Shown: positions 1-41,712 of the stretch, piece by piece | How the letters are laid out: each line of letters begins with the position of its first letter | Position numbering within the stretch: the first letter of the stretch is position 1 | Assembly: GCA_003251535.1 (NCBI GenBank) | Contig: QKFD01000006.1 | Coordinates: 1 to 41,712 of the forward strand | Reading direction: 5' to 3' | DNA length: 41,712 nucleotides | Origin: Chromatiales bacterium | Lineage (GTDB): Bacteria; Pseudomonadota; Gammaproteobacteria; Thiohalomonadales; Thiohalomonadaceae | The notes under the pieces: model-generated | What the model saw: the letters and a program-made list of their open reading frames with translations, nothing else | Database searches by the model: none | Told to the model about the DNA's origin: nothing | Position numbers and translations under genes: made by a program

Positions 1-690
1 GATGGCCCCCTGCGCCCCTTGGGATCCGATGGTCCCCTGAGCCCCCTGCGGGCCGGCGTTCCCTTGGGCCCCTTGTGGGCCAATCAGAGAGGTCCCGCTG
101 CCCCACGCCCCACTGCTCTTGGGACCGAAGAGCGTCGAGGTGTTGGTGTTGATGAAAAAGTCACCATCCACGCCATCGGCCGGCAGCGGATCACTGCTGC
201 CGGAGAGGACACCAGGCCCGGTCGCCCCCTGAGCACCTACCCCACCTTGGGGCCCTTGGGCACCCATTGTCCCCTGAACCCCGGCGGGACCTTGCGCACC
301 CACGACCCCTTGGGCGCCCTGTGCCCCTGTGAGACCCTGCGCCCCCGTGCTCCCCTGCGGACCGGCGTCGCCCTGTGCCCCCTGCACCCCTTGAGGTCCC
401 TGCGGCCCGGTGATGGCGCCCGAGGTACACCCCCCCAAGGCACCGCTCCCATCAAAGCAGACCACATTGTCCAGCGCCGGCGCTGAGGGGAGACCGGAAA
501 CCGTCACTGTACCGTTGTCATCGACCCGCAGGCGGGGCGTGCCACCCGATGAGTCGGTCACGGTGACGCCACCACCCGCCGGCGGGGTCAGCTCGATATC
601 GGCCGCAATGCCCAATTGGGGGATCACCGCAGCGGTGGTGGCCGCCATGGCCAACACCGTTGACTTGGGTTGAAGCTTAAACTTGCTCAT
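1..690 (-). CDS. collagen-like Gly-X-Y repeat surface protein, partial (3' end outside window)
   Basis: Reading the minus strand from ATG at 690 gives 230 codons without a stop, running off the window edge. Residues 1-30 look like a signal peptide ending GIAA. Residues 95-160 form 22 uninterrupted Gly-X-Y triplets rich in GAQ and GPQ. Residues 161-203 are a non-collagen spacer containing DGDFFINTNTSTLFGPK, and a second Gly-X-Y run begins at G204 (at least nine triplets). Such repeats form collagen-type triple helices in bacterial surface and phage-tail proteins. A GGAG lies 11 nt before the ATG. It starts 33 bp after the stop of the IPTL-CTERM gene and is probably co-transcribed. Its C-terminus and anchoring mode cannot be seen. 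Confidence 0.88.
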   Translation of the reverse strand, partial: MSKFKLQPKSTVLAMAATTAAVIPQLGIAADIELTPPAGGGVTVTDSSGGTPRLRVDDNGTVTVSGLPSAPALDNVVCFDGSGALGGCTSGAITGPQGPQGVQGAQGDAGPQGSTGAQGLTGAQGAQGVVGAQGPAGVQGTMGAQGPQGGVGAQGATGPGVLSGSSDPLPADGVDGDFFINTNTSTLFGPKSSGAWGSGTSLIGPQGAQGNAGPQGAQGTIGSQGAQGAI

Positions 691-723
691 GATTCAAAGC
701 ACTCCATGCGATATCGGTTTGGT

Positions 724-1416
724 TCAGGCGCCGAGACGACGACGCGCCGCCCCCAGCGTTAAGAGGGACAACAGCATCACGGCCAGCCACGAGAGGGTGG
801 GGATCACTTGGCCCGTAAAGACGATATGGCCAGGGATGATGTTGGCATCCTGGATATCGGTCGTGGCGGACTCGGCAACATCGAGATAAGCAGGACCACT
901 CCCGTCGGTGTTGTCGAGCGTCAACGGGTTGGTCGGGGTCCCTGCGATCACCAGGCTATTGCTGACCGATTGGGTCGAGCCCGATGCCAATTGGAAGGTC
1001 TTACCGCTACTGCTGGTGAACACCAGGTTATAAAAGTCACTATCACCGGAGAGGATGGTGGTGGTACGACACCCATCCTCAAACTGGACGGTACTGGTGC
1101 CTGCCACAAAACTGCCTTGGTTATCCCAGTTTCCTGAGACATAGAGATAGGCGCTGTCACCGCTTAGCGTGCCCCCACTCTGGATGGTGACGTCGCGCAG
1201 ACTGGCTAACGCTGCGCTCCCCCCCTGCACCAGACCAGCGATGGCCAGATCGGCGCAGTGGAAGGCGGCCCGACCACTCCCAAAATCGACAGAGGCCCCC
1301 GCCGGTACGCTGATCTGGGCCCCCCACGCGGGGAGCGCTGGGGCCATGCCGCCCAAGAGGGTCAAGAGGCCTAAAGTCCGCCTCAACCGGTGGGCGGGTT
1401 GAACTCGATTGGTCAT
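724..1416 (-). CDS. exported protein with IPTL-CTERM sorting signal
   Basis: A 230-residue exported protein. The N-terminus has basic residues, then a hydrophobic stretch ending near PAWGAQ (signal peptide). The body is rich in Ser, Thr, Gly and Asp, like a beta-helical surface protein. The C-terminus is a tripartite sorting signal: IPTL at residues 205-208, a hydrophobic helix, then an Arg cluster (ARRRLGA). IPTL-CTERM signals are known to be exosortase/PEP-CTERM-like substrates; no exosortase gene is in the window. The motif reads IPTLSWLA rather than the common IPTLSEWG. The start at 1416 is chosen because AGGAG lies 5 nt upstream; an upstream in-frame start at 1461 lacks this. It leads into the collagen-like gene. 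Confidence 0.85.
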   Translation of the reverse strand: MTNRVQPAHRLRRTLGLLTLLGGMAPALPAWGAQISVPAGASVDFGSGRAAFHCADLAIAGLVQGGSAALASLRDVTIQSGGTLSGDSAYLYVSGNWDNQGSFVAGTSTVQFEDGCRTTTILSGDSDFYNLVFTSSSGKTFQLASGSTQSVSNSLVIAGTPTNPLTLDNTDGSGPAYLDVAESATTDIQDANIIPGHIVFTGQVIPTLSWLAVMLLSLLTLGAARRRLGA

Positions 1417-1697
1417 TCCATCTCCTAACATACCGCTCCTCCCCCGCAATACGGTGCCCAATCATAGGCACCAGAAACCCCATCGGGGTCGATCCAATGT
1501 AAAGCCTAAATATATGCCTTTTCCGCCCTTTCGCCGCAAGCGCCTGTCATGCGAGCGCAGTTGACAGAAAATCGGCGGAGCCGCCACACTGCGGGCGACC
1601 TAATTGCCCTGGATGGCGCAGAGGATCGAAACATCCGGGCAGGGGCGCGGTCAACAACCGTTGACTTATTCACTCGCGACTTAAGGAGACCAAGGAG
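1417..1697. promoter_or_regulatory. divergent intergenic region with GTCAAC/GTTGAC inverted repeat
   Basis: About 280 bp separate the IPTL-CTERM gene (minus) from the tail-collar gene (plus), so it should hold promoters for both. At 1650-1665 there is a perfect 6-bp inverted repeat, GTCAAC-AACC-GTTGAC, 32 bp before the collar start codon. It could be an operator, or simply include a -35-like TTGACT. No convincing -10 box is seen. Confidence 0.3.
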
Positions 1698-2231
1698 ATG
1701 AGCGAACCCTTTATGGCGTCCATCATGATGTGGGCTGCCAACTTTGCTCCCCGCAACTGGGCCTACTGCCAAGGCCAAACCATGAACATCTCGCAAAACA
1801 CCGCGCTGTTTTCACTGCTGGGCACAACCTACGGTGGGGACGGGCGGACCACCTATATGCTCCCCAATCTATCCAGCCGCGCCCCCATTGGCACCGGGCA
1901 GGGGGCGGGACTAAGCCTCTACAAATTGGGCCAGCTGGGCGGTGCGGAATCGGTCACCTTGGATAGCAGTAATCTCCCCCCCCACAAGCACGCCCTTGAG
2001 GGTTACTCCACCCCCGCGACCACCGCCACCCCAGCCGCCCAGGCGCTACCGGCCGCCACCGTCAGCTCGGTGCGCGACAGCTATGTCTACGCCTACGCGA
2101 CCACCGGTACTGCGGTAGCGATGGGGAACACGGGCGTCACCGGCAGCGGCGCGCCGGTGCAACACGTCCCGCCCTATCTGGCCATCAACTTTATCATTGC
2201 AATGCAAGGTCTCTACCCTTCACGCAACTGA
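1698..2231 (+). CDS. phage tail collar domain protein (microcystin-dependent-protein/MdpB type)
   Basis: A 177-residue protein with the N-terminal tail-collar domain: residues 1-65 carry the signature of a Trp/Asn-rich start (NFAPRNWAYCQGQ), SQNTALFSLLGTTYGGDG and then LPNLSSRAPIGTG. The C-terminus ends in the typical PPYLAINFIIAMQG. Family members are short tail-fibre-like proteins found in phage and in bacterial chromosomes, often without a phage; their cellular role is poorly known. The start has AAGGAG upstream (taaggagaccaaggag). It converges on the DUF6916/GNAT pair, a combination often seen around such genes. No head, portal or terminase genes are nearby. Confidence 0.88.
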   Translation: MSEPFMASIMMWAANFAPRNWAYCQGQTMNISQNTALFSLLGTTYGGDGRTTYMLPNLSSRAPIGTGQGAGLSLYKLGQLGGAESVTLDSSNLPPHKHALEGYSTPATTATPAAQALPAATVSSVRDSYVYAYATTGTAVAMGNTGVTGSGAPVQHVPPYLAINFIIAMQGLYPSRN

Positions 2232-2273
2232 TATACCGAGCCCTGGCGCGCGGTCCCCTACCGCGCGCTGGCC

Positions 2274-2615
2274 TCAACCAAAGAGACTTTCGTAGTAGAT
2301 CCCCTCGTCATTCGCCTCCACTGCGGAGATAAAGAGCTGCCACACCTGACCGTGGGGATCACTCATCGGTACGGTTTGATCGGGTAAGCGGCGATCTGCC
2401 GGCCCCTTGAAGGTCACGCAAAACGGTTTTTCACGGATGGCGACACCGCCGACAATACGCCCGCCGAGCCCCCGCTCAGGGAGAGGGATCACCCTTTCCA
2501 GGACCAGCTCGATGGCGCTACCGTCGGTGATGGCAATATGAAATAACCCACCGACCAACGGCTCCATCTGTTCATAGGTCACGCGGGAGAGATCGATGGG
2601 GAGAGTGGATGTCAT
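2274..2615 (-). CDS. DUF6916-like small protein
   Basis: A 113-residue soluble protein with no signal peptide. Its pattern (LVGGLFHIAITDG, then LVLERVIPL, then FCVTFKGPADRRLPDQTVPM, ending in an aromatic-acidic tail) resembles the DUF6916 family, which typically neighbours tail-collar genes. Function is unknown. It starts 4 bp after the GNAT stop codon, so the two genes are an operon. Assignment rests on remembered family character and on context; no alignment could be run. Confidence 0.65.
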   Translation of the reverse strand: MTSTLPIDLSRVTYEQMEPLVGGLFHIAITDGSAIELVLERVIPLPERGLGGRIVGGVAIREKPFCVTFKGPADRRLPDQTVPMSDPHGQVWQLFISAVEANDEGIYYESLFG

Positions 2616-2619
2616 TTTA

Positions 2620-3135
2620 TTAGATCCCTACCTTGGGGCGGCCGCCGGTTGGAAACCAACACATGCGTTCAAAGCCTGATTGCGTTTCCAACGTACGAAA
2701 GCCCAGCAAACCATAGAGTCGTTTAGCACTCACATTTTGGCTGGCCACGGTCAATGCCAGTGGTGCCCTCACGGTGGCGGCCGCCTGTTGCAGCCCCTGT
2801 AGGAGCTGCGTGCCATAACCTTTACCGCGGGCCTGTGGCAGAAATAGGATATCGATGACGCGGATCTCGTTGGGTCCAAAATCGACCACCAACCGACCGG
2901 CCCGCTCCCCCTGCACCTCAACAATAAAATAGAGGGCATTGGGAAACATATCGCCATAGCCTTGGGTCTGACAGTGGCGTTGCCAATCGATGAGCCCCTC
3001 CACCACCTCTTCATCCAGTTCTAACAGACGCAGATCATCACGGGAGGCACGGTAGAGGGCGGCTAGGAAGGGTTCATCTGAGCTGCGCGCTGGGCGAACC
3101 CCTAAGGCGCCATTCAATTGAAAGCCTGGAAACAC
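2620..3135 (-). CDS. GNAT family N-acetyltransferase
   Basis: A 171-residue GNAT-fold acyltransferase. The acetyl-CoA pyrophosphate-binding motif A is visible as RGKGYGTQLL after the beta-4 strand (IRVIDILFL), and the C-terminal SAKRLYGLLGF segment is the usual motif B. The substrate cannot be predicted. Start is GTG at 3135 with AAGGAG 9 nt upstream. It is first in a two-gene unit with the DUF6916-like gene, convergent with the tail-collar gene; GNATs are recurrent partners of these loci, suggesting modification of the collar or DUF6916 protein (inference). Confidence 0.85.
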   Translation of the reverse strand: MFPGFQLNGALGVRPARSSDEPFLAALYRASRDDLRLLELDEEVVEGLIDWQRHCQTQGYGDMFPNALYFIVEVQGERAGRLVVDFGPNEIRVIDILFLPQARGKGYGTQLLQGLQQAAATVRAPLALTVASQNVSAKRLYGLLGFRTLETQSGFERMCWFPTGGRPKVGI

Positions 3136-3266
3136 GACGCATCACTCCTTGCGGCAGCCGGTCAAATCTCATTTAGAATTGTTGAACGGTGCCCATTCTA
3201 CACGGGCCGCCCGCTTGTACCATCGGCCCTGCGGCGACCCCCTCGCCCTCTGGACACTTTTTAACT

Positions 3267-3842
3267 ATGGACGTTACCCCCTACCCGCCCCTGCGTCACC
3301 ACCGCCTCCCTTTCACCTTCGATGCAGAACCGCTGGCCACTGAGGTGGCGCAGCTACCCGCTACGGCGTGGCTCCCCCACTACAATCCCAGCGCCTATGA
3401 GGGGGGGTGGTCGGTCGCCCCACTGCGCGCCATTGAGGGCCTAGCCACCCATATCTATCCCGATCCGCAGGGCGGGGAGCGCTTCCGTGATACCCCACTA
3501 CTGAGCCACTGCCCCGCCACCGCCGCACTACTGGCGCAGTTCGCCTGCCCTCTGCGGGCAGTGCGCTTGATGCGGCTGGCGGCCGGCGCCATCATCAAGC
3601 CTCACCGTGATCTGGCGCTGGCCATCGCCGACGGCGAGGTGCGTCTGCACATCCCCATCGTGACCCATCCGGCGGTGGAGTTCGTTGTTGCCGGCCAGCG
3701 GGTCCCGATGGCCGCGGGCGAGTGCTGGTTTCATGACTTCACCGAAGAGCATAGCGTTGCCAACCGCAGCCCCCAGGACCGCATCCATCTGGTCATGGAC
3801 TGCGCCGTCAATCCGTGGCTATTGGCGCACCTGGGCCCATGA
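3267..3842 (+). CDS. aspartyl/asparaginyl beta-hydroxylase-like 2-oxoglutarate/Fe(II) oxygenase
   Basis: A 191-residue protein with the AspH-type cupin fold: PHRD around H113/D115, HIPI strand, and EEHSVANRS followed by RIHLVMD, giving the second iron His (H162) and the 2-oxoglutarate-binding Arg (R172) with H174. The family hydroxylates Asp/Asn side chains using Fe(II) and 2-oxoglutarate. I start at the ATG at 3267 because upstream in-frame residues are low-complexity; no clear ribosome site is visible. It overlaps the next gene by ATGA and so heads a three-gene unit with a Nif11-like protein and a sulfotransferase; the small protein may be the substrate (inference). Confidence 0.8.
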   Translation: MDVTPYPPLRHHRLPFTFDAEPLATEVAQLPATAWLPHYNPSAYEGGWSVAPLRAIEGLATHIYPDPQGGERFRDTPLLSHCPATAALLAQFACPLRAVRLMRLAAGAIIKPHRDLALAIADGEVRLHIPIVTHPAVEFVVAGQRVPMAAGECWFHDFTEEHSVANRSPQDRIHLVMDCAVNPWLLAHLGP

Positions 3843-4050
3843 GTCATCCCGCCGATCCGCCCTGGTCCACCCTGAGTGAGGTGCTACAACAGGACCCTGC
3901 CGCGCAGGAACGGCTCTGGGGCATTGAAGAGCCGGCCGCCTTCGCCGCAGCCCTGGTGGCCTTTGCCGCTGACCATGGGATAGCGCTCGATGTTTCGGCG
4001 GTGCTGGAACGCCTCCACGCCGCCCGCCGCCGCGCCCTGGAGACATTACA

Positions 4051-4060
<10 letters not shown>
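3839..4060 (+). CDS. Nif11-like small protein (possible RiPP precursor or leader-like carrier)
   Basis: A 73-residue acidic/alanine-rich protein that begins at ATG 3839, overlapping the hydroxylase stop (ATGA). It resembles the Nif11 domain: LSEVLQQDPAAQERL, then a helix AAFAAALVAFAADHGIAL, then VSAVLERL. Nif11 domains serve as leader regions of peptide natural products. Here almost nothing follows the domain (RRRALETLQWQ), with no Cys and no classical core, so it may be a stand-alone carrier or be modified within the domain. It ends inside the sulfotransferase gene (10-bp overlap), implying translational coupling. Family call is by eye. Confidence 0.6.
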
Positions 4061-5899
<1,839 letters not shown>

Positions 5900-6451
5900 C
5901 TACATCCCCTTGACGGCGAAGATCCCCGGGGCGTTGCGCAGATAGCCTTTGTAGTCCATGCCGTAACCGAAGAGATAGCGGTCCACTACCTCTATGCCAA
6001 CAAAATCGGCCTTGAGGGGGCAGCTGCGCGACCGCAACTTCTCCACTAAGACGGCGGTCAACACCTCGCGTGCCCCTTGGCGGCGCAGCTCCTCGACAAT
6101 CGCCTCCAAGGTGAGCCCCTCATCCAGGATGTCGTCGATCACCAGCACCACCCGGTCAGCCACAGGGCTCTGGGGACGTGCCTGCCAGTGGAGTTCGCCG
6201 CCGGCGGTTTCACCGCGGTAGCGGGTGGCGTGGATGTAGTCGATCTCCAGGGGGAAGTCGAGTTCCATTAATAGCAGTCCAGCCGGGATCACGGCCCCGG
6301 TCATGACACACAGCACCAGCGGATTCTGCTCCGCCAGCCGCTGGGTAATGGCCTCGCCCAACTGCTGGATGGCCGCCTCAACCTGCTGGCGATCATGGAG
6401 ACAGTCGGCCTCTTGGTAGACCTTGAGCACCTCTTCGGGGGTGAGTGACAT
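5900..6451 (-). CDS. hpt: hypoxanthine-guanine phosphoribosyltransferase
   Basis: A 183-residue type I phosphoribosyltransferase. The PRPP-binding motif is VLVIDDILDEGLTL, followed by the hood/base-recognition region DFVGIEVVDRYLFGYGMDYKG. It converts hypoxanthine or guanine plus PRPP to IMP or GMP. The start at 6451 is taken because conserved family sequence begins there; the frame is open to 6541 but that stretch looks non-coding. It lies 93 bp upstream of the phosphorylase gene on the same strand, so MTI-derived hypoxanthine can be recycled to IMP by the pair. Confidence 0.87.
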   Translation of the reverse strand: MSLTPEEVLKVYQEADCLHDRQQVEAAIQQLGEAITQRLAEQNPLVLCVMTGAVIPAGLLLMELDFPLEIDYIHATRYRGETAGGELHWQARPQSPVADRVVLVIDDILDEGLTLEAIVEELRRQGAREVLTAVLVEKLRSRSCPLKADFVGIEVVDRYLFGYGMDYKGYLRNAPGIFAVKGM

Positions 6452-6520
6452 GGGTTTGGCTTTCCTAGTCGAGACAAAACGGCTGGGGACCCTACCACCC
6501 CCAAATGACCGCCAGACGCG

Positions 6521-6565
6521 CCCCCCAGCCCGGCCCTTCACTCTTTGAATTGGCGGGCTGGGGGG
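6521..6565. terminator. GC-rich hairpin downstream of the DsrE-like gene
   Basis: Perfect 12-bp inverted repeat, CCCCCCAGCCCG at 6521-6532 and CGGGCTGGGGGG at 6554-6565, with a 21-nt loop, 17 bp past the DsrE-like stop on the minus strand. There is no T-run, so it may be a Rho-dependent pause or RNA-stabilising structure rather than a classical terminator. Confidence 0.4.
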
Positions 6566-6581
6566 GATGGCAGGCTTAAGA

Positions 6582-6950
6582 TCAGTAGGTGAAGGTCACC
6601 ACGTCATCATCCATCGCCTGGCTGATGACATAGGCGCCGCCTACGGTCTCGCTGATCTCAGGGATAAGTTCCGTCCCCCACAGCTCTAGGGTCGGGGTGC
6701 AGACCTTGAAGACAGCGCCGGCCTCATGGGCATCCTTCATGAAGTCATAGACGCTCTTCGGGCTCCCCTCTTGGATGAAGAGTTTCTCCGCGACCCCCTG
6801 TACCGCCAGCTCCCCGGCAAGTCCAGTCAGGACCACCTCCACCTCATACTCCATGGCTGCAGCCACGGTGGCCTGGAAGAAGGGGGCCCCCAACTCCTGG
6901 GGATTTTTGGGATCGGTGTTGACCATGATGATGAGCAGTTTATCGGCCAT
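6582..6950 (-). CDS. DsrE/DsrF-like (TusD-type fold) family protein
   Basis: A 122-residue cytoplasmic protein with the DsrE-like alpha/beta fold: N-terminal strand KLLIIMVNTDP, helix ELGAPFFQATVAAAM, strand VEVVLTG, and Cys84 in VCTPTLELWG at the position where many family members carry a persulfide-forming Cys. Members relay sulfur in oxidation pathways or tRNA thiolation; the partner is unknown here. The start at 6950 has AGGAG 9 nt upstream, better than an open extension to 7031. It stands alone between the DUF123 gene and hpt. Confidence 0.8.
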   Translation of the reverse strand: MADKLLIIMVNTDPKNPQELGAPFFQATVAAAMEYEVEVVLTGLAGELAVQGVAEKLFIQEGSPKSVYDFMKDAHEAGAVFKVCTPTLELWGTELIPEISETVGGAYVISQAMDDDVVTFTY

Positions 6951-7059
6951 GGCAGTGGGCTCCTGGTGGGGGTTGCGGGCGATTATTTCAGTTCCCGGGG
7001 GTGAAGTCACCACAGCGGTGGCACTCGCCAAAGGGTCGGCGGAGCGCCCTCCACTGCGC

Positions 7060-7470
7060 CTAAAGCGTTGTGGATCCTAGCAACCGCAATAGATGCGCCG
7101 GACAGCCGGCACGGCAGTCCGTGGCACCATAACCGGCAGCGGCGGCAACCGCCCCTGCGGCCAGGGCCGCCTGAACCAACTGGCACTCCTCTCCCCCCGG
7201 CAACGCCTCGGCCTTCACCAGCCGACTCCAGGGGTGGAGCAGCAGCGCATCGATGTGCCAGTGGCGCTTGCCACGCTTCTCCTGCGCCAAGCGACAGTGG
7301 CGGGCAACGCGCTGACGGAGGTTGCGCTTGGCACTGCCGACGTAGAGGTACTCCCCCGCCTCCAACCGTATCATCCCCAGCCGGCCGGGTTGCAGGCGAA
7401 TGGCACGCGGTACCCGGATAAATAGGCGATAGGCACCGCCATTCTCCTCTACCTCCGTTCCGGCGGCCAT
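7060..7470 (-). CDS. DUF123 / GIY-YIG-type nuclease domain protein
   Basis: A 136-residue protein of the DUF123 group, related to GIY-YIG nucleases. Seen are GEYLYVGSAKRNLRQRVARH (the degenerate GIY-YIG core with its Arg), HWHIDALL, an acidic ECQLV helix and the C-terminal GATDCRAGCPAHLL Cys pair typical of the family. Biochemical role is not established; homologues are sometimes fused to endonuclease III. ATG at 7470 is chosen because it overlaps the MscS stop region by 22 bp, implying coupling. The frame continues upstream to 7620 but that is inside mscS. Confidence 0.8.
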   Translation of the reverse strand: MAAGTEVEENGGAYRLFIRVPRAIRLQPGRLGMIRLEAGEYLYVGSAKRNLRQRVARHCRLAQEKRGKRHWHIDALLLHPWSRLVKAEALPGGEECQLVQAALAAGAVAAAAGYGATDCRAGCPAHLLRLLGSTTL

Positions 7471-8582
7471 GGCGTCGGCTCCTGGGGGAGCGAGGGCTCC
7501 CCCTCGGCAGTGGCGAGATGGACCGTGGTCGTGGGGAAGGCCACCTCGGCACCGTGGGCGGTGATGATCTCTAAAACACTCAGCAATACCGCCTGCTTCA
7601 CCTCGTGGTAGCGGACCCATTGCGTGGTACGGGTAAAGGTGTAGATGAAGAAGTCGAGTGATGAAGGGGCAAAGCTATTGAAGTTGACGATGAGGGTCTG
7701 GGTCGGATCGATCTCTGGATGGGCATAGAGCATCTCCCGCACCGCACTGACAATCTCGGGCAGTTTGGCCGCATCTTCATAACGCACCCCAATGGTCTCG
7801 TAGATCCGCCGATGGGACATGCGCGAGGGGTTCTCCAGCGCAATGTTGGCGAAGATGGAGTTGGGGATATAGAGCGGGCGTTTGTCGAAGGTGCGGATGC
7901 GGGTCAGGCGCCAGCCAATCTCCTCTACCGTCCCCTCGATCTCCCGATCCGGCGACCGGATCCACTCCCCCACCGCAAAGGGCCGGTCCAGATAGATCAT
8001 GAGCCCACCGAAGAAGTTGGCCAGCAGGTCTTTGGCCGCAAAACCGACCGCGATGCCGCCGATCCCGCCAAATGCCAACACCCCCGAAACCGAGAAACCG
8101 AGGGTCTGCAATACCACCAGCGTGGCCGTGATAATGACCGAGCTGCGCGCCAGTTTGCTGATGGCGTCCACCGTGGTGGCGTCAAACTCCTCGGCACGGG
8201 CGCGGCGTCGCGCCACCAGTTGGGTCTCCATGCCGCGTACCAAGCGGATGAGGAACCAGGCCAAGACCACGATCACACCCACATTCCGGACAGGGGTCAC
8301 CGCCTCAAAAATTGTGGCGTCCGTCTCGCGGCCGATGATCTCCGTGGCAAAGCTGATACCCAACAGCCAGATGATGAAGGTGAGCGGACGGCGCAGGGCG
8401 TAGAGCAGCGCGTCATCCCAGATCATCCGATTGGTGGCGGCGACCCGCTCCAGGTGCCGCACGAAGCGCTTTTGCACCATGTCCAACAGCAGGGTCATGA
8501 AGACCACGAAAAAGACCTGGGCCACCACCAGGCTGGCGATCTCCGTCGGTAACAGGTTGCGCAGAAACTCGGTAAAGGTCAT
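7449..8582 (-). CDS. MscS-family mechanosensitive ion channel
   Basis: A 377-residue inner-membrane channel. Four hydrophobic segments occupy residues ~15-35, ~68-85, ~98-115 and ~145-170. The pore helix region GVLAFGGIGGIAVGFAAKDL and the following FGGLMIYLDRPFAVGEWI are hallmark MscS sequence, then the beta domain (IPNSIFANIALENPSR) and the C-terminal alpha/beta domain. It should gate under membrane tension in hypo-osmotic shock. GGAG lies 6 nt before the ATG. The start directly abuts the nagZ stop, so it is in the nagZ operon. Confidence 0.92.
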   Translation of the reverse strand: MTFTEFLRNLLPTEIASLVVAQVFFVVFMTLLLDMVQKRFVRHLERVAATNRMIWDDALLYALRRPLTFIIWLLGISFATEIIGRETDATIFEAVTPVRNVGVIVVLAWFLIRLVRGMETQLVARRRARAEEFDATTVDAISKLARSSVIITATLVVLQTLGFSVSGVLAFGGIGGIAVGFAAKDLLANFFGGLMIYLDRPFAVGEWIRSPDREIEGTVEEIGWRLTRIRTFDKRPLYIPNSIFANIALENPSRMSHRRIYETIGVRYEDAAKLPEIVSAVREMLYAHPEIDPTQTLIVNFNSFAPSSLDFFIYTFTRTTQWVRYHEVKQAVLLSVLEIITAHGAEVAFPTTTVHLATAEGEPSLPQEPTPWPPERR

Positions 8583-9635
8583 CTATAGCTCCAAATCCAG
8601 CTCCAGCGTGGGGTCTTCCGCCAGCTGCTGCACTGCGGCTAACGCCCGTTTCCAGAGCAGATCGTGGTGGAGGCGGCTCCAGTCGATGGGGTGGCGGCCG
8701 TGCATTCGGGCGAGTCGGCTATGGAACACCGGATCGCTCGCCTGGGGGAGGCCGCGCAGGATATGCAGCGCCGCGGCCCGGTCGTTACAGACCAGCACCA
8801 TATCGCAGCCCGCGGCCAGGGCCGCCTGGGCACGGGCGGTGGGATCGCCGGCGCTACAGGCCCCCTCCATGGAGAGGTCATCGCTGAAGATGATGCCGGA
8901 GAAGTTGAGCCGCTTACGCAGCACCTCTTTCAACCAGAAGGGGGAGAAGCCGGCAGGTTGCGGATCGACCCGATCATAGACCACGTGGGCCGGCATCACC
9001 GCCGCCAGCCCCTGTTGGATAAGCTGCTCAAACGGCAGTAGATCGCGGTCGTAGATCTCCTCGTAACGACGGTGGTCCAACGGCAGGGCGAGGTGGGAGT
9101 CGGCCGCCACCGCCCCGTGTCCCGGGAAGTGTTTACCGGTGGCGGCCATGCCGGCCCGCCGCATCCCGGCCATGTAGCTACCAGCCAACGCCGCGACGGC
9201 CTGGGGGCTGTGGTGGAAGGCGCGATCACCAATCACCCCGCTGACGCCATAGTCGAGGTCCAGCACCGGGGCAAAGCTGAAATCGACCCCCACCGCACGC
9301 AACTCGCTGGCCATGATCCAACCACACCCCTCCGCCAAGCGCAGCGCCCGGGCGGGGTCTCGATCATAGATAGCGGCCAAGGAGCCTGCGGCGGGCAGCC
9401 GGGTGAAGCCCGAGCGAAAGCGCTGTACCCGCCCCCCCTCGTGGTCCACGGCCACCAGCAAACGCGGCTGCCGCAGGGCGTGGATCTCATCAATCAGGGC
9501 CCGCAGCTGCACCACCGACTCATAGTTGCGGGTAAAGAGAATGACCCCTCCCACCAGCGGGTGGCAGAGTAGTTCCCGCTCTTCGGCAGTCAGCTGCGTG
9601 CCGTGCAGATCCAGCATTACGGGACCAAGGGACAT
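8583..9635 (-). CDS. nagZ: beta-N-acetylhexosaminidase NagZ
   Basis: A 350-residue glycoside hydrolase family 3 enzyme of usual length, cytoplasmic (no signal peptide). Motifs: [20 protein letters not shown], the catalytic-loop KHFPGHG with a downstream DSH, and [12 protein letters not shown] carrying the nucleophile Asp. It removes GlcNAc from anhydro-muropeptides during cell-wall recycling. Next to it are an L,D-transpeptidase gene (upstream on the same strand) and mscS, so this is a cell-envelope cluster. Confidence 0.95.
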
Positions 9636-9704
9636 AGTGAACTCGGCGCAAAAACGGTAGATGCTACGGGAAAAGGGGCAAAGAGACCAAAACAGGGCCC
9701 CGCT

Positions 9705-10196
9705 TCACTCAATAATCTCCACCCGGCTCCCCCCCGCCACCCGCTCAAACAGGGTCAGCAGATCGTGGTTGTGCAGCCGGATACAGCCGTGGGAGAGCGG
9801 GATCCCCAGCGGGTTCTCCTCCGGGGTGCCATGGATATAGATATAGCGCCGCATCGAGTCCACCTCCCCTAGACGGTTGCGCCCAGGCTCCAACCCGGAG
9901 AGCCAGAGGATGCGGGTCAAGATCCAATCCCGCCCCGGGTGGGCTGCCCCAAGGGCTGGGGTGTAGATCTCCCCGGTAGGACGACGGCCACGAAAGACGG
10001 TATTGGGTGGGCAGCCGGCGCCGATCTTGGCCCGGATCTGGTGCCACCCGCGGGGGGTACATTCACTCCCTTGCCGCTCCCCGGCCCCGTTGCGGGCGCT
10101 GGAGACGGGACAGCTCCAGAGCGGTTCGCCGGTCGCCGAGAGCAGGTAGAGCCGCTGTTCCGAGAGGCGGATCCGCAGCTGTGGCTCAACGCTCAT
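9705..10196 (-). CDS. L,D-transpeptidase (YkuD domain), no signal peptide
   Basis: A 163-residue protein that is essentially one YkuD domain. The active site is visible as YIYIHGTPEEN (H122) and SHGCIRLHNHD (C138, R140). YkuD enzymes make 3-3 peptidoglycan crosslinks or attach lipoproteins in the periplasm. Oddly, the N-terminus (SVEPQLRIRLSEQRLYLL) is already the first beta-strand of the domain and no signal peptide is present. The start at 10196 overlaps the CYTH stop by 11 bp; longer in-frame starts lie within the CYTH gene. Confidence 0.88.
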   Translation of the reverse strand: MSVEPQLRIRLSEQRLYLLSATGEPLWSCPVSSARNGAGERQGSECTPRGWHQIRAKIGAGCPPNTVFRGRRPTGEIYTPALGAAHPGRDWILTRILWLSGLEPGRNRLGEVDSMRRYIYIHGTPEENPLGIPLSHGCIRLHNHDLLTLFERVAGGSRVEIIE

Positions 10197-10668
10197 CGTC
10201 ACTCCAGCGGCTATAGGGGTGCTCCACCAGACAGACGTTGTAGTAGCGCCGTTCAGCCGATACCTCCCGCCCCACCCAGGGCGGTAATACCAGCGGTTCC
10301 GCCTCATCCGCCAGCTCCACCTCCGCCACCACCAGGCCGGCGTTCTCCCCCTCAAAACAGTCGATCTCCCAGAGGTGATCGGCATACTGGAGGTGATAAC
10401 GACGCTTCTCAATCAATGGCCTGGCACATAAGGTGGCCAATAACTCCTCCGCCTCCGACAACGGGATGGGGTACTCAAACTCCTGCCGCCGTACCCCGAG
10501 GGTGGCCCCCTTGATGTTGATGTTGGCCTGCTCCCCCTCCACCCGCACCCGTATGGAGATCCGCTCATTGCCCGCCAGATACCCCTGCCGGAAAGGGATC
10601 CCAGGGCCTGCCTGCTGACGCCAGGAGTCATCCTTTAACAGAAACTTACGCTCGATCTCAGTCCCCAT
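10186..10668 (-). CDS. CYTH domain protein (triphosphate tunnel metalloenzyme)
   Basis: A 160-residue stand-alone CYTH protein. The signature EIERKFLL starts at residue 4, followed by the basic/acidic strands of the tunnel: RISIRVRVEGEQANINIKG, EFEYPIP, EKRRYHL, WEIDCFEG and GLVVAEVEL. The family binds triphosphates with divalent metal; short bacterial members are inorganic triphosphatases or of unknown substrate. It lies directly upstream of the L,D-transpeptidase gene with an 11-bp overlap. Confidence 0.88.
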   Translation of the reverse strand: MGTEIERKFLLKDDSWRQQAGPGIPFRQGYLAGNERISIRVRVEGEQANINIKGATLGVRRQEFEYPIPLSEAEELLATLCARPLIEKRRYHLQYADHLWEIDCFEGENAGLVVAEVELADEAEPLVLPPWVGREVSAERRYYNVCLVEHPYSRWSDDER

Positions 10669-10764
10669 AACCGCTCCCCATAGTGGGCGGTCATCGTAGG
10701 CGATCCGACGGGCCTTGTGTATGATTCGCGGGCGATTGAGCCCACCCTGCCTGAGGAGGAAGTG

Positions 10765-11763
10765 ATGCGCGCCGTAGTGATGAATGCACCCGGTGGCCCA
10801 GAGGTACTCCAGAGCGTTGAGCTACCGCTGCCCGAGATCACCGCCCCCACCCATGTGCGAGTTCGGCTCCACGCCGCGGGGGTCAACCCAGTGGATACCA
10901 AACTGCGGGGCAAAGGGACCTACTTCCCCGACCGCCAACCCACCACCCTCGGCTGCGACGGGGCGGGGGTGGTGGATGCCGTCTGGAGTGGCGTCACCCG
11001 GGTCAAACCAGGGGATGAGGTCTACTTCATGCACGGCGGCATCGGTGCCGACCCAGGCTGTTACGCTGAATATGTGGTGGTAGACGAGCGCTACCTCGCC
11101 CCCAAACCCCCCAGCCTCGACTTTGCCGAGGCGGCCGCCCTCCCCCTCGCCCTCATCACCGCCTGGGAGGCCCTCCACGACCGGGCCGGGCTACGCTCGG
11201 GACAGAGGGTACTGATCCACGCCGGTGCCGGGGGCGTTGGTCACCTCGCCATCCAGCTCGCTAAGGCGGCGGAGTGTCAGGTGATCACCACCGTCAGCAG
11301 CCCAGAGAAGGCGCAGTTGGCGCGGGAGTTGGGAGCCGATGAGGTGGTGCTCTACCCGGAGCGCGATTTCGTTGAGGCGGTGCTGGCGTGGAGTGAAGGT
11401 GCGGGCGTGGATGTCGCCCTTGATACCGTGGGGGGGAGCGTATTTAGCCAAAGCTTTGCCGCTGTGCGCCCCTATGGCGATCTGGTGACCCTACTCCAAC
11501 CGGCGGCCGATACCGATTGGAAGATAGCGCGGATGCGCAATCTACGGATCAGCCTGGAGCTGATGTTATCGCCGATGTACTACGGCTGGGAGGATCTTCG
11601 AGAGCACCAGACCGGCATCCTGGAGACCGCCAGCTCCCTCATCACCGCCGGCAAACTGCGCCCCGTCATCACCCATCGGCTCCCGCTAGAGCAGGCCGCC
11701 GAGGCCCACCGTCTCATCGAGGCCGGGGGGATCACAGGCAAGGTGGTGCTACTGCTGGAGTAG
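10765..11763 (+). CDS. NADPH:quinone reductase-like zinc-independent alcohol dehydrogenase (MDR family)
   Basis: A 332-residue medium-chain dehydrogenase/reductase of the quinone-oxidoreductase branch. Visible are HAAGVNPVDTKLRGKG, the GCDGAGVV segment, VKPGDEVYF, and the nucleotide-binding VLIHAGAGGVGHLAIQLAK. The structural-zinc Cys cluster of true alcohol dehydrogenases is absent. ATG at 10765 has GAGGA 5 nt upstream. It is divergent from the CYTH gene and ends about 120 bp before the diguanylate cyclase. Substrate cannot be told from sequence. Confidence 0.88.
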   Translation: MRAVVMNAPGGPEVLQSVELPLPEITAPTHVRVRLHAAGVNPVDTKLRGKGTYFPDRQPTTLGCDGAGVVDAVWSGVTRVKPGDEVYFMHGGIGADPGCYAEYVVVDERYLAPKPPSLDFAEAAALPLALITAWEALHDRAGLRSGQRVLIHAGAGGVGHLAIQLAKAAECQVITTVSSPEKAQLARELGADEVVLYPERDFVEAVLAWSEGAGVDVALDTVGGSVFSQSFAAVRPYGDLVTLLQPAADTDWKIARMRNLRISLELMLSPMYYGWEDLREHQTGILETASSLITAGKLRPVITHRLPLEQAAEAHRLIEAGGITGKVVLLLE

Positions 11764-11883
11764 TCCCCCGCCCCTAGGGTGTCAGGCCCGCCGGGAGTGG
11801 CGGGCGCCACCCCGGGGCGAGGGCTATATTGCATAGGGATAGAGCCGCGAGACCGCCCCGGTCTCCAAGCGAGGGGCCTGCCT

Positions 11884-13245
11884 ATGCAGTCGGATCTTGA
11901 TCGACTGGCGACCTACCTGGAGCCAATCTTCCAGCTGTTCTACGAACGGCTGCTCTCCGATCCCCACTTTTCCATATTCTTCCGCGGTGACGACCATGTG
12001 CGCGATCTCAGCATCCGCCAGCGGGAGAGCCTGCGCCAGGCGATCTTCGAGGAGGAGCGGGCCCTGGAGGAGCGCTACGTCCGGCTCGGACGCTTCCACC
12101 ACAACCACTACGTCCCCTACGCCGACTTTGCCCTCGGCATCGATTTCCTGGTGCAGGAGGTGTTCGACATCCTGCGCGAAGACCCCACCATCGGCCTTGC
12201 CGTACCCGCTATCCACCAGTTTTTCCGCCAGATCAAGGAGTACACCGCCAAGGGCTATCTCGATGCCTTGATCGAGCAGGATAAACATGACCAGGAGCTA
12301 TTCCTCGCCAGCATCCGCCAATCCCGCGAGGCGGTGGCCGGTATCATCGAGCGCCATCTGCTCTGGCTGCGCCAGTTTGCCAAGGCGGTGGAGCGGGAGG
12401 ATGAGGAGCTGCTACCGGATCTCGATCTCGACCGCTCCGAGTTACAGCGTTGGCTCATGAGCGATGAGGCCCAGCAATATGTCCCGCTCCAGGCCGATCG
12501 CAGCCACCTGTTTGACCTCAATCGGCGACTCTTCACCGACGCCAGCAACCTCTTCTACTTCATCAAGCACCGCCACTACGGTGAGGCGCTGATGCTCTAC
12601 GAGAAGGTAAATCGCTACCTCCTGACCCTCAATAATGCCGTCACCGTCTTCTTCACCCGCTTTAAGGTGCAGGAGCTGGTGCGCGATCCCCTCACCGGCC
12701 TATTCAACCGTAAGTTGCTGGATGACACCCTCAACCAGCGAGTGCGGCTGGCCCAACTGAGCCGGCGGCCCTTTGCCCTGGTCATCGCCGATATCGACGA
12801 CTTCAAGGGGATCAACGACAGCCACGGCCACCTCACCGGTGACTGCGTTCTGCGGCAGGTGGCGGAGTTGATGCAACGCTATATCCGCTCCAGCGACACC
12901 GCCTTTCGCTACGGCGGCGAGGAGTTTCTACTCCTACTGACCGACACCTGCGCCGCTGGGGCGGCACAGCTGGCGGAGAGCCTGCGGCGGGCGGTGAGCG
13001 ACACCTGTTTCGACTGCAATGGGCTGCGGCTCAAGGTGACCCTCAGCCTCGGAGTCGCGGAGATGACCCACGAGGAGCATCCGCGCCAACTCATCGAACG
13101 GGCCGATCGCCACCTCTACGCCGCCAAGCACCGGGGCAAGAATTGCGTGGTACACCACCCTACTGACGCTGGAGAGAGCGCCAACGGACAGCCGCGGCCG
13201 CAACTGCCCCCCCTCTGCCCCCAAACCGACCTACCGCTACCCTGA
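11884..13245 (+). CDS. diguanylate cyclase (GGDEF) with N-terminal globin-like sensor
   Basis: A 453-residue soluble protein. The C-terminal GGDEF domain is complete: DPLTGLFNRK, IADIDDFKGINDSHGH, catalytic YGGEEF at 343-348, and an inhibitory site RSSD at 335-338 five residues before it, so it should make c-di-GMP with product inhibition. Residues 1-150 are helical; RLGRFHHNHYVPYADF resembles the proximal-His region of globin-coupled sensors, suggesting haem-based O2/NO sensing (inference). Residues ~165-260 contain ELQRWLMSD and SHLFDLNRRLF, distantly like the zinc-binding CZB domain but without its Cys. There is a poor ribosome site; the start follows conserved sequence. Convergent with rlmD, 3 bp apart. 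Confidence 0.88.
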   Translation: MQSDLDRLATYLEPIFQLFYERLLSDPHFSIFFRGDDHVRDLSIRQRESLRQAIFEEERALEERYVRLGRFHHNHYVPYADFALGIDFLVQEVFDILREDPTIGLAVPAIHQFFRQIKEYTAKGYLDALIEQDKHDQELFLASIRQSREAVAGIIERHLLWLRQFAKAVEREDEELLPDLDLDRSELQRWLMSDEAQQYVPLQADRSHLFDLNRRLFTDASNLFYFIKHRHYGEALMLYEKVNRYLLTLNNAVTVFFTRFKVQELVRDPLTGLFNRKLLDDTLNQRVRLAQLSRRPFALVIADIDDFKGINDSHGHLTGDCVLRQVAELMQRYIRSSDTAFRYGGEEFLLLLTDTCAAGAAQLAESLRRAVSDTCFDCNGLRLKVTLSLGVAEMTHEEHPRQLIERADRHLYAAKHRGKNCVVHHPTDAGESANGQPRPQLPPLCPQTDLPLP

Positions 13246-13248
13246 GGG

Positions 13249-14577
13249 CTACCGCCGTTTGACGAACAGCGCGATGGATTCGACATGGGCGGTATGGGGG
13301 AACATATCCATCACCCCCGCCTGCTCCAGCCGATAACCGTACTCCTTCACCAGGATCCCGGCGTCGCGGGCCAGGGTGGCCGGATTGCAGGAGACGTAGA
13401 CAATACGCCCCACCTTCAACTTGGCCAGCTGCTCTAAGGTCTCCTGGGCACCGCTGCGGGGCGGATCCAGCAGCGCCTTGTCAAAACCACCGCGCCACCA
13501 GGGGGCGGCGGCGAGATCGGTGGTGAGATCGGCGGCGTGGAACTGGGCGTTGGTGATGCCATTGCGCTCGGCATTTTGCCGCGCCCGAACCACTGACTCA
13601 CTCGCCCCCTCCACCCCCACCACCTCAGCGGCCCGCCGGGCCAAGGGGAGCGAGAAGTTACCGATGCCACAGAAGAGATCCAGCACCCGATCGGTCGGTT
13701 GGGGATCGAGGAGGGCCACCGCCCGCTCCACCATCTGTTGATTGATCTCATAGTTGACCTGGGTAAAGTCGGTGGGACCGAAACCAAACTCCACCTCAAA
13801 TGCCCCCAATCGGTAGCTCAGCTCCATCTGCTCCGGCCAGAGCGGGGTCACCGTATCGTTGCCGCCGGGTTGCAAGTAGAGCCACAGCTGCTGCTGTTGG
13901 GCAAACTCGATCAGGCGGGCGCGATCCGACTCCGTGAGGGGTGCCAGGTTACGCAGCACCAGGGCGGTGTGCTGGTCATCCACCGCCACCTCAAGCTGGG
14001 CGATGCGATCGTGCAGATCAAGAGTGCCGATCAGCTCGGCCAGTTGGGTGATGCGCTCCCCTACGCTGGGATGGAGCACCTCACAACGGCTGAGATCGGC
14101 CAGATAGGGGCTGCGCCGCTCGCGGAAACCGACCAGCAGCCGCCCCTTCTTGATGACGTACTTCACCCCCAAACGCGCCTTGCGCCGGTAGCCCCAGTGC
14201 AGCCCCTCCAGTGGGGGGAGTAGCGTTGCGGGCGTAACGCCGCCAATGTGTTGGAAGTCATCCAACAGCACCTGCTGTTTGCTGCGGATCTGTGCCATGG
14301 GCGCCAGATGTTGGAGCGCACAACCACCACACAGACCGAAGTGGGGACAGCGGGGGGTGACTCGATCAGGCGATGGCTGATGGATCTCCGCCACCTCCCC
14401 CTCATCAAAGCTCTTCTTACGGGCGGTGTAACGGAAGGAGATCTCCTCCCCCGGCAGGGCGCCATCGACAAAGACCGTCTTGCCCTCGACGCGGGCGACC
14501 CCGCGCCCCTCATGGGTCAGACCTTCGATGGTCACCCGCACCGGCGGGAGGTGGGCAAACTTCTGTGCTCTAGACAT
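13249..14577 (-). CDS. rlmD: 23S rRNA (uracil(1939)-C(5))-methyltransferase RlmD
   Basis: A 442-residue enzyme of typical length. N-terminal TRAM domain (residues ~10-65), then the [4Fe-4S] ligands C77, C83, C86 and C165 (CPHFGLCGGC and SRCEVLHP), SAM motif VLDLFCGIGNFSLPLA, DPPRSG, and the catalytic Cys397 in YVSCNPATLARD. It methylates U1939 of 23S rRNA. In gammaproteobacteria this gene commonly sits near barA and cysM, and here cysM and an Hpt gene are indeed close by. Confidence 0.96.
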   Translation of the reverse strand: MSRAQKFAHLPPVRVTIEGLTHEGRGVARVEGKTVFVDGALPGEEISFRYTARKKSFDEGEVAEIHQPSPDRVTPRCPHFGLCGGCALQHLAPMAQIRSKQQVLLDDFQHIGGVTPATLLPPLEGLHWGYRRKARLGVKYVIKKGRLLVGFRERRSPYLADLSRCEVLHPSVGERITQLAELIGTLDLHDRIAQLEVAVDDQHTALVLRNLAPLTESDRARLIEFAQQQQLWLYLQPGGNDTVTPLWPEQMELSYRLGAFEVEFGFGPTDFTQVNYEINQQMVERAVALLDPQPTDRVLDLFCGIGNFSLPLARRAAEVVGVEGASESVVRARQNAERNGITNAQFHAADLTTDLAAAPWWRGGFDKALLDPPRSGAQETLEQLAKLKVGRIVYVSCNPATLARDAGILVKEYGYRLEQAGVMDMFPHTAHVESIALFVKRR

Positions 14578-14622
14578 GGCGTATGTGGGTCAAATCTTGG
14601 GCTAAGTGGGGGCGGCGGCAGC

Positions 14623-15399
14623 TCACGCCGCTGGCTGCCAGTGCGTCAGGAACTCGCGTAGATGGGGGCGCTCGTCCCCCTCCAGCATCGCTCGGGTACG
14701 CTGACACTCCGCTTGGTAGCTATCGCGGGTCAACCGCCCCCGCATCAGCTCAAAGCGCAGAAACACCAGATAGGTGTTGAGCACATCGGTCTCGCAGTAG
14801 TTGCGGATCCCGACGATATCGCCAGCAAGGTAGTTGTCCCACACCTTGGCGCCGCTCATCCCCATCTTGCCGGGCAGCCCTAGCAGGGTAGCAATCTCAT
14901 CCAGCGGCGCATTGGCGCGGGGGCTATAGCCGGCCAGCACATCCATGAGATCGATGTGGCGATAGTGGTAACGGGAGAGGTAGTTGTTGTAGCGGAAGCT
15001 CTGGTCCTCCTCCCCGTTCTCCCAGTAGCGGGGCGCCATCACGCCGTGGAGCAGGGCGCGATAGTGGAGCACCGGGAGATCGAAATTGGTGCCGTTCCAG
15101 GAGACCAGGGTGGGGGAGAAGCGCTCAATACCGTCAAAAAAGCGCTGCACCAACTCCTGCTCCGGCGCCTCCGGCTCCCCCAAGGACCACACCTTGAGCA
15201 TGTCGCCCCGCCGCATGATGGCGGAGATGGCCACAATGCGGTGGAGATGGAGCTTCAGGAACTCGCTGCCTGTCTCCTGGCGGCGTTGGTGAAACATGAC
15301 ACTGGCCACATCGCTGTCGGGGAGGCCGTCGAGCCCCAACAGCTGTCGGCCACCGCCGACATCGGGGATGGTTTCGATGTCGAATACAAGGACATTCAA
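14623..15399 (-). CDS. predicted 3'-5' exonuclease related to PolB exonuclease domain
   Basis: A 258-residue DnaQ-like nuclease. Exo I is FDIETIPD near the N-terminus, Exo II is WNGTNFDLPVLHYRAL, and Exo III is YCETDVLNTYLVFLRF, which supply the metal-binding acidic residues. It matches the PolB-like exonuclease family annotated in many proteobacteria; its physiological substrate is not defined. The start is TTG at 15399, chosen because AAGGAG lies 8 nt upstream and the Exo I strand begins at once. It is downstream of cysM on the same strand (74-bp gap). Confidence 0.88.
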   Translation of the reverse strand: MNVLVFDIETIPDVGGGRQLLGLDGLPDSDVASVMFHQRRQETGSEFLKLHLHRIVAISAIMRRGDMLKVWSLGEPEAPEQELVQRFFDGIERFSPTLVSWNGTNFDLPVLHYRALLHGVMAPRYWENGEEDQSFRYNNYLSRYHYRHIDLMDVLAGYSPRANAPLDEIATLLGLPGKMGMSGAKVWDNYLAGDIVGIRNYCETDVLNTYLVFLRFELMRGRLTRDSYQAECQRTRAMLEGDERPHLREFLTHWQPAA

Positions 15400-15473
15400 C
15401 CTGTTGCTCCTTGGTCGAGCGAGGGGGGAGAGAGGGGGATGGCAATCGCCTGCAAGGGGCCGCGCCCGCCCTG

Positions 15474-16367
15474 TTAGGCGGGGAAGATCCCCGTGGAGAG
15501 GTAGCGGTCACCACGATCGCAGATGACAACCACAATGACCGCATTCTCCACCTCCTCGGCCAACTTGAGGGCGGCAGCCACCGCCCCACCGGAGGAGATG
15601 CCGGCGAAGATCCCCTCGCGGGCGGCGAGCTGGCGGGTGGTCTCCTCCGCCGCCTGCTGGCTGATATCAAAGATGCGGTCAACCCGTTGCGGATCGAAGA
15701 TCTTCGGTAGATAGGCGGCCGGCCAGCGCCGGATCCCCGGGATGGAGGCCCCCTCCTCCGGCTGCACCCCAATCACCTGGATGGCGCTATTGCGCTCCTT
15801 CAGGTAGCGCGAGGTGCCCATAATGGTGCCGGTGGTCCCCATGGAGCTGACAAAGTGGGTGATGGTGCCGCCGGTGTCGCGCCAGATCTCCTCGCCGGTG
15901 GACTCATAGTGGGCCAGCGGGTTATCGGGATTGGAGAATTGATCGAGCAGCTTGCCCTTACCCTCTGCCACCAGGCGATCGGCCAGATCCCGCGCCCCCT
16001 CCATCCCCTCTTCTTTACTCACCAGCAGCAGCTCGGCGCCATAGGCCTTCATCGCCTGGCGCCGCTCCACGCTCAGATTCTCCGGCATGATGAGCACCAT
16101 GCGGTAGCCGCGGATGGCGGCCGCCATCGCCAGGGCAATGCCGGTGTTACCGGAGGTGGCCTCAATCAAGGTATCGCCTGGCTTGATCTCTCCCCGTGCC
16201 TCGGCATGGCGGATCATGCTCAAGGCCGGCCGGTCCTTGACCGATCCGGCCGGGTTGTTGCCTTCCAGTTTGGCCAATACCAGATTGCCACGCGCCCCAT
16301 CGGCCAACCGCTGCAAACGTACCAGCGGAGTGTTGCCGACAAACGCCTCAATGGTGGGAAAATCCAT
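15474..16367 (-). CDS. cysM: cysteine synthase B (O-acetylserine sulfhydrylase B)
   Basis: A 297-residue PLP enzyme. PLP Lys44 is in NPAGSVKDR, the substrate loop is TSGNTGIALA, the phosphate-binding loop is SSMGTTGTIMG, and ISSGGAV is near the C-terminus. CysM makes cysteine from O-acetylserine using sulfide or thiosulfate. GAGG is 8 nt before the ATG. It is divergent from the Hpt gene with 127 bp between starts. Confidence 0.95.
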   Translation of the reverse strand: MDFPTIEAFVGNTPLVRLQRLADGARGNLVLAKLEGNNPAGSVKDRPALSMIRHAEARGEIKPGDTLIEATSGNTGIALAMAAAIRGYRMVLIMPENLSVERRQAMKAYGAELLLVSKEEGMEGARDLADRLVAEGKGKLLDQFSNPDNPLAHYESTGEEIWRDTGGTITHFVSSMGTTGTIMGTSRYLKERNSAIQVIGVQPEEGASIPGIRRWPAAYLPKIFDPQRVDRIFDISQQAAEETTRQLAAREGIFAGISSGGAVAAALKLAEEVENAVIVVVICDRGDRYLSTGIFPA

Positions 16368-16494
16368 GGTCCAACCTCGTCGAATAGGGGGTGTTTACGC
16401 CAGAACCTGTCAGTATACGCAAGGTTACCTGGCAGAGGCATTCCATTACACTGACGGCCTCAGGTTGCAGTGGAGATGCCAGGAGATCCCGCGG

Positions 16495-16839
16495 ATGAGC
16501 GAACCATTACCCGTATTCGACAAGACCGTCGCCCTGGAGCGGGCGGGGGGAAGCGCCGAACTAGCCAATGAACTATTCGGGATGCTCCACGCGGAGCTAC
16601 CCAGCTACGCCACGGCGCTGCGTGCCGATTCGGCCCAGGCGGACTATGCCGCCGTCCGCGAGACAGCGCACCGTATCAAGGGTTCCGCCACCTACTGCGG
16701 CGTGCCGGCCCTCGGCCACGCCGCCGAGCAGCTGGAGGGGCGCTTGAAGCGGGGCGAGACTAGCGCGGCAGAGGGCGATCTGGAGCTACTGCTGACAGAG
16801 ATCGATCGGGTGCTGGCCCTGCCTGCCACCCCCCACTGA
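16495..16839 (+). CDS. stand-alone Hpt (histidine phosphotransfer) domain protein
   Basis: A 114-residue four-helix Hpt protein. The phospho-accepting His59 sits in the signature AHRIKGSATYCG, with surrounding helices GGSAELANELFGMLHAELP and HAAEQLEGRLKRGE. It would relay phosphate between a hybrid kinase and a response regulator; no kinase is encoded here. AGGAG lies 9 nt before the ATG at 16495. The frame is open far upstream but that part is antisense to cysM. Since cysM/rlmD often neighbour barA, this could be a detached BarA-type Hpt (inference). Confidence 0.88.
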   Translation: MSEPLPVFDKTVALERAGGSAELANELFGMLHAELPSYATALRADSAQADYAAVRETAHRIKGSATYCGVPALGHAAEQLEGRLKRGETSAAEGDLELLLTEIDRVLALPATPH

Positions 16840-16860
16840 GGTACGGTGGCGGCGCACGCC

Positions 16861-17286
16861 TCAGGCGTAGTGCTTGCGGTGCTTCCGCCCCTCTTTACCA
16901 CGCCCCTGCTTCTGGATGATGAGCCCCTTGACCACCTCGGGACCGGGCACCTCTTCCGTGGGGTAGTGTTCATTGAGGGGGCGCAAGAAGTAACGCTGCT
17001 CCACCTGGACAAACTGGCGAAAGATATAGTCATCGTTGTGGTAGGCCACGACGAAGGCGCCATCGTGGGGGGGACGGTTGGGGGCGATGACGATGATCTC
17101 CCCGTCGAGGAACTCCGGCGCCATGCTGTCACCCAGCACCATCAGGGCATAGGGCTCGTGGGCAGCGCAGTCGGCCGCATCACCCGTCATCTGCTCCTCT
17201 GGTCCGGCCAGCATCTCTTGGCTAGGAATAAACTTCTCCACGGCCATCTCAATCACCTCCTCGTAGGGATCTGTTATATCGCCCAT
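16861..17286 (-). CDS. LexA/S24-like domain protein lacking HTH and catalytic lysine
   Basis: A 141-residue protein consisting mainly of an S24/LexA C-terminal fold: YALMVLGDSMAPEFLDGEIIVI carries the nucleophile-type Ser54, and GAFVVAYHNDDYIFRQF aligns with the LexA segment containing the catalytic Lys, which here is Arg90. No N-terminal helix-turn-helix and no Ala-Gly self-cleavage site are seen, and the C-terminus is a basic tail (KQGRGKEGRKHRKHYA). It may be a non-proteolytic binding protein. Start at 17286 has GGAGG about 7 nt upstream. It is divergent from the rhodanese gene with 74 bp between starts. Confidence 0.8.
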   Translation of the reverse strand: MGDITDPYEEVIEMAVEKFIPSQEMLAGPEEQMTGDAADCAAHEPYALMVLGDSMAPEFLDGEIIVIAPNRPPHDGAFVVAYHNDDYIFRQFVQVEQRYFLRPLNEHYPTEEVPGPEVVKGLIIQKQGRGKEGRKHRKHYA

Positions 17287-17360
17287 GTCGCCCCTCCACC
17301 CTTGGTGGGAGGGGTGGCGACGGTTAGAATCCAACCCTTTCCGAATCACGGTAGGCCGGC

Positions 17361-17831
17361 ATGAAAACATTCAACGACTTCCTGCGTGACACCCTGCCCC
17401 AGGTACGCGAGCTATTCCCCTGGGACCTGGTGGAGCGGATGCAGGAGAATCCTGATCTCCTGCTGCTCGATGTGCGCGAGCCCTATGAGTTTGACGCCAT
17501 GCACATCGCCAGCTCGCTCAACGTCCCCCGCGGCATCCTGGAGACCGCCTGTGAGTGGGACTATGAAGAGACGGTGCCGGAGCTGGTCAACGGGCGGGAG
17601 CGGGAGATCGTGGTCATCTGCCGCTCCGGCAACCGTAGCGTCCTGGCGGTCGCCACCATGCAGGCCATGGGCTTCACCGCCGTCACCTCACTCAAGACCG
17701 GTCTGCGCGGCTGGAATGACTTTGAGCAGCCGCTGGTGGACTATGCCGGTGATAGCGTTGAGCTGGAGGAGGCGGATGACTACTTCGCCCCCAACGTCAG
17801 CCCGTTTCAACGTGCCCCCGCCCGCGGCTAA
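17361..17831 (+). CDS. rhodanese-like domain protein
   Basis: A 156-residue single-domain rhodanese. The substrate domain shows LLLLDVREPYEFDAMHIASSLNVPRG and the active loop is ICRSGNRS with Cys87, the expected persulfide carrier. An N-terminal helical extension (residues 1-30) and an acidic tail (EEADDYFAPNVSPFQ) flank it. It probably moves sulfane sulfur in the cytoplasm. It converges on cysG, 17 bp apart. Sulfur handling fits the nearby cysG, cysM and DsrE-like genes but no partner is proven. Confidence 0.9.
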   Translation: MKTFNDFLRDTLPQVRELFPWDLVERMQENPDLLLLDVREPYEFDAMHIASSLNVPRGILETACEWDYEETVPELVNGREREIVVICRSGNRSVLAVATMQAMGFTAVTSLKTGLRGWNDFEQPLVDYAGDSVELEEADDYFAPNVSPFQRAPARG

Positions 17832-17848
17832 GGGGCACCGGCCACACT

Positions 17849-19330
17849 TCAGCCCCCGCCGGCCACCCGCACCGGCGCCGAGGCCGCCTCGGTATGGGGC
17901 TCCCCATCCACCGCCGCCCCACTACCCACCTCGCCCAGGCGCCGCTCCTCCGGTGAGGTGAACCACGCCAGCTTGTCGTGCAACCGCACCACATCGCCGA
18001 CGATGATGAGGGTAGGTGGCCGGATCCGTTTGCCCGCTATCAGCTCCGGCATGGTGGCCAGGGTCCCAGTGAAGACCCGCTGCCGCGGTGTGGTGGCCTG
18101 CTGCACCAGGGCAATGGGGGTGCTCCCTGCGAGGCCGTGCTCAACGAGCTGTTCGCAGATGACCGGCAGCCCCTTGAGCCCCATGTAGAAGACCACCGTC
18201 TGGTTGGGGTGGGCAAGGCTGGACCAGTTGAGGTCCATCGAACCATCCTTCAGGTGGCCCGTCACAAAGACCGCCGCCTGGGAGTAGTCACGGTGGGTCA
18301 GCGGGATCCCGGCGTAGGCGGCACTCCCCAGCGCAGCGGTGATCCCCGGCACCACCTGGAAGTGGACGCCGTTGGCGGTCAAGGTCTCGATCTCCTCGCC
18401 ACCGCGGCCGAAGACGAAGGGATCGCCCCCCTTCAGCCGGCAGACCCGCTTCCCCTGTTTGGCCAGATCGACCAGGAGCTGGTTGATCTGGTCCTGGGGC
18501 ACGGCGTGGTTATCTCGCTCCTTACCCACGTAGATCCGCTCGGCGTCGCGGCGCGCCAAGGCCAGCACCTCCTCCGACACTAGACGGTCATAGACCAGGA
18601 CATCGGCCTGCTGCATCAGGCGCAGGGCCCGGAAGGTGAGCAGATCGGGATCCCCCGGACCACCACCCACCAGATAGACCTCCCCCTCCGGTTGGCGCTC
18701 CGCACGCTCCAGCTCCACCGCCAACTCACCCTCCGCCTGCTCCTGTTTACCGGAGAAGACCAGCTCGGCGATAGGCCCCGTGAGGACCCGCTCCCAGAAG
18801 CGGCGCCGACTACCCACATCGGGCAGCGCCCCTTTAACCGCCTCCCGGAAGCGCTCCGCCAGGGCGCCGAGGTGGCCATAGCTGCTGGGGATGGCCGCCT
18901 CCAGCCGTGCCCGCAGCAGGCGGGCCAATACCGGCGAGCTACCACCGGTGGAGACGGCGATCTGGATAGGGGAGCGATCGACGATAGAGGGGACGGTGAA
19001 GCTACAGAGGGCAGGGTTGTCCACCACATTGACCGGCAGGTTGCGGGCCTGGGCCAGCTCGGAGATCTGGCGGTTGATCGCCTCATCGGCGGTGGCGGCG
19101 ATCACCAGGCTGACGTCCTGTAGATCGGTCGGCTCAAAACGCCGCTCCAGCCACTCCACCTGGCCACCATCGACCAGTTCGCGCACCCCCCGCGCCAGGG
19201 CGGGTGACACCAACCGGACCTTAGCCCCCGCCTCCAGCAACAGGGCCGCCTTGCGGGCAGCCACCTCGCCCCCCCCGACGATCAGGCAGGGACGATGGCG
19301 AACATTCATAAAGATAGGCAGGAGATCCAT
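17849..19330 (-). CDS. cysG: siroheme synthase CysG (trifunctional)
   Basis: A 493-residue fusion of typical length. The N-terminal half is precorrin-2 dehydrogenase/sirohydrochlorin ferrochelatase ([47 protein letters not shown]). The C-terminal half is uroporphyrinogen-III C-methyltransferase ([47 protein letters not shown]-like loop [10 protein letters not shown]). It makes siroheme for sulfite/nitrite reductases. The last ~30 residues are a variable Ala/Gly tail. It lies downstream of serS on the same strand, an order common in gammaproteobacteria. Confidence 0.96.
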
Positions 19331-19629
19331 GGGCAGTTACCGAGGTTCAGGGCACGTTTGTGCTGATGTGGGGGCGTAGGGGGCGGCCGTCAAGCTACGG
19401 CAGACCGGTCGCTAGGCGACGTCCCATTGTACTGCTGGCGGCACCAAGGCTGGATATCTCCGAAGGGTTAACCCGTTGTCCAAGTGGGGTTTTTGCCGAT
19501 ATCCGTCGTGGCCTCGGGCCATGGCAGGGGCGCTGAGGCCCACGATATCCCGCGCCACCCCCACAACATCTTGCTGTAGGGATGGGGCGGATCCCGCAGC
19601 CAACCGCTAGGCCGCCGGGCAGGCAAGGG
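19331..19629. other. serS-cysG intergenic stretch, no gene seen
   Basis: About 300 bp between the serS stop and the cysG start. Small open frames exist on the minus strand but lack ribosome sites and recognisable domains. No clear promoter or hairpin could be picked out by eye. Confidence 0.5.
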
Positions 19630-20976
<1,347 letters not shown>

Positions 20977-21086
20977 TTAGATGCTGCCTCAACACCACCC
21001 AGCGCTGGCAAGGTGGGGAGTAGAGGGCGGATCGCCCTACCTTGGGAGATGTGAGAGGGATTTAGTAGGGGGGGAAAATCGAAGAG

Positions 21087-21124
21087 ACAGGCCGGCCCCA
21101 AAATAGATTTTGGGGCCGGCCTGT
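21087..21124. terminator. perfect 18-bp hairpin terminator after the carbonic-anhydrase-like gene
   Basis: Left arm 21087-21104 and right arm 21107-21124 are perfectly complementary over 18 bp (core GGCCGGCCCCAAAA / TTTTGGGGCCGGCC) with a 2-nt centre. It begins 5 bp past the stop of the carbonic-anhydrase-like gene. The A/T inner half and outer TGT/ACA arms make it work structurally in either direction; the T-tract is short on the minus strand. Confidence 0.75.
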
Positions 21125-21128
21125 TTAA

Positions 21129-21848
21129 TCACCGACCGGCGATGGAGCCGTAGACGGTGCGGTCGTTCAACGGCTGCAGATCCCGCGGCGGGCGTGCCTC
21201 AATGTTCTGGAGCTGCTGAATCTGCTCCGAGGAGGCCTCAAGCGGATACTGCATCACCACCCACTTCACCCCTTCGGTGCAGGGGGCAGTGGTGAGCGAG
21301 CCCTTATAAGCAAAGTAGCCCAGTTTGGTGGGCAGGAGACCAGAGATATCTACCTCACCCGGACCCCCTTCACCCAGTGCCTTGAGCAGTGCGCCGATGG
21401 CGGCGTTCTCCTCACCCGGCAGCATGAGCAGGCCCAACATGGCCATAGAGCCATCCGCCGACTCGTGCAGCAGGTCCAACTCCACCGGCGCATGACGCCC
21501 TTCGCGGGCGTGCTGGGCTGGGGCAGAGACAGAGAGCTGCTTGAGATCGAACATCTTGGGCTTCTCTTCCCCGACGTTCAGCGCCATACCACCACCATCC
21601 TTGACGGTGATAACGTCGCCATCACGGGCCACAGCGCCCACCTGATAGCTGAAATCGATCGGCTGGAGCTTCGCTGCTTGGGGAGTGGCGATATCTACGG
21701 GGGACTGTGCCTGACCACCCTCGCAGAGATTGCTGACCACTTCACTGCTTGTTGCCACCTCATCACTCTGTGGCGGGTTATTGGTACACCCGCCCATCGC
21801 CAGGATGGCGCTGACAATCACTCCTACTGAAAGAAGCCGGTTCTTCAC
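21129..21848 (-). CDS. alpha-carbonic-anhydrase-like lipoprotein without zinc ligands
   Basis: A 239-residue exported protein with a hydrophobic leader ending AMGGC (Cys21, a weak lipobox). The body matches bacterial alpha-carbonic anhydrases: QSPVDI, TVKDGGGMALNV, GSLTTAPCTEGVKWVV, and the disulfide Cys pair C42/C190. However the zinc site is gone. The family's FHFH is LSVS here (S106, S108), and the third ligand in EL-H-LVH is Asp125 (ELDLLH); the N-terminal HWGY segment is also missing. Hydration of CO2 is therefore unlikely. I choose GTG at 21848 because GGGAG lies 6 nt upstream; a GTG at 21869 is an alternative. Last gene of the cytochrome operon. Confidence 0.85.
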   Translation of the reverse strand: MKNRLLSVGVIVSAILAMGGCTNNPPQSDEVATSSEVVSNLCEGGQAQSPVDIATPQAAKLQPIDFSYQVGAVARDGDVITVKDGGGMALNVGEEKPKMFDLKQLSVSAPAQHAREGRHAPVELDLLHESADGSMAMLGLLMLPGEENAAIGALLKALGEGGPGEVDISGLLPTKLGYFAYKGSLTTAPCTEGVKWVVMQYPLEASSEQIQQLQNIEARPPRDLQPLNDRTVYGSIAGR

Positions 21849-21927
21849 CCTAATCTCCCTCGATTCCACGACTTATTGCGGCGCTGGGCCGCGCGTGGTT
21901 TGGCGTATGGAGGAAAGTCGGCAGACG

Positions 21928-21963
21928 CCCCCCCAGCGATGGCTAGCCAAATCGTTGGGGGGG
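21928..21963. terminator. GC-rich hairpin between cytochrome c and the CA-like gene
   Basis: Arms CCCCCCCAGCGAT (21928-21940) and ATCGTTGGGGGGG (21951-21963) pair over 13 bp with one G-T wobble and a 10-nt loop containing GGCTAGCC. It lies 21 bp past the cytochrome stop on the minus strand, in the 136-bp gap before the CA-like gene. It may act as an attenuator that lowers expression of the last gene, or as an mRNA-stability element; there is no U-tract. Confidence 0.45.
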
Positions 21964-21984
21964 GAGACGCCTACCGAACCTCTA

Positions 21985-22290
21985 TCAGGGACGCAGCGAA
22001 CTGAAGTAGGCCGCTGCGTTCGCCATATCGTCATCATTGAGGGCACCCACGATGCCCTGCATGGTGGGCTCAAGGCGGTCACCGCTCTTGAAGGCGCGCA
22101 GCTGTTTCAGTAGGTACTGCTCTTTCTGGCCAGCCAGATTGGGCCACATCGGGGTCACACCGTGACCATCAGCACCGTGACACGCCTTGCAGCGGGTCTC
22201 GGCGAGGACCTTACCAGCGCCCGCGTCAGCAGCCTGGGCAGAGTAGGTCATCAGCATCATCAGCGATGCCAGCACGACTTTCTTCATCAT
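21985..22290 (-). CDS. periplasmic monohaem class I cytochrome c
   Basis: A 101-residue precursor with a signal peptide ending YSAQA. The haem site is CKACH in TRCKACHGADGHGV, followed by MWPNLAGQKEQYLLKQLRAFKSGDR and an axial-Met candidate in PTMQGIVGAL. The length and layout are those of small c4/c5-like electron carriers. GGAG lies 7 nt before the first ATG. It is the middle gene of the tetrahaem/monohaem/CA-like operon and likely shuttles electrons to or from the tetrahaem protein. Confidence 0.93.
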   Translation of the reverse strand: MMKKVVLASLMMLMTYSAQAADAGAGKVLAETRCKACHGADGHGVTPMWPNLAGQKEQYLLKQLRAFKSGDRLEPTMQGIVGALNDDDMANAAAYFSSLRP

Positions 22291-22392
22291 TATTTAGCTC
22301 CTCAAACTAACTCCACGCCGGTGCGTGCCGCACTTTGCACGATCTCCGTACCGGCTTCTCCTGGCGAATAGAGATTAGGTTTTACCAATCGA

Positions 22393-23256
22393 TCAGAAGG
22401 GGTTAAAGAAACCTTCCCCTTGCGTATCAGCGGCAAGCGGCTGAGGCTCAGCAGCAGCAGGTGCTGGCGTCGCCGGGGTCAGCGGACGCGGCTCAGGCGC
22501 ACTCAGACCACCCTGCACATTGAACGTCTGGCGCAGGTCGGCTGGGATCCGCTGGATCGAAGGATCCATCACCCACTTCTCTTTGGTAGCCGTCTGGTAA
22601 GCGGGCAGGATGGAGTTCTTGAAGTCGCCAAGCGGCTGGATGTAAACCGGCGTCGGGTTGGAGACCACCAGCTTCGGGTCGGTCAGTGCATAGGTACCTG
22701 CACCAGCGGACTCGTTCATGGAGGAGAAGACGTGCGGCTTCTTCTCTTGTGCCAGCTGCTGGCCGTAGAACGCCTTGTCCGCCTTGGAGCCGTGGCAGAG
22801 GGCGCAGAACTGACCTACCTTGCTACCGCCACTGGTGTCTACGCGCAGGTAACGCCAGTTGGGGTTGGAGGGGTGGGGGTCATGGCAGCTGACGCACTGG
22901 ATGATGCCGTCCCGCAGTAGCTGGGGAGCCACATCAGCGATCTTCTTGTTGGGCTGCACGTTCACCGGGTGGGTCATATGCAGGTAGATAGGCTTGATAC
23001 CTGCACCACCATACTGCTCGGTGTTGTGGCAACCCAGGCAGAGCGCGGAGATGCCGTCGATGGGCTTACCGGTACGCGGGTTGGGGTACTTGGAATTATC
23101 AACTTTGAACAGTTTTTGCTGCTTGGCGTAGTGAGGGTCGTGGCACCCGAGACAGTCGAGTCCCTCGTGCGGCCCGTACGCGAGTGCCGGCCCTCCTGCA
23201 AACAACTGCACCGCCAGCGCTACGACCGCCAGAGTGACCCAGCGAGTCAGCTTCAT
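22393..23256 (-). CDS. secreted tetrahaem cytochrome c (doubled CxxCH motif type)
   Basis: A 287-residue protein with a signal peptide (residues 1-26, ending ALA). Four CxxCH sites are at residues 35-39 (CLGCH), 73-77 (CLGCH), 121-125 (CVSCH) and 151-155 (CALCH). Two are in the CHDPH context of the doubled-CxxCH family. Extra His residues at 30, 42, 93, 96, 127 and 175 could be distal ligands, giving bis-His haems. The C-terminal third has no haem, is Pro/Ala-rich and ends GFFNPF, an unusual aromatic tail. GGAGGAG sits right before the ATG at 23256. First gene of the operon; electron partner unknown, extracellular polymer formation is only a speculation. Confidence 0.9.
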   Translation of the reverse strand: MKLTRWVTLAVVALAVQLFAGGPALAYGPHEGLDCLGCHDPHYAKQQKLFKVDNSKYPNPRTGKPIDGISALCLGCHNTEQYGGAGIKPIYLHMTHPVNVQPNKKIADVAPQLLRDGIIQCVSCHDPHPSNPNWRYLRVDTSGGSKVGQFCALCHGSKADKAFYGQQLAQEKKPHVFSSMNESAGAGTYALTDPKLVVSNPTPVYIQPLGDFKNSILPAYQTATKEKWVMDPSIQRIPADLRQTFNVQGGLSAPEPRPLTPATPAPAAAEPQPLAADTQGEGFFNPF

Positions 23257-23971
23257 AGGCTCCTCCATTTGACTTGTTATTTCAGTTACGAAGACACACG
23301 GTTCGGGCGATGGATCCGAACCCACCGAACTACGCCCACTCTCTGCGCAGCATGACGACGGGCGCCCCTTCATTGATCGGGATGAGGCGTCGGCTACGAT
23401 AATCATCAATCATCGGAGGTTCGAAAAAGATGCTATCCACATCCCTGTGGGGCGCCCATTGCCGAATGGATCCTTGAAGACCAACTGCCGGCTGCGCCTG
23501 CCGCAGAATCCACAATGGGACCCGGCGACAACCGATGTTGAACATCGGCCTTATATTTTTTCTTTCCCCGCCCTTCGCTTCCAATTTCACAGCGCAGTCA
23601 ATGGTTTTTCATCCACCACTGTGCTGCCCGCTCAATCGGGGCCAAGACTACGCAGTTGATTCCCCTGCTGTCAATGCAAGATAAGACTTTGTGCTACAGC
23701 CGTTACTTTTGATTGACATTTTCACTTACCTTTGACGAAAACATTAGTAACTACTAATTTTCTAAAGCATTTTTTCAGCCCGTGGCTAACTATGGTATGG
23801 GGGGTGTTGTCAACCCCAGCGACCCATGAGGATATGGAAGGGCGTGGTCTGAAAAGTTGTATATGGTTATCATTGCTACACCCTCCTATCGGGAGGTGAC
23901 ATTGCGGCAACGCCTAAGGAGGGGAACCGTCGTACCCGCTCCAGACGCCCCAATACGCCACCGCCGATCCC
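23257..23971. promoter_or_regulatory. 715-bp divergent region with ATTAGTA-AC-TACTAAT palindrome
   Basis: No gene is supported here. Positions ~23690-23790 are clearly AT-richer than the surroundings. A perfect 7-bp inverted repeat with a 2-bp centre lies at 23743-23758. A TTGACG at 23732-23737 with a TAATTT at 23755-23760 (17-bp spacing) would make a weak plus-strand promoter overlapping the palindrome. It separates the tetrahaem cytochrome operon (minus) from the sugar dehydrogenase gene (plus), so it probably controls one or both. Confidence 0.4.
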
Positions 23972-25156
23972 GTGAACCGCTTAAGAGCCTGCCCTCGCCA
24001 ACCACCCCACCCATGCACCCACCGCCATCTACCTGGGTTGCTCCTTGCCCTCCTACTCCCCCTCACGGCCCATGCGGTCACCCTAGCCACCCAAACCGGC
24101 CCACTACGCCTTGAGGTGGTGACCGAATCGCTGGATCACCCCTGGGGGCTGGTCCAACTGCCCGACGACAGCCTGCTGGTCACCGAACGTTGCGGCCGGC
24201 TGCGCCACATTAATACGGACGGCACCCTCTCAGCCCCTTACACGGGGGTCCCCCCGGTCTATACCCACGGCAAGGGAGGACTGTTGGATGTCACCCTTGA
24301 TCCGGCGTTTAGCCAAAACCAGCGGATCTACCTCGCCTACGCCGAGGCCGATCCAGCGGATCCGCGCCGTGCCGCCACCGCGGTGGCCCGGGGGCGCCTA
24401 GAGCCCACGGGGCTGAGTGAGGTCACGGTGATCTTCCGCCAGCTCCCCAAGGTGGAGAGTGAGCCGACCCAGTTCGGTGCGCGGCTGCTCTTCGCGCCCG
24501 ATGGCAACCTGTTTGTCACCCTCGGTGAGCGCTATCTAGGCGCACCGGCACAGGACAACCACAACCACCTCGGCACCATTGTCCGCATCACCGCGGAGGG
24601 TAGCGTGCCGCCCGACAACCCCTTGGTAGGACGCGCCGACGCGCTACCGGAGATCTGGTCCTTCGGACACCGCAATGTCCAGGGGGCGGCCATCCACCCC
24701 AGTAGTGGGGAGCTTTGGAGCGTCGAGCATGGGCCGCACGGTGGCGATGAACTCAACATCGCCCGGCCGGGCCGCAACTACGGCTGGCCCCTGGTGAGTT
24801 GGGGGAACAACTACGACGGCAGCCCCATACCCGGTCCGCCGGTACGGCCCGATCTCGCCCAGGCGATCTTCCAATGGACGCCCGCCATCGCCCCCTCGGG
24901 CATGACCTTCTACACCGCCAACCGCATCCCCGGCTGGCACGGCAATCTGCTCGTGGGGGGATTAATGGCGCGGGCCATTGTGCGCATGGAGCAGAACGGC
25001 CGCACCGCCCGGGAGGTGGAGCGGATCCCCATTGGGGCGCGGGTGCGCACCCTACTCCAGGGGCATCACGGGGAGCTCTATGTGCTGACCGATGAGACCC
25101 ACGGCCAGCTGCTGCGCCTGCTGCCCGCCACGGCGGAGAGCCCCTTGACGCCCTAA
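23972..25156 (+). CDS. PQQ-dependent aldose sugar dehydrogenase-like secreted protein
   Basis: A 394-residue six-bladed beta-propeller of the soluble glucose/aldose dehydrogenase (YliI-like) family. Residues 1-36 are an Arg/His-rich start plus hydrophobic leader ending LTAHA. Visible family segments are LDHPWGLVQLPDDSLLVTER, GGLLDVTLDPAF, SFGHRNVQG with its His, VEHGPHGGDELN and YGWPLVSWG. It oxidises aldoses with PQQ and passes electrons to periplasmic acceptors, which the neighbouring cytochromes could provide (inference). Start is GTG at 23972 with no good ribosome site; the true start may lie a little downstream. PQQ biosynthesis genes are not in the window. Confidence 0.85.
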   Translation: MNRLRACPRQPPHPCTHRHLPGLLLALLLPLTAHAVTLATQTGPLRLEVVTESLDHPWGLVQLPDDSLLVTERCGRLRHINTDGTLSAPYTGVPPVYTHGKGGLLDVTLDPAFSQNQRIYLAYAEADPADPRRAATAVARGRLEPTGLSEVTVIFRQLPKVESEPTQFGARLLFAPDGNLFVTLGERYLGAPAQDNHNHLGTIVRITAEGSVPPDNPLVGRADALPEIWSFGHRNVQGAAIHPSSGELWSVEHGPHGGDELNIARPGRNYGWPLVSWGNNYDGSPIPGPPVRPDLAQAIFQWTPAIAPSGMTFYTANRIPGWHGNLLVGGLMARAIVRMEQNGRTAREVERIPIGARVRTLLQGHHGELYVLTDETHGQLLRLLPATAESPLTP

Positions 25157-25200
25157 CGGCGCTTCCTGAAAGCGGGGGTTCCTATGCGCGGGAAGATCGC

Positions 25201-25209
25201 TGTTATGAT
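25201..25209 (+). promoter_or_regulatory. possible extended -10 promoter of the formate dehydrogenase operon
   Basis: TG-T-TATGAT at 25201-25209 fits an extended -10 element, with transcription expected near 25216 and a leader of about 20 nt before the diaphorase ATG. No convincing -35 box is seen. Confidence 0.35.
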
Positions 25210-25236
25210 TCTGTTTCCGCTCCCTGGGTCGGCCCT

Positions 25237-26844
25237 ATGTCCAAAAATCTACAGTCGCTCGCCCGCCCCTCCGCCACTGGCGAAACCCCCTTTACCCGGC
25301 TCGGACAGGCCGCAGCGGAGGGACCTCTCACCCCCGCGGCCTTAGCGGCACTGGCCGCCAGCCAGCACTACCCCGCCGCCCCCTTACTCGGCACGCTGTC
25401 GTTCTATGACTTTCTGCGTCCAGAGCAGGGACATAAGCGGGCCTGGCTCTGCCACGGTACCGCCTGCCGCTTCTCCAGTGGACAGGGGCAGGCGCGGGCC
25501 GCCCTGGCAGCGCACTACCCGGCGGAGGAGATCGGTGAGATGGCCTGTGTCGGCCACTGCTACCATGGTGGCGGCCTGGTGGCGGCCGGCCGGAGCCTTG
25601 ATGCCGAGAGCCTGCACCTACTCGACAGCGCAGACCCAGCCGCGCCGATCCCCTTTCACTGCCTGGCCCGTCAGCCGGTGCTCAGTGGCCCCCTCCCCGA
25701 CCTAACCACCCTCTACGCCGCCCTCGCCCTCCCCCCCGCCCAGCTACTGGCAGAACTCAACCACTCCGGCCTGCGTGGCCGCGGCGGGGCGGGCTTCCCC
25801 TTCGCCCGTAAGCTAAGCGCCTGCATGGCGGCACCAGCGGGGCAGAAGTACGTGGTATGTAACGCCGACGAAGGCGATCCCGGGGCCTTCAGCGACCGCT
25901 GGCTGCTGGAGGAGCAGCCCCACCGGGTACTCGCCGGGATGGCCGCAGCGGCCCTCGCCTGCGGCGCCGACCGCTGCATCATCTATCTGCGGGCCGAATA
26001 CCCCCAGGCCTTGCCGCGCTTACAGCAGGCCATCGCAGAGTTGGCGGCGACACCGTTCCAGCAGCAGAGCGGCCTCCATTTTCAGGTGGTGCAGGGGGCC
26101 GGGGCCTATATCTGCGGAGAGGAGACGGCACTCCTCAACTCCATTGAGGGGCGCCGCCCCGAGGTGCGGGTACGGCCCCCCTTTCCGGCCCAGGCGGGCC
26201 TCTTCGACCGGCCGACCCTCCTCAGCAACGTTGAGACCTTCGCCGCCCTCCCCTGGATCCTCCAGCATGGGGGGGCGGCCTATGCCGCCATCGGCACCGA
26301 GAGGAGCAGTGGCACCAAACTGGTCAGCCTCGATCACCGCTTCCTCCGCCCCGGTGTCTACGAGGTGGAGATGGGCATGGGGCTGGCCGATCTCATCCAG
26401 GCGGCGGGGGGGCTACGGGAGCCCATCAAGGCCCTCCAGATAGGGGGTCCGCTAGGGGGGATCATCCCCTTCGATCAGCTCCCCCCACTGACGCTCGATT
26501 TCGAGTCGTTCCAACGCCACGGCTTCCTACTTGGCCACGCCGGGGTGATCGCCCTGCCGACCACCCTCTCGCTAGTGGAGTTTGCCATCCACCTGTTTGG
26601 TTACATGGCGGACGAGTCGTGCGGCAAGTGCGTCCCCTGTCGCCTCGGCACCCGCAGCGGCCACCACCTGCTGCAACAGGCCGCGACCGGCACCCCCATC
26701 GACCGGGCCAGTTTCGACGAGCTACTCACCACCCTGGCAGATGGCTCGCTCTGCGCCCTCGGCGGCGGTCTGCCACTCCCCATGCGCAACCTCCTGGATC
26801 ACTTCCCGGAGGAGTTCGCCCCCCTCTGGTCGAGTGCGGGTTGA
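25237..26844 (+). CDS. NAD-linked diaphorase subunit, NuoE-NuoF fusion (FdsGB/HoxF-like)
   Basis: A 535-residue protein with two parts. Residues ~20-130 are a thioredoxin-like NuoE domain with [2Fe-2S] ligands C72, C77, C104 and C108. The NuoF part has the NADH/FMN motifs GRGGAGFPFARKL (from 181) and CNADEGDPGAFSDR, GAGAYICGEETALLNSIEG, and the [4Fe-4S] ligands C462, C465, C468 and C506. It moves electrons between NAD(H) and FeS clusters. The fused layout occurs in HoxF of NAD-linked hydrogenases, but the next gene, 40 bp on, is a formate dehydrogenase, so it most likely serves as FdsG+FdsB. It might also serve the convergent hydrogenase. Confidence 0.9.
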   Translation: MSKNLQSLARPSATGETPFTRLGQAAAEGPLTPAALAALAASQHYPAAPLLGTLSFYDFLRPEQGHKRAWLCHGTACRFSSGQGQARAALAAHYPAEEIGEMACVGHCYHGGGLVAAGRSLDAESLHLLDSADPAAPIPFHCLARQPVLSGPLPDLTTLYAALALPPAQLLAELNHSGLRGRGGAGFPFARKLSACMAAPAGQKYVVCNADEGDPGAFSDRWLLEEQPHRVLAGMAAAALACGADRCIIYLRAEYPQALPRLQQAIAELAATPFQQQSGLHFQVVQGAGAYICGEETALLNSIEGRRPEVRVRPPFPAQAGLFDRPTLLSNVETFAALPWILQHGGAAYAAIGTERSSGTKLVSLDHRFLRPGVYEVEMGMGLADLIQAAGGLREPIKALQIGGPLGGIIPFDQLPPLTLDFESFQRHGFLLGHAGVIALPTTLSLVEFAIHLFGYMADESCGKCVPCRLGTRSGHHLLQQAATGTPIDRASFDELLTTLADGSLCALGGGLPLPMRNLLDHFPEEFAPLWSSAG

Positions 26845-26884
26845 TCCCCGTGCCGCCTCCAGCGCAGCCCACGGCAGGTACCAC

Positions 26885-29602
26885 GTGACCCCTCAACTCG
26901 CCTACATCGACGGCCACCCCTACCCCATCAACGCCGGCGAAACGCTCTACGAGTTTGTCTCGCGCCACCAAGGGGAGGAGACCATCCCGGTCCTCTGCCA
27001 CGACGTCGCCCTGGAGCCCTTTGGGGCCTGCCGCCTCTGTAGTGTCGAGGTGGCCAACGACGCCAACGGGGCGCGGCGGGTAGTAGCCGCCTGCCACACC
27101 CCTGTGGTCGCCGATCAGCAGATCTTCCCGCGCTCGCCCCGCATCGAACGGCTGCGCCGCTCCATCTTGGAGCTGCTGCTTACCGACTACCCCCCGGAGC
27201 GGCTGCAACCTGCCCCAGGGGAGCGCCCCACCCCCTTCCAGGCCATCGTGGCGCGCTACCAACCCAGTGCCAGCCGCTACCCCCACCTTGCCGCCCCGGC
27301 CGCCGCGGAGAGTGATCACCCCTACCTGCGCTTCGACGGCAGTGAGTGCATCCGCTGCTACCGCTGCATCCGCGCCTGTGACGAGATCCAGGGGCGTTTT
27401 GCCCTGGCAATGTATGGCCGCGGCCAACACAATCGGGTGATCCGCGGCCTCGCTAGTGACTTCATGGCCAGCACCTGCGTCTCCTGCGGCCGCTGCGTGC
27501 AGAGCTGTCCCAGCAATGCCCTGACCGATCGCTACCGCGCCAAGACCACCGCCTACGACCAGCGCGTGCGCACCGTCTGTACCTACTGCGGCGTGGGCTG
27601 CAATCTGGAGGTGCTGGTCAAGGAGGGCGCCATCCAGGCGGTGAGTGCTGCGGAGGATGCCCCAGTCAATCGGGGCCACACCTGCCTCAAGGGGCGCTAC
27701 GCCTTCGAGTATCACCGCCACCCGGATCGGCTCCGTACCCCCCTGGTGCGACGCGCCGGCCAACTCCAGCCAGCGAGTTGGGATGAGGCGCTCGACTATG
27801 TGGCGCAGCGCCTCCAGGCCATCACCACCGCCCACGGCGCCGACGCCGTGGCCGGGATCTCTTCGGCCCGCTGCACCAACGAAGAGAACTACTTGATGCA
27901 GAAGCTGCTGCGGGCGGTGATCGGCAGCAACCACATCGACGGCTGCGCCCGCGTCTGTCACGCCCCCACCGCCTATGGGATGCAGCAGACCTTTGGCACC
28001 GGGGCCGCCACCAACTCCATCGACGAGATCGAGTTGGCCGACTGCCTACTGGTGATCGGCGCCAACCCCACCGACGCCCACCCGGTGACCGGCGCCCGCC
28101 TCAAGCAGCGGGCCCTCAAGGGGGTGCCGCTCATTGTCATCGATCCACGCCGCACCGAGCTGGCCGCCCTCGCTACCCTCCACCTCCAGCTGCGACCTGG
28201 CAGCAACGTGGCCCTGCTCGGCCTGATGGCCCACTACATCGTCGCCCACGGCTGGCTCAACGAGGCCTTTATCGCCGAGCGTACCGAGGGGTTTGAGGCG
28301 TTCCGGCATGAGCTAATGGCGCTCGATCCCGACGCCATCGAGCAGATCACCGGGGTACCCCAGGCGCAGGTCCGGGAGGCGGCCCGTCTCTACGCCCAGG
28401 CAGAGCGGGCGATGGAGTTCCACGGGCTGGGGGTCACCGAGCACTACCAGGGGAGCCGGGCCATCATGGCCATCACCGCCCTCGCCCTACTCACCGGCCA
28501 GGTGGGCCGCCCAGGTACCGGGATCAACCCGCTCCGCGGCCAGAATAATGTCCAGGGGGCGGCCGATATGGGGGTACAACCCAACCTCGGTCCGGGTTAC
28601 CTCGATCTCACCGATCCCGCGGTGCGGGATCACTACCGCCACCACTGGGGCCGTGCGGTGCCCACCCACAGCGGCTACAAGATCCCGGAGATGTTCCGGG
28701 CCGCCCGCGAGGGCCAGCTGAAGGCGCTCTGGGTGGTGGGGGAGGATCTGCTCCAGACCGATCCCAACACCTGCGAGGTGGAGGCGGCGCTGGGTGGATT
28801 GGAGTTTTTGGTGGTGCAGGAGCTATTTCTCACCGCCACCGCCGCCCAGGCCGATGTGGTGCTCCCCGCCAGCTCCCACTTTGAGAAGAGTGGCACCTTC
28901 ACCAATGGGGAGCGGCGCATCCAGCGGGTCAACCAGGCCATCGAGCCCCTGGCCGGGACCCGACCGGACGGGCAGATCCTGGTGGATGTGATGAGGCGAC
29001 TCGGCTACCCGCAAGCGGGCTACGACGCCCCCACCCATCTCCAGGAGATCGCCCAAGTCGTGCCCTTCTTTGCCGGCGTCACCTGGGAGCGGCTAGGAGA
29101 ACACGGCCTCCAGTGGCCAGTATCGGCGGAGGGAAGCGGCACCGCCATCCTGCACCGTGAGCAGTTCGCCCTTGGCCGCGGCCGCTTCCGCTTTCAGCCC
29201 TTCACGGCCAGCCCGGAGTTGCAGAGTGGGGAGGCGGAGTACCCCTATCTACTCACCACAGGCCGCCGCCTGGAGCACTACAACTGCGGCAGCATGACCC
29301 GACGCACCCCCAACGTCCAACTAGTGGGGCGGGATCGCCTCCACATCCACCCGCAGGACGCCGCCCAATACGGCATTACCGAGGGCGATGGGGTGGCTGT
29401 CACCTCCCGCCAGGGGACCACCCACCTCGCCGCCTACCTCACCGATGAACTGGCACCTGGAGTGCTGTTCACCACCTTCCACTTCCCCGAGGTGGCCATC
29501 AACCGCCTCACTGGACCGGTGGCGGATGAGTTTACCCTGACCCCGGAGTTCAAGCTGGTACGAGTGCGCATAGCGCGTCAAGGTGATGCCCTCTCCGCAT
29601 GA
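26885..29602 (+). CDS. NAD-dependent formate dehydrogenase, molybdopterin alpha subunit (FdsA-like)
   Basis: A 905-residue cytoplasmic enzyme. N-terminal [2Fe-2S] ferredoxin: C38, C49, C52, C70. Two [4Fe-4S] sites: C155/158/161/165 and C198/201/204/208. Molybdopterin domain [4Fe-4S]: C232, C235, C239, C267. The metal-ligand motif RVCHAPT gives Cys358 followed by His359, so this is a Cys-type, not Sec-type, formate dehydrogenase. The His/Cys cluster usual in FdsA/NuoG after the ferredoxin is missing (DYPPER instead of a DHPLDC-like motif). It oxidises formate to CO2 or the reverse. GTG at 26885 is the start, just before conserved sequence; the frame is open back to 26582 inside the diaphorase gene. 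No FdhD/FdsC-type gene is seen. Confidence 0.9.
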   Translation: MTPQLAYIDGHPYPINAGETLYEFVSRHQGEETIPVLCHDVALEPFGACRLCSVEVANDANGARRVVAACHTPVVADQQIFPRSPRIERLRRSILELLLTDYPPERLQPAPGERPTPFQAIVARYQPSASRYPHLAAPAAAESDHPYLRFDGSECIRCYRCIRACDEIQGRFALAMYGRGQHNRVIRGLASDFMASTCVSCGRCVQSCPSNALTDRYRAKTTAYDQRVRTVCTYCGVGCNLEVLVKEGAIQAVSAAEDAPVNRGHTCLKGRYAFEYHRHPDRLRTPLVRRAGQLQPASWDEALDYVAQRLQAITTAHGADAVAGISSARCTNEENYLMQKLLRAVIGSNHIDGCARVCHAPTAYGMQQTFGTGAATNSIDEIELADCLLVIGANPTDAHPVTGARLKQRALKGVPLIVIDPRRTELAALATLHLQLRPGSNVALLGLMAHYIVAHGWLNEAFIAERTEGFEAFRHELMALDPDAIEQITGVPQAQVREAARLYAQAERAMEFHGLGVTEHYQGSRAIMAITALALLTGQVGRPGTGINPLRGQNNVQGAADMGVQPNLGPGYLDLTDPAVRDHYRHHWGRAVPTHSGYKIPEMFRAAREGQLKALWVVGEDLLQTDPNTCEVEAALGGLEFLVVQELFLTATAAQADVVLPASSHFEKSGTFTNGERRIQRVNQAIEPLAGTRPDGQILVDVMRRLGYPQAGYDAPTHLQEIAQVVPFFAGVTWERLGEHGLQWPVSAEGSGTAILHREQFALGRGRFRFQPFTASPELQSGEAEYPYLLTTGRRLEHYNCGSMTRRTPNVQLVGRDRLHIHPQDAAQYGITEGDGVAVTSRQGTTHLAAYLTDELAPGVLFTTFHFPEVAINRLTGPVADEFTLTPEFKLVRVRIARQGDALSA

Positions 29603-30579
29603 AACAGGCACACCGCCGGATGATCTGGTTACTGACACTCCTGCTCATACCTCTGGCCGCCCTGCTCTGGGTAGTCCAACCACTGCTGCTACCGGTGCGC
29701 CCCGCCCCCGCCCCAGCGGTGGACCCGGAGCGCCTGCGGCAACATGTGGTCACGCTCTCCACCACCCTCTCCCCGCGCAACGATGACCCGGCACAGCTGG
29801 GTCGCTCCGCCGACTACATCGCCAGCCAGCTGGCCCCCTTCGGCCGCGTAGAGCGCCACCCTTTTGATGTGTGGGGGGTGGGCTATGAGAACGTCTCACT
29901 CACCTTGGGGAGTGGGGCGGGTCCCCGCATTGTGGTTGGCGCCCACTACGACACCGCCGACGGCCTACCCGGTGCCGATGACAACGCCAGCGGCGTGGCG
30001 GGTCTCATCGAGCTGGCCCGCCTGCTGCACCAACAGCGCCCCTCTCGGCCGGTGCAGATCATCGCCTACGCCCTGGAGGAGCCACCCTATTTTGGCAGTG
30101 ATCAGATGGGGAGCGCCCACCACGCCCGTCGCCTGGCCAAGCAGCAGGAGGAGATCGCCTTGATGCTGTCGCTGGAGATGATCGGCTACTTCGATGAGAC
30201 CCCAGGGAGCCAGCACTACCCGCTCCCACTACTGCGCCTGCTCTACCCCGATCGCGGCGACTTCATCGCCCTGGTGGGGGAGTTCGGTGCGGCCGGCATC
30301 GTGCGCCGGGCCAAACGGGCGATGCTGGCCGCCTCCCCTCTACCGGTCCGCTCCATCAACGCCCCCGCCTTCGTGCCTGGCGTTGATCTCTCTGACCATC
30401 GCAACTTCTGGCACCACAACTACCCGGCCTTGATGGTCACCGACACGGCCATGTTCCGTAACCGGGCCTACCACACCGCCCAAGATCGCTGGGAACGGCT
30501 CGACTACCCACGCATGGCCGAGGTGGTCAGGGGGATCTACGGCATCGTCATGGCCTTTGCACCACCCACCGCGGAGTAG
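29599..30579 (+). CDS. membrane-anchored M28 family zinc aminopeptidase
   Basis: A 326-residue protein with an N-terminal transmembrane anchor (residues ~9-30) and a periplasmic M28 domain. The metal ligands are visible: HYDT (H116, D118), GADDNASG (D127/D128), the catalytic EE at 160-161, SLEMIGYF and a late His in YHTAQDRW. It should hydrolyse peptides in two-zinc fashion. It overlaps the formate dehydrogenase stop by ATGA and so belongs to that operon, though a functional link is not obvious. It ends one base from the protease gene on the other strand. Confidence 0.87.
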   Translation: MKQAHRRMIWLLTLLLIPLAALLWVVQPLLLPVRPAPAPAVDPERLRQHVVTLSTTLSPRNDDPAQLGRSADYIASQLAPFGRVERHPFDVWGVGYENVSLTLGSGAGPRIVVGAHYDTADGLPGADDNASGVAGLIELARLLHQQRPSRPVQIIAYALEEPPYFGSDQMGSAHHARRLAKQQEEIALMLSLEMIGYFDETPGSQHYPLPLLRLLYPDRGDFIALVGEFGAAGIVRRAKRAMLAASPLPVRSINAPAFVPGVDLSDHRNFWHHNYPALMVTDTAMFRNRAYHTAQDRWERLDYPRMAEVVRGIYGIVMAFAPPTAE

Positions 30580-30580
30580 A

Positions 30581-31072
30581 TCAACGCCGCGGCGGGCACT
30601 GCATCCGTGACGTTTGAGGGGAGGGAGACTCTGCACTGATCGCCGCCTGGAGGGCCAATAGCGCCTGAGCGAACAGCGCAGGAGAGAGCTGTGGCGAGGG
30701 CGGGGGGCCGATCTCCACCCCGATCACCGTCACCCGCGGGGGCAGCATCCCCAGGGCCTGCCCCAGATCCAGGGCGTGGGCCACACCAAAACCGTGGCTG
30801 GAGAGGAGACCGCTCTCCCCCTCAACCTGCTCCGGCTCAAGGGGACACACCGTCCCCACCGGCAGGCCGGCGCGCATGGCATCCACCAGCACCACCCACT
30901 CGGCCCCCAGCATGGCCGCCAGCAGGCCGGCCCCGGGGCGGTCGCTCTCCACAAACTCCGCCTCCAGCTGCCCCTCCTCGCGCAGCGCCGTCACCAGCTC
31001 CCAACCGATGCGGTCGGCCCCGAACGGCGAGCCGACCCCGATCACGCGCAACGGTGTGGCTAGGCTGGTCAC
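30581..31072 (-). CDS. [NiFe] hydrogenase maturation protease
   Basis: A 163-residue HyaD/HoxW-like endopeptidase. It starts with RVIGVGSPFGADRIGWELV, a variant of the family's GxGNxxxxDDG motif, with D20, D64 in VVLVDAMRAG and H93 in SSHGFG at the Ni-sensing positions. It cleaves the C-terminal extension of the large subunit after Ni insertion. The start is GTG at 31072, overlapping the large-subunit stop by 4 bp (GTGA). The C-terminal ~20 residues are a non-conserved Ser/Pro-rich tail. Confidence 0.88.
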   Translation of the reverse strand: MTSLATPLRVIGVGSPFGADRIGWELVTALREEGQLEAEFVESDRPGAGLLAAMLGAEWVVLVDAMRAGLPVGTVCPLEPEQVEGESGLLSSHGFGVAHALDLGQALGMLPPRVTVIGVEIGPPPSPQLSPALFAQALLALQAAISAESPSPQTSRMQCPPRR

Positions 31073-32367
31073 TGGCGATCAATCTGGAGCGTGAGGAAGT
31101 GGGTGGAGCAGGAGATGCAGGGATCGTAGTTGCGGATCACCGTCTCCCCCCGCAGGCGGATGGCGTCGTCGCTCTGCTGTAGCCCAAACGCCTCCAACGA
31201 CTGCCGCAGGTCCTCCTCGATCCGCGCCTGATTCTGGCTGGTGGGGGGGACAATGGTCGCCTTGACCACCCGCCCTGCCTCATCCATCTCATAACGGTGC
31301 CAGAGAAAGCCCCGCGGCGCCTCGGTGCAGCCGTAACCGACACCGGCCTGTGGCACCGCCTCGGCAAAGGGTGAGCTGGGCAGCTGGTAGGCCTCCAGGA
31401 TACGGATCGCCTCCAGGATGGCGTAGTGGATCTCCACCGCCCTGGCCAGGGCGCTGTGGAAGACATTACGGCTGGGGAAGGTGACCCCCGTGCTGGCAAG
31501 ATTCGCCACCACGGCCTCCGGCAGGCGGTCAAGATTGAGGTTGAGACGCGCCAGCGGACCCACCAGATAGGGCTCACCGTGCAGGTGGCAGTGCAGGGCC
31601 GTGGAGTGGGCCACATGCTGCTCCACAAAGTGCTGCTCAAACTCCTCAATGGGGATGTCGAGCCCACTACTGGTGACAATGCGTCCCTCGTTGAAGGGGT
31701 ACTCCGCCGGATGGCGCAGCGAGGCGTAGATAAATGCCTGCTCCTCCTGCGGCAGCGCCAACGCCCCCACCCAGCGCACCAACGCCTCCGCCTCTGGCAG
31801 GGCGGCCCGCAGCTCCGCCAACATCGTCGCAACCGCCGCCAGTGAGGGGGCGTGGTAGAAGCCACCAACCCGCACCCCCACCGGGTGGACAGAACGCCCA
31901 CCGAGTAGTTTGACCAAGGCATTGCCCAAGGCCTGGAGCCGCAACCCCCGCCTCACCTCCTCGGGGTACTGACCGGCCAGGTGGATGGCGCTGGGGAAAC
32001 CGAGGAAATCGGGGGCCGCCAGCAGGTGGATATGCAGGGCGTGGCTCTCCAGCCACTCGCCGCAGTAGAGCAGCCGCCGCATCTCCCGCACCCATGGGCC
32101 AGGGGCCGCCCCAAAGATGGACTCGATGGCGTGGGTGGCACTCATCTGGTAGGCCACCGGGCAGATGCCGCAGATGCGGGCCACGGTGTCCAGCACCTCA
32201 GAGCTATCCCGCCCCTCCAGAAACTTCTCGAACAGCCGTGGCGGCTCAAAGATACGTAACCGCAGCTCCTCGATCTTGCCGCCCCGGACCGCCAGCTCCA
32301 GTGCCCCCTCCCCTTCGACCCGCGCCAAGACCGGTACGTTGATGGTGATATCGCGTGGTTCGCTCAT
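31069..32367 (-). CDS. [NiFe] hydrogenase large (alpha) subunit, group 3-like
   Basis: A 432-residue large subunit. The L1 motif ARICGICPVAYQMSATHA gives C66 and C69, and the C-terminal L2 motif DPCISCSTH gives C417 and C420; these four Cys bind the NiFe centre. After H423 there are only nine residues (FLTLQIDRQ), which would be removed by the protease encoded next door. The short sequence and the three-cluster partner point to group 3b/3c rather than HoxH of group 3d. GGAG precedes the ATG, which overlaps the small-subunit stop by 4 bp. Soluble, cytoplasmic enzyme expected. Confidence 0.92.
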   Translation of the reverse strand: MSEPRDITINVPVLARVEGEGALELAVRGGKIEELRLRIFEPPRLFEKFLEGRDSSEVLDTVARICGICPVAYQMSATHAIESIFGAAPGPWVREMRRLLYCGEWLESHALHIHLLAAPDFLGFPSAIHLAGQYPEEVRRGLRLQALGNALVKLLGGRSVHPVGVRVGGFYHAPSLAAVATMLAELRAALPEAEALVRWVGALALPQEEQAFIYASLRHPAEYPFNEGRIVTSSGLDIPIEEFEQHFVEQHVAHSTALHCHLHGEPYLVGPLARLNLNLDRLPEAVVANLASTGVTFPSRNVFHSALARAVEIHYAILEAIRILEAYQLPSSPFAEAVPQAGVGYGCTEAPRGFLWHRYEMDEAGRVVKATIVPPTSQNQARIEEDLRQSLEAFGLQQSDDAIRLRGETVIRNYDPCISCSTHFLTLQIDRQ

Positions 32368-33164
32368 GGCTGCCGCTCCTGCCAGCGCCGCCCCTCCTCC
32401 TGGAACTTCGGCGCACCGTTGTTGATAAAGAGGAACTTCTGCCCAATCCGCTCCGGCGCGAGATTGAGGGTGTCGGCAAAACGGGCGGCCAATGAGGCGG
32501 TGTTGACCGTCTCCGCCGGCCCGTAACAGGCGTAGCAGTCACGCTCCACCGCCGTGCAGATGGAGCCGCAACCGGTGCGGGTGACCGGCCCCATACAGGG
32601 CATCCCCTTGGCCACCAAGACGCAGACATGCTGCTGCCGCTTGCACTCGATACAGACCTTGTCCTGCTCGGACACCGGCGCCGCCCCCGAGAGGAGGGAA
32701 CGGACGGCACTAAAGACCTGCCGGGTGTTGACCGGGCAGCCCCAGATCTCAAAATCGACCCGGGCGTGATCGGCGATGGGGGTACAGGTGGCGAGGGCGT
32801 GGATATGTTGCGGACTGGCGTAGACACTGCCGATCCAGGCCTCGGCATCGACGCCATTGCGCAGCGCTTGCAGCCCGCCAGCGGTGGCGCAGGCGCCGAG
32901 GGTGATGAGATAGCCGCTGCGCTCGCGGATGGCCTTGAGCCGCTCCAGCTCGTGGGGGGTGCTGACGCTCCCTTCGATGAAGGCGATGTCCACCACCCCC
33001 TCCTCATCCAGGAAGCCGGCCTCGGCGAAATGGACAAACTCCACCAGGGTTGACAGCTCCACCAGCTGCAACCCGGCGTTGAGAAAGGCGAGCTGACAGC
33101 CGTCACAGGAGGAGAACTTGTGCACAGACACACGGGGCTTGGCCCCGGAGTGCGGAAGCTTCAT
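32364..33164 (-). CDS. [NiFe] hydrogenase small (delta) subunit with three FeS clusters, HydD-like
   Basis: A 266-residue protein. Proximal [4Fe-4S] ligands are C20, C23 (SSCDGCQ), C92 (GACATAGG) and C143 (GCPVN). Eight further Cys at 171, 174, 181, 190, 199, 203, 210 and 213 (CIECKRQQHVC, PCMGPVTRTGCGSIC, CYAC) fit two more [4Fe-4S] clusters. This is the layout of the sulfhydrogenase delta subunit, not of the shorter single-cluster HoxY. No Tat signal, so it is cytoplasmic. ATG at 33164 has AGGAG 7 nt upstream. It is first in the operon; no beta/gamma (FeS/FAD-NAD) genes lie before it. Confidence 0.9.
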   Translation of the reverse strand: MKLPHSGAKPRVSVHKFSSCDGCQLAFLNAGLQLVELSTLVEFVHFAEAGFLDEEGVVDIAFIEGSVSTPHELERLKAIRERSGYLITLGACATAGGLQALRNGVDAEAWIGSVYASPQHIHALATCTPIADHARVDFEIWGCPVNTRQVFSAVRSLLSGAAPVSEQDKVCIECKRQQHVCVLVAKGMPCMGPVTRTGCGSICTAVERDCYACYGPAETVNTASLAARFADTLNLAPERIGQKFLFINNGAPKFQEEGRRWQERQP

Positions 33165-33567
33165 TACGTAGCTCCTTTTATAGTTGGTCAGTGCTGCCGA
33201 CCGCGGGACACCCGACCCAATCCCCGTCGCTCCCCCTGGGGTGGCTGCCACGACCCAACAGACGGCGGATAGGGCTCCATTGTAAGCCTCCGCTCGCCCG
33301 CCTGCCCGAGCCTAACGGGTCCGTTGGACTGCACCAGGGAGCATACGCCGCGAGGGGGGGCGCTTCAATCGCGCCCACCACCCTCTCGCCGCGACTTGGG
33401 GATAGCCACCCGATAAACGCTGGGCAGGCCACTAGGTAGGGGATGCTAGAAAGGGGTAAACCAAGAGGGGACGGTCGGCCTCAGACCACAAGCAGGAGGG
33501 GGCGGCGGCCAGAGTGCGCCCATACCGCCTCATTGCACGGGCCGCCGGAGGGGTCGCTACCCCCCAC
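33165..33567. other. intergenic region upstream of the hydrogenase operon
   Basis: About 400 bp with no supported gene. It must contain the hydrogenase promoter (minus strand). Frames open through it lack ribosome sites and conserved sequence. I see no clear -35/-10 pair or strong hairpin. Confidence 0.5.
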
Positions 33568-34185
33568 TCATCCCGCCGCCATTAGCTCAATCTGCGCCGT
33601 CGCCGCCGTTTGGCTACGGCGCAACGCCGCCTCGTCTACGGTGGTGCCCTCAACAGCGATCACCGCCACCTGCTCAAACCCGATAAAACCCAACACCCCT
33701 TTTAGATAGGGCGTCATAAAATCCATGGGTTGCAGCGCCGCGTCGGTAAAGACCGCCCCGGTAGCCGTGGCGATCACGGCCTGCTTACCCTGCACCAAAC
33801 CGCTGAACCCCTGTTCGGGCGAGTAGTGGAAGGTGCGGCCCATACGCACGATATGGTCAAGCCAGGCCTTGAGGGTGGAGGGGAGAGAGAAGTTGTACAT
33901 CGGGGTGCTGATCAGCAGTAGGTCGGCCGCCATCAGCTCGGCGATCAGCTCATCGGAGAGGGCAATGGCCCGCTTCAGCTCGCTCCCCATCTGTTCCGCC
34001 GGGGTAAAAAAGCCGTCGATAGTCGCCTGGGTGAGATGTGGCACCGGCTGGCGAGCGAGGTCCCGCACAGTCACCTCGTCCTGCGGATGTCTGTCGAGCC
34101 GACGCGCCAAAAAGTGGTCAGCGAGCCGACGGCTATAGGAACCTTCCGTACGGGCGCTCGCATCGATGCGGAGAATGCGTGACAT
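33568..34185 (-). CDS. azoR: FMN-dependent NADH:azo/quinone oxidoreductase AzoR
   Basis: A 205-residue flavodoxin-like enzyme. The FMN phosphate loop is at the N-terminus (RIDASARTEGSYSRRLADHF), followed by the isoalloxazine segment STPMYNFSLPSTLKAWLDHIVR and TATGAVF. It reduces quinones and azo compounds by two electrons from NADH, protecting from thiol/quinone stress. GAGG is 9 nt before the ATG. It is divergent from a LysR regulator gene, which is the classic arrangement for local control. Confidence 0.93.
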   Translation of the reverse strand: MSRILRIDASARTEGSYSRRLADHFLARRLDRHPQDEVTVRDLARQPVPHLTQATIDGFFTPAEQMGSELKRAIALSDELIAELMAADLLLISTPMYNFSLPSTLKAWLDHIVRMGRTFHYSPEQGFSGLVQGKQAVIATATGAVFTDAALQPMDFMTPYLKGVLGFIGFEQVAVIAVEGTTVDEAALRRSQTAATAQIELMAAG

Positions 34186-34286
34186 GGTAAACCGCCTCTA
34201 TAGGTCAAAGTCGGACTCAGCCTATTCCCCGCAAAACCCTACCGAAAGCATTTGATACACCTAAGTGAAGTGCGCAAACTGCACGA
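34186..34286. promoter_or_regulatory. azoR-lysR divergent promoter region
   Basis: 101 bp between the two divergent start codons. It should contain both promoters and a LysR T-N11-A operator; AT content rises near 34245-34265 (GAAAGCATTTGATACACC). No symmetric operator could be fixed by eye. Confidence 0.35.
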
Positions 34287-35201
34287 ATGGATCTGCATCA
34301 TCTACAGCTATTCGTGGAGGTGGTGCGCCGCGGGAGCTTTGCCGCTGTGGCGCGTGACCACCGTAGCGCCCCCTCCTCCATCTCCCGCGCCGTCCGTTCA
34401 CTGGAGGAGGCTCTGGGGGTCCGCCTCTTCCAGCGGAGCACTCGCAGACTGGAGCTAACCGAGGCCGGCCGGGGCTACTTCGCCAGCGTGGAGGGGCTCG
34501 TTGAGGAGCTACAGCGCGCCGCTGAGGTGGCATCCAAACTGACGGAGACACCCAGCGGCACGCTACGCATCACCGCCTCGGCCACCTTCGGTCAGGTCGG
34601 CATCGTCCCGCTGTTACCGGCCTTTACCCAGCGCTACCCGCAACTAGCCATTGAGCTACTACTGACCGACACCCGACTCGATCTAGTCGCCGATCGCATT
34701 GATGTGGCGATCCGACTCGGCCCCCTCACCGACTCCACCTACATCGCCTCGCGCCTGCACATCGAGCGCTACGTCATCTGCGCCACTCCCCACTACCTCG
34801 CGCACCACGGTCGCCCCACCTGCCCGGCTGAACTCTCCCGGCACAATACCCTGCACCTCCCCCTGCCCGAATTTGATAACTGGCAGTTTCGCGCCCCTAA
34901 CGGCCGGATCGAGAAGGTGGCAGTACAGAGCAGGCTACTCATCTCCAACGCCCAGGCGTTGAAACAGTGCGCCTTGGCGCACATGGGGATCGCCCTCCTG
35001 CCGCGCTGGGTGGTGACGCAGGAGGAGAGGCGGGGGGAGTTGGAGCGGCTCTTGCCTGAATATGCCGTTGGTACCTCTGAGTTTGAGATACCGGTTTGGC
35101 TACTCTACCCGTCGCGCCGCTACCTACCGCTGAAGGTGCGGGCCTTTGCGGAGTTCATGCGGGACGCCTTCCGCCATGCAGCGCCATGGGAGAGCGACTG
35201 A
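34287..35201 (+). CDS. LysR family transcriptional regulator
   Basis: A 304-residue LysR regulator. The winged HTH covers residues 1-60 (DLHHLQLFVEVVRRGSFAAVAR, then APSSISRAVRSLEEALGVRLFQRSTR). The effector domain has the usual ASATFGQVGIVPLLPAF entry and PHYLAHHGRP. It resembles regulators of the AaeR/DmlR-like group that sit beside oxidoreductases. Likely controls azoR, and itself, from the shared 101-bp region. It ends 52 bp before the cytochrome stop, with a hairpin between. Confidence 0.93.
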   Translation: MDLHHLQLFVEVVRRGSFAAVARDHRSAPSSISRAVRSLEEALGVRLFQRSTRRLELTEAGRGYFASVEGLVEELQRAAEVASKLTETPSGTLRITASATFGQVGIVPLLPAFTQRYPQLAIELLLTDTRLDLVADRIDVAIRLGPLTDSTYIASRLHIERYVICATPHYLAHHGRPTCPAELSRHNTLHLPLPEFDNWQFRAPNGRIEKVAVQSRLLISNAQALKQCALAHMGIALLPRWVVTQEERRGELERLLPEYAVGTSEFEIPVWLLYPSRRYLPLKVRAFAEFMRDAFRHAAPWESD

Positions 35202-35212
35202 CGGCTATTAAA

Positions 35213-35239
35213 GCCCCCCACCCATGGCGGGTGGGGGGC
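35213..35239. terminator. bidirectional terminator between lysR and the nonahaem cytochrome gene
   Basis: Perfect 11-bp stem, GCCCCCCACCC at 35213-35223 and GGGTGGGGGGC at 35229-35239, with loop ATGGC. On the minus strand it is followed by TTTAATA, fitting a terminator for the cytochrome gene; on the plus strand it follows lysR. Confidence 0.75.
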
Positions 35240-35252
35240 GACGGCTAACCGC

Positions 35253-38102
35253 TTACTTCTGCCGGTGGCAAAGACCACACCCCACGGCCGTGCCCTTGGG
35301 GATCACCGCCGTCGCCTGCCCGGCTGCACAACCGGGCAGACTGCCGCTGGTGTCCTTGCAGCGCACGGTACGCTCCTCCGCGGTGCGCGAGAGGACGCTA
35401 CCGGTGAGATCGGCACCATGGCAGGAGTTGCAGCCAGGCCCGCTGTTCCGATAGGCCTTGTGCTGGAGATTCCAGCGGTCATCGGCCACAAACGCGGGGT
35501 TAGAGAACTCCAGATCGGAGATGGCGTGCATCCCGTGGGGACCATTGTTGCCCAGGGGCAGCGAGGTGTCGGTGGGCTGGTGACAGACCTGGCACTCGGC
35601 GATGTAACCGGAGTGGCCTTGCAGCTGCTTGGCCGGCAGGTTGTCGTTGGCATTGGGATTGCTGCTGGGCCACTCGGCGTGGGTACTGCCGTGGCAGGCC
35701 TCACACATCAAGCCGCCATGGCCACTACTCACCCGGTAGAGCTTGGGATTGCCCGCCGCGCTGCCCCCAGTGGCCACCACACTCTCGGCAAACTGCTTGT
35801 TGATCGGCACGATCGGCGTGGCCTTGGCGTCATTGGTGCGATAGGCCGCCAGTAGCCGGATCCCATCGGTCACCCCGCTACTATCGGTGGGATTCACCAA
35901 TACATTGGCGTCCCCTGCCAAGTTGTCGATGGCGTTACCCGTGTGGCAGGAGCCGCAGCTCGGTTCATTGGCCCAAGGGACGCGAGGGGTGGCCTGGTTG
36001 TGGTAGAAGTCCGCGGCCAGCTCAAAGGCCCCAGGGTTGGCGGGTGAGACATTACGGGAGAAGTCATTGCCCACCTGGCTCATATTGCCGTGGCAATCCT
36101 GGCAGACCAGCCCCCCATTGGCCATCGCCCCCCTCATGCACTGGGTGCGTCTGCCGGGATGGCAGCGGTAGCAGGTCTGCTCAAGCACCTGCTGGGTAGT
36201 CACCGGGCTACGCCGACTCCCATTGGCGTCCATGGCCGGCGGCATGGCCGGAAATAGGCCACTGAACTGCCCATGGTAGCTGTGCATCACGTTGGACATG
36301 GTGCGGTGCTTGAACTGGTCCCGCCCATTGGCGGCACTCCCCGCATTCTCCGGTCCCACCGGCCCCTGCTGCGCCAGATCTAAGGCCGGCGAGTAGTGGC
36401 AGCGTTGGCAGATCACCGGATTGGCCGCCCGCCCCGAGGTGGGATCGATGGTGCTCTCAAGGCTGGTACCGTGCTTCTGATCATGGAGACGCAGAATATT
36501 GAGATCACTACTCCACTCAACGCTCACCGCATTGGGGACCGAGCCGTGCGCGGGGTCATCGAGAGAGGTGGCTACGGTGGTGAGATCGCCGATGGCCGCC
36601 CCATTGCCCCCATCCACCTCGGCGGCGTGACAGGCCTGGCAGTCGGCCTCGCCCGAGATGGGTACCACCGTATCGAGAGAGGCCACCGCCTGACCGGCCA
36701 CCTTCGCCTCCAAGTGCAGTAGCGGATAGGGGTTTTCACGCCCGGCATCATCAAACGGGGCAACGGGGATCCCCGCCGCCTCAGACCAGTTCACATTGGC
36801 CACATAGCCAAACGGAAAGCTCGTGAAGAATGGCAGATCGGTGACATGCTCTTCGACCAGCTGGGGCTGATTGCTGGTATAGGGCCCAGTGAACCCAGGC
36901 ATCGCCTGCTGTGAGACATGCAGGGTGCCATCCCCCAGATAGAGCCGCTCCACATCCGGCACCGGTAGGCCGAGGTCCACATTGATCGCCGGGGTGTTGG
37001 GGTCGTAGTACTGGCTCAGCAGACCAGGCGGATAGAAGGGGTCATAGGCCTGATAGGCCACCTCCCAGAAGTTGCTCTTATAGACCTCTCCATTGACCAC
37101 CGAGGAGAGCACCTGACCACTGGTGGCCTTGGCGATCGCCGGGTCACTGGGGTTGGCGGCGGCGCTGTAGTAAATCTGCGCCTCCCCCTCCCCCATCACC
37201 CGCGGCAGACCGCTGATACCGCGCGCCACCACCTGGGCATGAACCACATTAAAGGGAGGCAGGATGCTCGATAGCCGCGTGTCCAGATCACCGCAGTGCA
37301 TACCGAGATCATTGATCGCCAATAGGCGGTAGTCCGAGCCACTCACCGCCGTCGGCTCAGCCACGGCCACCGCCGCTAGCGGCCCATTGGCGCTGGTGGA
37401 GTTGATGGAGACCTCATTGGCCCCCGCCACCCCAATGGTGACCGTGGCCTGGTTGGAGGCGCCACCGGCGTCATTGGCGGTGTAGACAAAGCTATCGGCG
37501 CCGGTATAACCGGCGTCCGGCGTATAGCTGAAGCCGCCATCGGTGGCCAGCAGTAGCACCCCATGGCTGGGGCCGCTGCCTGCCACCCATTGGGCCGTGA
37601 TGGGGTCACCATCGGGGTCGTTGTCATTACTGAGCACCCCGGGGGCGATGACCACCAGCGGCGTCGCCTCTGTCGTGTTGTACTCATCCCCCTGGGCCAC
37701 CGGCCGGCTATTGGTAGCCGAGGTCACCTGCACCGTGCGCGTGGCTGAACAGCTCTTAGGATTGCGGGGATCACTATCCGTGGCGGCGAGGGTCGCAGTG
37801 AAGCTCCCGGCCGTGTTGTAGGTCACCAAGTGGGTCGCCGTGGCGCTACCGCTACTGGGCAGCGTCTCGCTCGCGGAGGCCGGCTGACCACCGGAGAAGG
37901 TCCAGGTAACGCTATAAGGTGCCGTCCCATCGACCACCACCCCCTGGAAGAGGAGCGAGCCCCCCGAGGAGATGGAGACCACCCCACTCTGGGGGGAAGA
38001 GATGGTGCAAACGGGGGGCTTGGCTAAGGCGGTGCTGGGGAGCCCATAGATCCCCATGGTAACCAGCGCCGGATAGAGCCAGTGGCGTAGCAAGGGAGAC
38101 AT
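35253..38102 (-). CDS. secreted nonahaem cytochrome c with PKD/Ig-like N-terminal domains
   Basis: A 949-residue exported protein (leader ending STALA). Residues ~28-125 are a PKD-like Ig domain, and ~130-225 a cadherin-like Ig domain (SNDNDPDGDPIT, SFVYTANDAGG). Residues ~240-480 hold the NDLGMHCGD...LPPFNVVHAQV module known from other large multihaem proteins. The C-terminal half has nine CxxCH sites: CQACH, CQRCH, CYRCH, CQDCH, CGSCH, CEACH, CQVCH, CNSCH, CGLCH. The protein probably works at the cell surface in extracellular electron transfer, with Ig domains for adhesion (inference). ATG at 38102 with GGAGG 7 nt upstream is preferred to the longer frame to 38330. Confidence 0.9.
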   Translation of the reverse strand: MSPLLRHWLYPALVTMGIYGLPSTALAKPPVCTISSPQSGVVSISSGGSLLFQGVVVDGTAPYSVTWTFSGGQPASASETLPSSGSATATHLVTYNTAGSFTATLAATDSDPRNPKSCSATRTVQVTSATNSRPVAQGDEYNTTEATPLVVIAPGVLSNDNDPDGDPITAQWVAGSGPSHGVLLLATDGGFSYTPDAGYTGADSFVYTANDAGGASNQATVTIGVAGANEVSINSTSANGPLAAVAVAEPTAVSGSDYRLLAINDLGMHCGDLDTRLSSILPPFNVVHAQVVARGISGLPRVMGEGEAQIYYSAAANPSDPAIAKATSGQVLSSVVNGEVYKSNFWEVAYQAYDPFYPPGLLSQYYDPNTPAINVDLGLPVPDVERLYLGDGTLHVSQQAMPGFTGPYTSNQPQLVEEHVTDLPFFTSFPFGYVANVNWSEAAGIPVAPFDDAGRENPYPLLHLEAKVAGQAVASLDTVVPISGEADCQACHAAEVDGGNGAAIGDLTTVATSLDDPAHGSVPNAVSVEWSSDLNILRLHDQKHGTSLESTIDPTSGRAANPVICQRCHYSPALDLAQQGPVGPENAGSAANGRDQFKHRTMSNVMHSYHGQFSGLFPAMPPAMDANGSRRSPVTTQQVLEQTCYRCHPGRRTQCMRGAMANGGLVCQDCHGNMSQVGNDFSRNVSPANPGAFELAADFYHNQATPRVPWANEPSCGSCHTGNAIDNLAGDANVLVNPTDSSGVTDGIRLLAAYRTNDAKATPIVPINKQFAESVVATGGSAAGNPKLYRVSSGHGGLMCEACHGSTHAEWPSSNPNANDNLPAKQLQGHSGYIAECQVCHQPTDTSLPLGNNGPHGMHAISDLEFSNPAFVADDRWNLQHKAYRNSGPGCNSCHGADLTGSVLSRTAEERTVRCKDTSGSLPGCAAGQATAVIPKGTAVGCGLCHRQK

Positions 38103-38660
38103 CGGTGACCTCCATGGATGAGTAAAAAACCGACCGGTGGTGCCTGTCCGAGCCGTCTCCGCGCATCCGCGGAGACGGCCCAAGCATCTGGGAAACAGGG
38201 AGATGGCCACCCCGCAGGGACAGAACACAGGGGGCAACGTGCCGCCCAAAGGGTCGCCGGCGAGCGGCAACCCCAGCCGGGGCAGCGGGGTAGAGAGAGG
38301 CAACAGGGGGCGGCAGTGGAGAACACCCACACACCGCTAAATGGGAAAATTGCTGACTAGAAAGGCGTGGCGCAACCCACCCGGCGCTACTCAGTGACCG
38401 AGCTGGCGACAGGGCGGTCGCCGACGTACTCCTCAGCTTCCCTAGCCTTTGCACGATATCCCCATCCATGGATTCTTAAGAGGTACATAAGGGTACCCCT
38501 ATTTGATGACGGGGCAATCACTTCAAAGGGGTAAGTGGCCACTTTGTGAAGAGGATGGGAGGCTTGTCACCCTTTTTGCGCCCCCTACCCCGGCCCAGGG
38601 GGGGCCAAGGCCCACGGGCCAGCGGCGCTCCACCGTAGACGGCTCAGCGGCAAAGAGCCC
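38103..38660. promoter_or_regulatory. intergenic region upstream of the nonahaem cytochrome gene
   Basis: About 560 bp with no supported gene. A perfect 12-bp palindrome AAGTGGCCACTT lies at 38533-38544, inside a larger imperfect repeat (CTTCAAAG at 38521-38528, CTTTGTGAAG at 38542-38551). A GGGTACCC palindrome is near 38493. These could be operators for the cytochrome gene or the 3' end structure of the neighbouring membrane gene; neither is proven. Confidence 0.3.
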
Positions 38661-39077
38661 TCAGACCACCTCCGGGCGATGGCGGCCGCAACGCAGCACC
38701 AGATAGCCGCGCACCACACCCGGGGCGTGGGCAATCCATCCAGAGAGCAAGATCAACAAGATGAATAGCGCCTCGCGCCAGGCAGGCCAGAGTAGTGTGG
38801 AGGCCAGCAGCACCAGCTTAATGACGATGATCGCCCCCTTGAGGCGACACAACCACTGCGCCTCTGACCAGAGATAGAGCAGCACCAGCAACACGCCACT
38901 GCCCACGGTCAGATACCAGAACGGCAGCCACCGGGCCTCCTCCACCCCAAACAGGAACCCCCCGCCGATCCCCGCCACCCCCACCAGATGGCCACAGCGT
39001 AGGGCGATATTGACCCAGCGCTGACCGGGAAAGAGACGGGGCCCGCTGGCCTGCTGCACATTGATCGACGGCTTCAT
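38661..39077 (-). CDS. small inner-membrane protein, unknown function
   Basis: A 138-residue protein with about four predicted membrane segments (GHLVGVAGIGGGFLFGV, FWYLTVGSGVLLVLLYLW, AIIVIKLVLLASTLLW, ALFILLILLSGWIAHA) and a basic C-terminus (RCGRHRPEVV). I do not recognise the family. ATG at 39077 has GAGG about 5 nt upstream; a GTG at 39101 would add eight residues. It stands alone, transcribed toward the cytochrome gene's upstream region. Confidence 0.7.
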   Translation of the reverse strand: MKPSINVQQASGPRLFPGQRWVNIALRCGHLVGVAGIGGGFLFGVEEARWLPFWYLTVGSGVLLVLLYLWSEAQWLCRLKGAIIVIKLVLLASTLLWPAWREALFILLILLSGWIAHAPGVVRGYLVLRCGRHRPEVV

Positions 39078-39366
39078 CTCGGCCTCATCCCACCCTGTCA
39101 CTGGCCTTACCCGGGACCTCCCCGGCGCCTAGCCCACCAAGAGGTGCGGTTTATAGGCCGCAATGCCGGGATAAACAACCGTAGATCGAGCCAGCGCAGA
39201 GGCACAACGGCCTACCACCACCATCACCGAGGGCCGCCAGGCGCAACGCCTCAACCACCATGCCGGATAAAAGAGGCGTGCCACGGTGGGGCTCAGCGAG
39301 GGACATGGCGCCAACCCCGCCCCTACCTTCACCCTAACCCCCGCACATAGATAAACCACAAGAGCG

Positions 39367-40026
39367 CTACCGATCGGCAACACCTGAGGCATGAATTGCC
39401 GCCAAGGCCACCATCTCATCGACTATCGCTTCGCGCTTTAGCACGCACGCCGACGCGCCGTAATACAACACATTTTCCATGCCCCTGAAATCATCATACT
39501 CACTCGCCAAAGCGCGAAACAGGCTGACGCCAGTCATATCATTTAAATCCACCGCCCCCGAGGCCAACACTAACCCTATCGTTTTAGCCCCCTCATAGGG
39601 TTCCAGGTGGCCCTCAACAATGCGCTGACAGTAATACCCCATCAACGCAAGCGCTGCCGCCTGCGGCGACGGCGGCCCGCCCACATGGGGCGAACGCAAA
39701 AACAGTTCAAGATCAGACCCGCGCCCCCGACCCCAAAACACCCAATCCATCAGGGCATCACATTCATATCCATCCGCAAGCAACGCCTGCGCAATATCCG
39801 CCACCTCCCCATCCAACAAGGCATCAAAATATACCCTTGCAGACAAAAGCGCGATCCGGTGTTCCTTTTTCAACTTTGGATGCCGCCACTTATTCCATTG
39901 CCCCCCAATGAAGGCAGACCCATGACCAAGACAGATCTCACAACCGCCCGGACACCCTTTGAGATAAATCCAGCCACCGTCAATTGGATGAGCACGCACC
40001 CCTCGCCCTGCCCGCCGCAGGGGCAC
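39367..40026 (-). CDS. hypothetical protein, orphan, lower GC
   Basis: Up to 219 residues from GTG at 40026; the true start is uncertain (a GTG at 39999 is equally possible) because the 5' end lies in short repeats. It has a Cys-containing start (GCPGGCEICLGHG) and a helical body (ARVYFDALLDGEVADIAQALLADGY, ALALMGYYCQRIVEGHLEPY, ALASEYDDFRGMENVLYYG). No family is recognised. Codon use is AT-richer than in the housekeeping genes, as for the next gene, suggesting acquisition by transfer. Located between a membrane gene and the REP/CRISPR region. Confidence 0.5.
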   Translation of the reverse strand: MPLRRAGRGVRAHPIDGGWIYLKGCPGGCEICLGHGSAFIGGQWNKWRHPKLKKEHRIALLSARVYFDALLDGEVADIAQALLADGYECDALMDWVFWGRGRGSDLELFLRSPHVGGPPSPQAAALALMGYYCQRIVEGHLEPYEGAKTIGLVLASGAVDLNDMTGVSLFRALASEYDDFRGMENVLYYGASACVLKREAIVDEMVALAAIHASGVADR

Positions 40027-40118
40027 AACGATATCTCATTGCCATCAGCACGCCCCAGGCACAACAATTCAACGGCCGTGATTTACATAAAAAAGAGACC
40101 TGCCAGGATAAAGGATAT

Positions 40119-40211
40119 CGGGTTGCGCTGTGCTCACCCGACCTATATTTACCCGCAGGCAATCTAATTCGTGAAGGCGCCGCGTTGCGTATATTTGATG
40201 GGGACTTTAAC
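40119..40211. repeat. REP-associated 93-bp repeat, copy A
   Basis: Starts with a hairpin (CGGGTTGCGCTGTGCTCACCCG) and continues for 93 bp that align without gaps to copy B at 40360-40452; by hand count 64 of 93 positions match. Same orientation as copy B. Confidence 0.7.
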
Positions 40212-40218
40212 AAATGCC

Positions 40219-40248
40219 GTAGGTTGGGTGAGCGCAGCGTAACCCGAC
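40219..40248. repeat. REP-like palindrome, inverted copy C
   Basis: GTAGGTTGGGTGAGCGCAGC with a following GTAACCCGAC is the reverse complement of the hairpin of copies A and B with few changes. With copy A it forms an inverted REP pair about 100 bp apart (BIME-like). Confidence 0.7.
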
Positions 40249-40359
40249 AACCCCTCCGCAGGAGCACAACCGCATTCCACCGCCACCCACTACACCACCA
40301 GGCACAACGAGCAAACTACCGCATTCTATATGAAAGAGGCGTGCCAAGGTGGGGAATGT

Positions 40360-40452
40360 CGGGTTACGCTTCGCTAACCCGACCTACATTTGCCTGCGGG
40401 TGACCTGGTTTGTGAAGAAGCTGATTTGCGCGTCCTCGACTGGGGTTTTAAG
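40360..40452. repeat. REP-associated 93-bp repeat, copy B (overlaps 3' end of ankyrin-like gene)
   Basis: Starts with CGGGTTACGCTTCGCTAACC and matches copy A across 93 bp. It contains the stop codon and last ~26 codons of the ankyrin-like gene on the minus strand. Confidence 0.7.
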
Positions 40453-40880
40453 TGAAATTTCAGATGCTCTCGGGTGCGGCACAAGTTGGGCCAGCTATAG
40501 TCGTACTGTGAAAAATAGCGCCTGATGAACTCTTTCTTCTTCTGTGAAAGCCCCCATAGGGGGTTCCCCAATACGCCTTCCAGATCAATGCCTCGAATAT
40601 CGCCACCCAACTCTAATAGCCGGGTGACCATCTCGGTATGCCCGGCCTCAATGGCGTGGACAATCGCATACGCAGGAATGCGCGCCCCCAGTAAACGCAG
40701 GAGCGCCACCCCCTCCACATGATTCTCTACGGCCAGCCAGTGTAAAACTGTTTCGCCCAAACAATTCTTCTCTTCAAGGATGGCTCGTCGCTCGGAGACG
40801 ATACTGGGGACCTTTTCCGGCTCATTCAACACGGCATCAAGCAACCGGTAAAACTCATAATTACGTTCAATCGGATTCAT
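40374..40880 (-). CDS. ankyrin-repeat-like protein with repeat-derived C-terminus
   Basis: A 168-residue protein. Ankyrin-type pattern is visible: CLGETVLHWLAVENHVEGVALLRLLGARI, then YAIVHAIEAGHTEMVTRLLELGGDI (two repeats, TVLHWLA and HTEMV-LLLEL types). ATG at 40880 is chosen because the region further upstream, though open to 41123, reads into CRISPR repeats. The last ~26 residues (ending TRSPAGKCRSG) are encoded within REP-associated repeat copy B; copy A would encode a related IRLPAGKYRSG tail. Small stand-alone ankyrin proteins mediate protein contacts; target unknown. It lies about 135 bp from the array's distal end. Confidence 0.6.
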   Translation of the reverse strand: MNPIERNYEFYRLLDAVLNEPEKVPSIVSERRAILEEKNCLGETVLHWLAVENHVEGVALLRLLGARIPAYAIVHAIEAGHTEMVTRLLELGGDIRGIDLEGVLGNPLWGLSQKKKEFIRRYFSQYDYSWPNLCRTREHLKFHLKPQSRTRKSASSQTRSPAGKCRSG

Positions 40881-41015
40881 TCTAAATAGCCCAAACCTGG
40901 GCTCGGGTGAGGTCGCCCTGCTCAATGGCGGCAGCAGCGAAGGCATGGCAGGAGGATAGGCACAGCACATATCCGCGCCCCCTTCATATGAATCGTGGAT
41001 AGCAACATAGCGACT

Positions 41016-41560
41016 CAGTTCATCCCCGCGCACGCGGGGAACACGAGAGACCCTTCTCGACGATGCGGTCGAGGGTCGGTTCATCCCCGCGCACGCGGGG
41101 AACACCCGCCAGTACATTTTCATGTTCCGCGCTCTATCGGTTCATCCCCGCGCACGCGGGGAACACGGGGCGCGCTGGCGCTGCTGCCCTCAGGCGAGCG
41201 GTTCATCCCCGCGCACGCGGGGAACACATAGTGCCCCACGAGGCCGAGATCGTGAGGGACGGTTCATCCCCGCGCACGCGGGGAACACTTCTTGGTCGAG
41301 GCAGACAGTCGATTGAACTCCGGTTCATCCCCGCGCACGCGGGGGATACGGTTCATCCCCGCGCACGCGGGGAACACTTGCGTGGCGCGTGATAATGCGG
41401 CGTCTGCGTCGGTTCATCCCCGCGCACGCGGGGAACACTCTGCCAGCGCCTTGGAGACCTGGGCCATGGGCGGTTCATCCCCGCGCACGCGGGGAACACG
41501 TGGCGTACCTCCGGAGCCGTGGGGCGGATCACGGTTCATCCCCGCGCACGCGGGGAACAC
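41016..41560 (-). CRISPR. type I-E CRISPR array, 10 repeats, 8 spacers
   Basis: Ten 29-nt repeats start at 41016, 41077, 41138, 41199, 41260, 41321, 41349, 41410, 41471 and 41532. In transcript sense (minus) the unit begins GTGTTCCCCGCGTGCG and ends GGGGATGAACCG, a type I-E (E. coli-like) repeat with a GC stem. Spacers are 32 nt, giving a strict 61-nt period, except that repeats at 41321 and 41349 follow with no spacer. The leftmost repeat has a G-to-A change at position 2 and the repeat at 41321 has an altered end (GGATAC for GAACAC). A mutated leftmost repeat suggests that end is oldest. No cas genes are in the window. Confidence 0.98.
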
Positions 41561-41712
41561 TCTTCCATTAACCTACTGTTCCATAAGGCCCTTTTTGGCC
41601 ACTAAAAATCTACCGAGCCCAACGCATTCTATCTCTAACCCGGCAAAAGGCCTACCAGCGTATCCGTCGGCGGCCAATCTACCCCCCACAAGCGGTGGAT
41701 TTATCTAGCAAA
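41561..41712 (-). promoter_or_regulatory. probable CRISPR leader
   Basis: 152 bp to the window edge, AT-richer than the array. Beside the first repeat it has AT-rich stretches including ACTAAAAATCTACC and a CCCTTTTTGGCC run. Its position next to the unmutated repeat end and opposite the degenerate repeat supports leader function, with transcription toward lower coordinates. No gene is seen in it. Confidence 0.6.

Follow-up and report, generated by a model that had tools for sequence, protein, structure and literature searches.

A run of three genes in the 41,712-nucleotide stretch analyzed here (the window) encodes a tetrahaem cytochrome c, a monohaem cytochrome c and a putative lipoprotein of the alpha-carbonic anhydrase (CA) family that has lost all three zinc-binding histidines. 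The same trio, again without the zinc triad, occurs in a second genus of the family. We favor the reading, at a probability of about 0.5, that the CA-like protein is a catalytically dead, membrane-anchored, non-enzymatic binding partner of the cytochromes encoded beside it.

Gene trio in the window

The first-pass annotation had described the three genes as one minus-strand run, and all are present in that place (23256–21129), in the order tetrahaem, monohaem, CA-like (Table 1). Each product scores above the cut-off of its Pfam family: the tetrahaem, with four CxxCH motifs, at 45.9 bits against PF09699 (Paired_CXXCH; cut-off 20.6), the monohaem, with one CxxCH, at 44.3 bits against PF00034 (class I cytochrome c; cut-off 21.3) and the CA-like protein at 76.8 bits (E 2.6e-21) against PF00194 (curated cut-off 27). 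The start codon of the CA-like protein is most likely the GTG at 21848.

Two structured elements accompany the genes. A stem-loop lies between the second and third genes, so that a single transcript for the trio is not proven. At the 3' end, the closing hairpin described earlier is there, with a stem of 17 pairs and not the 18 claimed; no T-run follows directly after it.

Table 1. Features of the trio and its surroundings, in window coordinates
Feature	Position	Strand	Basis
Tetrahaem c-type cytochrome, 287 aa	22393..23256	-	Four CxxCH, Paired_CXXCH; secretion signal by eye
Pro/Ala-rich C-terminal tail of the tetrahaem, residues 247-287, ending FFNPF	22396..22518	-	Alignment; low pLDDT
Monohaem class I cytochrome c, 101 aa	21985..22290	-	One CxxCH, Cytochrom_C; secretion signal by eye
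Intercistronic stem-loop, monohaem/CA-like	21914..21982	-	z -3.45 (stretch 21849-21984)
Alpha-CA-fold putative lipoprotein without zinc triad, 239 aa	21129..21848	-	Pfam Carb_anhydrase, PDB relatives, fold comparison
Ser106 codon TCT, zinc-ligand His position 1	21531..21533	-	Codon read and alignment
Ser108 codon TCT, zinc-ligand His position 2	21525..21527	-	Codon read and alignment
Asp125 codon GAC, zinc-ligand His position 3	21474..21476	-	Codon read and alignment
Hairpin 3' of the CA-like gene	21087..21124	-	17-bp stem, 4-nt loop, z -7.53

A lost zinc site on a retained core

Alignment bears out the claim that all three zinc histidines are changed in the window protein: S106, S108 and D125 occupy the positions of His94, His96 and His119 (CA II numbering). 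The disulfide Cys pair (C42, C190), QSPVDI and PCTEGV are retained, also as proposed. A sequencing error at the ligand codons is very unlikely: five base substitutions would be needed to turn them into His codons, and the second genus lacks the triad as well. In place of the three histidines of a catalytic alpha-CA, the window protein thus carries SSD and its counterpart in the second genome (G010, below) HTQ. A CA fold without one or more zinc His marks the descriptive class of acatalytic CA-related proteins, and the window protein looks like a member.

The losses extend beyond the metal site. The NNGH motif, which carries the proton shuttle His64 (CA II numbering), reads RDGD in the window protein and FDQP in that of G010; a His at this position is found in 83 of 94 rows with an intact triad (HHH) and is absent or gapped in the other 11, so the motif is not strictly defining. 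We also compared both proteins with 37 other alpha-CAs, all HHH (the ligand-poor locus L007 was left out). The N-terminal arm HWxYxG..GP..W is gone from the pair, and its last Trp is present in all 37; the two Cys, QSP, GSL and PCTEGVxWVV are kept. Within the cleft, the window protein keeps T199/T200 and has Gln (Gln112) at the Glu106 position of alpha-CAs, whereas the G010 protein has S/M at 199/200 and E at 106. Because ligands, proton-shuttle motif and N-terminal arm are all lost, a non-catalytic role is likely, and we infer from these sequences that the protein would neither bind zinc nor hydrate CO2.

The closest sequence relative in the PDB is the bacterial alpha-CA 6im0 (E 6.6e-32). An AlphaFold2 model built from 6 sequences has low confidence (pLDDT 50.7, pTM 0.54); it nevertheless returns the CA fold, with a Foldseek match to 6im0 at E 1.7e-12 and a VIA Z of 14.9 to 1kop. 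Judged by eye, the window protein has a weak lipobox (AMGGC) and the G010 protein a canonical one (LIGC).

The window genome also encodes an HHH alpha-CA (G000:C106) and a beta-CA, so the CA-like protein need not serve as an enzyme there. This redundancy argument fails for G010, where protein and alignment searches of the 95% complete metagenome-assembled genome (MAG) found no second alpha-CA and there was no beta-CA match.

The same trio in a second genus

G010 (record SLDE01, labelled as an "Ectothiorhodospiraceae" MAG) represents another genus of the same family. The trio is present in 2 of the 20 family genomes, the window genome and G010, and the gene-order search covered the same 20. The homologue check proposed in the first-pass annotation therefore has one informative case: beside the same two cytochromes, the G010 protein too lacks the zinc triad (His, Thr, Gln). 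The counter-example named there, a homologue next to these cytochromes with all three His, was not found. A second genome of G010's genus (G011) yielded neither the tetrahaem nor the CA-like gene.

In G010 the trio is split over two contigs. The body of the tetrahaem ends contig C135, and contig C7 opens with the last tetrahaem codons (...RFFNPYE), followed by the monohaem and CA-like genes; we infer that the two contigs adjoin. The tetrahaem at locus L102 (SLDE01000183, MAG CSSed162cmB_532) is a 100% match to the G010 protein (P0006). A stem-loop of different sequence sits at the same place between monohaem and CA-like genes (z -2.82), and the G010 CA-like protein scores 63.2 bits against PF00194.

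Identity between window and G010 is about 64–66% for the tetrahaem, 49–50% for the monohaem and 34–35% for the CA-like protein, which makes the last the fastest-evolving of the trio. Its frame is intact in both, with dN of 0.73 against a dS of 2.15 that is near saturation, and this comparison of the two sequences points to purifying selection on the gene.

The surroundings of the two trios differ. The G010 trio is flanked by a cbbR-like gene and by genes that, judged by eye, serve cytochrome maturation, and a RubisCO gene (NF010002, 906.8 bits), presumably form II, lies nearby; the cbbR-like regulator scores 266 bits, below its model's cut-off of 450. In the window, serS and cysG lie beyond the hairpin and a GSDH-family gene on the other side, and a formate dehydrogenase/hydrogenase cluster is also present. 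A link of the trio to CO2 fixation was considered and discarded, since RubisCO and the cbbR-like gene are found near the G010 trio only.

Recurrence of zinc-site loss

To place the pair among its relatives, we took a census of CA-family loci; these were picked for their resemblance to the window protein and hence do not sample alpha-CAs at random. It combines the class-sample matches (84 of 369 drawn class genomes match the window CA-like protein; one weak match, G165 at E 3e-4, was left out), the family loci and 6 Aquificota loci. Partial genes are included; one place in G090 is counted twice (L032, L184), and L236 is counted once despite its two CA genes. Three loci repeat genes of the window genome (L002, L003 and L008), with L003 serving as the window's row; for L004 the complete protein P0004 was used, which the census lists as L170. 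CA rows entered the alignment trimmed to 60 aa ahead of the match and at most 330 aa, and the tree contains no vertebrate rows. L212 and L221 were N-terminally cut for the second tree. L007 is absent from the first tree and included in the second and in the census.

Among the 103 loci, 93 are HHH, 8 have fewer than three His (SSD, HTQ, MQY, AHQ, DHQ, RIQ, RLQ and QRQ) and 2 lack the ligand columns. In the second tree, from which the ligand columns had been removed, the window and G010 proteins form one clade (support 96/98); in the smaller first tree they fall on one side of a branch with 93/93. The branches of the pair are long, so that long-branch attraction is a caveat to the clade; the shared gene order supports it independently.

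The eight ligand-poor loci fall in about five places on the tree, that is, in four lineages besides the pair, which rules out that ligand loss is unique to the trio. Nor is linkage to cytochromes a general trait of ligand-less CAs: the six outside the pair (L212/L250, L217/L251, L221/L253, L222/L254, L242/L255 and L007/L058) sit among other genes. No recognizable cytochrome gene lies by them in the stretches read, three of which are cut on one side (L251, L253 and L254, where the CA gene lies close to a contig start and little could be read beyond it). In L250 and L253, larger overlapping frames displaced the CA gene from the list of open reading frames. Across the lists for L250–L255 and L058, CxxCH motifs occur singly and in two reading frames only (L250:6043-6456 and L252:7561-8019), and L252 is an HHH neighbour, not a ligand-less locus. 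Zinc-site loss thus recurs, but only in the window/G010 pair has it so far been seen next to these cytochromes.

Wider searches did not enlarge the pair. A search of genome contigs with the CA-like protein alone returned no relative. The class was searched twice, over 369 genomes each time, on almost identical samples that do not count as independent; nothing else came close to the similarity seen within the pair. Among plasmid records there were 193 matches, none of which reached 60% identity (29–36% among the matches listed).

The tetrahaem and its C-terminal tail

The first gene of the trio has a distribution of its own. A scan of genome contigs with a two-sequence tetrahaem alignment returned 49 loci. 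Twelve of these are 55–64% identical: G010, nine Aquificota loci (Aquificales, Aquificaceae and Persephonella; two from one genome) and two MAGs labelled Caldithrix and Turneriella whose isolate names contain "SulCav", which we take to mean sulfidic cave. Four Myxococcales/Anaeromyxobacter loci follow at 45–46%, and the remaining 33 are weak. Neither a CA-like gene nor the trio's monohaem was found in the flanks covered at 15 of these loci (L103–L117), several of which are short on one side (such as L109 and L110); at the two SulCav loci a different small monohaem lies upstream of the tetrahaem. Six of the 14 genomes carrying these tetrahaem loci have an alpha-CA, always HHH. Nothing in a sample of 185 genomes of the class approached the 65% identity of the G010 tetrahaem; apart from the window genome, 23 gave weak matches (best E 1.3e-8). 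This patchy spread suggests horizontal transfer of the tetrahaem.

What distinguishes the CA-linked tetrahaems is their end. Both carry a C-terminal FFNP (FFNPYE in G010), which the 11 Aquificota and SulCav proteins lack; the latter end by about position 266 of the window protein, often in a Lys-rich stretch. In a pattern scan of both genomes, the trio tail is the only C-terminal case of FFNP[FY] in either. The pattern matches once in the window genome and twice in G010, where one match is not at an open C-terminus, and counts this low speak against FFNP as a general sorting signal. The tetrahaem model is poor (pLDDT 51.9), as expected when heme is absent from the modeling, and the low pLDDT of the tail is in keeping with disorder. 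We regard the FFNP[F/Y] tail as a candidate docking element for the CA-like protein. Tail and CA-like gene each represent one shared event, and their co-occurrence is not statistically independent.

Proposed role and alternatives

The CA-like protein would carry a lipid anchor. In lipoprotein sorting, Asp or another residue at position +2 decides the membrane, and since +2 is Thr or Ala here and not Asp, the anchor would probably lie in the outer membrane. From there the protein would hold the tetrahaem near the membrane, and the monohaem would shuttle electrons to or from the tetrahaem so held. The first-pass annotation had called the cytochromes extracellular, which we found nothing to support: the tetrahaem's signal looks, by eye, like one for simple secretion without a lipobox, and we place the protein in the periplasm by default. 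In a bolder step, the disordered FFNP[F/Y] tail would be the docking peptide. The CA-fold lipoprotein would then be a peptide-docking module that captures the tetrahaem tail and pins the heme relay to the membrane, tail and receptor having been acquired together after the tetrahaem entered this gammaproteobacterial family; this fuller scheme is speculative and we consider it unlikely to hold as a whole.

For a binding partner speak the order and kinds of genes, kept in two genera, and the intact CA-like gene. Several observations weigh against it. The trio is confined to two genera (2 of 20 family genomes), and in one of them, G010, the MAG is broken inside it. The tetrahaem occurs elsewhere with no CA-like neighbour seen, a hairpin separates genes 2 and 3, and the pair's clade sits on long branches. 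The CA-like protein also evolves faster than its presumed partners (35% identity versus 65% and 49%), which is unusual for a tight interface.

That rapid change, together with the hairpin between the CA-like gene and gene 2, would also suit a passenger: a decayed alpha-CA paralogue that sits behind the cytochromes by chance and moonlights or has no role connected to them. Triads have been lost about five times in our sample, elsewhere in unrelated neighbourhoods. Decay is harder to square with a full-length gene that keeps its signal sequence, its position in two genera and a dN/dS well under 1, and with a linkage that persists though the flanks differ (serS/GSDH-family versus cbbR-like/cytochrome maturation); we think this account improbable, if not negligibly so. 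A similarly doubtful proposal is that the old active-site cleft now binds some other small ligand, for instance an anion such as carbonate or a sulfur oxyanion, or an organic compound, the lipoprotein acting as a ligand sensor or chaperone beside the cytochromes. Both proteins keep the CA core and the cleft-lining GSL..PC loop, and ligand-less CA folds elsewhere are binding proteins (vertebrate CA-related proteins, vaccinia D8). Yet the cleft residues differ between the two: S,S,D versus H,T,Q at the ligand positions, T199/T200 versus S/M, and Q versus E at 106. Since the zinc-site residues diverge while core and gene order are kept, we favor a structural or binding surface over a reused metal or anion site. 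The same divergence bears on a retained enzymatic activity, with another metal or none. The window protein does retain T199, E117 and PCTEGV, but the pair shares no conserved metal-capable set and the His64 motif is lost in both, and we regard this as very improbable. The binding-partner reading remains the one we prefer.

Comparison with known systems

The nearest relatives in sequence and fold are secreted bacterial alpha-CAs (Persephonella 6im0, Neisseria 1kop and Thermovibrio 4c3t), which we take to be catalytic enzymes; relatives found by sequence are HHH at 93 of 103 loci, in contrast to SSD in the window protein. The Paired_CXXCH tetrahaems of Aquificota and the SulCav MAGs, 55–64% identical to the first gene of the trio, differ in standing alone or, at the two SulCav loci, by a different monohaem; they have no FFNP end, and no CA-like neighbour in the flanks covered.

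Vertebrate CA-related proteins (CARPs) act by binding. The resemblance to them lies in the loss of zinc His from an alpha-CA; here the protein is a bacterial putative lipoprotein beside cytochromes, and the His64 motif and N-terminal arm are lost too. CARP VIII, X and XI are described as alpha-CA isoforms that lack one to three of the zinc His and are catalytically inactive in PMC9032886 (which prints 'IX', read here as XI). The comparison is one of analogy: the class sample contains four other ligand-less CA lineages, and the stretches read around them show no cytochrome gene. The structural list of the CA-like model also contains the vaccinia D8-type protein 4etq (Z 12.8). D8 is a viral glycan receptor that uses a ligand-poor CA fold for binding; this envelope protein shares that fold with the CA-like protein, and has no cytochromes.

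Among the papers listed, which take in few subscription articles, we saw neither a bacterial lipoprotein related to CAs nor the present trio described, and a precedent may exist elsewhere. Triad loss recurs in Gammaproteobacteria (8 of 103 loci, the pair included), so calling every PF00194 protein a carbonic anhydrase would mislabel some. Most CA-fold proteins without catalytic activity known to us come from animals and viruses; the trio would add a bacterial case, whose context, kept in two genera, names likely partners and a short candidate interface.

Ligand-less carbonic anhydrase relatives

A second carbonic anhydrase (CA)-like protein lacking the zinc ligands was found within the family, in genome G015, with Met, Gln and Tyr at the three ligand positions. 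By eye, its N-terminus carries a transmembrane-like segment. The adjoining ORF presumably encodes a UbiD-like protein, and the ORF list of the locus includes no CxxCH ORF near the gene. Five further alpha-CA-family proteins from class genomes lack the triad, their residues reading DHQ, AHQ, RLQ, RIQ and QRQ; in all five, Gln takes the place of His119. A stop interrupts the gene in G084.

Coordinates of features in the window and in related genomes
Feature	Location	Strand	Details
Monohaem cytochrome gene	window 21985-22290	-	
Intergenic stem-loop	window 21914-21982		z -3.45
Intergenic stem-loop	G010, L057:489-562		z -2.82
Redox gene cluster	window 25237-33251		NuoF-like diaphorase, formate dehydrogenase alpha, NiFe hydrogenase, maturation protease
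1025-aa ORF	window 35253-38330	-	bacterial Ig/cadherin-like domains, nine CxxCH motifs
CRISPR array	window 41006-41560 (end)		10 repeat copies
Second ligand-less CA-like gene	G015, L058:9438-10319		
Triad-less CA-family genes	G070, G312; L251:905-1738, L212		
Triad-less CA-family genes	G089, G218; L254:1-807, L221		
Triad-less CA-family gene	G084, L255:8703-9400		

Other features of the window

The redox cluster is possibly a soluble formate/NAD/H2 complex. Its formate dehydrogenase alpha has a HoxU-like N-terminus, and its NiFe hydrogenase is sulfhydrogenase-like and accompanied by the maturation protease. Of the NCBIfam models, those for formate dehydrogenase and for the protease passed their cut-offs; the others scored below. 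The 1025-aa ORF may encode a surface multihaem cytochrome. The CRISPR array, which we take to be type I-E-like, has a repeat of about 28 nt (GGTTCATCCCCGCGCACGCGGGGAACAC) spaced mostly at 61 nt, with a single 28-nt step at 41311-41339.

The monohaem cytochrome and its surroundings

Stem-loops lie in the gap between the monohaem and CA-like genes both in the window and in G010, a genome of the other genus with the same gene trio; they differ in sequence and share the same position. They could set different transcript levels. In G010 (loci L101 and L057), the trio is bordered on one side by a cbbR-like gene, not far from which lies a gene for RubisCO, and on the opposite side by genes resembling ccmF, G, H and I of cytochrome c maturation.

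Among the matches listed, ORFs about 200-230 aa long make up most of the next-best family relatives of the window monohaem cytochrome; they match it across nearly its full length at 42-53%, and many contain a second match further along. This pattern would fit the window protein being one half of a cytochrome c4.
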